A stretch of 64,000 nt of DNA from Azorinus chamasolen (lineage: Eukaryota > Mollusca > Bivalvia > Cardiida > Solecurtidae): NCBI GenBank assembly GCA_963576725.1, contig OY755244.1, positions 31,841,876 to 31,905,875 of the forward strand, in the 5' to 3' direction. Numbering within the stretch: the first letter of the stretch is position 1; each line of letters begins with the position of its first letter. Shown here piece by piece: positions 1 through 64,000 of this stretch. A program made the position numbers and the translations under genes. The notes under the pieces were generated by a model. The model searched no databases. It saw only the letters and a list, made by a program, of their open reading frames with translations, and was not told where the DNA came from.

Positions 1-49
1 CACTGTCTCGTAGTATTGGCTTTAGCTGTATGTAGTTTTCAAAACTTAC

Positions 50-120
50 AGCATTGAAATTTATTATTCCGAAGAACCAGGAAATTTAACAACACTGAGA
101 AAGAAATATAGCAACACTAA
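50..120 (+). repeat. degraded REP-A copy (tail only)
   Basis: Resembles the last ~70 bp of the REP-A repeat at 2516-2770, including the shared stretch ACAACACTGAGAA. Strongly diverged and without the rest of the unit. Confidence 0.35.
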
Positions 121-141
121 TAATCATGTTTTGATCCTGGT

Positions 142-266
142 TCATTCATCGAGGTGCGACTTTGGGACACACATTGCTATCAAGCAGAATAGAGCACTTA
201 AACCGAGGAGGCCGGCTGTCAAACCAATGACAGCATTATATGTCTGTAACTCATCCCGTATCCAAC
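142..266 (-). CDS. monocarboxylate-transporter-like MFS protein, last coding exon
   Basis: Encodes the C-terminal end of an SLC16-type major facilitator protein: the short loop WIRDELQTYN, one hydrophobic segment (about NAVIGLTAGLLGLSALFCLI) and a short tail ending SHLDE before the stop. A clear acceptor lies just upstream on the minus strand (CTTCATTTTTCCAG, AG at 268-267). Joining it to the donor at 1305/1304 rebuilds a glycine codon and gives GILNG followed by WIRDE, which matches the family layout around transmembrane helices 11 and 12. The open frame continues upstream past the acceptor, but that part (about 267-333) is not family-like and is read as intron. Splice sites are inferred from sequence only. 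Confidence 0.72.
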
Positions 267-650
267 CTGGAAAAATGAAGGCATAATCAATTGGTACTAA
301 TGGCTCTAGAATGTTTTTCCTTTGCACAAACATTGCAACAAAAATAGACTAGAAATCAGGCAGGAAATTGGGTAATGACACAGGGAAGTCCGCAGCAGCA
401 CCAGAAACACAAAGGAAAGGCACGCTTACACATACATACACACTTTGCAATACAATGTTCCTTTTCTACTAAATAAAACAATTGGTACAATATGTATTCC
501 TTCCAAACAAAACAATTTATGCTGAAAACAGTTTAAGTTGGCTTGTTACGTCCTTTTGTTTTGTTTAGTTGGTTGGTTAGTGATGCAACTTTTACATTAC
601 CTGCTTTCTTCTATAACGCTTCGCTTGCTAAATCGCACTGTGTTTGGCAT

Positions 651-720
651 TGCAAACAGCCTGGATCCAAATGAAATATCGCGAACCTCGGCGGGGTCTC
701 ATCAGGACCCAAGTTGTTTG
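651..720. repeat. FB-1b foldback repeat copy
   Basis: Imperfect palindrome starting GCAAACAG and ending in TTGTTTG, with the GGATCC-containing core that marks the FB-1b subfamily. The best copy is at 40353-40418. Confidence 0.6.
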
Positions 721-1059
721 ACATAGTTCAATAGTTTCTCAAAAGATTTAACGAATCAGAAGTCAGTGAAAATTTCCACAATATAGAGATAGAACAGACA
801 TTATGTTTCAGCATCAGAATGGTTAATGTTTCTATTGCAACTCAGTGCGTTAACCAGCACCCATTCACGTATTTTGACATCGGGTCAAACAACCCTGGTG
901 TGCATGCCGTACCCTCATATGCCAGGCCAGAGAGGGAGCACTACTGAATCAAACGACAATTATCCTACCAAAGAGACTTGAGAAGATGACTGTTGATACC
1001 AAAGGTTCAGATAAGATACGTAAATTAAAACATTTTCAAGAGTAACTTCTTTATTCGTT
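721..1059. other. no recognisable feature
   Basis: AT-rich sequence within the transporter gene. Nothing coding or repeated was recognised apart from a possible FB-4 fragment near 725-765. Confidence 0.4.
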
Positions 1060-1185
1060 CATCTAACCCTATGTTGTGATCACTTTAAGAATCGTCGAGA
1101 CGATTCTAAAGAGTGGCCACAACACAGGGTTTGGTGGAGATATGACAAATTTAGTATTTGAGTTAGCACCTTTATCTGTAGCTGT
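1060..1185. repeat. FB-2 palindromic MITE copy
   Basis: Foldback centred near 1097, with arms containing CCCTATGTTGTG and its near complement CACAACACAGGG. Its right end carries the outer motif CACCTTTATCTGTAGC, the inverted form of the motif at the left end of the 5173 copy. No coding capacity. Confidence 0.7.
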
Positions 1186-1304
1186 GGATGATGCACATGG
1201 GTTTGGTTTGATCTTTACTCTGAAACACTTGATCATATTATTTCCCGTATTCCTTCAGCAATTTTATATGGCCAAATTTGTCTTTGCTAATACATGGTAC
1301 CTAC

Positions 1305-2117
1305 CATTAAGTATTCCGGTTGTAACGCCACTTATACCAGCGATTGTAATCACCAGTCCAAACGCTGTGTCGTACACATCTCTACTTGCAAAATACAGAA
1401 GAGCAACAGAGCCACCGGACATTATACCACCCATTGAAATTCCAACCATGCCGCTTCCGACATACATCAGTGGAAGTTTAGCGCTAAGAATTAACAGCAA
1501 TCCAGCACAACCAAGCACTGAACTAAGCATTAATGTCGTCATCGGATTTACATCTTTTTTCAGCTGAAATAGAATCGGAAGAAGTCGTCCGATAATACTG
1601 CATGCGTTTAACACTGTAAAAAAGTCCAGACCTTCTTTAGTAGAAAAACCTTCCGACGCAAATAAGTCTAAGATTACAACAAGGAAGCCACCCAGACATC
1701 CAAGTGTTATTCCTGTAGCCAAAACTGTAACACTCAAATTAATGTTCATCATACGAGAAAGTATCAATTTCATTTTCGAAACGAATCTTGCGATGCATGT
1801 TTGCTTAGCTTCGGCTTTGTCCAGCCTTACGTCCACTTTTTCAATTTGTAGACTATTTTCTAATTGAACATTGACATGTAGATTGTAGTGAATCACTAGT
1901 GACACAGCAATATTGTTCAAATTCAAGCCGCCAAATAGTAATAAAGTTCCGTGAATTCCATACTTTTGTAACAAAAAGTCCATCAGAAATGGGTAGGCTG
2001 AAATTCCTATTCCTGTAGCACAATTATGTATGGCTATCGCTGTATCTGCTCCCTTGTCAGCAAATGCGTGCGCTACAACAGCTGTACTACAAACGTACAA
2101 AATAGATGTCCCAATCC
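1305..2117 (-). CDS. monocarboxylate-transporter-like MFS protein, main internal exon
   Basis: An 813-bp exon, about 271 codons, covering the middle of an SLC16 (MCT) type major facilitator that would move monocarboxylates or related solutes across a membrane. It begins GTSILYVCSTAVVAHAFADK, which fits MCT helix 4 and the loop before helix 5. It continues through ATGIGISAYPFLMDFLLQKYG, a charged central loop, and several hydrophobic segments up to GISGVTTGILN. The acceptor is TTCCATTTATTTTAG (AG at 2119-2118) and the donor is AATG|GTAGGT at 1305/1304. The apparent ATG at 2142 is upstream of the acceptor and is probably not used. The exon for helices 2-4 was not found. No stop or frameshift is present. 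The substrate cannot be told from this sequence. Confidence 0.78.
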
Positions 2118-2231
2118 CTAAAATAAATGGAAGTATTAACATAGTAAGTATATTATGTTTTTAGTATATGATGGCAGAATGTTATGACAAAATAATCAGC
2201 GGTTAGTCCTTAGCATGCTGTAGAGAACATA

Positions 2232-2452
2232 ATGTCTGCTCTAATTCGGATCTGTAAAAGTTTGGACTACATCCGATTCGAATAAACGTTTTAGAAACTT
2301 TTGGCCGGATGTCAAACATCTTGGATCTAGATTACACGCCGATGTACTCATAAGTATTAAAGCTATTTGACAATTGGTCAATAGTTTTTAAAAGATTTGA
2401 TCGAATCGGACGTAGTCACAATCAAACAGATCCAAATATGAGCAGACCTTAG
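2232..2452. repeat. FB-4 foldback element
   Basis: Two inverted arms of about 65 bp (2232-2295 and 2385-2452), each containing CCGATTCGA or its complement, the TCTGCTC end motif and a GGATCTG stretch. They enclose a ~90 bp centre that resembles a decayed FB-1b core. Confidence 0.6.
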
Positions 2453-2515
2453 CTTTTAGGGTCAAAATAATAAAACCAATCTCTTCGTAGTATTGGAAAC
2501 GAGTATAAACATGAT

Positions 2516-2770
2516 CGATAAGAAAAATTCTGAATGGGGGTGATCCCCCGAGAGCAAAAATTGCAACACAAAAAGAGAAAATTGCAGACTCGGTTTTATT
2601 GAGTCATGAACAGTAATTGAAAGTGCAACACTGCCCACGCCCCCTAGCACCGGCTTAAGCGGTATTCAATTTTCAGAACAAGAAGTACTGAAATTCATGA
2701 TCTCGAAGGATCAGAAGGTATAACAACACTGAGAATGAAGTACGGGGTGACGTTTTACGGCCGCCACACA
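2516..2770 (+). repeat. REP-A dispersed repeat
   Basis: About 250 bp starting AATTCTGAATGGGGGTGATC and containing GACTCGGTTTTATTGAGTC, CACGCCCC and TAGCACCGGCTTAAG. Other copies are at 19517-19712, 22545-22792 and, inverted, 45935-46065. No ORF; the class of element is unknown. Confidence 0.75.
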
Positions 2771-2848
2771 AGCACTTAACACCTGCTGTTGTGAATATTA
2801 TAAATTCTGAATGGGGGTTTGTTTTACCAATTTGTTATGCAAACATGG

Positions 2849-4193
2849 TACGAGGGTCATGCAAAAAGTTCTGTCACTGGGTATGGATTTCTTAAGTGAT
2901 ACGTGTAATTTAAAATATTTTTATTACAAACCTTCGAAGTATTCCCCCTTTACCGAAACACATTTCTGTAACCTTTTTACCCAGTCTCGAAAAGCGAAAA
3001 AATAGTCTTCTTTAGGTATCTGTTGGAGACACTGATAGGTAGCGCTGCCAAGAGAACTTCTGGACTTATATTTCTTTCCCGAAAACATTTCGTCAGTCTA
3101 GGAAATAAGAAAAAGTCACAGGGACTCAGGTCAGGTGAATAAGGTGGGTGGTTTACAACTTTCACATTTTCAGAAGCCAGAAAAGACTTAACAGCCTCGC
3201 ACTTGTGAGAGGAGGCGTTATCATGTATAAGATGGACACCTGCCCGTCCTTTGCTTGGACGATTCTTATTGTAAAAGTCTTAGACTTTCTTCAGTACAGA
3301 GTTCTTGTAGAATCGTCCAGTGACTGTACGACCAGATGGGCAAGGCACTTGAACGACTGGCCCACTCGAATTAAAGAATATTGCGTACAACATCTTTTTT
3401 GAACTTATGGTTCTCTTGGCAATACATGGACGTTTCTGATCTTTTCGCTTCCGTTGCTTATTATCAGCCCTTCTCTGTGGCTCAAACATGTGCACCCAAG
3501 TTTCGTCACCTGTAAGCAAGTTAGAAATAACCAGACTATCACAACCTTTGTATGTTTTCAAAAGTTCCCGGGCACATTTGAGGCGTTGTTTCTTTTTGTT
3601 CGTCAGTGAGCAAATGAGGTACCCACCTAGCGCAAACCTTTCTCAGGTCCAAACGCTTTTTCAGAATTGTTTGCACGCTGCCTTCTGATATGCCAGTACA
3701 ACTAGCTATATCTTTCACAGACAATCGTGCATCCTGCGCGACCATAACCTTTACAGCAGCGATGTTTGCCTTACTAACAGAGGTTTTAGGTCTACCAGGA
3801 CGGGTGTCATCTTCAACAGATAATTTCCCAGTTTAAAAGCCTTGACCCACCTAAAAGCTGTGCGTATTGAAATGGCAATAGGTCTATATATACCACACAA
3901 TTCTTCAAATATCTGCTTTGAATCTATATCAAGCCTAATGCGACATTTGATATAGCTACGAATTTCAGCCTTTTCGTCCATTTTACATTGAGACACGTAA
4001 ATTGGTCAGTGTATATGACTGCATATATTTCAATCTGAAATAACTCTGTCATTTGTAAAGCAATTTGCACGAAATAGACGGATATCGTTAGATAGTGAAC
4101 ACACTATTCAGGTGCAGTGAAACGTTTTAAAATATACATGGTTTAAAACTACGGAAACCCGTTAGTGACAGAACTTTTTGCAGGACCCTCGTA
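2849..4193 (-). mobile_element. mariner-type DNA transposon, degraded
   Basis: Terminal inverted repeats of 27 bp at 2851-2877 and 4165-4191 begin CGAGGGTCATGCAAAAAGTT on the left and differ from each other at about one base. They are flanked by TA at 2849-2850 and 4192-4193, the usual mariner target duplication. The length of ~1.34 kb is normal for a full-length mariner. It lies inside the transporter gene, most likely in an intron. Confidence 0.9.
2975..3990 (-). pseudogene. mariner transposase (DD34D), frameshifted
   Basis: Cut-and-paste transposase that would bind the element's inverted repeats and insert at TA. The N-terminal helix-turn-helix region starts MDEKAEIRSYIKCRIRLD near 3978. 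A second HTH-like part (ISEGSVQTILKKRL) lies near 3690. The catalytic core shows GDETWVHMFEPQ (first Asp), HDNASSH (second Asp, near 3220) and HPPYSPDLSPCDFFLFP (third Asp), with 34 residues between the last two, the DD34D spacing of mariners. The reading frame breaks at about 3830, 3595 and 3285, so no single ORF covers the protein. The element is almost certainly inactive. Confidence 0.88.
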
Positions 4194-4204
4194 TATTTAA
4201 CAGA

Positions 4205-4330
4205 TCTTCAGATACATGTACGAACTCAAATACTAAAATCGTAATTTCTCCATCCAACCCTATGTTGTGGCCACTCTAGAATCGTCTCGATTCTAAAGGG
4301 TGATCACAATATAGGGTTTAGTGGAGAAAT
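4205..4330. repeat. FB-2 palindromic MITE copy
   Basis: Begins 12 bp after the mariner. It shows ACTAAAATCG, the palindrome around GAATCGTCTCGATTC, and the end AGGGTTTAGTGGAGAAAT. Confidence 0.7.
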
Positions 4331-4490
4331 AAAGATGTTATCTGGACTTCTGGACATTAGCAGTGGTACTTATCTTTCAAGATTTAATCACTGCCCCGAT
4401 GTCAAAATAAAGTTTCTGCTCAAAGTTTGATATTTTGCAGCTTTAACTACCTTCGGTCCTGCCCAGCTTTTGAAAACTATTGGCCGAGTG

Positions 4491-4556
4491 TCAAACAGTA
4501 TGGATCCTGAAGAGAACCCTAATATCTCGGACTCGTATCCGGATCAAACCTGTTTT
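4491..4556. repeat. FB-1b foldback repeat copy
   Basis: CAAACAGTATGGATCCTGA on the left and a GGATCAAACCTGTTT end on the right; diverged in the centre. Confidence 0.55.
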
Positions 4557-4892
4557 TAAATGCCAGTAAGTTCGCAAAGAGCGAGATTACTGTTGTAGAA
4601 GGTTTGAAAAAATGGAACTAATACGATGACACGGGTATCGCGATTGTCTTATGGCGTGCTAAAAGTATGGCATGCATTACTTTATTTACCTGACAGTATT
4701 CCAATACAGAAAGTTAGCTGGTTCAAAGACTTCGCAAAGAACGACGTGGTGTATCCTAGTGGAACGAGAACAGAACCGAAAATCATCAATTTTGACAGTC
4801 CAAATCGTTTGCTGAAAATCCCCCAGATGATAGCTGGAATGAGACGTTAGGTTGTTTAACCATTTATCTGATATAGACGCCATTTCACGCCT
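4557..4892. other. no recognisable feature
   Basis: Short overlapping open frames on both strands have no family resemblance. The exon expected for transporter helices 2-4 was looked for here and not found. Confidence 0.35.
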
Positions 4893-4958
4893 TTGCAAAC
4901 AGAGTAGATCCAGATCAAACGGTTCCTATTGGAACCAGCTGATATGGATCCGCTCGGC
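4893..4958. repeat. FB-1a foldback repeat copy
   Basis: GCAAACAGAGTAGATCCAGA followed by TTCCTATTGGAA at the centre; the right arm is diverged. Confidence 0.6.
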
Positions 4959-5172
4959 TTGATTATGAAATAATATACATATTCTGTCATTATTAAAAGT
5001 CCCATTTTCTATGAATTATTTCCTACCTGATATAACTCAAACAGTACTAAAAACGAATTAACTTTCCTCATACATTTGTTGTATTTTGACATGCTGTCCC
5101 CGTCACCGAATTTGTATAGATCATTATATGTAATGACAGTCTTAACGCTCTGCCCAATGAATGTTCTTGGAT

Positions 5173-5310
5173 AGCTACAGATAAAGGTGCGTACCCAAAT
5201 ACTAAAATCGTCATTTCTCCACCAAACCCTATACTGTAACCACTCGTTAGAATCGATTCGAAGAGAAGTTCTAAAGAGCGGTCACAGTATAGGGTTTGGT
5301 GGAGAAATAA
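5173..5310. repeat. FB-2 palindromic MITE, best-preserved copy
   Basis: Left end AGCTACAGATAAAGGTGCG, then long complementary arms: TTTCTCCACCAAACCCTATA on the left and its complement ending 5310 on the right, around a loop near GAATCGATTCG. Useful as the reference for the interrupted copy at 8570-8689 and 31753-31825. Confidence 0.8.
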
Positions 5311-5460
5311 AGGAGCTCTTCTTTAAAATGTTGAAATTTACCAATCTTATCTGGACCTCTGTTCATGTAAGAAATAATGAGCGTGTATACAAATATGATG
5401 AATTTCATTCAGGGCATATATACACGGACCTTTTTGCCGTAGCAGAAACTAAATAATCTG

Positions 5461-5666
5461 GGTCCATGCTTATAAAAAAAAATTGAGTCTGATTTCGTTC
5501 TCAAGTTTTTGATTGGTCAGATTTGAGCCTTTGGCTCAAATCTGACCAATCAAAAGCTTGAGAACTCAAATCTGACCAATCAAAAGCTTGAGAACTCAAA
5601 TCTGACCAATCAAAAGCTTGAGAACAAACTTAGACTCAACTAAAAAAGCTTTATAAGCATGGACCC
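5461..5666. repeat. FB-3 foldback repeat with triplicated arm unit
   Basis: Outer ends GGGTCCATGCTTATAA and TTATAAGCATGGACCC are complementary. Inside, the left arm has one unit with TTTTGATTGGTCAG. The right arm has three tandem 30-bp units (5535-5624), each with CTGACCAATCAAAAGC. Every unit contains a CCAAT/ATTGG core. Confidence 0.85.
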
Positions 5667-5689
5667 TGTATGATTCCCCTAGCAAAAAG

Positions 5690-5750
5690 AATAATCCCTG
5701 ATCAGTCGGCTCCTACAGCCATTTGATATTGGTCTACTCTGTTTGCAAAT
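5690..5750. repeat. FB-1a half copy
   Basis: Only the right half is recognisable, ending GGTCTACTCTGTTTGC. Confidence 0.5.
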
Positions 5751-5796
5751 GTGTTAAGCAGGGCGTCTCTGTCAGGTAAACGGTTAACTCTTAGGT

Positions 5797-5914
5797 ATAC
5801 AGATAACCGTGCGTACCAAAATACTAAATCGTTATTTCTCCACCAAACACTATACTGTGTTTCGCAGAGACGATTCGTAAGAGTGTTCACAGTATAGGGT
5901 TTAGTGGAGAAATG
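5797..5914. repeat. FB-2 palindromic MITE copy
   Basis: TATACAGATAACCGTGCGTA on the left and AGGGTTTAGTGGAGAAAT on the right around a palindromic centre; abuts the FB-1a half copy. Confidence 0.7.
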
Positions 5915-6579
5915 AAGACCCTTTTTAAAATGTTTAAATTATGCACCTTATCTGGACGTTTGACAGACTGGAAATATGACTGAATGACAGAGATCTGTGT
6001 GTTGGTTTTTCGACAAACCTAGAATAGGATAATATTCCATTAGGGTTGTCTCCCTAACGTATGGTTTACCTATGACGCCATGGATTTGTTTTGACAAAAC
6101 CTCTAAATCAATCTACTGAAAAGGAACATTTACTATAAAAAATGAAACTATTAGATTTGTTTAGTTTTTAATCACGTGTGAGTCAATATGAGGAAATGGG
6201 TCATTACTGTAACATAAGATATATCTAATAAAGGACAATAATTGAAAATACAATACTATGAAAATCCATGTACATCAATTCAGGATAGTAAGAACTTCCT
6301 TTCAGAAGTGTATTCCTTTTCGATAGAGTATTGCAGTCTAGTGAGTGGAAAATGTTGCAGAATCCCGTTTTGAAAGATTCAAGTTGTTGTAAGTCTCAAT
6401 TTATGCCTGCCATAACTGTTTATATGGTCGGAATTATCACTCATTCTAGTATGCTACAATGAAAGTTAACTTCGTAAAACACCAAAAACAATGTATCGTA
6501 ATTTCAAGCATGCGATGATCGCAAAGCCTTGTTGCGATCGTGACATGTTATACAATAAGTTCAGTCCTACTGCAAATAC
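5915..6579. other. no recognisable feature
   Basis: AT-rich, probably intron of the transporter gene. About 6095-6150 weakly resembles part of the TTAA MITE family (CCTCT...ATCTACTGAAAAGGA). Confidence 0.35.
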
Positions 6580-6740
6580 CTGTGCATAACGTCACTCCCA
6601 GCAACAAGGAATGCACAACTGCAGTGTTGGCCCTGTCTTCGTTGAATTCCTCCAGTAGCGGCACAAATAATGTTCCGAATGTCAGGACAATGGCAAATGG
6701 ATTAGCGTTCACAAAGCAGCAAGCCACTAATATCGTCAAA
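6580..6740 (-). CDS. putative N-terminal exon of the MFS transporter
   Basis: Reads LTILVACCFVNANPFAIVLT, then FGTLFVPLLEEFNEDRANTA and VVHSLLLGVTLCTG. This is the typical layout of MCT helix 1, the FGxxxxPLLxEF loop and helix 2. The donor CACAG|GTATTTGC falls at 6580/6579. The acceptor could be at 6742-6741 (TTTTAG) or 6755-6754 (ATCGCAG). A start codon and the conserved N-terminal motif were not found, so at least one upstream exon is missing or outside what I can recognise. It is on the same strand and in the right order to belong with the exons at 1305-2117 and 142-266, but 4.5 kb away, with the exon for helices 2-4 unaccounted for. A separate decayed paralogue is possible. Confidence 0.55.
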
Positions 6741-6755
6741 CTAAAATAAAGTTCT

Positions 6756-7960
6756 GCGATTAAAACAAGAAAATAGATCATTCAACACAGTCTAGGTTTT
6801 AAAAGCCTACTACATTAAAACGACTGTAGACATACGTGTACATTTTTCAAAGACGATGTCGAATTAAAAACATAATTTGTAAACAAATGTATAAATTCAA
6901 AGTTTCTGACATTAATGATTTTTGTTTGAAAGAATACAATATGTTTATGAGTATATTGAAGTTTCTATGTTTGCGTCGCGAAATTAAACATGAATGCTTG
7001 TTAAAAATATTTCGCATCTCAACTCTAATCATCATCATTATTATCATCATTATCATTACCCTGTGCATTAAATTCTGCGCACAATTAGCTCTTAAGTGGC
7101 TACACATGGTGATTTTGTATGGAAAAATAACATCGTTTTACGTTGTATTTGCTCAAAACATGACACAGGAAAACATCACGGAACAAGCAGAAAAATCTAA
7201 AATTAGCGCGCATGGTATCAGTGAATCACGTGACCATGGACTGTGATTTATATAGAAATTCTATTCTTTTTTAGATATATCGATAATAAATTAACGTAAG
7301 AGAATCTATAAACTCTAAGAAAACAACACAAAGAAAAAGACTACAACAAAAAACGCCAACAACTGATTACATATTCCCCGCGCTTCTTTATTTAAGTGGA
7401 CGATGTATCTCGACTGGGACCACTGTCTCTAAACTTAGTTTCTATTCTCCTCTGATATCACTTATGATGCGGACTCTGTCGTAAGCCACCATTTTTGTTT
7501 ACTTTCTTTGAAAGCAGACGTAGTATCACAGTAGCTCATTTGTATTTAGTGGACGGTCTGGTCACCTAGTGTAAGTTCCGTGAATTCCTTCGAAAAGAAA
7601 CAGTTTTTCCAGCATAGCGGCTTGTTTGCTGCTACTGTTTAGTTTAAACCCATCTTTTGAAAAAATCGATATTTTCAAATGGTTCACAAGGAAACATTAT
7701 GCTAAAATATAATGGGAGTTTAACTGTTTGCGAAATTTATTTCTGTGATTTTGATGTGCATTCAAATGGCCAACTCAAAGCTTTTCGTTCACGATTTTTC
7801 CTGCGCTAAACGTTTAAACCATTTACATGTATGTCATGAATATTTATGTAAGAAATAATAACATCATGAATGCTAATTACATCGCTAGTTCTAATAGCCA
7901 ATGGAGACAGGAGCGTTCGTCATGACAGAAACTGTAGAATCATTTCTATATTATAGCATA
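6756..7960. other. AT-rich non-coding stretch with ATC microsatellite
   Basis: A trinucleotide run of ATC/ATT lies at 7027-7059 and creates an isoleucine-rich open frame that is not a gene. Nothing else was recognised. Confidence 0.5.
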
Positions 7961-8029
7961 AGCAAACAGAGCAGAGCCCGATCAGATTTCTCCTACAGGC
8001 GCCGTCTGATTTGAGTCTACACTGTTTGA
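7961..8029. repeat. FB-1a foldback repeat copy
   Basis: Both ends present: AGCAAACAGAGCAGAGCC and GAGTCTACACTGTTTG, with TCTCCTACAGGCGCC at the centre. Confidence 0.65.
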
Positions 8030-8146
8030 AAAGGCATAGAAATGCGTATTAATGGATTTAAAGGGTTAAATATTTTTATTTAGAAATATATAGCGTTGAG
8101 ATATGTTCTGAACCGGCATGAGTAAGGATATCATGTAATATTATAT

Positions 8147-8360
8147 TTAACCCTTTACCGTATAGGCTATTTTTTTAGATACAACCTCTTTGAATAAATC
8201 TACCGAAAAGGATCATTAACTAGAGAAAAGGATTTTTTTCAGAATTTTGTAGTTTGAAACCATTGTGATAAATAGAGCATTTGCTCCAATAGGAGCAAAT
8301 GCTCTATTTATCACAATGGTTTCACAAAATGACTTCTACAGAGTCGTCAAAAGTCATCAA
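8147..8360. repeat. TTAA-type MITE with perfect 32-bp palindrome
   Basis: Begins at a TTAA (8147-8150) and contains the family stretch CTCTTTGAATAAATCTACCG. It includes a perfect hairpin: arms 8256-8287 and 8292-8323 separated by AATA. The right end is not preserved. Related copies are at 39831-39994 and 46857-47099. Confidence 0.75.
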
Positions 8361-8569
8361 TATGCGGTGTCCTTTATTGCCTTTAAAATATACATTAGTT
8401 TCAGTCAACATCGTTAATAATTTAATTTAGTTTCAGTCTATATCGTTAATAATTTAGTTCCATGTTCATATATTATGTATATGTAGTTACGTGATATCTT
8501 TTGTTTGTGAAGTTTAAGTTTAAGGAAGTAAACTTGTGCACGTGTATCACATTTTCCTGGGTAAGATAC

Positions 8570-8689
8570 AAAGCTACGGATAAAGTGCCTACATTTAAAC
8601 ATTTTCAAAAATTGTTCCTTAATTTCTCAACCAAAACCTATACTGCGACCACTCTTTATAAACGTCTCTTCCAGACGATTCTAAAGAGT
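8570..8689. repeat. FB-2 MITE, left half (split by the large foldback)
   Basis: Starts with AAAGCTACGGATAAAGTGC and runs through CTATACTGCGACCACTC to CTAAAGAGT. The matching right half resumes at 31753 as AGAGTGGTCACAG. AGAGT is therefore duplicated at the two sides of the insertion. Confidence 0.75.
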
Positions 8690-10135
8690 AGGCTGGGTCC
8701 TAGTCATGGTTACCGTAGCACCCCCCCCGCCCCCCGTAGATTTTTTTTCATGGGTACCAAATTGTTCGTTGGAGTCTTCAGTACACCTTTTGAGCATGCC
8801 CCCAAAAATAATTTTGTTCCAGCTATGTTTTATTTAACGGTTTCCATGGTAACCCGAGGTAATTTTCGAAACTACCTTGGCTCAGAAAATGCTTCATAAC
8901 TGCTTTTAGAGGCAATAGAAGGACAAAACAAGTACCGAAATAAAGCAGAGACATATAGCTTGAATATGATATAAATTTTATTAATATTCATAAATTCGTT
9001 CTTATGAATATTAATGAGGAAATAAAAACATGCGGTTTTTTTTAGAAAAAATGAGTTTGTTGTTTAGTCTGAGATGCTAATTAATCCACAATAAATATTG
9101 AATTCAGGTTTTAATTGATTGTTGGGGTCCTCAGAACACATTTTGAGCATTCCCCCAAAATAATTTTGTCCCATCTATGTTTTATTGAACGGTTTCCATG
9201 GTAACCCGAGGTAAGTTTCGAAACACCCTTGGTTTAGAAAATACGTCATAACTTTGCTTTTAGAGGCAATAGAAGGACAAAACAAAAACCAAAGTAAGGC
9301 TGAGACATATAGCTTGATTATGATATATAATTTCAATAATATTCATATATTATTACTTATGAATATTAATGAATATTAAAAGGAGTTTGTTGTTTAGTCT
9401 TAGAGGCCTATTAATGAACACAACTTATTGAATTGAGGTTTAAATTGGTCGTTGGGGTCCTCAGAACACATTTTGTGCATTTGTGCATTCCCCCAAAATA
9501 ATTGTGTCCCAGCTATGTTTTATTCAACGGTTTCCATGGTAACCCGATGTAAATTTCAAAATATCCTGTGGTTAAGAAAATCCGTCATAACTTAGCTTTT
9601 AGAGGCAATAGAAGGACAAAACAAGAACCAAAGTAAAGCAAAGACATATAACTTGAATATGATATGTAACTTAACTAATATTCATAAATGTATTCTTATG
9701 AATATTAATGAGGAAATAAACAAATGATTTTTTGGAAAAAAGGAGTTTATTGTTTAGTCTTAGAGGCCTATTAATAAACAAAAGTTATTCAATTCAGGTT
9801 TGAATGTTTTCATGTGATCATACGAAGAAAATAAACTATCTTTGTTTCAATTAATATTTCTATAAACCATGCATATTTAAGCTAATTTGCATATAATGTG
9901 CGAAAATGAATAAGTAATTTTACATGAGCACTACATTTAGCATTGTTTCGAGTGTACTATCTTTTCTATTATTTATTTTACGTAAAATACCAGATATTGA
10001 ACAAAAGTTGACAACAGCAGAGGCTCATTACTTTGATTTTATGAATATTAATGCATATTTATGAATATTAATGAGATGTAAAAATAAACACACTTGAATG
10101 AGCTGTTCTTCTTATCTGAGATTATTTTAGTTTAC
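8690..10135 (+). repeat. left arm of the foldback element
   Basis: Three tandem units of roughly 330-350 bp (about 8760-9120, 9120-9447, 9447-9810). Each has GGTTTCCATGGTAACCCGA, CTTTTAGAGGCAATAGAAGG and ATGAATATTAATGA blocks. A unique inner part (9810-10135) containing TTTTACGTAAAATACCAG follows. A run of C residues at 8721-8735 lies near the outer end. Confidence 0.8.
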
Positions 10136-10440
10136 CAGTACAGAGTTTGATACTGACTGAAACAGAGATATTGATGTTCATGTATATAGATATGTAGATA
10201 ATGAATATTATTTTCAAAATCATGAATATTAATGAGAATGTAAACTGCTGTTGGAAAGTAAGTTTTTCTATTATATTGCAATATACATGTATGTGAACAA
10301 CATATTTCTTGTAAGAAAATACAGGAATTGAGCCTCATGTATGTTTTTATGAAGAATATAAACTTTATGAGTGTGTTGCAATACAATAGAAAATATATAG
10401 CATCTCGGCTGTAGGCATAGCTTATATTACCCATATTAGC
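10136..10440. other. AT-rich centre of the foldback, no gene
   Basis: More ATGAATATTAATGAGA-type sequence but no match to the right arm. The 100-codon open frame on the minus strand here has no protein features. Confidence 0.4.
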
Positions 10441-12945
10441 CTTGTGTGACTTGAAATTGTAAACTCGCGATGCCTTATGTATTTGCTTGATGTTTTACCA
10501 CAGCATGCCAGACCAACGCAATGCTTCTTGTGGGCATTTCGCGACAGACTGGACAACTCATAAAGTGTGCCTTGCCTGCTGCGGATGCTCCGCTTCAGTT
10601 CCTTGTCCAATTTAGTCCCTCTCAAGATGTGGGAGATTGCTGCCCGACGGAAGAAGTATTCTTCTCTATGGTCAGCGACTCCCTCGCCACAGACAAATCA
10701 CTGTCCTCTAAAGCTCAGAAGAAGCCTGCTTCTTCTTTAAAATCTCTTTTGTCAACAGCCCCTGTGGTGCAGTCAATTCCCCAGTTGTTAGTTGCGGCTC
10801 GGCACCTAACTGCTGGCCCGGGCACGTGTTCCCCGTTTACCTCTTGAATAGTGCCCTTTGTTCTGGTCCCAGTTACTATTGTTGCCAGGTCTCCCGGTCA
10901 GCTTGTTGTCTGTAGAGTTTTGCCTGGTCCCGGTTAATCTCGGCCCAGTTATCCTGGTGTCAGTGCTTCCATTTCATGACGTCACCGGCGGACCGGCCTA
11001 CCGAGCCCCGGCCCAATGATGTCACCGGGCATTCTCTGGTCTCCACCGGTCCTCCGGTGGCCCGGTCAGGTCCGGTCCTTTGGATCGGGATACCGAAGTG
11101 GACCGGTAAAACCGGTCCAATATTTTCTACTGGGCACTGTCTCTACACCGCATTACAGTGGTGAAAGTCAACAGGAAGCTGCTCTGGCTAAGTCTAGACG
11201 TTCTCGGTCGTTTAGACCCTGCAGTTACTCTTCGTCTTCTGAGTACACTTCGGACTCCTAAGCATCCATCCCACCCTACTTACTATGTAAAAACCCTACT
11301 TATTCTTCTAATGGGAATCGGCACTCTCGCCGCTCTCATCGCAGACGAAGATCGAGTTCTTACCATTACTCGTCTTTGCGAATACATCGCTCTTCCTCCT
11401 CAGATTCACCGGCTGGTCGCCAGCCGACACTCGTTTCTGGGAACCAGCAAGATTCACCTTACTGGCGACCTGACTAGGAAGGTCATGGGACCCCCCCTTC
11501 CTTCAGTGCTCCCCATTCCCCTTTCCTCTCGGCTCCTCCCCCCCCCCAAAAAAAAAATAAAAAAATAACGTTCTGGTTTACACCCCACTCAGGGCCTGTT
11601 GTGTATTCATCTCTGTAGGGAGAATAGCTCTAATGTGAACCCATCTACAGTCCACACTTCCATGTCTGTGGCGGGTCCCACTCCTCCCGGGTGCTGCCAT
11701 CTGTGGAGGTCACCAGGGCGGATTCTGAGGGAGAGCAGGAAGACACTTTGTCCATTATAGCTGCTAGGGGTGATCCTATTTTTAGGGAATCAGACTCTGT
11801 GGAAGCCTCTCACTCAGATTTAGATGGGATGTAGTCCTCTTCTACTTTAGATGATTCTGAACATAAATATTTTTCTATTGAGAAGGCGTATGGAGATTGT
11901 TTTAGAATCCTCCCATCCTCTGTCTGCCCTAGACCCCCGAATCCTATTCACAGAGGTCCTCTATCCTCTTCCGCGCTAGTGTCAGTCGAAAAAGTGGACC
12001 TCCCTAACCTAATTAAGAGAACTGACCTGACCTGGACGAAGATGTTTGTGCCAGCCCGGCAACTAGATGGACCATGACCGCTAAACTCTTAAGGACAAGG
12101 GCTCCCTGGGTATCTCATAGGCCTCCGGCTTCAATTGAAAATCGCCCTGGGATGTTTGATCAGATCCCCTCACTTGATTCCGACAGCCCCAGGGTGGCAT
12201 TAGGCCTTCGTCTCTTAATCTCTCTCTCTCTATCTCTCTCTCTCGCTCTCTCTCTCTCACTCACTCACTTCTTTAGCGTCGGGAGTTGCATCAGCGCCAA
12301 CAGATGAGGGTCGCTTCAAACATCGACCTCCTATCTGCGTTCTTCTCTAAGTGCCTTTCATACCATCTGGGCCGTTCGACCCAACTGACCCCGGGTCAAG
12401 GGCTCACATCGACAGCGAATATATTCGGCTGTCGCTGTGGCACCTTCCTCTAGTCTGCAGGGCAAGTCGAAGGACGAGCTGTGGGCGTCTCTCTTTGCCT
12501 CCGATCTACTTTTCGGAGGTAATGTTAAGGAGAAAGAGCTGACAGGGCTTCTACCAGGAACTCTCTCGCTTTCGGTCTGAGTTTCTTGGAAATTCCCTAA
12601 TTAAGGTTGAATGTAGGCCTCTTACGGGACGTCCCAAGAAAGGTAAGACAACCAGACCCTATTCTGCCCCTCAGCGGGGCCCGGCCAAGAGTTGGTTAGG
12701 ACCCTTCCCTTTTCCCCCTAACTCGGGACTGGCATCTCAGGGTTCCCTTCCTACCCACCATAGGGTTTCTGGGCCTTCTAGGCCCCAGCCATAGAGACTC
12801 GCCCTTTCTGCCCCCTTCCGATCCGACCCTGCATCAATGTGGCGCACTATCACTCAGGACCCTTGGACCCTCTCTATCGTAGAGAAGGGATATCGTGTCC
12901 CTCTGGGTCGACAGCCTCCTCTCTTCGGAGAGAGCGGATTCTACT
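10440..12945 (+). pseudogene. DIRS-type retrotransposon remnant (gag and start of pol)
   Basis: A GC-rich island in AT-rich surroundings. Scattered frames look like a DIRS Gag: a Cys/His-rich part near 10520-10600 (CGHFATDWTTHKVCLACCG), an Arg/Ser-rich stretch near 11180-11270 (KSRRSRSFRPCSYSSSS), a Pro-rich part, then near 12550-12780 RSEFLGNSLIKVECRPLTG followed by a Lys/Arg/Pro-rich tail. At 12838-12915 the frame reads WRTITQDPWTLSIVEKGYRV, which I recognise as the segment leading into DIRS/Ngaro reverse transcriptases. It stops there, so reverse transcriptase, RNase H and tyrosine recombinase are missing. Many stops and frame changes show that it is dead. Family call rests on a few motifs. 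Confidence 0.55.
12219..12270. repeat. TC-rich microsatellite
   Basis: Mostly (TC)n ending in CACTCACTCAC, inside the DIRS remnant. Confidence 0.9.
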
Positions 12946-13004
12946 AAATAACTTTAAATGCAGTTAAATAAGACTTTTTGTAACATAATCAAATATGCAC
13001 TTTC

Positions 13005-13867
13005 AATAAGATTTTAATTAAATAATAGATAAGAAAAGCTCATTTAAGTGTGTTTATTTTTACATCTCATTGATTTTCATAAATATGGCATTTATAAATA
13101 TTCAAAAGACATGAACAAATCAATTATATACACAAAGTAATGATCCTCTGCTCTCGTCTATTTTGGTACAATGTCTGGTATTTTACGTAAAATAAATCAC
13201 AGAAAAGATAATATACTCAAAATAATACTAAATACAATGCTCATAGAAAATTACTTATTCATTTACGCACATTATTTGCAAATAAGCTTAAATATGCATG
13301 CTTTATAGAAATATTACCTGAAACAAAGATGGTTTATTTTCTTTGTATGATCACATGAAAACATTCAAACTGAATTCAATAACTCTAGTTTAAAAATAGG
13401 CCTCTAAGACTAAACAATAAACTCCTTTTTTTCTAAAAAACTGATGTTTTATTTCCTTATTAATATTCATAAGAATTGGCTTTACTTTGATTCTTGTTTT
13501 GTCCTTCTATTGCCTCTAAAAGCTAAGTTATGACGGATTTTCTGAACGACAGGATGTTTTGAAATTTACATCGGGTTACCATGGAAACCGTTAAATAAAA
13601 CATAGCTGGGACACAAAATGTGTTCTGAGGACCCCAACGACCAATTTAAACCTCAATTCAATAAGTTTTGTTCATTAATAGGCATCTAAGACAAAACAAC
13701 AAACTCCTTTTTCTAAAAAAGCGGATTTTTTTACTTCCTCATTAATATTCATAAGTAATAATATATGAATATTATTAAAATTATATATCATAACCAAGCT
13801 ATATGTCTCTGCCTTACTTCGGTTTTTGTTTTGTCCTTCTATTGCCTCTAAAAGTTATGACGTATTT
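13005..13867 (-). repeat. right arm of the foldback, inner segment
   Basis: Reverse complement of the left arm: about 13005-13370 matches 9810-10135 (CTGGTATTTTACGTAAAATA), and 13370-13867 matches ~1.6 of the tandem units. It breaks off after TTATGACGTATTT. The missing continuation (TTTCTAAACCAAGG) is found at 23641. Confidence 0.8.
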
Positions 13868-15429
13868 GAAGGAAGTGACGTCATCAAAATAGGTTGTAAA
13901 CATCAATTTCACAGAGCAACATTTTGAATTTGTTTCTACATGAATAAAACATCACTGAAGTTTTATACCGAATGATATTGTATAGGATGTATTTCAGATT
14001 AAGTGTACAAAATGGTAAAACGTAAGACAAACTTTAATACATTATGTGAATCGAACACTGATACTAAAAGTCAAGTGTTTTCGCGGTAGATCCATTGTGA
14101 CTTTTGGAGGACAAATATTCTCAAGGACATGTGCTTTTTGAAAAAAGACATGGGATCAAGTTCACCTTTCAGGTATTGAGATTTTATATGGTCTCATGAT
14201 GTAAAAATATTCTTATTGATGAAAACTCTTGTTATTGTAAAAAAAGATAAATAGAAATGGATTTTGTGACGTAAAGTCATGACGTTAAAACCGTCAGGCT
14301 TGGCTGATTTGCAGTATAGTACGTGGGCTTGTGTGCAGAAATCTTAAAGATGGGGGGGGATTTGAAAATCAGTCCCAAGGGATATTTTATATGACTGAAA
14401 GTGACGTTAAAACCCATGTACAATTTAAATCATCATTATTTTTCAAACTTTTCCTTCGTAAAATACAGGCAGATTTCCAGCTATCGGACAAAGTGCATGA
14501 GTGCATGAGTGCATGTCGATAGACTACACACAAGAAAACAAAACAACAAATGTCACCTAATCCTTAATAAGATTGCGAAAACTCTAGAGATATCAGAGAC
14601 AGGACACATATCTTGGAAAGAAGATTTTGTGACAAAAACTACACCCTGTCTGCTGAAACAGCTAGTTAATGTAACAAATTCAAGCATAGACAATGAATCC
14701 AGTAATGTAGATCTAAATCTGCTAATTAACGAACATTTGGAACAATCACCACCCCAAGATCAGTCAGACTCTGGCAGTGTATTTTATGAGTGTAAAGACA
14801 ATGAAGAAATTATTAGTGCACTAAAAGCACTTACTGAAAAAACAGATGAACTTAGAAAAGACTTAGAAAACATAAAATCACGTACAGGTGATTCATCAAC
14901 TATAGACATGACGGCATCAGACTGGTTCAATAGTCCGGTCTGATAAGAACTCCGATCTTCCCAGAACAACAGACAAAAATGTAAGCAAAAATCACCCAAC
15001 GGTTCTTAATCAGCCAGCATCTCAAGCTCATCCGAGGAAAATATCTACAGTTACAATGAATATTTTATTGATGGGAAGTTCGATTTTAATCAGGGTTAAC
15101 CCAAAGGGGCTGAATAATACTGTACATAAGCACGCTGTACCCGGTGCAACTATAAATATCTCTGACTGTGGATGCCCATTTATTCAATATGAATTTTTTG
15201 ACAGTGTTGTAGTTTATATAGGAGGGAATGATATAGCAAATAACAGAGATAACAGAGATATTGAACTTATTGAGGAAGAGTACGACCAGTTTGTTTCTAA
15301 ACTGAAAACATTCAATCCAAATCCTAAAGTGTACCTGTCAAAAATTACACCGAGAGGAGACATTGATGTATCAACAGTAAATGTTGTGATTGATAGAATT
15401 CCTGCCATCATGGTATTAAGGTGATAGAC

Positions 15430-16157
15430 GTATATCAAAAATGTCTAACAAAGAATGCTATAATATAATGCGAAACAATTCTTTTATAAAACCATACATC
15501 CACAATATGTGGAATAAAATTTTAAAAGAAGAAGATATAAACTGGAAAAGCTTCTATTTATCATTAGAACAATCTTGTATCGACAATCGCGTGAAACAGT
15601 TTAAATTCAAATTAATACACAATATATTAGCCACAAAATCAAACTTGTTTAAATGGAAAATTGAAAAAGATCCATACTGCAATATGTGTAATGTTGAAGA
15701 AGATTATGAACATTTTTTTCTAAAATGTAATGCAGTCTCTCATTTATGGGAAAAGCTACTCAATGTTTTTAAATCATGCGGATTCGAAAATAACATATAT
15801 TCTTTAAAAACATCCATATTAGGATATAAAGTAAATGACACTCGTTTTAATGATGTGAACATGGTTCTCAACCTAATAGGCTTTTGTATCTATAAGGGCT
15901 ATTACATAAGCGATAAGAGAAAGAATACATATAATACAGACGCACTATTTGTTAACGAATTTAAATTCATGTATTCCTATTTGATGTTGAAAAATAGACT
16001 TTCTATATTCTTGATTAGATTCAATAAGTATTTAGGTCTACTCAGAGTATGAAATGGTACACCCTTTTATACTGACCATATATGTTTTAAAATGTATATA
16101 CTATGTTGAAAATTTATAATAAAAGAAGTTGAAAAACTTCACCAAAAAAAAAAAAAA
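15430..16157 (+). mobile_element. 5'-truncated L1/Tx1-like LINE with poly(A) and target duplication
   Basis: Flanked by the 12-bp direct repeat AAGGTGATAGAC at 15418-15429 and 16156-16167 (the leading As merge with the tail). It ends in a poly(A) run (16144-16157) shortly after AATAAAAG. Only the 3' ~0.73 kb was copied. The insertion separates the GxND and DxxH blocks of the host LINE's esterase domain. Confidence 0.9.
15441..16052 (+). pseudogene. C-terminal fragment of an L1/Tx1-like LINE ORF2 protein
   Basis: 203 codons, uninterrupted. They correspond to the region after the reverse transcriptase: FKFKLIHNILATKSNLFKWK, then the zinc-binding motif CNMCNVEEDYEHFFLKC (Cys-x2-Cys ... His-x4-Cys). 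The reverse transcriptase and endonuclease are absent because of 5' truncation, so it is a fragment although its frame is open. The apparent ATG start is just the first Met after the truncation point. Confidence 0.8.
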
Positions 16158-16640
16158 GGTGATAGACATATTCAGTGCCTTTCATGACAACAATGGATCA
16201 GTGTGTGAGAGATATTTTACCCACACTGACTCAATCCATCCTTCACAGTCAGGAATAAAACGCATTCTTGGAACAATAGACAGGGCCATAAACATTGTTC
16301 AAAACTTTGACAATGTTGTTTTCATAACAAACAGGAGACAATTTATCGAAAGAGAGAGTGTCAGTCGAATGTCAGTTCAAGAAAATACCAACAATGTACT
16401 AAATGTGGAGAAATAAACAATGAAACCGCCCAATGTCGGCATCGTTCGCCAGTCAACTGTTGGTCATGTGGGTCCTCTGGACACAAACAGCAACACTGCT
16501 GGAAATATGTATAGGGACTCGGCAATGATGCCATTTCAAAATGTCTAATTCAGAGTTCTACTTCATTTTTAATTTGTAAATATGAACTATGTGTTTGCAG
16601 AAATGTTTCAGGTTCTAATGCTGATTTATTTAATACTGGT

Positions 16641-19450
16641 ATGAATACTTCTGCTCAAAACTTGGAACTATGTACAAATGGTATGATAATTGGTCATTTG
16701 AATATTCAAGGGTTACGAACCAAATTTGATGAGCTACAGTTAATACTAAATTGGAATAAAATAGATATCTTTGGTATTACAGAAACAAAAATCAACCAAA
16801 ATCATCCTACGGAAAGTTTTGCAATAAATGGTTTTCAAAATGGTATCCCATTCGTAAGGATAGAATACAGGATAAAGGTGGAGGGATACTTATATATCTT
16901 CGGGATAACATAAATTGTACTCGTAGAAATGATTTGGAGAGTTCTGATTTAGAAAGTATCTGGCTGGAAATAAAAAGTATAAATTCAAAATCCTTTCTAA
17001 TTTGCATATTGTATAGACACCCGAACTTGCTCTAATCTTGGAAAAAATATTTTGATGATAATTTAGAAATAGCTCAACTTGAAGATAAAGAATATTTGGT
17101 TCTTGGTGAATTCAACAAAGATATCATGAATAGTCGTATAAAAGATGAATGGATTAATTACACATCATCTCTTGGACTTTCTCAACTAGTATCTAATCCA
17201 ACACGTGTTTTTAGTGCTTCAAAAACTTTAATCGACCATATTTATTCAGATAACTCTCAGAATAGTATTTGGACATCAGTTCCAAGGTTAGGTATAAGTG
17301 ACCATTATCCAATTTCTTGTTCAAGAAAAATGGACCATAAATACAAAAAATTAAAGCACCATGCTATAAAATACAGATCTTTTAAATATTTTAACGAGAA
17401 TGATTTTCCTGAAGATTTAGGAAAGATAGACTTCAATGATGTTATGTTTATTACTGATGTCAACAAGGCGTTGAAACCATTTATGGCAAAACGTTTCTTC
17501 TGTTATTGATAAACATGTACCCCTGCGTCATCATAGGGTTAAAGGACTAAACAGCCTGACTAGTTAACTGGAGAGATTCTTGATAAGAAAGAGATAAATT
17601 AAAATTAAGAAATGATAAAACAAACTATAAATTATACAGAAATAGAGTATCCAATTTAATTCATAATGCAAAGAAAAAATCATATGAAAAGAAAATTTCT
17701 GAAGGACAAAACAACCCGTCTTCTATTTGGAAATTATTCAAAGAATTCAGGTCACCTAAACAGGATAAGTGTTTTTTGTTAATAGCCTTTTTGTAGATGG
17801 TATTGATATAACTGAACCTGATCTGATGTCAGATGAGTTTAACACATTTTTCACAAATATTGCAGCCTAACTGAAAGAATCAATTCCTTCTTCCGATTTT
17901 ACTGATGTTAAAAAATGTGTTATGTTCAATATTCCAAATTTTGGCAAAGAAAAGGTAAACAATATGCTTTTGAATTTAAATATTTCTAAGTCAACTGGCC
18001 TAGATGAAATTGGTCCACGGATTTTAAAAATATCAGCTAACTTGATATACCCAGTAATTCATCACATACTTAACCGTACTATATCACAAAGTGTATTCCC
18101 TGAGACTTGGAAATCTGCAAAGGTCACTCCATTATTCATATCAGGGTCTAAACAAGATGTAAATAACTACAGGCCTATCTATATACTTCCTACTTTATCC
18201 AAGATACTAGAGAAACATGTTCATGATAGTTTTATGAATTACCTTAATCATTATAAGCTTATCATTCAAACTCAAAGTGGGTTCAGAAAAAACCATAGCT
18301 GCGAAACCGCCCTTGTACATATTATAGACAAATGGCTAAAAGCAATCAATGATGGGTATAATGTAGGGGTAGCATTCGATTTGGTTGATCATACTATTCT
18401 TTTACAAAAATTAAGCATTTACAAATGTTCAAAACGTTCTTTAGACTGGTTTAAATCCCACTTGTAAAGCAGAAAACAAACTGTTTCTCTAAACGGAGTT
18501 ACATCTTCAGAACAGAACATATCATGTCGTGTGCCTCAAGGCGTTATCCTCGGCCCACTAATGTTTTTAGTTTTTATAAACGATTTGCCTCTTTCACTCT
18601 CAGCAGAAATAAGCAAAATTGACATGTAAGCAGATGACACTACTATACATTATATCTATTACTCATTGGAAACTGTAGAAAGAAACCTTCAAATCTTGAA
18701 ACATGGTGTAACTCAAATGGAATGATTCTTGATACTGATAAACCCAAAGTACTATTGATTACTACTCCTCATAAAAGGACACGGCTTACAAATAGTTATT
18801 TGTCTTTGACTTTCAAAAATGTTGTTCTTAAGTTATCCAAGGGAGAAAACATTATTGGGAGTAAGTCTCAACGAAAATCTTTATGGGATGGCCATATCAA
18901 TAAAGTAAGAAGAATACTTTCAACAAATATATGGTTGTTATCTAGAATCAAATGGTATGTTCCACTTCATTCTAGAATCATATTTTATAATGCCTACATT
19001 CAACCTCATTTAGATTTTTGCAATATTGTTTGGGAAAGTTCAAACACAAGCAGTGCCCATGGATTATTTTCATTTCAAACAAGAGCCTGCAAAATTATAT
19101 TCGGTACAGATTACGTATCTGTGTCGCAATCATTAGAGAACATGAACTGTCTGACTTTTTCTGACAAGGTTATTTTGCAGAAGGCTAAGTTTATGTATAA
19201 AGTATCTAAAGGATTAGTTCCGACTTATATTAACAATATGTTCGAAAACGAAACGAAAATTTACAACAGTTTACGATCATCAAGTTCAATAAATTATAAA
19301 ATACCTCGCCCAAAATTAGAACTTTTTAAACAAAGTATATCATACTCAGGACCGTCAATATGGAATAAAATACCAGAAACAATAAGAACCATGAAAACTA
19401 TTGATAGTTTTACTGTTAACTTCATTCGCTGGTTGAGATCTCAACGATAA
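16641..19450 (+). pseudogene. CR1-like LINE ORF2 (endonuclease and reverse transcriptase), broken
   Basis: Would nick target DNA and copy the LINE RNA there. The AP-type endonuclease runs 16641-17510: IIGHLNIQGL, ITETKI (Glu), LGEFN where GDFN is usual, and SDHYPI (Asp-His) at its end. The reverse transcriptase runs 17922-18710: NYRPIYILPTLSKILEK, QSGFRKNHSCETAL, then a shortened motif A (VGVAFDLVDHTIL, several residues lost including the usual catalytic Asp), [20 protein letters not shown], and motif C in which the Tyr of YADD is a stop (TAA at 18628). The C-terminal thumb-like region (18722-19450) is open and ends WLRSQR. At least one frameshift (near 16850) and several stops make it inactive. 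Confidence 0.8.
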
Positions 19451-19516
19451 GATAACGTGTAACATGCAGTATAATGGTTATTGTATTACCAGTATTAAAT
19501 ATGTAATTTTATCAAT

Positions 19517-19712
19517 TCTGAAGGGAGGTGATCCACCGAGAGCAAAAATTGCAACACAAAAAGAGAAAGTTTATTGAGTCTGTTCATGAACAGTAATTGA
19601 AAGTGCAACACTGTTCACGCCCCATAGCACCGGCTTAAGTGGTATTCAATTTTCAGAACAAGAAGTACTGAAATTCATGATCTCGAAGGATCAGAAGGTA
19701 TAACAACACAGA
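19517..19712 (+). repeat. REP-A copy
   Basis: Starts right after the LINE ORF2 3' UTR with AATTCTGAAGGGAGGTGATC and contains TAGCACCGGCTTAAG. About 50 bp shorter than the copy at 2516, with small internal deletions. Confidence 0.75.
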
Positions 19713-20600
19713 AGTTGATTTTGGTATGGCGGAGTGTATTCAAGCAGTATTCAAGTTCATTTTAAAGTTCGCCATTAATTATGTTCGCCATTAATTAATG
19801 TGATTATGTCTATATAATTCAAAACAGTATATATTACGATCTTTGAGCTCCCATTGGAGTCTTTGACCTATGTTTATTTTGTTTATTCAATGGCAAATAC
19901 GAGTATGTTATATATTTGAACATGACGAAAGTGAGTTCTAATTTCCAAAAATAGAGCTGATCCAAGTTGAAAGTTCCTTTTCGAAAGTTTAATCTGGATA
20001 AGCTCTGTTGAAAGTTTGATATAAATTCTAATAAAATAATTTTTCAATATGTCTGTTGAGCTGTGGCTTTCAGTTTCTTACCCATTCCACTTTGTATTTA
20101 ACCGTTTTATTAAAGTTTTGTTCAAGTAGAAATGAAATAATGAATTACCGTATTATCTCAATAATATTGTACACTCCATCATATCAACGGGTGTGTTATA
20201 CATTTTTACAGCTTTTTGAAGTTGTAAGATCTGGATCTACACTGTTTGTATATTAAGACAGAAGGGTAAGAACGCCAAAAACATGCTTTTGTCATTCGTG
20301 TTGTTGTTAAAACTGTTCCAGATCTTATATATATTATATGTGCTCATTGCTGTTCTTATTACACTAATTATTCATGGAAATATTTGTATGACTTGAAATT
20401 ATAGTTTTAATATTCCTGAAAACTAATTGCTTTTCATCTGAAAAAACAACCTTTTTCTTCTATTAATAACAAATAGAGCAAACCCATATCAGACACTTCA
20501 TGCAGGAGTTTCTGATTAGGGACTTCTCTGTTTTTATGAAAATATATTTTAGAAAAGGGTACTGTACACATATAATTAATACATTTTTATTTAATATGCC
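19713..20600. other. LINE 3' UTR or unassigned AT-rich sequence
   Basis: No coding features. An isolated ACACTGTTTGTA at about 20239 may be the end of an FB-1a copy. A short duplication of TTCGCCATTAATTA is at 19770-19797. Confidence 0.35.
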
Positions 20601-20740
20601 TTTTTAATATGCTCTTTATTTATTTAGAGTTGTCATATTGTATGAAATGTACTTATTTTCTGAACCTCGGGGGTAAATTAGTTTTTTTTGACTAACCGAG
20701 CTACCCTCGTAAAATAAAGTGTTTCATTCATTCATAGACA
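20600..20740 (+). repeat. CR1-type LINE 3' end
   Basis: TTGTATGAAATGTACTT, then GACTAACCGAGCTACCCTCG, AATAAAGTG and (TTCA)n. This is probably the 3' end of the LINE whose ORF2 stops at 19450. Confidence 0.65.
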
Positions 20741-20934
20741 CAGGGCGCAAATGGAACGGATCCATGTAGGAAACTTCCCACAGAAGTTTCTCGCTTGGTT
20801 CAGTTCTGTTTGAAACTTTGTTTATGTAGTTTGTATTATTATGCTGATTTCATTTTGCGTTATTGAAATGGTTTAGCGTAATATCTGCATTGGACACATT
20901 GCTTATTATGTTCTGTGATTGTTATTTTTGCATA

Positions 20935-21085
20935 TAAATGTATGAAACGTACTGATTAACAAGGCCCCAGTGTAATTAGGCTATTCGAGCTACCCTCCCT
21001 AAATTAAGTATTTTAGCATTCATTCAATAATTTAGATTAATTGGGTTACTCTCAAGCCTTTCATCCATTCATTCAATTCGTAACA
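20935..21085 (+). repeat. second CR1-type LINE 3' end
   Basis: TGTATGAAACGTACTG, then TTCGAGCTACCCTCCC and TTCATTCA-type tails at 21018-21085. Only the end of the element was copied. Confidence 0.6.
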
Positions 21086-21504
21086 AGCAAGGTTTTACGC
21101 AAGCGTAAAATGGCTGCGTAACATGTCTTTAAGCAAGATAGAAGAAAAAGAGGGAGCAATATTGTTTAGTAGTTTTAATTAACAGATACATTGGGAAAAC
21201 ACGACTGTAATGTATAAATTAACAGCAGAAACGGGGGAATGTTTTAATGAGCCATGATGCATAATACCTGTGTATGACACCAATAATACACATTACGTCA
21301 CAGATCAATGGTATTCATGTACAATGGCGAAATATTCAAAACGGTCAACAAAACCACGAGTAAACGGTCTCAGCTAAATAACTTTACCAAAGACAAAATT
21401 CAAACACAGGACTTATATTTTTACAATATTTTTGTACTAAATAGTTTTTAAACCTAAAGCACGTAAACTAAGGGTGCTAACAAAAAAATGAGAGAAAAAA
21501 TTAG

Positions 21505-21580
21505 GTTTGCACCGAGGATCGAACCCACGACCTCACATTTCCTAGGCTACCGTTATAACCCTTCGACCACGCTGACTGCT
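21505..21580 (-). repeat. tRNA-like (SINE head) sequence
   Basis: On the minus strand TGGTCGAAGGG resembles a pol III A box, and GTGGGTTCGATCC about 40 bp later fits a B box (GGTTCGANNCC). The T stem pairs badly and there is no convincing acceptor stem, so a SINE or tRNA relic is likelier than a tRNA gene. No tail was identified. Confidence 0.45.
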
Positions 21581-22011
21581 GTAACTGAGGACGTGCTTTT
21601 AAATCATTTATACCTAATACACTAGCATTTTCACTGGCAGAAAAGAAACAAATAATCTCGACAAAAATATTTGCCCCCGTTGAGAAAAATGTATGAATCA
21701 AAATAAATGAATGTATATAAATAAACGCTTGTCTCACAGTAACCCATAGTTATTAAAAAATAGACGGAAACACTGTTTGGAAGACGGAGACTAGCATGGG
21801 CTATTCAGCAGTTTAAACGTTGTGGGAAAATTAACTCCGACAAAAATATGTGCAACCGCTGAAAAATATATTACAATGCAGTAAATAGCAGCCAAACAAA
21901 TATAAAGTCTACTTGAAATTTTCTATCAAACATTTAAATAAAAACTAATCCCGCAGAAACGCATAAGGACTTTTTCAACCTACCGCCACAGCCAATAAAC
22001 CTTGTTCATAC

Positions 22012-23034
22012 TATAGGCGGATCCAGGCGGGGGCGGGGGCGGACCCGGCGTACCCCCCCCCCCCCTATAAAATCGGGGAAGTAAAATTATGCTTGTGCCT
22101 TGAAATCTATTTTAGTAGTATAGAAAAATGCAAAAGTTACTATTCATCAATCATTTTCATTGATCGTATTTGCGCTAATATGCACAGTCGGTTTAAACTC
22201 TAACCCCGCTACTCAAGTCGAATTTCGCAATTCAAACGTAGCCTATCCCTCTTTTTGCACATTGATTGTCTTTTCGCTGATTTGTATGCCAACAATTTGA
22301 AGATGGATGCAGCCAACTCCGCATTAAATCAGATCAAAACAAAATTTGCTTTCCCAATCGAGGTCGGCAATGAATGAAGATAGATTTAATGCACATGCAT
22401 TAATGCTCATGAATACATAAGGATATTGACATAGATATCAAGCTGGTTATAAACCAGTAATAAATGTAGGTTTTTAGGTGACTGTAAGACTGATAGTGGG
22501 TGTCATACTCTGTTTCTCTCAGTGTTGCTGTTATAATGAATAAATTCTGAAAGGGGGGATCATTCAAAATCAAAAGTAGCAATGTGAAAAGAGAAAATTG
22601 CAGACTCGGTTTTATTGAGCCTTTTCATGAGTAGTAATTAGAAGTGCAACATTACTCACGCCCAATAGCACCGGCTTAAACAGTATTCACTTTTCCAAAC
22701 TTAAACGCTTATGATCCCGAAGCACCAGAACATATAACAACACTGAGAATGAAGTACTGCGATTTTTTACGGTCGCCACACAAGCACTTACGTTCAATGA
22801 AAACTACTTCAGCTTGGTCAATAGCTTACTCCAATTACAAAACAATGGTCAAAATTTGATGAGTGAAAGTCCATCAAAACATCACCAGAAACCACTACAC
22901 ACATGACACCGCCGGACGAGACCCCCTACCAGGGCTTTGCTCTGGACCCACCAGGGTCCCTACCGCCTCCTGGACTCCCAGCATATATTTCAGTTTTACG
23001 CCCTCTCTGACAACAAATCCTGGATCCGCCCCTG
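22012..23034. mobile_element. non-autonomous TIR element, family unassigned
   Basis: Begins TATAGGCGGATCCAGG and ends with the complement of CAGGGGCGGATCCAGG. The pentamer CATAC lies on both sides (22007-22011 and 23035-23039). Inner ends are GC-rich and runs of C follow the left end. The termini resemble hAT/Zaphod-like ends, but a 5-bp duplication does not fit hAT (8 bp). It contains a REP-A copy and no transposase. Confidence 0.5.
22545..22792 (+). repeat. REP-A copy inside the TIR element
   Basis: AATTCTGAAAGGGGGGATCA to CACACAAGCACTTA. It has GACTCGGTTTTATTGAG and TAGCACCGGCTTAAA in the expected order. Confidence 0.75.
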
Positions 23035-23280
23035 CATACAGTTTGGACGAGACGTTGAATAACTCAACGCCTCATCAGGTTCAATTGGTTTACACTCTAA
23101 CTGCATTGTTCTAATATTGAAGCAGATGACATTTTATTTTAACAAAAAAAAGCAAAAATATTTTCTCGTATTATAGTAATGACAGCGTGGGTAAATGACG
23201 TCACAAATATGTGGTTTTAATAGCGCGTGCATTCATCCACCTGAATCGGGGTCAAATGTCATTTATGTATTTCATTTATG

Positions 23281-23410
23281 CAACAGTTAAGTTAGATCCA
23301 GCTTTATATTAACTAGTTGGATGCTAGTGGCAAATCAAAACTATGATAACAGATTGGATCCAGATAAGACGCCAAGTTACTCGACGTTTTATAAGGATCC
23401 AAATAGGTGT
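23281..23410. repeat. degraded FB-1b-like repeat
   Basis: GGATCCAGATAAGACGCCAA, then GTTACTCGACG and AAGGATCC, as in the FB-1b core, with the outer ends lost. Confidence 0.4.
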
Positions 23411-23459
23411 CCTTGAAGAATATATCTACAAATTGAAGCAGACAGCGGTTTTTAATTAG

Positions 23460-23650
23460 GGCCTATACAGACCCAACATTACTTAGCGAGCAATGAGTTT
23501 GTTTCTAAACATTGATTTCTTGTGCGTATATAGATCTATATCTGTGTTTTACTGTTTTGTATTTTGTATGAAATGCTTTTGTTTGAGGGCCTCAAGATAA
23601 ATAAAGTATTTCATTCATTTCATTCATTCTCTCATTCATTCATTCATTTT
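23460..23650 (+). repeat. third CR1-type LINE 3' end, edge of the LINE block
   Basis: TTGTATGAAATGCTTTTG, GAGGGCCTCAAGATAAATAA, then a long (TTCA)n run to about 23648, where the interrupted foldback arm resumes. Confidence 0.7.
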
Positions 23651-24003
23651 CTAAACCAAGGATGTTTCGAAACTTACCTCGGGTTACCATGGAAACCGTT
23701 CAATAAAACATAGATGGGACAACTTTATTTTGGGAGAATGCTCAAAATGTGTTCTGGGGACACCAACGAAAACTTTAAATCTGAATTCAGTAATTTTTGT
23801 GCAATAATAAGCCTCTCAGACTTAACAACAAACTCCATTTTTCTAAAAAACGCATTTTTTTATTTCCTCGTTAATATTCATAAGAATGCATTTATGAATA
23901 TTAATAAAATTATATATCATATTCAAGCTATATGTCTCTGCTTTACTTTGGTACTTGTTTTGTCCTTCTATTGCCTCTAAAAGCATTTTCTTAGCCAAGG
24001 TAG
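23641..24003 (-). repeat. right arm of the foldback, middle segment
   Basis: One arm unit: AAACCAAGGATGTTTCGAAA to TTAGCCAAGGTAG. It continues the segment that stops at 13867 and is itself interrupted by the gypsy element at 24004. Confidence 0.8.
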
Positions 24004-24399
24004 TGTGACGAAAACCATGCATCACTGCACTCTCAGAGTTTTGATTATTAGAGCATACTTTTAGGGTTACTTCCCTTGTTACAAAGTGAAAGTGTCAACT
24101 TCCGGAATCATAGCACGTGGGCAAACTGAACATTTATTTGAAATAACCAGGTTAGTAAACCAGTTGATACACGATAACATGTTTACATTTAATGGTCTAT
24201 ATATACTTTGTTTCCAAATACACCTATTTGATAAGATCTGTGCATAGTTTGCTGTTTTGCTTGAGAGTGTTGCCAGTTGCCTTTGATAACGGAAGTTGTT
24301 TATTTCACACGATAGTTTTCGTTTAAGATCGGCATATTCCGTCGTCCGCTAGAGGACACTTGCATTTAGAAGGCGTAGCTTTACGAACCACGTGACAAG

Positions 24400-24412
24400 T
24401 CCCTATATAAGC
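24400..24412 (+). promoter_or_regulatory. probable LTR core promoter (TATA box)
   Basis: CCCTATATAAGCAG in the 5' LTR. Transcription would start about 30 bp downstream, near TCTGGAGAATGC. This part is missing from the clipped 3' LTR. Confidence 0.55.
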
Positions 24413-24639
24413 AGCAGTTTCGCTCAATTCTGGAGAATGCTGAATATCTCCGTCAGTGCAACATCGGCTCTACACTGAGTAAAAGGGTTCTCTATTCTGG
24501 CATTGACTGTATTGACTGGGAACTTTGGGTACTTAAGACGTGGGTAATTTCCTTATCCTCTCTCGGGAGCCTCGCTTCATTGAGAGGTCGGAATAAAGCC
24601 TGCGTCGTGCAGCCCGGGTTGTTGGCAGTATAGTCTCCC

Positions 24640-24900
24640 GCTAGATATGTCTACGCTAGATATACCTAGACTAGATAGGTCTAGGCTAGATATATCTAGA
24701 AAGGCTAGATAGGTCTACGCTAGATATACCTACACTAGATAGGTCTAGGCTGGATAGACCTAGGCTAGATATACCTAGAAGGGTTAGATAGGTCTAGGCT
24801 AGGTAGGCATAGGCTACATATACCTAGAAGGGCTAGATAGGTCTAGGCTAGATAGGCCTAGACTAGATATACCTAGACGAGTTAGAGTCGAGGAAGCCTC
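24640..24900 (+). repeat. CTAG-rich ~15-bp tandem repeat in the LTR
   Basis: Degenerate repeats of the type CTAGATATACCTAGA and CTAGATAGGTCTAGG, about 17 copies. A related array lies inside the gag coding region at 25494-25680. Confidence 0.85.
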
Positions 24901-25141
24901 GCTTTATTGGCTCTGCTTAAATAGGTACACTTGTAAAAGTGTATAGCTTCACGCTCACACTACCCCTCTGTATATATTGATTGACAGTTGTGTGTTTTAA
25001 TCACTAGTTCGTTCATTTAGTTTTAGTTTGTTCACGTATATATATTACTACAATATTTTATGTTACTAATCAACCGGACAGGTAGTCCCCAAGGAAAATT
25101 TATATATAACTCGGTCATTAGCCCGACACACGTTACAACTT

Positions 25142-25162
25142 TGGTGGCAGCGGTGGGATCCG
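25142..25162 (+). promoter_or_regulatory. primer-binding site for a tRNA-Leu
   Basis: TGGTGGCAGCGGTGGGAT is complementary to the 3' end of a leucine tRNA (…ATCCCACCGCTGCCACCA). It lies at the usual distance after the LTR end. Confidence 0.75.
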
Positions 25163-25209
25163 CATGACAAAATCTCCATTGTCAGACCCACAGTCTCATT
25201 ATTAATACC

Positions 25210-28200
25210 ATGGCCGAGAAAAGTAATGATCCAGATGTAGAATTTCTCTGGCGCCACTTAGAGGAGCTAGAGAAAGACAATGCGTTGCTGAAGATGCAAT
25301 GTGAGATCAACGATTTAGAACGCCAGCTACAAAGTGCAAACATAAATCCTTCCAGTCAAGCAGAAGGAAAGCGTCGTTTTAAGACAGAACTGCCTAGCGA
25401 AATGACTAGTACACCCAAGCCTAGAGTCACATTTCCAAATACCTCTAAGCAAACCCAATATACAGAGATGCAGGCTAGAGGAGGATTACCGGTGGTAGAC
25501 CCATCTAGACGAGACATGTCTAGAGTAGGCCAGTCTAGGGTAGATATATCTACGGTAGACCCGTCTAGACTAGATAGGTCTATAGTAGATCTACCTAGAA
25601 TAGACCAATCTACAGTAGATCCACCTAATGTAGGGTCATCTACAGTAGATAGATCTAGGTTTGATGAGTCTAGAGAAAATCATGCACACCAACAGTCTAC
25701 CAAAGCCAGATCAGCTATGGTCAAAGCTGCAACTTACGATGGGACCAGCTCTTGGCTTGATTTTAAAGCACACTTCGAGACATGTGCTGAGATCAATGCA
25801 TGGAGCTACACCGAAAAGGGTCTGTACTTAGCTGTGTCCCTGCGTGGACAAGCACAGGGTGTATTCGGAAATCTGTCCTCTAATTCAAAGGACTACGACT
25901 CATTGACTAAGGCTTTGGAAGAACGTTTCGCCCCTCCTAACCAAACAGAACTATACAGAGTACAGCTGAGAGAAAGGCGCCAAAAAGCCTCAGAAACACT
26001 TTCTGAGCTAGGTCAAGACATAAGACGCTTAACCAATCTAGCCTACCCATCTGCTCCTGCAGATCTCAAGGAAACATTGGCCAAAGAGCAATTTGTAGAC
26101 TCTTTGATAAACGTCGACATGCGTTTGAGAATAAAACAGGCTAGACCTGTTAGCCTTAATGATGCTGTTCGCCATGCAGTTGAGTTGGAAGCCTTTAATA
26201 GGGCAGAAAAGGCTAAGTTGCAGAATCAAGGTATCATTGGCTCTGCAGAGCTAATATCTCAAACAATAATGCCAGATAAACCTGATGAGGTTACCTTGTT
26301 GAAGTTACAAGCCAGCCTAGATAGGCTGGAAGAAAAATTCAATGCTATGCAGCAAAACAAAAGAGCTGAAAATAGCGGGAGGTTTGAACAGCAGAAGCCT
26401 ATAAGGACCTGTTATAGATGTGGCTCAAAATTTCACCTCCAGGCCAAGTGTCCTAAAAACAAAAGTCAGACTAGAAGATCCCGTGACCAAGTTTCAAAGA
26501 AACATGATGAAAACAAGAAAAAGGAAACGGAATCTTCTAAAGCCAATTCTATCGGCTCTGGCTTAATGCTCCCAGTACAGTTCGGAGATCAATCTCTGAA
26601 TTGTTTGGTTGATACTGGTGCAACTTTAACTGTGCTGTCATCTCGAGTATGGGATGCATCTCCACAGAGCAAACAGGGCATGTTGACAGAGTATAATAGG
26701 ACTCTGGTCGCGGCCTCAGGTACCCCTCTCGAGGTAAGAGGACGAACAAAAATTATGTTAGGAATATATGGAGACACTTATGAGACCGATGTAGTAGTAG
26801 CAAATGTAGAAAATGACCTGATGATGGGGTTAGACTTTCTGGAACGTTATGAGTGTAGCGTGGACGTAGCTAAAAAGACTCTGCATGTACAGGGCAAGGA
26901 AACAAGCTTGAACTGTGAAGGTTCTATCGGATGCTATAGGATCTCTATAGCCAATGATGTTACTATCCCCGCAAGGTCAGAAATAGTTGTACAAGGTCAG
27001 ATCCCCATGATGTTCAAGAGTAGTAATCTCTACCTTGTAGAGCCGTCTGAAAGAATGTTACAGTCAGGAAAAGGGTTGCTGGCTAGATCATTGGTACATC
27101 GAAATACTTCTGTACCTGTAAGACTCTTGAATGTATCTGAGGAAGACCAAATACTTCAAAAGGGCACCCAAATAGGCCAACTGAGCCCTGTTGATGAAAG
27201 TAGATGTAGGTCGTTCGTGCCCATTACCAATCCTATGCCTGCTCACCTTAAAGACTTATATGAGCGGACTGTAGAGGGCATGTCTCCAAAGCAATGCGAG
27301 GAAGTTAGAAAACTCTTGATAAAGTACTCTTCAGTCTTCTCAGAGACTGATGAGGATCTAGGAAGAACTGGCATAGTGAGACATAGAATTGACACGGGTG
27401 ACGCGCATCCAATTAAACAACCTTTGCGCAGACCCCCTGTACACATGAACTCTGAAATAGACAAACAGATAGATGATATGCTATCAAAGAAGGTAATACA
27501 GCCTTCAAAAAGCCCTTGGAGTAGTGGCATTGTCCTCGTGACAAAGAAAGATGGTAGCAAACGCTTCTGCGTAGACTATCGCAAACTGAATGATGTAACA
27601 GTCAAAGACTCCTACCCCCTGCCGAGGATTGATGACTCCTTGGAGCAACTGGCTGGTGCGCAGTGGTTCTCTTGCATAGATTTGAATGCCGGGTATTGGC
27701 AGGTGGAACTGGAGGAAGCAGACCGACGAAAGACTGCCTTTAACTCAAGACGAGGTCTCTTTGAGTTCAAGGTCATGCCATTTGGGCTGTGTAATGCCCC
27801 TGCAACCTTTGAGAGGTTGATGGAATCGGTGCTGGCAGGCCTAAACTGGCAAATTTGTTTAATATACCTGGATGATGTAATCGTCCATGGACGGACATTT
27901 GAAGACATGATATCAAATCTGGATAAGGTCTTCGATAGACTGCAAGAGGCAGGACTAAAGCTTAAACCAAGAAAATGCCAGTTATTCTGTAAGGAAGTAT
28001 TCTATCTTGGACACGTTGTGACATCTGAAGGCGTGAAAACAGATCCACAGAAGACGCAAACTGTGCGTGACTGGATAGAGCCAAAGAATGTAACTGAAGT
28101 AAGATCCTTTTTGGGTCTTTGCAGCTACTATCGTAGATTTATCTGTGGGTTTGCCACAATTGCAAAACGGTTACATCGACTGACAGAGACAGGGGTGAAA

Positions 28201-30972
28201 TTTGAATGGACAAACGAATGCCAACGTGCATTTGAGCAGCTCAAACAGAGTTTGTGTGCGGACCCTATTCTCGCACATCCCGATTTCACTAAAGAATTCA
28301 TACTGGATACTGACGCCAGCGACTTTGGAATTGGGACAGTTCTCTCCCAGGTACAAGATGGGCATGAGCGAGTAATAGCTTATGCCAGCAAATCTTTGAC
28401 AAAATCAGAAAGAAGGTACTGTGTCACAAGGAAGGAGTTGTATGCACTAGTACACTTCGTAAAGTACTTTCGACATTACCTCTATGGGAAACAGTTCACT
28501 GTAAGGACTGATCATGGATCTCTACGCTGGCTAATGCAGTTTAAGAACCCTGAAGGCCAGCTAGCCAGATGGTTAGAGGTATTGTCAGCTTATAATATGA
28601 AAATTCAACATCGCCCTGGAAGGAGACACGGAAATGCAGATGCACTCAGCAGAAAACCCTGCAAGCAATGCGGGATGACAGGCCAGCAGTCTGCTGAAGG
28701 TCACCAAGTGAACCAGGTTGATGTGCAATCAAACAATGATTGCACCAACCTCAAGGAAGCCCAAGAAAAAGACCACGACTTGACAAAGCTGCGACAATGG
28801 CTTAAAGAAGGAGAGAGACCTGCTCGGAAGACGGTAGGCTGTGAAAGCTTTTTCTTGAAAGCATTACTTTGTCAGTGGGACAGGTTAGAAATGCGAGAGG
28901 GCATTATTGTCCGGCGCTGGGAAGTTTCCGGCACTAGCATAGTCAACTGGCAAGGTATTGTACCGATGTCAAATAGGAGAGAGGTTCTAAATACCTCACA
29001 TGACATCAAAGCTTCTGGACACCTCGGTGTGACAAAAACTCTTAGTCGAATCAGACTTGGCTATTACTGGCCGGGAATGCAGAATGATGTTAAAACTTAC
29101 ATCAGCGGCTGCCAAGCGTGCACAAAACGAAAAGACCCGACAAAAACGAAACGAGCACCAATGGAAATAGTAAGAAGTGGCTTCCCTATGGAAAGGATTG
29201 CCATTGATATTCTGGGAGACTTTCCTCAGACCGAGAAAGGCAATAGGTATATCCTTGTCATTGGTGATTATTTCACCAAATGGATGGAATGCCAAGCAAT
29301 GCCTAACATGGAAGCACGAACGGTGGCAACTATCTTGATAGAACAAGTCATATCTAGGTTTGGAGTCCCTAGGCGAATACACTCGGATCAAGGGCGCCAG
29401 TTTGAAAGTCAACTGTTTGCTGAAATGTGCCGCATGCTTCAAATCGAGAAAACCAGAACGACACCGTATCATGCTCAATCTGATGGCATGGTAGAGCGGT
29501 TTAATAAGACCTTGGTGGCCATGCTTAGCGCATTTGTCAATGAGCACCATACCGACTGGGACGAGCATCTTCAGATGGTAATGATGGCCTATAGGTCCGC
29601 TGATCATGAGACTACTGGTTTTACTCCTAACATGTGCATGCTTGGCCGAGAGACTAACTGCCCACTTGATCTGATGTACGAGATGCCACCTGCTATTAAG
29701 CAGGTCCCTCTGAACCAGTGGGTCTGGGAGCTCCAGGAAAGAATGGAGTTGGCTCACAAGATAGTCCGAGAAAACACTGGAGAGGCAATGAAACGACAGA
29801 AACACTATCATGACAGTAAACTGTCATTTGATTCCTTTGAGGTAGGTGAGAAAGTTTATGTTTTCTTTCCGGTAAAGAAAGTCGGATGCTCATCTAAGCT
29901 GACATCCTACTGGAGAGGGCCCTATGAGGTGAAAGAGAGAATCTCCGATGTGCTGTACAAGGTACTGTGCGGTCGTTCAGGTAATCCCCAGGTGATCCAC
30001 TGTGATCGAATCCGAAAGTGCAAAGCTCAAATTCTACCTGGTGAGGAGTTTGTAGAGCAGTTACCAGAACCTGAGCACGAAGTAGAGAGACCCTACACAC
30101 CAGACTATCAGGTAAATTTTCGGCAAAGTAGACGAGAACGACGTAAGCCTGAATGGTTAAGTGATTACGTTTCCTCTCTTTTCAGTAACACAGAGATGCC
30201 AAAGACAAAGATGACAGAGAGAACGGCCAAGTTCCTGTGTCCAAAGTGTAAGGAGACGCTGACATCTCCTGAGGAATATAAGCATCACATTGACATTTGC
30301 GTGATGAGTTATGTAGGCTGCGACATCTGCCAAAAGACATTCAGCAACAAGAAGTATTACCTGCAACATGCTAGAAGAATGCATCCTGACAAGATCGAGG
30401 AGAGTGGATCTAAGGAGATCGAATCTGTCAGGAGCAAGGATAAGGCCGAGGCAGGCATTGAGAGTGATTGGCAAGATGAGTCTGATTATGAGCTCTCTGG
30501 AGGTGAAGAAAAGGTGGTAGAAATAGAGAAAGAGGAGGATCTGTTGGTAGGTCGCGTGGTATGTAAAAGGACTGCTCCCTCGCCTGTGACAGCACCAAAA
30601 AGGAAACTGTCTACACCAAGTGTGGTGGCTGCACAAGACGAGTCGAGTCCATCATGCAGCGGCTTGGGAGAACAAAGGGCTGTGGAAAAGTCAGCTAGAC
30701 ATGAGGAACCTGTGCCAAACGTGGCTAAAAAGGTTAAGGAAGTGAGAGTTACCTGTCGTAACAATATTGAAGGACAGAGGAAAAGAAGAGACATTGTCGT
30801 GGAGGAAGTGGATGGTGAAGAGTTGTACTCATCCAGGGTGAGCTGTCGAAAGCTTGATACTCAAAGGTTCAACCTTGGTGAGATAGTTGGAGGAGGAAGC
30901 ATTGATATGCAGGATGTGAATGTGATCATGGACGAGGAAGGACAGTTCCTCCTGGAGATTAGATACTCCTAA
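25210..30972 (+). CDS. Ty3/gypsy Gag-Pol polyprotein with C-terminal zinc fingers
   Basis: One uninterrupted 1920-residue frame, so gag and pol need no frameshift. In order: N-terminal coiled coil (~10-40); low-complexity Ser/Asp/Arg repeats (~96-157); retroviral-type capsid region (~170-340); CCHC knuckle CYRCGSKFHLQAKC (401-414); aspartic protease LVDTGAT (Asp 468); reverse transcriptase with FCVDYRKLND and YLDDV (Asp 888, 889); RNase H DTDASDFGIG (from ~1033); integrase with HHCC region (HDIKASGHL...CQACTKR) and catalytic Asp 1333, Asp 1393, Glu 1429 (35 residues between the last two). After the integrase tail come two zinc fingers: CPKCKETLTS... (1677-1697, C2HC) and CDICQKTFSNKKYYLQHARR ending in His 1725 (C2H2). 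A charged tail follows. The ATG at 25210 is 48 bp after the primer-binding site and is the natural start. Confidence 0.93.
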   Translation: MAEKSNDPDVEFLWRHLEELEKDNALLKMQCEINDLERQLQSANINPSSQAEGKRRFKTELPSEMTSTPKPRVTFPNTSKQTQYTEMQARGGLPVVDPSRRDMSRVGQSRVDISTVDPSRLDRSIVDLPRIDQSTVDPPNVGSSTVDRSRFDESRENHAHQQSTKARSAMVKAATYDGTSSWLDFKAHFETCAEINAWSYTEKGLYLAVSLRGQAQGVFGNLSSNSKDYDSLTKALEERFAPPNQTELYRVQLRERRQKASETLSELGQDIRRLTNLAYPSAPADLKETLAKEQFVDSLINVDMRLRIKQARPVSLNDAVRHAVELEAFNRAEKAKLQNQGIIGSAELISQTIMPDKPDEVTLLKLQASLDRLEEKFNAMQQNKRAENSGRFEQQKPIRTCYRCGSKFHLQAKCPKNKSQTRRSRDQVSKKHDENKKKETESSKANSIGSGLMLPVQFGDQSLNCLVDTGATLTVLSSRVWDASPQSKQGMLTEYNRTLVAASGTPLEVRGRTKIMLGIYGDTYETDVVVANVENDLMMGLDFLERYECSVDVAKKTLHVQGKETSLNCEGSIGCYRISIANDVTIPARSEIVVQGQIPMMFKSSNLYLVEPSERMLQSGKGLLARSLVHRNTSVPVRLLNVSEEDQILQKGTQIGQLSPVDESRCRSFVPITNPMPAHLKDLYERTVEGMSPKQCEEVRKLLIKYSSVFSETDEDLGRTGIVRHRIDTGDAHPIKQPLRRPPVHMNSEIDKQIDDMLSKKVIQPSKSPWSSGIVLVTKKDGSKRFCVDYRKLNDVTVKDSYPLPRIDDSLEQLAGAQWFSCIDLNAGYWQVELEEADRRKTAFNSRRGLFEFKVMPFGLCNAPATFERLMESVLAGLNWQICLIYLDDVIVHGRTFEDMISNLDKVFDRLQEAGLKLKPRKCQLFCKEVFYLGHVVTSEGVKTDPQKTQTVRDWIEPKNVTEVRSFLGLCSYYRRFICGFATIAKRLHRLTETGVKFEWTNECQRAFEQLKQSLCADPILAHPDFTKEFILDTDASDFGIGTVLSQVQDGHERVIAYASKSLTKSERRYCVTRKELYALVHFVKYFRHYLYGKQFTVRTDHGSLRWLMQFKNPEGQLARWLEVLSAYNMKIQHRPGRRHGNADALSRKPCKQCGMTGQQSAEGHQVNQVDVQSNNDCTNLKEAQEKDHDLTKLRQWLKEGERPARKTVGCESFFLKALLCQWDRLEMREGIIVRRWEVSGTSIVNWQGIVPMSNRREVLNTSHDIKASGHLGVTKTLSRIRLGYYWPGMQNDVKTYISGCQACTKRKDPTKTKRAPMEIVRSGFPMERIAIDILGDFPQTEKGNRYILVIGDYFTKWMECQAMPNMEARTVATILIEQVISRFGVPRRIHSDQGRQFESQLFAEMCRMLQIEKTRTTPYHAQSDGMVERFNKTLVAMLSAFVNEHHTDWDEHLQMVMMAYRSADHETTGFTPNMCMLGRETNCPLDLMYEMPPAIKQVPLNQWVWELQERMELAHKIVRENTGEAMKRQKHYHDSKLSFDSFEVGEKVYVFFPVKKVGCSSKLTSYWRGPYEVKERISDVLYKVLCGRSGNPQVIHCDRIRKCKAQILPGEEFVEQLPEPEHEVERPYTPDYQVNFRQSRRERRKPEWLSDYVSSLFSNTEMPKTKMTERTAKFLCPKCKETLTSPEEYKHHIDICVMSYVGCDICQKTFSNKKYYLQHARRMHPDKIEESGSKEIESVRSKDKAEAGIESDWQDESDYELSGGEEKVVEIEKEEDLLVGRVVCKRTAPSPVTAPKRKLSTPSVVAAQDESSPSCSGLGEQRAVEKSARHEEPVPNVAKKVKEVRVTCRNNIEGQRKRRDIVVEEVDGEELYSSRVSCRKLDTQRFNLGEIVGGGSIDMQDVNVIMDEEGQFLLEIRYS
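25494..25680 (+). repeat. CTAG-rich 15-bp repeats inside gag
   Basis: Codes for a degenerate five-residue pattern (for example VDPSR, VDISTVDPSRLDRS). At DNA level it resembles the LTR array at 24640-24900. The 15-bp period keeps the frame. Confidence 0.85.
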
Positions 30973-31256
30973 ATTTTTGTCAGTTTTTTTCAAAGTTATC
31001 ATGACTTAAATGTTTGTTAAAGCAAGTTAGCCTTAAACTTCAAAATGGATCTCAGGCAGAGAATTTTATTGTTGCGATAAAAATGTGTTTCTTTTTGTTT
31101 TATCGGAGATACTCAGGTAGAGATTGGTGTGTTCAGTTATGAATATATTTTGTTGATATGATATACATGTAGTTTGTTTATTTTTTTTTGGTTATTCCTA
31201 AGGTGATTAGGATTTTATCCGAATGCGAGACGCATTCAAATCGAAGGCGTGAGTAG

Positions 31257-31576
31257 TGTGACGAAAACCATGCATCACTGCACTCTCAGAGTTTTGATTA
31301 TTAGAGCATACTTTTAGGGTTACTTCCCTTGTTACAAAGTGAAAGTGTCAACTTCCGGAATCATAGCACGTGGGCAAACTGAACATTTATTTGAAATAAC
31401 CAGGTTAGTAAACCAGTTGATACACGATAACATGTTTACATTTAATGGTCTATATATACTTTGTTTCCAAATACACCTATTTGATAAGATCTGTGCATAG
31501 TTTGCTGTTTTGCTTGAGAGTGTTGCCAGTTGCCTTTGATAACGGAAGTTGTTTATTTCACACGATAGTTTTCGTT
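31257..31576 (+). repeat. 3' LTR, clipped to its first ~320 bp
   Basis: Matches 24004-24326 with no difference that I could see, then passes directly into foldback-arm sequence (TCGAAAATAACCTCGG). The rest of the LTR, including the TATA box and the CTAG array, is missing. A 7-bp hairpin GAATGCGAGACGCATTC lies just upstream at 31221-31237. Confidence 0.88.
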
Positions 31577-31752
31577 TTCGAAAATAACCTCGGGTTACCA
31601 TGGAAACCGTTAAATAAAACATAGCTGGGACAAAGTTATTTTGGGGGGCATGCTAAAAATGTGTTCTGAAGACCCCAACGAACAATTTGGTACCCATGAA
31701 AAAAGTCTAAGGGGGGGGGGGTGCTACGGTAACCATGACTAGGACCCAGCCT
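31577..31752 (-). repeat. right arm of the foldback, outer segment
   Basis: Complement of 8690-8865, clearly over 90% alike by eye, ending in GGACCCAGCCT at 31752. Confidence 0.85.
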
Positions 31753-31825
31753 AGAGTGGTCACAGTAAAGGCTATGGGGAAATGACGATTTTAGTATTTG
31801 GTTACGCACTTTTATCCGTAGCTCT
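31753..31825. repeat. FB-2 MITE, right half
   Basis: AGAGTGGTCACAGTAAAGGC through GACGATTTTAGTATTTGG to CGCACTTTTATCCGTAGC. Completes the half copy at 8570-8689. Confidence 0.75.
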
Positions 31826-32148
31826 GTAAGATAGAGCAGGCTTGATACTTTAGTTTAGCGTTTTCAATAAGGCACATAATTGTTAGAAAAAATAAAATAA
31901 ATCTACAAAGAATGTAATATTTATTATGTTTAACACGGACATGGTTGGTGTCTTGTTTGCGGTTGGTTTAGAGAGGGTTTACTGTCAATAATTCTTCATA
32001 TGTAAATGAAGGGAGTAAACGTGAATATTAAATGTCGCTGGGTAAGATAGAGATAGCATGATAGATCAGATTGGGGAAAGTATCCTTAGGACAAATAGAA
32101 AAAATATACAATATAAAAAACGTAAACAATGTATAGTTTTAACGCCTT
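31826..32148. other. no recognisable feature
   Basis: AT-rich; nothing coding or repeated recognised. Confidence 0.4.
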
Positions 32149-32202
32149 TGCAAACAGAGTTGACCTGTAAGAGCCGCCTGGTCACGGTATGCTCTGTTTG
32201 CT
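32149..32202. repeat. FB-1a copy, shortened
   Basis: TGCAAACAGAGTTGACC and TGCTCTGTTTGC ends, with part of the centre lost. The same AGCTAG-ATAA flanking sequence occurs near 32050 and 32300. Confidence 0.6.
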
Positions 32203-32555
32203 TATGAGATAATGATATAGATCTGATTCTACAGTTTAAAACATGGCCAAAGCTTTTCTCATTTATATAAAGAAAGTAACCATGAATATCAAAAGTGGAT
32301 GGGTAAGATAAAGCTAGCATAATAACTTCAATAAGACACATCATAAGGAAAAATAAACACAATACCAAAACGCAAACATTGCGACAGCATGATAGCTTAG
32401 ATAAGGGGTTTCAATACCCTTTCCCTTTTATTATGTTTATTACAGATTTCAATACCTACTGAATATTCATGAACAAAATAGTTATAATGAAATATGGAAG
32501 GTGGATTATTGTGGCCATTTTAGAAAGTAAGGAAACAGATCTTTCAAATTCCGTC
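32203..32555. other. partly duplicated AT-rich stretch
   Basis: About 32275-32400 repeats the layout of 32010-32120 (GTGAATATTAAA / GGGTAAGATA / GATAGC blocks, then ACACAATA-AAAACG). This suggests an old local duplication of ~260 bp. Confidence 0.4.
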
Positions 32556-32626
32556 AGCAATCAGAGTATACCCTAATCAGACGGCTCCTATAGGGGCCAC
32601 CCGATCTGGATCAACGCTGTTTGCAA
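32556..32626. repeat. FB-1a copy
   Basis: GCAATCAGAGTATACCCTAA to GATCAACGCTGTTTGC with GGCTCCTATAGGGGCC at the centre. Confidence 0.6.
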
Positions 32627-32802
32627 ATGAGTGAAAACGCGTTTACATGAAGGAAAGAGATAATGTACATTATCAGTAGATAAAATGAAAGTGCAATATT
32701 TATATGTGTTTAATGCTTTCATCCTCTAGTCCACAAAAATCGACCCATAGGTCTTTCTACAATGTGTGTATCTGCGAGTATATTTGCAAATAGTTTGGAT
32801 TC

Positions 32803-32981
32803 TGGGTCCATGCTTATAAAGCTTTTAGTTGAGTCTGAGTTTCGTTCTCAAGCTTTTGATTGGTCAGATTTGAGTTCTCAAGCTTTTGATTGGTCAGATT
32901 TGAGCCAAAGGCTCACATCTGACCAATCAAAATCTTGAGAACGAACTCAGACTCAACTAAACGTTTTATAAACATGGACCC
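32803..32981. repeat. FB-3 foldback copy with duplicated arm unit
   Basis: GGGTCCATGCTTATAA and the complement at the right end. The left arm has two TTTTGATTGGTCAG units and the right arm has one, the opposite imbalance to the 5461 copy. Confidence 0.85.
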
Positions 32982-34150
32982 AGATGGGAAGCCAAATAAC
33001 TCAAAAGCTAAACTATTTGTCACACCACTTATGTTTTGAGAAGAAATTGAAGGTAAGTACATTACATCAAACGGTTTGGATCTTAACGAGTGTTCTGTCG
33101 CAGAATGTAAATATTCTTAATATTTCAAATTGAGTTGTACATATTCATAGCGTTACTGCTCTTTTACTCTGTAATGTTGTGCTATACCATGCCTTTCAAA
33201 AGCGTTTAAACCCATCTACGTTTGCCTATACACCCATTTTATTTCCTTAAGCTAACTCTCCAAAAATTGTTACATGTATTTCTAAAAAGCAGTGTCCTAT
33301 TTTTCTGTTCCCATAAGAAATGTTCTTGTTATTTCCTCTCATATGACATGCTATCAAAAATTCATATACTGCATCTACACAAGAGAAGCAAAATTAGTAA
33401 TATATTCTAAATTGTTAAATCAAATATGAATTAGATTATTGTATATGATGAATGATCTTACTTGTGGCAACTAAACTCCATATTTGTAAACAAAAATTAG
33501 TTTAAGTATGTGTTACGCATATGTAATGAGCATGTTTTAAACGAGCATGTAAACTATGTAACTTGATCAGGATATGTCATAATGTGTGTAAGGACTGACA
33601 GAAAAGAGTAGTGACGGATGTGATAGGTAACAGGGGTCCGGTTACCCGAATGTGAAAGTTTTGTATCATAATAACACTTTATTTGATACAGACGCTTTTC
33701 ACACCGCGGGAGCCGTCTATACAGGGGCTGTTCTGTTTTCTAATGAGCTTATGAATATCTGTGAACGGTTTCTGTCTTGGCCAAAACTTTTTTTTTTCTC
33801 ATATGCCATTATTACATTTCAATTAATAACTATTCATGAATCCATGAATTCGTGTAGAAATGGATGAACTGAATAAAGGTAATATAATTGTAAGCCGTGC
33901 ATGGTGCTTACCGATATGACAGTTCAGGCTAACTGAAAACTGATAAGAAATACATATTCCTAAGTTAAAGATAATTACTAAAGCGTATCATATTAACTAA
34001 ATATGATGGTTTGTTCAGTTTCTGTTATACTGTAAATAGTTTCTCTGGCGTTATTACATGGCGTATAATTGGTAACAAGAGCAACGATATGATGACATGA
34101 ATTATTGTAAACTACAAAGCCTTTCCTTCATAGAAGCACCCTTTCACGCC
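32982..34150. other. no recognisable feature
   Basis: AT-rich sequence. The short open frames have no protein features. Confidence 0.4.
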
Positions 34151-34221
34151 TTTGCAAACAGAGTAGACCAAGATCAGATGGTTCCTGGAGGACCCGTCTG
34201 ATCAGGGTTTGCTCTGTTTGC
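34151..34221. repeat. FB-1a copy
   Basis: TTGCAAACAGAGTAGACC to GGGTTTGCTCTGTTTGC, centre GTTCCTGGAGGAC. Confidence 0.65.
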
Positions 34222-34479
34222 TTATGGACTTATAATTGATCTAACTCTACATGTTCTACCAGTATGAAAAATCTAATAGTTTGTGTATAAAACCCATAAT
34301 AGAAAAATCAGCTAATAAATATTCATGATTCCATTATTACTTACACAAATAGTTAATGGGCAAATGGCTGGGTGGTTTTATGAATGTGAAAGAAGCAATT
34401 CGTGATCAGTCCAAGCGCAACATCTAAATGAATCAATATCAAAGCAATTGTATCACAATCATGGAATTATCCTGGGCCC

Positions 34480-35015
34480 TTCTCTATTTCTGCTTTATAT
34501 ATTGAAAAAACAGTCAAACAGGGAGAGCCACATACGAAAAGACAACGCACCAAATCATTGACATTTTATTAGACATTCGGTCTAGTATTCTCCTCTTCAC
34601 GTATATTACCACTCTCAATCTTAAAGTCCAACATCTCTGTCGATATTCTCAAATGTGACATTAAAGCGATCGTCTAATGAATAGGAACGTGGCATGTCTC
34701 GATCAACGCCATTCTGAGCCCATAGCTCTAGAACCTCATGTAAAAACACCAGTTTAAATCACCCGCTCTATTGACTTTGAACCAAGACATTGCTGAAGTT
34801 TTCTCTCACGGACTGGCATGCGAAAATCACAATTTGTTCTTGACAAAAACAATCATTGGAAACCTTGAATATGTCGACGCCAGCGAAAATCGTGCCAGGT
34901 ATAACTGAACATGAATGACTTCGTCTATTAAATGCTGAAACATGATGGGCGACTCTTGTGTCGGCAAGAGCACAAACTTATTTGTAAGCCCCCAAAGCTA
35001 GGCTTTGGCGGCATA
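34480..35015. other. unassigned, moderately GC-balanced stretch
   Basis: Less AT-rich than its neighbours. Minus-strand frames give plausible peptide pieces (for example SWFKVNRAGDLNWCFYMRF) with stops between them, so a decayed coding sequence is possible. I could not name a family. The end near 34985-35015 (CCCAAAGCTAGGCTTTGGCG) is a short inverted repeat. Confidence 0.3.
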
Positions 35016-35099
35016 TAGTGATCGCACCGTGCGTGGGTGTGTGTGTGTGTGGGTGTGTGTGGGTGTGTGTGGGTTTCAGTACCTTTTGTCAGGAGTATA

Positions 35100-38000
35100 T
35101 TTCTTTGTCACATCAGCTACGGATACCAAATTTGCTGTGTGAGTTCATATTGGGATGGCGGAGCGTCGCGTACTATTTTCAGGCCACTGTGACCTTGACA
35201 TTGACCTTGACCTTTGACCTTGATTTTACAAAAAGCTTGTCCGGAGCATATCTCCTATACCGTACAAGCTAAGGATTCCAAATTTGGTGTGTGAGTTCAT
35301 CTTGGGATGGAGGAGTGTCCCGTACCATTTTCAATTCACTGAGACCTTGACCTTGACCGATTTTACAAAAAGCTTGTCCAGTGCATATCTCCTATACCTT
35401 ACCAGATACGGATTCCAAATTTGGTGTGTGAGATTGCCTTGAGATGGCGGAGGGTCGCGTACCATTTTCAGGTCACTGTGACCTTGACCTTGACCTTTGA
35501 CCTCGATTTTACAAAAAGCTTGTCCGGAGCATATCTCCTATACCTTACCAGCTACGGATTCCAAATTTGGTTTGTGAGTTCATCTTTGGATGGCGGAGTG
35601 TCGCGTACCATTTTCAGGTCACTTTGACCTTGACCTTTGAGTTCGATTTTACAAAAAGCTTGTCCGGAGCTTATCTCCTATACCTTAACCAGCTACGAAT
35701 TCCAAATTTGGTGTGTGAGTTCATTTTGGGATTGCGGAGAGTCGCGTACCGTTTTCAGGTCACTGTAACCTTGACCTTGACCGTTGACCTCGATTTTACA
35801 AAAAAGCTTGTCCGGAGCATATCTCCTATACCTTAACCAGCTACGGATTCCAAATTTGGTGTGTTAGTTCATCTTGGGATGTCGGAGTGTCGCGTACCAT
35901 TTTCAGGTCACTGTGATCTTGACCTTGACCTTTGACCTCAATTTTACAAAAAGCTTGTCCGGAGTATATCTCCTATACCTTACCAGCCACGGATCCTAAA
36001 TTTGGTGTATGAGTTCATCTTGGGATGGCGGAGTGTCGCGTACCATTTTCACGTCACTGTGACCTTGACCTTGACCTTTGACCTCGATTTTACAAAAAAG
36101 CTTGTCCGGAGCATATCTCCTATACCTTACCAGCTACGGATTCCAAATTTGGTGTGTTAGTTCATCTTGGGGTGTCGCGTACCATTTTCAGGTCACTGTG
36201 ACCTTGACCTTGACCTTTGACCTCAATTTTACAAAAAGCTTGTCCGGAGTATATCTCCTATACCTTACCAGCCACGGATCCTAAATTTGGTGTATGAGTT
36301 CATCTTGGGATGGCGGAGTGTCGCGTACCATTTTCACGTCACTGTGACCTTGACCTTGACCTTTGACCTCGATTTTACAAAAAAGCTTGTCCGGAGCATA
36401 TCTCCTATACCTTACCAGCTACGGATTCCAAATTTGGTGTGTTAGTTCATCTTGGGGTGTCGCGTACCATTTTCAGGTCACTGTGACCTTGACCTTTGAC
36501 CTCAATTTTACAAAAACCTTGTCCGGAGTATATCTCCTATACCTTACCAGCTACGGATCCTAAATTTGGTGTATGAGTTCATCTTGGGATGGCGGAGTGT
36601 CGCGTACCATTTTCAGGTCACTGTGACCTTGACCTTTGACCTCGATTTTACAAAAAGCTTGTCCGGAGCATATCTCCTATACCTTACCAGCTACGGATTC
36701 CAAATTTGGTTTGTGAGTTCATCTTTGGATGGCGGAGTGTCGCGTACCATTTTCAGGTCACTTTGACCATGACCTTTGAGTTCGATTTTACAAAAAGCTT
36801 GTCCGGAGCTTATCTACTATACCTTAACCAGCTACGAATTCCAAATTTGGTGTGTGAGTTCATTTTGGGATGGCGGAGTGTCACGTACCATTTTCATGTC
36901 ACTGTGACCTTGACCTTTGACCTCGATTTTACAAAAAGCTTGTCCGGAGCATATCTCCTATACCTTACCAGCTACGGATTCCAAATTTGGTTTGTGAGTT
37001 CATCTTTGGATGGCGGAGTGTCGCGTACCATTTTCAGGTCACTTTGACCTTGACCTTTGAGTTCGATTTTACAAAAAGCTTGTCCGGAGCTTATCTACTA
37101 TACCTTAACCAGCTACGAATTCCAAATTTGGTGTGTGAGTTCATTTTGGGATGGCGGAGAGTCGCGTACCGTTTTCACGTCACTATGACCTTGACCTTGA
37201 CCTTTGACCTCGATTTTACAAATAAGCTTGTCCGGAGCATATCTTCTATACCTTACCAGCTACAGATTCCAAATTTGGTGTGTTAGTTCATCTTTGGATG
37301 GCGGAGTGTCGCGTACCAGTTTCAGGTCACTGTGATCTTAACCTTGACCTTTGACCTCAAATTTACAAAAATCTTGTCCGGAGTATATCTCCTATACCTT
37401 ACCAGCCACGGATCCTAAATTTGGTGTATGAGTTCATCTTGGGATGGCGGAGTGTCGCGTACCATTTTCAGGTCACTGTGACCTTGACCTTGACCTTTGA
37501 CCTCGATTTTACAAAAAGCTTGCCCGGAGCATATCTCCTATACCTTACCAGCTACGGATGCCAAATTTGGTGTGTTAGTTCATCTTGGGATGTCGGAGTG
37601 TCGCGTACCATTTTCAGGTCACTGTGACTTTGACCTTGACCTTTGACCTCAATTTTACAAAAAGCTTGTCCGGAGTATATCTCCTATACCTTACCAGCTA
37701 CGGATCCTTAATTTGGTGTATGAGTTCATCTTGGGATGGCGGAGTGTCGCGTACCATTTTCAGGTCACTGTGACCTTGACCTTGACCTTTGACCTCGATT
37801 TTACAAAAAGCTTGTCCGGAGCATATCTCCTATACCTTACCAGCTACGGATTCCAAATTTGGTTTGCGAGTTCATATTTGGATGGCGGAGTGTCGCGTAC
37901 CATTTTCAGGTCACTTTGACCTTGACCTTTGAGTTCGATTTTACAAAAAGCTTGTCCGGAGCTTATCTCCTATACCTTAACCAGCTACGAATTCCAAATT

Positions 38001-38605
38001 TAGTGTGTGAGTTCATTTTGGGATGGCGGAGAGTCGCGTACCGTTTTCACGTCACTGTGACATTGACCTTGACCTTTGACCTCGATTTTACAAAAAAGCT
38101 TGTCCGGAGCATATCTCCTATACCTTACCAGCTACGGATTCCAAATTTGGTGTGTTAGTTCATCTTGGGATGTCGGAGTGTCGCGTACCATTTTCAGGTC
38201 ACTGTGATCTTGACCTTGACCTTTGACCTCGATTTTACAAAAAGCCTGTCCGGAGCATATCTCCTATACCTTACCTGTTACGGATTCCAAATTTGGTGTA
38301 TGAGTTCATCTTGGGATGGCAGAGTGTCGCATACCATTTTCAGGTCACTGTGACATTGACCTTGTCCTCGATTTTACAAAAAGCTTATACCTTACCAGCT
38401 ACAAAAACCTTGTCCAGAGTATATCTCCTATACCTTACCAGCCAAGGATTCCAAATTTGGTGTGTGAGTTCATCTTGGGATGGTGGAGTGTCGCGTTCCA
38501 TTTTCAGGTCACTGTGACCTTGACCTTTGACCTCGATTTTACAAAAAGCTTGTCCGGAGAATATCTCCTATACCTTATCAGCTACGGATTCCAAATTTGA
38601 CCCTG
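35100..38605 (+). repeat. satellite, ~146-bp units rich in nuclear-receptor half-sites
   Basis: About 24 head-to-tail units of 137-148 bp, counted by the block TGTCCGGAGCATATCTCC. Each has the ordered blocks TTCAGGTCACTGTGACCTTG, TGACCTTTGACCTCGATTTT, ACAAAAAGCTTG, GCTACGGATTCCAAATTTGG and GGGATGGCGGAGTGTCGCG. A (GT)n run lies just before the array (35035-35075). Long open frames through the array change phase from unit to unit and are not genes. Confidence 0.95.
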
Positions 38606-38790
38606 TGTCTTTTTTTAAAATGTTAAGAATTTACCCAGGATCTGTTTTAACGTTGACAATCAACCCCAGGATCCTTTTTAACGTTGAGAATTACCTAGGG
38701 TCCTTTCGACCCCCGGCTCTTTTCTTAGCTATCATAATCGTCAAAGGTTCTGTTTTTAATGTTAAGAACTGACTCCTGTGTCATTTTTAA
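38606..38790 (+). repeat. short degenerate tandem repeat
   Basis: Three to four ~50-bp units with CCCAGGATC / GGTTCTG and TTTTTAACGTTGAGAATTA-like blocks, immediately after the satellite. Confidence 0.55.
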
Positions 38791-39797
38791 CAGCAACAAA
38801 ATTTCATGTAACACCTGCATTACATTGTATTGTTTTTCCGCCAAAATACATTTCGGTGTCAAACACTTTGGGGCATTTGTCACCCGTGACGACTCTCTTG
38901 TTTAACAGAATATTCCATCATCTAACACCAACATGTTCGTTTTGCTAGTTGCTACTTCTCACAGTTTAGAAAATTCTCTTTTCTTCCACTTCCCGCCGTA
39001 ATAGAAGAAAAGCCCCCCCCCCCCCCACACACACACACACACACCCCACCCTCTCTCCCTGAAAAAAAATTAAACGGGGGTGCAGGGTATACTTTGGCCC
39101 CCAATAATTCCCAAGTCCAAACAAAGACAATGAAAAAACATGAAAAAGATCCAAAACGAAAAGCGAAAGGGATAAAAAAAAAAAGAAGGCTTTTTGGTCC
39201 CGCATAAGCTGTAACTTAGCTCCGTTCAACGGCAAACAATCGGATCAGTCCTTGTGTGTTCCGAGTGCAATCGGATAAGTTTCCCAATCGCTCTTACTCG
39301 CCTCAGCTGATTCTACTAAATTTATTCTAAACGCTGGCGGAATACGACGAGTAGTTACAATTGGTGCAATATTTGTCCTTTTCTACATGTATTTCAACCG
39401 GCGAACAGATGAAATGCAAGAATTGGCATTGTTTTTGTGTAACAGATCACTCCAGGATAAGACACGAAAATTATTCATATTAGTGTATGAATTTGAATGT
39501 TGCAAGATGAAATTATTTGTTTGAACATATTTTTTTACAGAGTATTTGAAAACGAACATTTTTGAGGATCTTAGATAATTAAATCACTGAAGACTACTTT
39601 AAATAGTACTTTAAATATATTTTTAGGTATTCATTATTTAGAAATTTTGTTTGAAATGGGTATTCTAAATTATTTAGTAATCCTTTCCCTGTTGAATATT
39701 CGTATCAGAAAAATGATGAATACTAATCAACATATTTATAATGGCATGTGTACACAATTTTATTTACATTGGTAGAAACTGTATATTGTAATTTTAT
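38791..39797. other. non-coding; C-run with CA repeat
   Basis: 39013-39044 is a run of C followed by (CA)n. The rest is AT-rich with no recognised feature. The poly-Phe open frame on the minus strand near 38966-39235 is a low-complexity artefact. Confidence 0.45.
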
Positions 39798-40038
39798 AAG
39801 CAAACAGAACAGACCCTGACCAGACGCCCCTTAACACATTCCCTCCTAGTGACGCATTTTGGCGCTCTATTTATCACAATGGTTTCAAAACTACACAATT
39901 CTAAAACATTTCCCTTTCTCTATTTTATGCTCCTCTTTGGTAGATTCATTCAAAGAGGCTGGGTCTAAAATTAGTTTAGGAGGGAATGGGTTAAGGCAGC
40001 CAGTTTATCTGGGTCTACTATGTTAGCAAAGGCGTGAA
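39798..40038. repeat. FB-1a copy split by a TTAA-type MITE
   Basis: Left half 39798-39830 (AGCAAACAGAACAGACCCTG) and right half 39995-40038 (ending GGGTCTACTATGTTAGC). The insertion lies between them. Confidence 0.75.
39831..39994. mobile_element. TTAA-type (piggyBac-like) MITE
   Basis: TTAA at 39831-39834 and 39991-39994 flank the ends CACATTCCCTCCTAGT and TTTAGGAGGGAATGGG, which are near-complementary. Internally it has TATTTATCACAATGGTTTC, shared with the palindromic copies at 8147 and 46857. About 160 bp, no coding. Confidence 0.75.
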
Positions 40039-40043
40039 ATGGA

Positions 40044-40110
40044 GTGCGTGCGTGTGCGTGTGCGCGTGCGCGTGCGTGCGTGCGCGTGCGTGCGTGCGTG
40101 CGTGTGTGTG
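40044..40110. repeat. GT/GC microsatellite, strictly alternating purine-pyrimidine
   Basis: 67 bp in which every step alternates purine and pyrimidine (GTGC, GTGT and GCGC steps mixed). Confidence 0.9.
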
Positions 40111-40352
40111 AAGTAAATGATTAAATAAAGAAGTGTCTTACTTGCGAACACAAACCGTCATTCTTCAAAGTTGAATTTCACCACAATGTGCAGTTTTCCG
40201 TGAAGTGTATTGCGATTTATCGCGGGGGTTACGTCAGGCTACTCTTTAACCCTTTCGCTGCCAAACTATGTCGTCTGCTAATTTTGTCGTCTGCTATAAA
40301 TTTTCAATTTTTTTATTTTCTTCATGTTTGTTTCAAAAACATAGTAACAGTA

Positions 40353-40418
40353 ACAAACAGTATGGATCCTGATGAGACACCGAGTTACTCGGCGTCTCAT
40401 CTGGATCCAAACTGTTTG
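40353..40418. repeat. FB-1b foldback, best copy
   Basis: Near-perfect palindrome: CAAACAGTATGGATCCTGAT and GAGACACCGAGTT, then CTCGGCGTCTCATCTGGATC and CAAACTGTTTG. Confidence 0.8.
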
Positions 40419-40509
40419 CATGTGATATCATTGACCCGTCATTGTGGCATGGAAGGGGTTAAAATGAGGTACTTCACCTTTTCCTTCATATAAACGCGTT
40501 TAACGCATT

Positions 40510-40584
40510 TGCAAACAGGGCAGATCTAGATCAAATGGGTCCTATAGGAGCCGTCTGATCTGATCAGAGTCTGCTCTGATTGCT
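40510..40584. repeat. FB-1a copy
   Basis: TGCAAACAGGGCAGATC to CAGAGTCTGCTCTGATTGC with TCCTATAGGAG at the centre. Confidence 0.65.
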
Positions 40585-40880
40585 AATTGAATTAGAAAGA
40601 TCTGGACTGTTTACTTTCTAAAATGGCTACAATTTTCCGCATTCCATATTTCATTATAACTTATTTGTCCGTGAATATTCAGAATTTATTGAACTATAGA
40701 ATAAACATAGAACAGGGAATGGGTTACAGTCGTCCTATCTAACCCATTGCTAAATGAATGTAAACATGTAAGAGCTAGTGACATCCTGAATATGAATTAC
40801 ATACAGTTTTATAATGACACATAAACAGGTGAAAGGCTGGCCATGGTAGATATTGTATACTCGTATATATTAATGTATAC

Positions 40881-40950
40881 GCAAATACAGCAGACTTACA
40901 TCATACGGACCCTAAAGGCGTCGTCTGATCTAGATCTACTCTGTTTGCAT
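40881..40950. repeat. FB-1a copy
   Basis: GCAAATACAGCAGACTTACA to GATCTACTCTGTTTGC; left arm diverged. Confidence 0.6.
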
Positions 40951-41064
40951 AGACATCTATCAGGCAAACTGCTTAACATTTACAACGCTGACTTTTCGAA
41001 AGGACAAATTCAAACAGGTCAAGCTTATGGTGACTATTCAGATATTATTCTAATGAAAGGTGTA

Positions 41065-41205
41065 AACAGTACATCCCCTTGTGAGAAGGCTCCTCTAGGA
41101 GTAAAACGGTTATATTCTACTTTCAGTTTGAATGACCGCACAACCGACTACATTTACTCCCCTTAGGAGCCCTTGCATCTGGGTTTACACTGTTTGCAAA
41201 GGACG
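41065..41205. repeat. FB-1a copy with extra central sequence
   Basis: GTAAACAGTACATCCCC and GAAGGCTCCTCTAGGAG on the left; CCTTAGGAGCCC and GGTTTACACTGTTTGC on the right. About 70 bp of unrelated sequence separates the halves. Confidence 0.45.
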
Positions 41206-41472
41206 TTAGTGACTCGTGTCCGGCACAGTAAGGGTTAACGTAAAAATCAAATATGAATACATTCAAACATATCTTAAAATATCTTAAACGACCATACAGT
41301 GATTTAACACAAGAATCTTAAAATGCACGTGGTTTCTTAATAAAAAGGGCAACTATATAGGAACTATTTGCATTATTTGTGACCTGCATTAAACCACCAT
41401 CTGCCATACAGACCGATAGTTAGAGAGTTTTCTGTACTCTTTCAAATAAGTATATTTTCATGACTATACATG

Positions 41473-41533
41473 TTTAGAGAGAGAGAGAGAGAGAGAGACA
41501 CACACACACACACACACACACACACCACCACCA

Positions 41534-41570
<37 letters not shown>

Positions 41571-41648
41571 ACACACCACAACACACACACACCACACACA
41601 CAACACACAACACACAACACCCCCCCACACACACACACACACACACAC
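41473..41648. repeat. compound (GA)n(CA)n microsatellite
   Basis: GA repeats to about 41499, then CA repeats with CCA interruptions and one C run. Low-complexity open frames in it were disregarded. Confidence 0.95.
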
Positions 41649-41702
41649 GTCAAATCTCGCGCACTCGTCATATTGATATTCTTAAGTGAACTCCAAAAGT
41701 TA

Positions 41703-41785
41703 TTGGGAGGCGCTAGATCGACGGTGTTTCGTGTACCCTCTGTTTGACGTCATCAGTTTGTGTGATGCATCTAAAAATAGTACTG
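41703..41785 (+). repeat. outer inverted repeat, left copy
   Basis: CGCTAGATCGACGGTGTTTC, then CCTCTGT and CATCTAAAAATAGTA. The complement of a similar 85-90 bp lies at 51801-51890, so the pair brackets the two minisatellite arrays. Confidence 0.65.
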
Positions 41786-41987
41786 GAATTCCCCTTTATC
41801 TAAAAATACTGCAAGTCTAATAAAGATTAGGTGATGTGCACTACAAATATACTACGACTAATAAAGAAAATATACAGAATACATGTTTAAGTTGTCTTTT
41901 TGTGAATATGACAAAATAATCTATTTCATAGTTGATAACTCCCATGCATGTCTATGATAATGATGCTTTGGTAGATTTGCTACATGA

Positions 41988-44900
41988 AAGTGACATGAGA
42001 TTCCAGAAACGCTGTAAGGAGTTTCATGTTACCCCATTCTTAAACTTTGATGCGTTAAGGTGTCATGAGATTCCTGACATACTGAAAGGAGTTTCATGTT
42101 ATATCTTCATTAGCTTTGATACATTAACGTGACATGAGATCTCTGATGTGTTGTAAGGAGATGACATGAAATTCCTGACATAATGGATGGATGTTCATGT
42201 TACCCTTTCTTTTATTTTAAAACATTAAAGTGACATGAGGTGCTTGCTTTTTCATATGGAGTTTCATGTTACCACCTCTTTAGCTTTGACACATTAAGGT
42301 GAAATGAGATTCCTGGCACGCTGTAAGGAGTTTCATGTCACCCTTCTGTATATTTAATACATTAAAAAGACATGAAATTCCTGACATGCTGTAATGTATT
42401 TCATGTTACCCCATTTTAGCATTGATACATTTAGGTGATATCAGATTCCTGATATCTGTAAGGAATTTCATGTTACCCTTTCTCTAGCTTTGATATATTA
42501 AGATGACGTGAGGTTTTGTGACATGGTATAACGAGTTTCAAATTGCACCTTCTTTAGCTGTGATAAGTTAAAGCGACGTGAGATTCCTGACATGCTGGAC
42601 GCAGTTTCATGTTACCCCTTCTTAAGCTTTGATATTAATATGACATGAGATTCCTGACATGATGTCATGAGTTAAACTTTATACCTTCTTTAGCTTTGAT
42701 AACTTAAGGTGACATGATATTCCTGACGTGTTGTAAGGAGTTTCATGTTACCCTTTCTTTATACAAAAAGTGACACGAGAGTTCTGAATGCTGTATGGAG
42801 TTTCATGTACCTCTTTTTTGGGTTGATGCCTTAAGGTGGCATGTGATTCCGGACATGCTGCTAGGAGTTCACACGAGACTTCTTATATGTTATAAAGAGT
42901 TTTATTTGACCACGTCTTTAGCGGTGATATAGTAAAGTAAAATGAAATACCTGACATGCTAAAAGGAATTTTATGTTACCCTTTTTTGTTTCGAAACGTT
43001 AAGGTGATATGAGATTTCTGACATGCTGTAAGGAGTTTCATGTAACCACTTCTTTAGCTTTGGTACATTTAAGTGACATGGATTTCCTGACGTGTTGTAA
43101 GGAGATTTATGATACCTTTTCTGTATTAGCTTTGATACATAAAAGTGACATGATGATTCTGATATGTTGTAAGGCGTCTCATGTTACCACGTCTTTATCG
43201 TTGAAACAGTAAGGTGACATAAGATTCCTGATATGCTGTAAGGAGTTTCATGTTACCCTTTCTTTAGCTTTGATACATAAAAGTGACACGAGAGTCCTGC
43301 CATGCTGCATGGATTTGCATGTTATCTCTTTTTAGCGGCAATACCTTAAGTTGACATGAGATTCCTGACATGCTGTATGGATTTGCATATTTTCTCTTTT
43401 TAGCGCCAATACCTTAAGGTGACATGTGATTCCTGACATACTGTTAGGAGTTTCACGTTACTCATTCTTAAGCTTTGACACATTAAAGTGACACGAGGTT
43501 CCTGATATGTTATAAAGATTTTCATTTCACCACATCTTTAGCGGTGATATATTCAAGTGAAATGAGATTTGTGACATGCTGAAATGAATTTTATATTACC
43601 CTTTTTTGTTTCGAATCATTAAGGTGACATGAGATTCCTGACATGCTGTAAGGAATTTCGTGTAACTACATGTTTTGCCTTGATATATTAAGGTGAGATG
43701 AGATTCCTGACATGCTGTAAGGAGTTTCATGTAACCACTTCTTTAGCTTTATTTCATTTAAGTGACATGAATTTCCTGACGTGTTGTAAGGAGTTTAAAG
43801 TAACCCTTTATTTAGCTTTGATATGTTAAAGTGGCATGATGATTCTGATATGTTGTAAGGAGATTCATGTTACCGCGTCTTTAGCGTTGATACATTAAGG
43901 CGTAATCAGAGTCCTGACATGTTGTAAGGAGTTCCATGTCACCCGCTTTACTGTTGAAACAGTAAGGTGACATAAGATTCCTGATATACTGGAAGGAGTT
44001 TCATGGTACCCTTTATGAGCGTTAATACATTTAGGTGACATGAGATTCCTGACATGCTGTAAGGAGTATCATTTTATCATTCCTTTAGCTATGTTACATT
44101 AAGGTGACATGAGATTCCTGACATGCTGTGAGGAGTTTCGTGTTACTCTTTCTGTGCTTTGATACGTTAAGGTAACATAAGATTCCTGGCATGGCGTATT
44201 GAGTTTCAAATTACACTTACTTTAGCTTTGATAACTTAAAGTGACATGAGATTCCTGACATGCTGTAAGGGATCTCATGTTATCCCTTCTTTAGATTGAA
44301 TACATTAAACTGACATGAGGTTCCTATGTTATAATGAGTGCCATATCACTACGTCTTTAGCAGTGATAAATTAAGGTGACATGAAATTTCTGACGCGCTG
44401 TAAGGAGTTTTATGTCACCACTTCTTCAGCGTTGATACATTAAGGTAACATTATATTTCTGATATGGTGTAAGGAGATTCATGGTACCATTTATTTAACT
44501 TTGATACATTAAGGTGACATGATATTCCTGACATGTTGTAAGGAGTTTCATGTCACACTTACTTTAGATTTGATACATTAAAGTGACACGATGAGTGTGA
44601 TATGTTGTAAGGAGGTTTATGTCACCACGTCTTAGCGTTGATACTTTGAGGCGTCATGGGATTCCTGACATGCTGTAAGGAGTTTAATGTCACCCCTTTT
44701 AGTGTTGAAACAGTAAGGTGACATTAGATTCCTGAAATGCTGTAAGGAGTTTTATGTCACCCCGTTTAGTGGTGAAACCGTAAGGTGACATGAGATTCCT
44801 AATATGCTGTAAGGAGTTTCATTTTATCATTCCTTTAGCTATGTTACATTAAGGTGACATGAGATTCCTGACACGATGTAATGAGTTTCATGTCACCCCA

Positions 44901-45240
44901 ATAGTGTTGAAACATTAAGGTGACTTAAAATCCCTGAAATCCTGTAAGGAGTTGCATGTTATTTCTTTTTAGCCTTGATACATTAAGGTAACATGTTGTT
45001 CCTGACATACTGTAAGGAACTTAGGGATATCCCTTCTTAAGCTTTGATACATTAAAGTGGCATGAGCTTCCTGGTATGCCATAATGAGTTTTAAGTTACC
45101 ACATCTTTAGCGGAGATACCATCGGGTGACATAGGATTTCTGAAATGCTTTACGGAGTTTCATGTTACCCTTCTTAAGTTTTGACACATTAATGTGACGA
45201 GAGATGCCTTACATAATTCAATAAGCGTCAAGTTACCCCT
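41988..45240 (+). repeat. 69-bp minisatellite array, forward orientation
   Basis: Roughly 45 degenerate units of the form AAGGTGACATGAGATTCCTG, ACATGCTGTAAGGAGTTTCA, TGTTACCCTTTCTTTAGCTT, TGATACATT. The same unit appears inverted at 47500-51290. Confidence 0.95.
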
Positions 45241-45264
45241 GTTTAGATTCGATTTTCAAATATT

Positions 45265-45366
45265 ATAAATCTTTTGAGCTGAGTCTGAGATCGTTCTCAA
45301 GTTTTTGATTGGTCAGATTTGAGCAAATGCTTGAGTACGATCTCAGACTCAGCTCAAAAGATTTAT
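45265..45366. repeat. FB-3 foldback copy, shorter variant
   Basis: ATAAATCTTTTGAGCTGAG and its complement at the ends, with TTTTGATTGGTCAGATTTGA in the left arm only. Confidence 0.75.
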
Positions 45367-45934
45367 GACCTTTGAACCTGTGGCTTGGCATCTGACTTTG
45401 ATCCAAATTGTTAGCAAGTGTAGCCTTGCTTGACAGTGAAGAACTTGATCTCATGATAATTCGACATTTTATTTATTAGATGTGTCCTGTTGATAGTGCA
45501 ATGATCCAGAGTTACTCGGTGTCTGATCATAATAAAAAAGTTTGACATTCGTATTAAAGTTCCTCAAACTTGACAATACTTACGTATGAACATGCAAAAC
45601 TAATTTATTACATGTTATCAACATTACAGAATATTAGCCAAAATCATCTATTTTTCTACAATCGTATATAAACTACATGTGTGTGTGTGTTGTAGGGGGG
45701 TCTTTTATGTTCTTATTTAAAAAAAATATAACGCGATCTGGGACTAAACTATAAACAAATGTTTTATATTGACAGGACGTCTACAATAATTGCAAGCACA
45801 TGTCTCTTTGACCAGCCATCAACAAAGGCATAGCCGCGACATTAGTGTGCAAGCCAAATCCCTATATAGTGATAAGGCCTACGAAACGACTTTAGGTTTA
45901 CTATATAAATCAAAATATAAATAAATCACGCTAG
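45367..45934. other. spacer between minisatellite arrays, no gene
   Basis: AT-rich; a possible decayed FB-1b piece is at 45490-45530 (GATCCAGAGTTACTCGGTGT). No ORF of note. Confidence 0.4.
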
Positions 45935-46065
45935 GGGGCGTGAGCAGTGTAGCACATTCAATTACTGCTCATGAACAGACTCAATAAAACCGAGTCTGCA
46001 ATTTTCTCTTTTTGTGTTGCAAGTTTTGCTTTCGGGGGATCACCACCCTTCAGAATTTACTATAT
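45935..46065 (-). repeat. REP-A copy, partial
   Basis: Inverted and truncated to the first ~130 bp; contains GACTCAATAAAACCGAGTC and GGGGGATCACCACCC. Confidence 0.75.
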
Positions 46066-46690
46066 AAATCAAAGTCGACGAACGGGAGCGTCGACGATAC
46101 AACCGTAAATCCTTTCAAACATTATTTCAAATATGAAACATACCTTGTGTTGTATTTGATTAGATGATTTTTATGATTTCAAGTCACTTTTAACACTCGT
46201 ATTTTAGTCATATCGCGACGTCCAGCTTATTATGGCCATGGAGGTCCCCTTGTATTGATGTATGAGTACACCATGGAAACAATATACTGGAGCCAGCTAC
46301 AGAATGGCTTCATTTCCCGGTTCAAAGTTCCAAACATGTTAAGAAGAGTACATTTACAATGCTGAATTTCAAATGGACTCATCCATTTTCTTGACCAGTT
46401 TACATTTACTCTTGAGAAATTTGTTCTCATAATGTTTATAAGTACGACAACAAGTTTTTCATCTAATTTAATTGTGTCAACAAAACAGTTTCGTACACTG
46501 TCATACTACAGGCCTGTTTAACATCGTATATCAAAAGTTCAACCAAAGCAAGTCACATGGCATAGACCATACAGTAAGGTCTCAATAATAAGACAAACTC
46601 ATAAAAAGGGCTTGATTTCAGTGTTTAACCATTTGCTCCATAGTCCAATATTTAAATAACCTAGGTTATATTGTGTTTAAGGCAATCTTG
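46066..46690. other. spacer, no recognisable feature
   Basis: AT-rich, no repeats or coding recognised. Confidence 0.4.
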
Positions 46691-46762
46691 CTTAAAGCAA
46701 GATGAAAGTAAAACAGAAATTTCATTAGGGAGCGTTCTGCTTTACTTTTATCTTGCTTTAAG
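46691..46762. repeat. long hairpin, 26-bp arms
   Basis: Arms 46691-46716 and 46737-46762 match at about 24 of 26 positions (core AAAGCAAGATGAAAGTAAA), with a 20-nt loop. It does not belong to the other foldback families here. Confidence 0.75.
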
Positions 46763-46856
46763 CTGCCACTTTTATTCAACATAATGTTTGATTAGTGGTA
46801 CCTATATGGAGGATTAGATAGAGGAACTCGAAAACACTTGTATGAATAAACGGGTT

Positions 46857-47099
46857 AATGTAGGTGGTTGTTTAGCTCGTTCTCTCTTAGATTTGTTTTA
46901 GACCTAACCTCTTTGAATAAATCTACCGAAAGGAGCATTAACTATGGAAAAGGAGAATTTTAGAATTGTGTAGTTTTGAAACCGTTGTGACAAATAGAGC
47001 ATTTGCTCCTATGGAACAAATGCTCTATTTGTCACAATGGTTTCAACATGTGACTTTTACAGACGCACCAAAATGTGTCACTAAGAGGGAATGTGTTAA
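46857..47099. repeat. TTAA-type MITE with palindrome
   Basis: Right end CACTAAGAGGGAATGTG followed by TTAA (47096-47099). Contains CTCTTTGAATAAATCTACCG and a palindrome at 46978-47044. The left end is diverged, with TTAA at 46855-46858. Confidence 0.65.
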
Positions 47100-47499
47100 A
47101 ACATATGATAGCTTAATGCAGGACAAAAGTAATGCAGACATATTCTTCAGGAGCTCTCTGTATTACTTCTTTACTGCATTCAGCAGTCACCTTTTTTACC
47201 GGTGACCATTCTTATCTACAAGTATGTCGTCAAAGAGATGGAGTACTGTACATACAAATAAGAAAAACAAGTGGGGGAATGCTACAATTTAATTATTAAT
47301 GGCCAATACAACAGAAACTACAATGCTGTACCCATGTCCTGCAAACAAGCAGCACAAACAAATGATTTTGTCTGCATTCCGGACTCTGCCAGTTGCTCTC
47401 CAACACAATGACTTTTTGTGAAAGGATCTCTCACACTTTGTACACTGCATCTGTTAATGAAAAAGAAACAGTCGCCATTTTTCTGATGCGTTATAAATG

Positions 47500-50400
47500 T
47501 TCTCTTGAGATCATATCATGAACATATAAGATTCAAAAGAAAATCTCACAAATGTCACCTAAATGTATCTACCCTAAAGAAGGAGTAACAATAAACTTCT
47601 TACAGCCTAACAGGAACCTCCTGTCATCTTAATGTATCCACCCTAAAGAAGGGGTTACATGAAACTCCTTACAGCGTAACAGGAATGTCACCTTAATGTC
47701 ACCTTAATGTATCCATCTTAAAGACGGGGTAACATGAGATTCCTTACAGCGCAGTGGGATTATCATGTCACCTTAATGTATCCACCCTAAAGAATGGTTT
47801 ACATGAAACTCCTTACAGCGTAACAGGAATCTCATGCCACCTTAATGTATCAAAGCTAAAGAAGGGGTAACATGAAACTCCATACAGCATGACAGGAAGC
47901 TCATGTCACCTTAATGTATCCACCTTACAGAAGGGTATCATGAAACTCCTTACAGCATGACAGGAAGCTCATGTCACCTTAATGTATCCACCTTACAGAA
48001 GGGTAACATGAAAATCCTTACAGCATGACAGGAAGCTCATGTCACCTTAATGAATCAAAGCTAAAGAAGTAGGTAACATGAAACTCCTTACAGCGTAGCA
48101 GGAATCTCATGTCACCTTAATGTAACTACCCTAATTAAAGGGTAACATGAAACTCGTTACAGCGTAACAGGAATCTCATGTCACCTTAATGTATCAAAGC
48201 TAAAGAAGGGGTAACATGAAACTCCATACAGCAGGTCAGGAATCTCATGTAACCTTAATTAAACATAGTTAAAAAGTGGGTAACATGAAACTCCTTCCAG
48301 CATGTCAGGAATCTCGTGTCATTTTTATGTATCCACCCTTAAGAAGGGGTTACATGATACTCCTTCCAGCATGTCAGGAATCTCGTGCCACCTTAATATA
48401 TCCATCATAAAGAAGGGGTCTTTTCCTGCTAGACTTTACTACTTTTTCATTTACATGACACTCGTTACAGCGTAAAAGGAATCTTAGGTCACTTAAAATT
48501 ATCCACCCTAAGGATGGGGTAATATGTAACTCACAGCGTTACGGAGTATCATGTCACCTTAATGTATCCACCCTAAAGAAGTGGTTACATGAAACTCCTT
48601 ACAGTGTAACAGGAATCCCAGGTCACCTTAATGTATCCCCCCTAAAGAATGGTTTACATGAAACTCCTTACAGCGTAACAGGAATCTCATGTCACCTTAA
48701 TGTATCAAAGCTAAAGACGGGGTAACATGAAACTCCATACAGCATGACAGGAAGCTCATGTCACCTTAATGTATCCACCTTTCAGAAGGGTAACATGAAA
48801 ATCCTTACAGCATGACAGGAATCTCATGTCACCTTAATGTATCAAAGCTAAAGAAGGGGTAACATGAAACTCCATACAGCATGACAGGAAGCTCATGTCA
48901 CATTAATGTATCCACCTTACAGAAGGGTAACATGAAACTCCTTACAGCATGATAGGAAGCTCATGTCACCTTAATGTATCCACCTTACAGAAGGGTAACA
49001 TGAACATCCTTACAGCATGACAGGAAGCTCATGTCACCTTAATGTATCCACCTTTCAGAAGGTTAACATGAAAATCCTTACAGCATGACAGGAAGCTAAT
49101 GTCACCTTAATGAATCAAAGCTAAAGAAGTAGGTAACATGAAACTCCTTACAGCGTAGCAGGAATCTCATGTCACCTTAATGTATCTACCCTTATTAAAG
49201 GGTAACATGAAACTCCTTACAGCATGACAGGAAGCTCATGTCACCTTAATGTATCCACCTTACAGAAGGGTAACATGAACATCCTTACAGCATGACAGGA
49301 AGCTCATGTCACCTTAATGTATCCACCTTTCAGAATGTTAACATGAAAATCCTTACAGCATGACAGGAAGCTCACGTCACCTTAATGAATCAAAGCTAAA
49401 GACGTAGGTAACATGAAACTTCTTACAGCGTAGCAGGAATCTCATGTCACCTTAATGTATCTACCCTAATTAAAGGGTAACATGAAACTCCTTACAGCAT
49501 GACAGGAAGCTCATGTCACCTTAATGTATCCACCTTACAGAAGGGTAACATGAAAATCCTTCCAGCCGGATAGGAAGCTCATGTCACCTTAATGTATCCA
49601 CCTTACAGAAGGGTAAGATGAAACTCCTTACAGCAGGTAAAAACCACTGTTGGGGGTTACATGAGACTCCTTACAGCAGGTCAAGAATCTCATGACACCT
49701 GGGTGAAGCAAAGCTAAAGACATGGGGGTAACATCTAACTCCTTCCAGCATGCCAGGAATTTCGTGTCAATTGAACGTATCCACCCTAAAGAAAAGGTAA
49801 CATGAAACTCCTTATACAGCAGGTAAAAACTAATGAAGGGGTAACATGAAACTCTTTACAGCAGGTCAGGAATCTCATTTCACCTTTAATGAATCAAAGC
49901 TAAAGAAGTAGGTAACATGAAACTCCTTACAGCGTAACAGGGATCTCATGTCACCTTAATGTATCTACCCTAATCAAGGGGTAACATGAAAATCCTTACA
50001 GAATGACAGAAAGATCATGTCACCTTAATGTACCCACCTTACAGAAGGGTAACATGAAAAGCCTTACAGCATGACAGAAAGCTCATGTCACCTTAATTAA
50101 TTAAAGCTAAAGAAGTGGGTAGCAGGAATCTCATGTCACGACCATAATTAAGGGGTAACATGAAAATCCTTACATCGTGTCAGGAAAGTCATGTCACCTT
50201 AATGTATCCACCTTATAGAAGGGTAACATGAAACTCCTCACAGCAGGTAAAAGCCAATGATGGGGTAACAGGAAACTCCTTAAAGCAAGACAGGAAGCTC
50301 ATGTCACCTTAATGTATCCACCTTACATAAGGGTAACATGAAAATCGTTACAGCTTGACAGGAAGTTCATGTCACCTTAATGAATCAAAGCTAAAGACGT

Positions 50401-51290
50401 AGGTAACATGAAACTCCTTACAGCGTAACAGGAATCTCATGTCATTTAAATAAGGGGTTACATGAAAAGCCTTACAGCATGACAGGGAGCTCATGTCACC
50501 TTAATGTATCCACCTTACAGAAGGGTAACATGAAACTCATTGTACAACAGGTAAAAGCTAATGAAACGGTTACATGAAACTCCTACCAGCATGTCAGGAA
50601 TCTCGTGTCACCTTAATGTATCCATCCTAAAGAAAGGGTAACATGAAACCTCTTGCAGCAGGTCAGAAATCGCATGTCATCTTAATGAAGCAAGGCTTTA
50701 GAAGTGGGTAACATGAAATTCCCTCCAGCATGTCAGGAATCTCATTTCACCTTAATGTAGCCATCCTAAAGAAGGTATTACATGAAACTCTTTACAGCGT
50801 AACAGGAATCTCATTACACCTTAATGTATCTACCCTAAATAAGGGGCAACATGGAACTCCTTACAGCATGACAGGAAGCTCATGTCACCTTTATGTATCC
50901 AATCTAAAGAATAGGTAACATGAAACTCCTTGTACAGCAGGTAAAAGCTAATAAAGGGGTAACATGAAACCCTTACAGCAGGACAGGAATATCATGTCAC
51001 CTTAATGAATCAACGTTAAAGAAGTGGGTAACATGAAACTCCTTCCAGCATGTCAGGAATCTCATGTCACCTTAATGTAGCCATCCTAAAGAAGGGGATA
51101 CATGAAACTCCTTACAGCGTAACAGGATTCGCATGTCACATTAATGTATCTACACTAAATAAGGGTTAGATCTAACATGAAATTCCTTACAACATAACAG
51201 GAAAATCGTGTCACATCAATGTATCCACCCTAAAGAAGGGTTACATGAAACTGGAATCTCGTGTTACCGTAATGTATGGATACACCCTAA
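47500..51290 (-). repeat. 69-bp minisatellite array, reverse orientation
   Basis: About 50 units reading TAACATGAAACTCCTTACAG, CATGACAGGAAGCTCATGTC, ACCTTAATGTATCCACCTTA. They are the complement of the unit at 41988-45240. Some neighbouring units share private variants (GGAAGCTCATG; the AAGTAGGTAAC junction), a sign of recent block amplification. Confidence 0.95.
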
Positions 51291-51389
51291 TGGCAAAATA
51301 AAATGTCTTACAATATGTTACAGGATGAAATTTGGGAAACCAACCCGATTTTTTAAGCTTTCCCTCATATTAACGCATTTTCACGCATT

Positions 51390-51458
51390 TGCAAACAGAG
51401 TAGACCCAGTTCAGAAGGCTCCTATAGGAGCCGCCTGATCAGGGTCTGCTGTGTTCGC
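51390..51458. repeat. FB-1a copy
   Basis: TGCAAACAGAGTAGACCCAG to AGGGTCTGCTGTGTTCGC with GGCTCCTATAGGAGCC in the centre. Confidence 0.7.
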
Positions 51459-52324
51459 TAATGAAATTCGATAGTTCTGTATTACTTTACTTTCTAAACT
51501 GGCTATAATGTTATTTTACCTATGAATATTCAGTAGATATTGAAATCTGGAAAAAACAAAGAACAGAGAAAGGGTTAAAACTAGATCTAGAAACAATCTT
51601 ACCAGGACACAAATGTACACAAAGATACACATTTAAATGATTCCAGCAAATATTCCAATTATTTATCAGTTTCTAGGTATCCTGTAGAGAATTGATCGTC
51701 ACATTTTGGCGTTTTTCAAACAAGGTGGTGGCCACTGTCCGTCGTCCATTGCTTTCCTTTTAAATAGTAAAATCCCGCTAAAACGTAGCTATTTTTGGAA
51801 CGTTACTATATTTAGATGACACACAAAATGATGACATCACAAACACACAGAGGATACATGAAACACCGTCGATCTAGCGCGACCCAAAGTTATTTAGAAA
51901 TTATATGTTTTTCCTGTTAGCAAAAACTGAAAGTGATTAAAGATTCCACCCCGTTGGTTCTGTTCATCTGACCTTCTGTCAGACTGTCAATAACACGTTA
52001 TATTTTCAGCACGTGTTGTCGTTGTCCCATCAGATAATGAGCTGAAACTTGCTGTAGAGGTTCCTTATAAATAAGATCAGATATCGTTCAGTAGTATAAG
52101 GTTTAACACTTATCTCCGTGAATATTCAGGCAAGAAATAATGGCTTAATAAATACTAATTAACTACATTTATATAATGGCACTATGAACAAAAGAATGGC
52201 TTATCATGACAGAAACTAGAATCGAGTTTTAGAGTTACTACAGAAGAGTAGAATTATTTTAATTAATTAGAGAAGAGTGGTTTGGACTCAACACGCAAGT
52301 GTGTTTCAGACTCACTACAGAAAA
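51459..52324. other. non-coding; holds the right outer inverted repeat
   Basis: 51801-51890 is the inverted partner of 41703-41785 (contains GATCTAGCGC and CACCGTC). The rest is unassigned. Just before the Naiad element lie short duplicated pieces (ACTACAGAAGAGT / ACTACAGAAAAGT). Confidence 0.5.
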
Positions 52325-52777
52325 GTCGGATATCTGTACTATTTCATTTTTGTCGTACCCTTTATTACTTTTCTACAGTTACTCTGTTTGTAGCTCAATC
52401 ATTGAGTACACTAGCGATAGGTGGATACAGTATGTTCAATTAAATGTTTTTTTGTTATATATGCACTTTACCACTGTATTTGCTGTCACGGTTGTTGTAG
52501 ATTAGTCGGAGAGGGGATACGTTTATTTACACAGTTTGTCTTTTAGGATGGGGATGGAATAAGGGTGAGGTTGGGCGCCCATAAACCGGTTTAAACCCCG
52601 GTGACTTTTGTCACTGACCGTTCCAAGGCGGTACTTCCATCTTCCTCTTGTTTTGTCTTTGTGCGTCTCTTGTTGTTTTTTCTACCTATGTACATTTGCT
52701 GTTTCCTTGTGTTGCTGTTCGGGCGAGTGTTTGTTCTGTATGTGGTGTTTCCTGCATGACTCATTTTTGTACTTTTA
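52325..52777 (+). repeat. upstream pseudo-LTR of the Naiad element
   Basis: From GTCGGATATCTGTACTATTT to TCATTTTTGTACTTTTA. Near identical to 56169-56634 apart from a ~12-bp deletion near 52645. It starts in the 3' strand of the SECIS-like hairpin, so it carries only half of that structure. Confidence 0.88.
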
Positions 52778-53036
52778 TTATCACAACAGTGTTGCTTGTG
52801 CCGTGTGGTGGCCGTAAAAAGTCTCCCCGTACACGTAATCGATGTTGTTATCATTCTCTTGCAGGATATGCAAGTAACATACACAACTCTCATTCGCCTC
52901 TTACATCATCATAAGTATGTCATGCACCTCGTGGTAGGTGTTGTGTTCACCAACAATTTGATGCACTTGGTAGCTACACTAATGTAATTGACGTGTTGAT
53001 GAACACAATACAGGTGCCCCTCTATCACTTTCCAAT

Positions 53037-56000
53037 ATGAATAAAGTTAAAATACCTCGAATAGAACTAAAAGCTTTAAATATGCAATCTGTGTCGTCTG
53101 TACAAGTACCCAGAAATATTTCTAATTTCTCTTCCCTTCAACCTTTTGTTCGTTTAAAACAACTTAATCTTCAGTCGGCATCATCTTTTCACATACCATC
53201 TCTTTCTATTAATAAATGTTTTTTCAATGGACCAAGAGTTGTACTTTCACCTTTAAAATATGTTATCCAAAATGTTTCTTCTATTCGTAAACGGTCCTTA
53301 TGCAGGCGACACAGAGTGTATCCAATTATCCAAAAGTGCTTTGCTAAGAGGTGCATATGTTGTAGTAACATTTCTTGTAATTCCACTATAAAATCTACAG
53401 TTAATGGTAGAACATTTAATGTCAAGATAAACTCAGACGTTGATTGTACTACTACTAACGTTATTTATGTTTTAACTTGAAACGCGCCTAGTTGCGGTAT
53501 ACAGTACGTAGGACAAACAGGACGTGCTTTGAAAACTCGATTTCGTGAGCATGCATATCAGTGTCGAAATCGTAAACTAAACAATTTTTCATACCAACAC
53601 TTTCGGAAATCTGGCCATTCTTTTAAAGATGTTTTAGTTGAGCATATAACATATGATAAGGAGGCGACTAGTAGCTTTAAATCGAAAGCTAGATTTATAT
53701 CTGAATTAAATTGGATCAAAAAATTGCAAACACCTTTTCCTTTAGGACTGAATGATAATATTTACCAGACTGGAAATATTTCAAAAGAACCAGATTATAG
53801 ATATTTTTTCAATTTTTTCTATTAGAAAACGCAAATCTCGATCGCATGGCATTCGCAAAAATGGTAATATTAAACGAAAATCTCGTTTGAAAATGACTCT
53901 TCTTGATCTACATACTTTACGCCTAACTTCGGGTAAACATGCCATGCTTTCTAGACTTTCCTCCTTATCTATATGTTCATTAAAAGAAATTGACGAGCAA
54001 GCCGATAAAATTATTTTTCGATCAGATCCTCTCATAGGAACGGCTAGTTTGATACAAAGCTTTACTCTACATGTTCTCAGACCGCACATCGACAAATTAT
54101 CTGAACACCAAAGATTCTTCTTGAAAATTCCTTTTATTAATACAGGTATTGATTTTATTGACCTCCAAAGTATTTTTAGAGACAAAAATGTAATTGACAC
54201 TATTCCTAAATACTTTAAAAATACAGAACCACCTATCATCTGCTACAAATATAACAAACCCATCAGAAATACAATTTTCAACTATAATAAAATTGTGGCC
54301 GACCTTAATATTAATGATAATATTCCTGATAATTGAGATTGCGCCACCTCAAAATTTTGCTATTCTCCGGCTGGTCATGTGATTACTGGTAATTTTGAGA
54401 TAATTAAAGATAAACGTCTACGATCTCTTTTGAATAAAGGTCCCAAATATAGAATACCATCCTTGATAGATTTTAACTCTTGTCGAGTTCAGATTGCGGA
54501 GGCTTTACAAAATTTTAGTATTAAATGGTGTCGAAGAGAACATGTTGAGTCTAATGCCCTTTCTTGTTGGAAAAAACTAATTTTTGATATAATTGATAAA
54601 CGCATTTCCTTTTACAGCTCTAATAAACACCTTCTTCCACCTAAACCTAGAACTTCATTTAGACAACTTAAAAAGGGTTTACAGGATTTCCATTCAAAAT
54701 ACGTTTTTGTTCCTGCTGATAAGGCATCAAATAATGTGATTATTATTTGACGATTACATTATATCGATGTCTTGAAGCAGGAAATTATTAATACCAAGTC
54801 ATACATTTCAGTTACCACTGACGAAAAGACCATCATTTCAGACCATGTCAAAAAGTATGAACAATTTGGAACCGATATTAAAATTACACAACATAAACTT
54901 CCTACTATGTATTGGTTACCAAAACTACATAAAAACCCATATAAAGCGCGTTTCATTGCAAATTCTAGTTCATGTACAACTACTAAATTGTCTATACTTT
55001 TGACTTCTTGTTTAACGAAGGTAAAGGAACATGTAAAATTTTACTGCGATAAGACTTATGAAAATTCTGGAATAAATCTCTTCTGGTCTATTAAGAACTC
55101 TTCAGAAGTCTTAAACAAACTTAAGAACAAAAGGTATCTTGCATCCACTGTAAGCACGTACGATTTTTCTACTCTGTACACAACTCTTCCTCATATTTTA
55201 ATTAAGGATAAGCTTACTAACTTGATCCAGAAAGTATTTGCCCGAGAAAAAACATCATTCTTGGCATGTAATGCTGAAAAAGCTTTCTTTACTGACGAGC
55301 AAATGAAATATTACACCAATTGGACTTGCTCAGAAGTTTGCAAAGCACTAACCTTTCTTTTGGATAACATATTTGTACGTTATGGGAATGCTATATACCG
55401 TCAGGTAATTGGCATTCCCATGGGTACGAATTGTGCACCACTTGTCGCAGATTTGTTTTTGTACTGCTATGAGAGAGATTTCATGTTGAGTTTGAATCCT
55501 CAATCACAAGAAGATGTTATAAAAGCCTTCAATGAAACTTGTCGATATTTGGATGATATTTTTAACTTAGATAACCCTTTCTTTGATGCTCTGATTCCTA
55601 CAATTTATCCTAAAGAACTCAAATTGAATAAAGCTAACCCGTCCGACAATTATGCAGCGTTTCTTGACCTAGACCTTAAAATTAATAATGGAATGGGTTC
55701 TTCTAAAATATATGACAAAAGAGATGATTTTGATTTTAATATTGTAAATTTTCCTCATCTTGACGGGGATGTTCCCCGTGCTCCATCTTACGGTGTTTAT
55801 ATATCTCAACTTATTCGTTTTGCTAGAGCTTGTTCATCTACTATCGAAATCTCTCGCTTATTGGCAAGTACAAATGTAATCTCAAGGTACTTTTGCGACA
55901 CGGTATTTCACATCCTGAATTTTATGGTGATGTGATTTACAAACTTCGTAAAATTATTGGACATACCCATTTTCTCACTTTGTTCATCAAATATATAAAA

Positions 56001-56123
56001 CAATTCATTAAAAAGGGATATGATCCTGTATTACTACAAAAAACTGCATGTTTGGTTGTGAACCCTTTTACAGTTGGCAATCACGCTGGCCTCTTTGCAT
56101 GTACGCCGACAAGAAAGGTTTAG
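53037..56123 (+). pseudogene. Naiad GIY-YIG endonuclease/reverse transcriptase, putative selenoprotein
   Basis: Would cut target DNA and copy its RNA there. The first frame (53037-53800) has a basic N-terminus, a Cys-rich patch (KRCICCSNISC) and the endonuclease: VIYVLT, an in-frame UGA (53478-53480), NAPSCGIQYVGQTGRALKTR and REH, then a His-containing part (HFRKSGHS). Near 53795 one extra base shifts the frame. The second frame (to 55836) has a UGA at 54334 directly before DCATSKFCYSPAGH, where the clade's CxC motif is expected, and a UGA at 54748 after NNVIII. Reverse transcriptase motifs follow: YDFSTLYTTLPH (A), GIPMGTNCAPLVADL (B), YLDDI (C). An out-of-frame deletion at ~55837 precedes the C-terminal part (YYRNLSLIGKY to FACTPTRKV, stop UAG 56121). 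All three non-frameshift interruptions are UGA. Confidence 0.88.
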
Positions 56124-56185
56124 TACTCTATGAAGGCGACCTCTTAAATCCAGAAATGGAAGGAGAACGTCGGATATCTGTACTA
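56121..56185 (+). promoter_or_regulatory. SECIS-like selenocysteine insertion element (type 2)
   Basis: Helix I: UAGUAC (56121-56126) with GUACUA (56180-56185). A 4x4 internal loop follows. The core AUGA (56130-56133) faces GGAU (56172-56175), giving U.U, G.A and A.G pairs. Helix II is 11 positions long (56135-56145 with 56161-56171), with two mismatches in the middle. Bulged AAA is at 56146-56148. The apical ministem is UCCA/UGGA with a GAAA loop. These parts and spacings match eukaryotic type-2 SECIS elements. Helix I starts on the UAG stop codon of the reverse transcriptase frame. Confidence 0.85.
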
Positions 56186-56634
56186 TTTCATTTTTGTCGT
56201 ACCCTTTATTACTTTTCTACAGTTACTCTGTTTGCAGCTCAATCATTGAGTACACTAGCGATAGGTGGATACAGTATGTTCAATTAAATGTTTTTTTGTT
56301 ATATATGCACTTTACCACTGTATTTGCTGTCACGGTTGTTGTAGATTAGTCGGAGAGGGGATACGTTTATTTACACTGTTTGTCTTTTAGGATGGGGATG
56401 GAATAAGGGTGAGGTTGGGCGCCCATAAACCGGTTTAAACCCCCGGTGACTTTTGTCACTGACCGTTCCAAGGCGGTACTTCCATCTTCCTCCTATTGTA
56501 TGTTTGTTTTGTCTTTGTGCGTCTCTTGTTGTTTTTTCTACCTATGTACATTTGCTGTTTCCTTGTGTTGCTGTTCGGGCGAGTGTTTGTTCTGTATGTG
56601 GTGTTTCCTGCATGACTCATTTTTGTACTTTTAT
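56169..56634 (+). repeat. downstream pseudo-LTR of the Naiad element
   Basis: Repeats 52325-52777, including GGGCGCCCATAAACCGG, the hairpin GGTGACTTTTGTCACTG and TTGTTCTGTATGTGGTG. Confidence 0.9.
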
Positions 56635-56644
56635 ATCATATAAT

Positions 56645-56702
56645 CAGCAAACAGAGCAGACCCTGACCAAACGTCTCCTATAGGAAATATGGGTCGACTC
56701 TA
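56645..56702. repeat. FB-1a half copy next to the Naiad 3' end
   Basis: CAGCAAACAGAGCAGACCCT, then TCTCCTATAGGA and GGGTCGACTC; lacks the terminal CTGTTTGC. Confidence 0.55.
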
Positions 56703-56938
56703 ATTATAAATGCGTAACGGCGCATATATGTACTAGGGATTTAACGACATTAATACTAAGATTTATCTATTGGTTATGTATATGTGTACTATAGTGATGA
56801 CATAATTGGCATAACTTAAAACCATAAAACAAACTATATGACTTGTATCATATTAAACACTCACCAATTCGTTAAACCTACCACATTTGTGATGAAAACA
56901 AATTTCTGCTTAACACTTACTTTACCTTTTAAAGAAAA
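56703..56938. other. no recognisable feature
   Basis: AT-rich filler between foldback copies. Confidence 0.35.
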
Positions 56939-57035
56939 TGCAAACATAGCAGACCCAGATTAGATGGCTCATGTAGATGCCGTCTTGTTTGTTTGCTGTT
57001 TGATTATTCGATCAACGTATGTGCTGTTTGCTTAC
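56939..57035. repeat. FB-1a copy, rearranged
   Basis: TGCAAACATAGCAGACCCAG on the left; TGCTGTTTGCTTACG on the right. An extra GTTTGTTTGCTGTTTG sits between them. Confidence 0.5.
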
Positions 57036-57164
57036 GAAATAACATAGATCTCACTTAGGTTTTAACCAAAACTGCATGCAGTCCAAAGCTACTATTCATG
57101 ATATCAGCATTCCTTACATGAATACGCATGAAGGTGAAGTAGTATATCTGCGTAGCCCCGGAAC

Positions 57165-57410
57165 ACGCTGACAGAGTAAACACAGATTAAACCCATTAAT
57201 GTTGATACAATATGAACCGTCCCATGACAAAACAACAGCCTGAGTGTCATACTAACAGTGTTTATCCTCATTGTCATAGACTCTGAGCACGCTGATAAAG
57301 TGTGAGTCTCGCAATGATAGGCATGCTAACACTGTATACATTGCTATAGCCTCTGAGCACGCTGATAGAACATGAACCGCTCATTGATAAACCATGCAAA
57401 CAATGTATAC
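57165..57410 (+). repeat. degenerate ~70-bp tandem repeat
   Basis: Three to four units with GAGCACGCTGATA, ATGAACCG or GTGAGTC, and ACAGTGTATAC-like blocks (for example CTCTGAGCACGCTGATA at 57280 and 57351). Confidence 0.6.
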
Positions 57411-57506
57411 TAAACTTTTTGTTATCTACAGAGCAACTAGTAGGCAGTGATTCTGTTTGCTATGCTGGACATAAAAACAATGTATATGCGTGTGTGTGTC
57501 AAACAG

Positions 57507-57562
57507 TGCAGACCCAGATCAATCGCTTCGTCTGAGACGAGGCCACTGTCTACACTAGTTTG
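57507..57562. repeat. FB-1a-like copy
   Basis: TCAAACAGTGCAGACCCAGA, CGTCTGAGACGAGG centre, GTCTACACTAGTTTGA end. Confidence 0.55.
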
Positions 57563-57793
57563 ATGTCACTAAGGTTGTTTTGTCATAGCACGGCTTAATG
57601 TTATTTATCATGTGATGCAGTTGGTTACTGGAGCATTTAAGACATTTAATATTTGTATCGAGCCATACAATGTACCAACGAGGGGTGTAATCCTTTCAAC
57701 TGTTAATTTTCAGAGAGTGAAATAGTCCATCAGTGTGTAACTGTAGAGTCCACTCAGTATGAAAGGCTAAACCCTGCTAGAGAATTTTGAATG

Positions 57794-57863
57794 ACAAACA
57801 GTGCAGTCCCTGATTAGAGAACTCCAATGATGTCCCTCTGATGTGACTCTACACTGTTTGCAA
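57794..57863. repeat. FB-1a-like copy
   Basis: ACAAACAGTGCAGTCCCTGA to TGACTCTACACTGTTTGC. Confidence 0.6.
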
Positions 57864-58594
57864 ATAACAGCATGTGTCCCGCCTCCAAAAGGTTAACTAT
57901 AAACAGACAGCAAGTGTACTTAAATCCTTTATCCGATGAATAGTTTATGAAATGAATTAATAAGAATAGTATTGAAATGAAATCTTTAAATGGCATATGG
58001 GTACAAACTATTATGGTCGTGACTGGTCTCACTAATTACATAATATAAAGCATGTTAGTAACAGTTGCTATTAGGGATATCGTTGCTAGATATCACTATT
58101 TCAAGTGTACATGTGTGGACTATGGTGTTTTTTAATTTTAGCTAGCCGTTCAAACCGTGCGAAGTAGCATGTCTGGGATATAGTCAAACCGAAGTAGCTC
58201 GGTATCACTAAGTATTCCATTGTCACATAGGTGAACTAGGCCTGACATAAACTGTGTAAACATATCTAGGACCGCATGGTATTTCCTAAACAAATAAAGC
58301 AGGTCTTGGTCAGACATATATTATGACTGGTTCCGAAATTTTGCAGCACAACATCAAATGTAAATGGTGGTTGATGTCGTTCTCCAGCGTTTAAACCGAT
58401 CACCGTCAAACAACTGGGAATGTTAAGTTACGTATGCTGCTTCTTAATGTGACAACGGAGAAACATATTTTGATCGTTTTAATTCGTTCTTTGATAGTCG
58501 TTCTGTCTGCGCGAAATTGTCGTCTATTCCAATTTTCGGTTTAAACATATATTAGTTCTCGATATCATTCGCAATAAAATTACACAGTACAATG
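57864..58594. other. no recognisable feature
   Basis: AT-rich; no coding or repeat recognised. Confidence 0.4.
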
Positions 58595-58725
58595 AAAGAG
58601 TTTCTTCTGTCCTTAAGAGTATCTTCTGTCCTTAAGAGTTTCTTCTGTCCTTAAGAGTATCTTCTGTCCTTTAGAATTTCTTCTGTCCTTAAGAGTATCT
58701 TCTGTCCTTAAGAGTTTCTTCTGCG
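58595..58725 (+). repeat. ~21-bp minisatellite
   Basis: About six copies of TTTCTTCTGTCCTTAAGAG with alternating TTTC and TATC starts, which suggests a ~42-bp higher-order unit. Confidence 0.9.
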
Positions 58726-58893
58726 GTGCAATGTCAGCAGTGTTTCGGTGAATAACCTTTCCCTGTTCTATGTTTATTACAAATTTCAATACCTACTAAA
58801 TATTCATGGACACAATAGTCAAAATGAAATATGGAAGATGGAAGATTGCTACCATTTAAGACACAAAAGAAGCAGATCTATCAAAGTCCATTA

Positions 58894-58962
58894 ACAAACA
58901 GAACAGACCCTGATCAGACATCTCCTGTAGGACCCGTCTGATCTGGGTCTACTCTATTTGCA
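58894..58962. repeat. FB-1a copy
   Basis: ACAAACAGAACAGACCCTGA to GGGTCTACTCTATTTGC with TCTCCTGTAGGA in the centre. Confidence 0.65.
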
Positions 58963-59811
58963 GATGTCTGAAAGGCGTTTATATGAAGGAAATGATAAAT
59001 GTATTAAGTTGTATTAATCAACACAAACAAACAAACATATTTATACACAGTTTGCTGTACAAAGATTGCCTTAAGCGCACTGATCTTTACACAAAATGAT
59101 ATTTAAACATAATTTCGGCGACTTGATTCTCTGCATCAAAAACTTTTCTTGTACATTCTGTAACCAGATGAAACAATGCCAGCGCGGTGTCTTAACAGGT
59201 TCCAAACCATTTGCAACCCGATCAACAGTTGCTGAGAAAGTTACAAATTTCGGATTGAGCGTAAGTATGAGATATATGGAGAAGTTTCGCTGCATATTTT
59301 CCTTATTGCTTGTAACCCGAGTTGCCATAATGTGCATGCATTTATGCGTATCTCATATTACAGGCTTCGTAAAGGATGGCATTGTGGTAAATATTAATGT
59401 CTGTATATTATCCTTGTAGCATGACCTCCAATGTCATGTGAATAGAAAGTAATATCCAATCACAATGGGCTGCAGACGACGACGATAACAAACGCAATTT
59501 AATACACCGGTGCACCTGTTCTCTTTGTAGAACGTAAACATTTATTCAAATTATTCAGTTACTGAAGGCAAAAGATGGATGTTAAAAACCATATACCAAC
59601 ATTTTGCAACGTGAGCTTTAATGCATATTAGATGGTAATGTAATACGAAGCATGCAGACCACAGTTTGTCTCTTGTTTCACTTTAGCTAGTGATCTACAC
59701 TGTTTTCAAAGCATAAGCACTTAACCCTTTAAGTCCCACATTCTGACTGTTCGTCCAAATCAGATGTTTCACACTGGTATAAACCACTGACATCCACGGA
59801 TTCAACATTCT
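58963..59811. other. no confident feature
   Basis: An overlapping open frame on each strand near 59071-59419 has a few plausible residues but no family resemblance. No repeats recognised. Confidence 0.35.
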
Positions 59812-60050
59812 GTCTTGACCCTGATCAAATCACTCAACCAGGAGCCCTCAGATCTTGGTCAATACTGTTTGCATGTGTTCAAGCTATAGGATCAGATCTT
59901 GGTCAATACTGTGTGCATAAGTACAAGCTATAGGACCAGATCTCATCCGGTCAACCGTTCGGTTACTGCTTGCGATCAACCGGTTACAATTTCTGTAACC
60001 TTTAACATATACTATAAACTAACCTGTAACATATACTATAAACTATCCTA
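59812..60050 (+). repeat. FB-1a end with tandem duplications
   Basis: The FB-1a end CAGATCTTGGTCAATACTGT is duplicated with its flank (44-bp period, about 59850-59940). A separate 24-bp duplication of AACATATACTATAAACTA lies at 60003-60047. Confidence 0.7.
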
Positions 60051-60125
60051 GCTAGCTCTTTGTCGATTGCTGAAAGTGTATAATTAGACCTTGATCACAT
60101 GACCTTGATTCTCTAAAATCTTGGC

Positions 60126-60206
60126 ATGCAAGAGTGCGGAACAGCTTGGATCCAGATGAGACAACCAGTTACTAAGCGTCTCATCTGGGTCCAAATTGTT
60201 TGCAAA
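60126..60206. repeat. FB-1b copy
   Basis: AACAGCTTGGATCCAGATGA, CAGTTACTAAGCG centre, CTCATCTGGGTCCAAATTGT end. Confidence 0.6.
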
Positions 60207-60483
60207 GGTGATCAGCGAAATAATCTTAAAACTATTCATGAAACGGATAAGGTGTAATTCAAATTTATCAGTAGATAAGACTTTCTTCCCTAACTGAGGC
60301 GTCTTTTGGCAATTTCGCAAACAGAGTAGACCCAGATCAGACGACTCCTGTAAGAGAGATAAAAGTGAAATGTACCATTATTAACCTGTTCAACCTTGAA
60401 TTATCAGTGGAATAGTCCATCAGTGTTTATTTAAACAGCCCACTCAGAATGAAACGCTTAAACTTTCTAGAGGATTTTGAATG

Positions 60484-60556
60484 ATATATTGTGTAGACCC
60501 TGGGCAGGGGGCTTCTAGAGGAACCCTCTGACATTGATCTACACTGTTTGCAAATG
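60484..60556. repeat. FB-1a-like copy
   Basis: ATATTGTGTAGACCCTGG to TTGATCTACACTGTTTGC with GCTTCTAGAGGAACC in the centre. Another half copy is at 60316-60353. Confidence 0.5.
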
Positions 60557-61628
60557 ACGGTGTATGCATGTAAGGTTGAAAGGGTAAATGCATTAATTTT
60601 CAAACACTCCAAATACTTCTTTCTATGAATTCAGAACCAAACATAACAGCTGAATGAGTTTAATCTAAATAACATACGTTTACTGGTGCAAAAATATATT
60701 AAAGGTTGATTATAAATCAAATGCATGTTTTACTTTTGTTTGCATTTACCATGATCATTTTATGTCTGAGTCATTCGTTTTAAAATTTCCTTTGGCGCTA
60801 TGTGATCTGTTCAGTGTCGCAGTGCACTTACCTTGGGTGTCGCAGTACCCATGACCCAGTCAAACTAATACATTACTTTTCAGTACGGTGTCTTATCTTA
60901 CTCTTTAGTAAGTTATAGCATCACGTCTTGTATTTTCATTTTGGTGATATTGACCGAGTTTTTGTTTAAGCATTTACTCCATAAATACGCCTTTTTACGA
61001 ATTTGCAAACAGAGTAGACCCGTTATTTCATCCCAAATCATAACACTACCCCCTCAAAAGCGATCTCTTACCAGCAAGAAACTTTAAGCCAAAATCGTTC
61101 ACGTCGACGGCGGAAGACATGTACCCTTCCATCAATTAGTGGACATGCTAAGTTACATTTCACTTCAAACCATGATGCAAATGTTTCATTTGGTATAGAG
61201 TTTACTTGGCATCAAAGAAAAAGAAATATCCAAAGACACACGCTATATCTCAAAATCCAAGATGTCGACCATATTGAAAATCAAAGTTGTCCCATAACAG
61301 AAAATGCCTTGTCCTGGAACATAGATTTCAAGATTCAAGATTTTTTATTCATATCAAACCAGAAGGTCACAGACCCATGTGGCAACATTCACATAATGAT
61401 ATGACGGACAAAGCAATACTCACACATGCAAATAAATCAAGAAACATTCAAGTCTCTGTTATTCTTTACAAAACCATTATATATTAAGTCGTATAATTTT
61501 GGTTGCACTTAATGATGTACAAAGTGACTACATCTTTTACATGCACACGTAGTTTCAGAGAAGTGTCTTGAATGCTCACAACAAGATATGTTCAAACACT
61601 CTTTAAAATGCGTATACCTAACGCTATT
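60557..61628. other. mostly unassigned; possible LINE tail
   Basis: An FB-1a half ends at 61020 (GCAAACAGAGTAGACCC). 61318-61345 reads ATTTCAAGATTCAAGATTTT, the complement of a (CTTGAATC)n-type LINE tail. The rest is unassigned. Confidence 0.35.
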
Positions 61629-62077
61629 TAAAAGTACAAAAATGAGTCATGCAGGAAACACCACATACAGAACAAACACTCGCCCGAACAGCAACACAAG
61701 GAAACAGCAAATGTACATAACTAGAAAAAAAAAACAAGAGACGCACAAAGACAAAACAAACATACAATAGGAGGAAGATGGAAGTACCGCCTTGGAACGA
61801 TCAGTGACAAAAGTCACTGGGGGATTAAACCGGTTTATGGGCGCCCAACCTCACTCTTATTCCATCCCCACCCTAAAAGACAAACAGTGTAAATAAACGT
61901 ATCTCCTCTCCGACTAATCTACAACAACCGCGACGGCAAATACAATGGTAAAGTGCATGTATAACGAAAAAACATTTAATTGAACATACTGTATCCACCT
62001 ATTGCTAGTGTACTCAATGATTGAGCTGCAAACAGAGTAACTGTAGAAAAGTAATAAAGGGTACGACAAAAATGAAA

Positions 62078-62142
62078 TAGTACAGATATCCGACGTTCTC
62101 CTTCCATTTCTGGATTTAAGAGGTCGCCTTCATAGAGTACTA
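62078..62142 (-). promoter_or_regulatory. SECIS-like element of the second Naiad copy
   Basis: Base for base the same hairpin as 56121-56185, including the helix I arms, AUGA/GGAU core, AAA bulge and GAAA loop. Confidence 0.8.
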
Positions 62143-62455
62143 AACCGTTCTTGTCGGCGTACATGCAAAGAGGCCAGCGTGATTGCCAACTGTAAAAGGG
62201 TTCACAACCAAACATGCAGTATGTTGTAGTACTACAGGATCATATCCTTTTTTAATGAATTGTTTAACACATTTGATGAACAAAGTGAGAAAATTGGTAT
62301 GTCCAATAATTTTACGAAGTTTGTAAATCACATCACCATAAAATTCTGGATGTGAAATACCGTGTCGCAGAAGCACCTTGAGGTTACATTGGTACTTGCC
62401 AATAAGCGAGAGATTTCGATAGTAAAATTTAGAGAAAGTTTTTCTTAGTTTATGT
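62140..62455 (-). pseudogene. Naiad reverse transcriptase C-terminal fragment
   Basis: Reads HKLRKTFSKFYYRNLSLIGK, YGDVIYKLRKIIGHT and NHAGLFACTPTRTV followed by UAG. It is truncated at the 5' side; the codons further upstream (to 62538) are host sequence. It confirms where the C-terminus of the 52-56 kb copy should run and shows that part to have been lost there. Confidence 0.8.
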
Positions 62456-62460
62456 AAAGT

Positions 62461-62939
62461 CTGTCTCTCAGAAAAAATCCATGTTTGACCATCCACAGGA
62501 AACATCATAAGGTGGCAAATCCAACCAATGGTCAACAAGGGCGGTCAAAACTCGCGATTTGTTATCTGGGTACTCAGTATTTGAAATACACATTATGATA
62601 CATGCAGTCATGCGTGTACAACTATCGATCGCTACTTAGTTAGTCCGTGTGCTGTCTCGGGAATACATTGCCCCTTTGGAACTTGGGGGAAATATATTCA
62701 ATGTAGACTATACACTTAAACAGTGTAAACATGGATTATCAATATGTGTCCACTACTGCCAGTCTTGTTCGAAACGAAACAACAAGAATGAACAGTGGAC
62801 ACAGTTACATGTATATTTAAAGTTATGTCCCCAACAAAGATGAAATAGAGTGATGGTGAGGAAACACTGTTTACTACGAAAGCCTTTAAAATTAAATATT
62901 TAGTAGTTTTGTATATCTAGTATTGACTTTTATATGTAT
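62461..62939. other. LINE 3' UTR and unassigned sequence
   Basis: The part next to 62940 is downstream of the minus-strand LINE stop codon and probably its 3' UTR. It contains an inverted pair, CAGTGTAAACATGGATTATC-side and TGTCCACTACTGCC / GAACAGTGGACACAG, at 62745-62805. Confidence 0.35.
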
Positions 62940-64000
62940 TCATATTGGATTATTGTACAGCGTATTGGATCTAATTGTAAAAGCTTTGTTTACAAATGTG
63001 CCTAAATTCTTAATGAGATGAGAATCACCAGAATTAACAAGTTCATTGAATTTATACATATTCGGTCGTTCCCAAAAGTATTTAGGCAATAATTGTTTTC
63101 TTAATTGAGTAAATAGGGAACATTGCAAAACAAAATGATCTTCGTCTTCTAAAATACCACAGATTAAACATTTTCTATCATTTATAGGTACACTAAGTGG
63201 CTTATTCCATCTGCCTGTTTCAATACAGAGTCTATGAGAACTTACTCTAAGACGGGCTAAACACTTTCTAATATTAGTAACATTCAATATATCTAGATAT
63301 GGTTGAAATCTAAAAATAGCAATACGACTGTAGAAGATAGCCCTACTAGAATTATGTAACCTGCCTTCCCAATTTTGAAAAAATTGGTCATTTATTCGTT
63401 GTTTGGTTAAAAGTAAAAATAGCTTTAAATCACCAACTGTTTGATTGTACCAAGCCTCGGGGCATCCAAGCCTAAAAAGTAAGTCTCTAACCAAGGACGC
63501 CCAATTAGTACGGTTTGGTTTGTCTAAAATATCCTGATATAATGTATTATATATAATTCTTATATACTTTTTTGAATTTGATTGTAATATTTTCAGCCAA
63601 TATTTAATAACAATAAAGTATCTATGATTTTGTAAAGGTGTTCGCCCTAATTCACCATATATGAAATCATTCTGAGTGCATTTTTTACCCCTAACAGCTG
63701 TTTACAAAACTGTAAATGAACTTTTCTCTAATGCATGTCCGGAGTGAAAACCCCACGTTTCGCATCCATAATTTAAAATTGGAAGCACTAATTTATCAAT
63801 TAGTTCTAGTTTATGTCTTACGTTAATAATTGTAAATTTACGTAGGTATTTATTTAATTTGAAAATAGCCTTTAAAGATTGACCAGCTAATGTACTTTGT
63901 GCTTCATTAAAAGATCCACCAGTTGTAAAAACCACACCAAGATAAACAAATTTCTTTACAATCTCGAGTTGTTCTCCTGCATATGTAAAACGAGTGGCAT
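62940..64000 (-). pseudogene. LINE ORF2 C-terminal part, clade undetermined (runs off the window)
   Basis: Open on the minus strand from the window edge: FVYLGVVFTTGG (end of the reverse transcriptase), the thumb-like region KLVLPILNYGCETWGFHSG, WYNQTVGDLKLFLLLTKQRI, and a zinc-binding motif CLICGILEDEDHFVLQC before the stop near 62940. One extra A in the AAAA run at about 63720 shifts the frame; otherwise it is intact. The catalytic reverse transcriptase motifs would lie beyond 64000. Clearly different from the LINE at 14-19 kb. Confidence 0.78.

Follow-up and report, generated by a model that had tools for sequence, protein, structure and literature searches.

Introduction

Penelope-like elements of the Naiad type, reportedly described by Craig, Yushenova, Rodriguez and Arkhipova in Mol Biol Evol in 2021, are said to include selenoprotein members that carry several selenocysteines and occur in clams and spiders. 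Selenoproteins are usually host enzymes, and their SECIS is usually placed free in the 3' UTR; bacterial-type selenocysteine hairpins lie directly after the UGA. A literature search found no paper on selenocysteine in Penelope-like elements, a result of little weight, as the search missed the 2021 Naiad paper too. In Penelope-like elements, partial copies give rise to pseudo-LTRs (PMC11167929).

Here, we analysed a hairpin located at the end of a retroelement frame in the window, which is the whole 64-kb stretch of DNA under study and forms part of a 1.72-Gb genome. The hairpin is very probably the SECIS of a high-copy Naiad-type Penelope-like retrotransposon, the uninterrupted copies of which would code for a protein containing three selenocysteines. 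This reading is based on structure, covariation, position, UGA codons conserved at cysteine columns, and purifying selection past the UGAs.

Results

Organization of the element in the window

The element in the window consists of an endonuclease part, a reverse transcriptase (RT) part, and a C-terminal part (Table 1). The three parts lie in different frames; this copy is broken and should not be expected to make the protein. The original prediction had taken the UAG as the stop codon of the retroelement frame and had placed it within the 5' strand of helix I. The UAG does occupy this position and ends the C-terminal frame, but the frame belongs to a broken copy, and the uninterrupted copies are located elsewhere in the genome. 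A pseudo-LTR arrangement with partial tandem copies is present, formed by a 474-column repeat. The partial copy at 52322 picks up the sequence only within the 3' half of the SECIS and thus carries half a hairpin.

Table 1. Features of the element, with coordinates counted from the first base of the window
Feature	Position	Strand	Evidence or remark
Upstream partial copy (pseudo-LTR)	52322..52783	+	96.6% over 474 columns; repeats the 3' region
GIY-YIG endonuclease frame, taken with UGA read through	53037..53822	+	Pfam GIY-YIG, E 8.6e-6
UGA site 1	53478..53480	+	Cysteine column of the endonuclease
Reverse transcriptase frame	53752..55841	+	Start overlaps the end of the endonuclease frame; 689 relatives at E <= 0.001
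UGA site 2	54334..54336	+	First cysteine position of the C-x-C motif
UGA site 3	54748..54750	+	Cysteine position in the RT part
C-terminal frame closed by the SECIS UAG	55830..56123	+	Open reading frame
Extended SECIS base stem	56107..56199	+	56107-56115 with 56191-56199; 56117-56118 with 56188-56189
UAG stop codon, 5' strand of helix I	56121..56123	+	TAG opens the hairpin in 64/70 copies
Type-2 SECIS hairpin	56121..56185	+	AUGA/GGAU core between helices I and II; AAA bulge; ministem capped by a GAAA loop
Downstream copy of the repeat at 52322..52783	56166..56638	+	Sequence comparison
Second element copy, 5'-truncated	61626..62424	-	96.1% over 799 columns
SECIS of the second copy	62078..62142	-	All 65 bases identical

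Pfam returned nothing for the RT or C-terminal pieces, and a sequence profile of the element protein gave 0 hits against PDB chains. The AlphaFold2 model of one uninterrupted frame (L034) had a mean pLDDT of 79.4 and a pTM of 0.60. When this model was used in a fold search, the 16 best PDB matches were all telomerase chains (E 2.5e-10 to 4.1e-6), with low TM-scores of 0.23-0.30 by query length. The RT is thus predicted to have a telomerase-like fold, as found by fold search only. In the 14 uninterrupted 1063-codon frames described below, GIY-YIG is located N-terminal to the RT within one ORF. The C-x-C position between the endonuclease and the RT would read U-D-C here and is C-x-C in relatives. 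An N-terminal GIY-YIG, a C-x-C linker, and a telomerase-like RT are reportedly the marks of the Naiad clade, and this domain layout suggests that the element is probably a Naiad-type Penelope-like retrotransposon.

The window also contains other repetitive sequences. An uninterrupted ORF of 1920 aa at 25210-30972 (+) resembles by eye an LTR retrotransposon polyprotein with RT, RNase H, and integrase, and the ORF remnants at 17096-19450 (+) and 62940-63494 (-) resemble by eye other non-LTR retroelements. A long satellite array with a repeat of ~69 bp occupies 48000-51250, and a tandem repeat with a 19-bp unit lies at 58577-58747.

Structure of the hairpin

Analysis of the 56121-56185 segment gave a fold of -18.8 kcal/mol (z -2.80), with equally good folds in 0 of 200 shuffles. 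Helix I is a 6-bp stem formed by UAGUAC and GUACUA, above which an 8/8 internal loop places AUGA (56130-56133) opposite GGAU (56172-56175). Helix II covers 11 positions, consisting of nine pairs and two mismatches, and the apex is composed of AAA at 56146-56148, followed by the 4-bp ministem and its GAAA loop. Among the traits of type-2 SECIS elements, the hairpin possesses AUGA on the 5' side and GA on the 3' side of the non-Watson-Crick core, the AAA bulge 11-12 positions above the core, and the extra ministem. The fold bears out the type-2 anatomy, the order of the parts, and the coordinates proposed in the original prediction.

Structural scoring, which had been suggested as a check, gave a full-length alignment with a modest score. 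Rfam SECIS_1 aligned to the hairpin over model positions 1-64 of 64 with 26.0 bits, below its gathering score of 35, which is a detection threshold and not a biological trait. The E value came to 0.0059 when a stretch of 401 bases was searched and to 0.94 over the whole window. SECIS_1 had only two matches at E <= 10 in the whole window, namely this hairpin and the identical hairpin of the second copy, and in the Rfam scan of the window no family reached its gathering score. A crude descriptor of the SECIS shape scored three other plus-strand sites in the window above 56121-56185, and the mean number of equally good sites per simulated 64-kb strand was 2.1 (30 simulations), indicating that this descriptor is not specific. 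The SECIS shape by itself is weak evidence, and the case rests on position and conservation.

Conservation and covariation of the hairpin

A first hairpin model, for which family-1 copies plus a single diverged copy were used, identified 70 hairpins in the window and loci L001-L063. Of these 70 hairpins, 67 retain AUGA, AAA, and the 3' GA together, while the core is altered in three (L008:2327, L015:353, and L018:3148), which are fragments or decayed copies. The diverged hairpins in the flanks of L062, L020, and L018 constitute a second family, with 40 of the 65 hairpin positions identical to family 1 and no gap. In both L062 and L020, the coding frame ends on the TAG with which the hairpin opens, and the hairpin base is rearranged in L018. 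The bare 65-nt folds of the diverged copies have z values from -1.3 to -2.2, and SECIS_1 had no match to the three second-family hairpins at E <= 5. A second hairpin model, run over 52 loci, yielded 53 matches, of which 52 belong to family 1 and one has an E value of 0.36, indicating no third family.

At L062, L020, and L018, the family-1 copies adjoin or sit inside second-family copies, forming a nested record of two insertion waves.

The stems were further compared in two alignments. In alignment A3 (16 matches, 13 distinct), which was fitted to the structure and includes one chimeric row (L015:353), pairing holds in 94.3% of the 247 cells, and 15 cells are doubly changed, versus 0 to 4 doubly changed cells in slid registers. 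None of 500 shuffles reached the observed paired cells, doubly changed cells, or covariation score; the observed number of doubly changed pairs was reached in 17 of 500. Alignment A5 is a MAFFT alignment of 18 hand-picked hairpin rows over 96 columns, leaving out L015:353, L018:3148, L008:2327, L011:2327, and L005. It contains 8 pairs and 15 cells with changes on both sides, a level as high as which was found in 0 of 500 shuffles; slid registers gave 1 to 5 doubly changed pairs, and slide +3 still gave 5. The core is invariant in the 18 picked rows of A5, compared with 67/70 over all hairpins. The ministem varies by paired changes in both alignments. Since most of the double changes stem from one diverged family at three loci, they represent few independent events. 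Compensatory change among copies and a core that does not change freely had both been put forward as checks of the hairpin; the stems do change in pairs, as the 15 doubly changed cells of A3 indicate, and the core is not free to change.

UGA codons at cysteine columns

The copies of the element were identified by searches covering the 1.72-Gb genome. The C-terminal piece gave 34,749 first-look candidates, and 149 of the 150 that were scored are without an internal stop. With the relative P0003 as the query, there were 45,366 first-look candidates, and every one of the 58 scored matches carries exactly two TGA and one TAG. Thirty of these 58 loci were retrieved. All 30 contain a frame that exceeds 600 codons, has UGA at both site 2 and site 3, and runs up to the TAG that opens the hairpin. 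Uninterrupted 1063-codon frames starting from MNKVK were found in 14 among the 30 loci, and in each of the 14 the only internal stops are three UGAs. The combination of a SECIS and in-frame UGAs within one mobile element, as claimed by the original prediction, is found in uninterrupted copies, with the three UGAs of all 14 frames at cysteine columns.

Comparison of these UGA positions with 90 relatives revealed a mixture of cysteine and tryptophan. In the numbering of the 1063-codon frame, sites 1, 2, and 3 correspond to columns 148 (W12 C3), 436 (C27 W4 Y1), and 574 (C15 W9). When W is left out of the denominator, 26 of the 1063 columns are cysteine-majority, so that all three UGAs would fall in such columns by chance with a probability of 1.3e-5. 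Similar residues are found in the listed relatives: for the RT (120 of 689), site 2 has C14 W5 Q1, and site 3 has C36 W13 and four further residues; for the endonuclease (120 listed), site 1 has W13 C4 P1. These counts include single misaligned residues (P0037, P0047, and P0177). Chain ends also coincide with the UGA sites: among the 120 listed RT relatives, 6 stop immediately before site 3 and 32 start no more than a few codons past it, and among the 120 listed for the endonuclease, 6 stop immediately before site 1. The W at these columns probably reflects UGA translated with table 4 by a gene finder; in support of this, P0003, with W at sites 2 and 3, matches copies with two UGAs. For the relatives, we infer UGA from W or from chain ends of the proteins alone. 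Two further cysteine columns, 106 and 137 (alignment A4, L034 frame), hold the same C/W mixture in relatives, and four endonuclease relatives (P0130, P0145, P0167, and P0198) end exactly before the cysteine of column 137, suggesting that the wider family may have up to five exchangeable Cys/Sec sites. Columns 669 and 684 also have both C and W, but they are mixed, mostly hydrophobic positions.

These results bear on two other explanations. In one, the hairpin arose by chance and the element has decayed, with UGAs that are ordinary decay mutations and a likeness to a SECIS that is coincidental. Such an origin would suit the broken window copy, the frequency of SECIS-like shapes in simulated strands, and the sub-threshold Rfam score, but it is contradicted by the covarying stems and by the uninterrupted copies that combine the same UGAs with a conserved hairpin. 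The presence of the UGAs in 58/58 scored matches and 14/14 uninterrupted frames, at cysteine columns, rules it out, and we give it virtually no credence. In the other, the UGAs are read through by a near-cognate tRNA and the hairpin serves another use, for example as an RNA mark that is bound by the RT and starts reverse transcription. PMC11167929 lends this some ground, describing Penelope-like RTs that use structured RNA and one characterised element that starts reverse transcription within a stem loop. We consider readthrough of this kind quite improbable here, since a SECIS core is present and is kept in nearly all hairpins while the stems vary, and the UGAs replace cysteine specifically, which fits selenocysteine.

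A bacterial-type selenocysteine hairpin was also considered and is ruled out, as the nearest of the three UGAs lies 1.37 kb upstream of the hairpin.

Relatives of the element were absent from the viral contigs searched. A search of genome contigs gave three distant loci, L001, L002, and L003. L001 has Cys at site 3, and L002 has Cys at both site 1 and site 3 and reads C-S-C at the site 2 motif, where BLAST itself gaps; L003 covers no site. Neither hairpin model found a SECIS in L001-L003. The three loci are bacterial MAG contigs with pieces of animal-type Penelope-like elements, and the occurrence of such pieces in bacterial MAG records is probably due to host contamination.

Selection past the UGAs

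Comparison of L034 and L062, which represent the two families, across 111 codons close to the ORF's 3' end revealed 81 identical residues and 238 of 333 identical bases, with differences distributed over the three codon positions as 25, 14, and 56. Over the same codons, dN is 0.18 and dS is 2.85, the latter being saturated. This stretch is located past all three UGAs and has been under purifying selection as protein.

The selenocysteine reading can be compared here with a third explanation, in which the hairpin was formerly a true SECIS, this host no longer decodes it, and the copies survive as relics. Although many copies are truncated or broken, the 14 uninterrupted frames among 30 loci and the nearly identical hairpins suggest recent activity, and the constraint past the UGAs is strong, making a relic highly improbable.

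Overlap of the hairpin with the stop codon

The limits 56121-56185 of the original prediction hold for the hairpin itself, yet the structure is longer than was listed. The extended fold of 56105-56200 has a z value of -4.02, and the corresponding folds of L020 and L062 have values of -4.92 and -5.73; no significant extended stem was found in the L032 variant (z -0.41). The 5' strand of the extended base stem lies inside the last codons before the stop. In alignment A5, the extended-stem column pairs 8-90, 10-88, and 13-85 are changed on both sides. Taken together, the extended folds and the double changes in the extended stem indicate that, in two families, the base of the SECIS takes up the stop codon together with some bases of the codons just before it.

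Considering the size of the ribosome, a ribosome at the stop codon should cover part of the hairpin. It is conceivable, though in our judgement unlikely, that the SECIS acts as a switch across the end of the ORF, in which the base stem formed with the stop codon and coding bases is unwound by each terminating ribosome, making UGA decoding self-limiting. In such a switch, folding of the SECIS would become rarer as the amount of full-length enzyme rises, and the output of a high-copy retroelement would be capped and tied to the selenium supply of the host.

Discussion

The hairpin of the window is best explained as the SECIS of the retrotransposon, and a pathway may be proposed for its use. Located at the very end of the ORF, the SECIS would bring in SBP2 of the host, together with the selenocysteine elongation factor carrying tRNA-Sec. 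At sites 1, 2, and 3, UGA would then be decoded as selenocysteine, at positions that hold cysteine in relatives, and translation would yield the full-length enzyme, with the UAG serving as the true stop. SBP2 recruitment and selenocysteine incorporation are inferred from eukaryotic selenoprotein synthesis in general.

If the three UGAs are read as selenocysteine, the transposition of an abundant retroelement would be tied to the selenium machinery of the host. The element also fills databases with fragments, since entries for its relatives are either broken off at the UGA sites or show tryptophan at them. The SECIS folded over a stop codon allows the interplay of termination and selenocysteine decoding to be tested.

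Compared with the canonical Penelope/Poseidon elements, as portrayed in PMC11167929, the element has in common GIY-YIG together with a predicted telomerase-like RT, as well as pseudo-LTRs and partial tandem copies. GIY-YIG is C-terminal in those elements and N-terminal here, and they are described there as carrying a hammerhead ribozyme, whereas none was found at the gathering score in the window. With host type-2 SECIS elements (Rfam RF00031), the hairpin shares the AUGA/GA core, the AAA bulge, the ministem, their spacing, and a full-length model alignment, but its score is below the gathering score. The closest likeness is to the selenoprotein Naiads as reportedly described, with which the element has in common the N-terminal GIY-YIG, the C-x-C linker, the predicted telomerase-like RT, the pseudo-LTRs, a very high copy number, and several in-frame UGAs at cysteine positions. 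The kind of element is already known, and the overlap of the SECIS with the stop is its unusual part: in comparison to host SECIS elements (Rfam RF00031), the base stem of this element overlaps the stop codon and the last codons of the frame.
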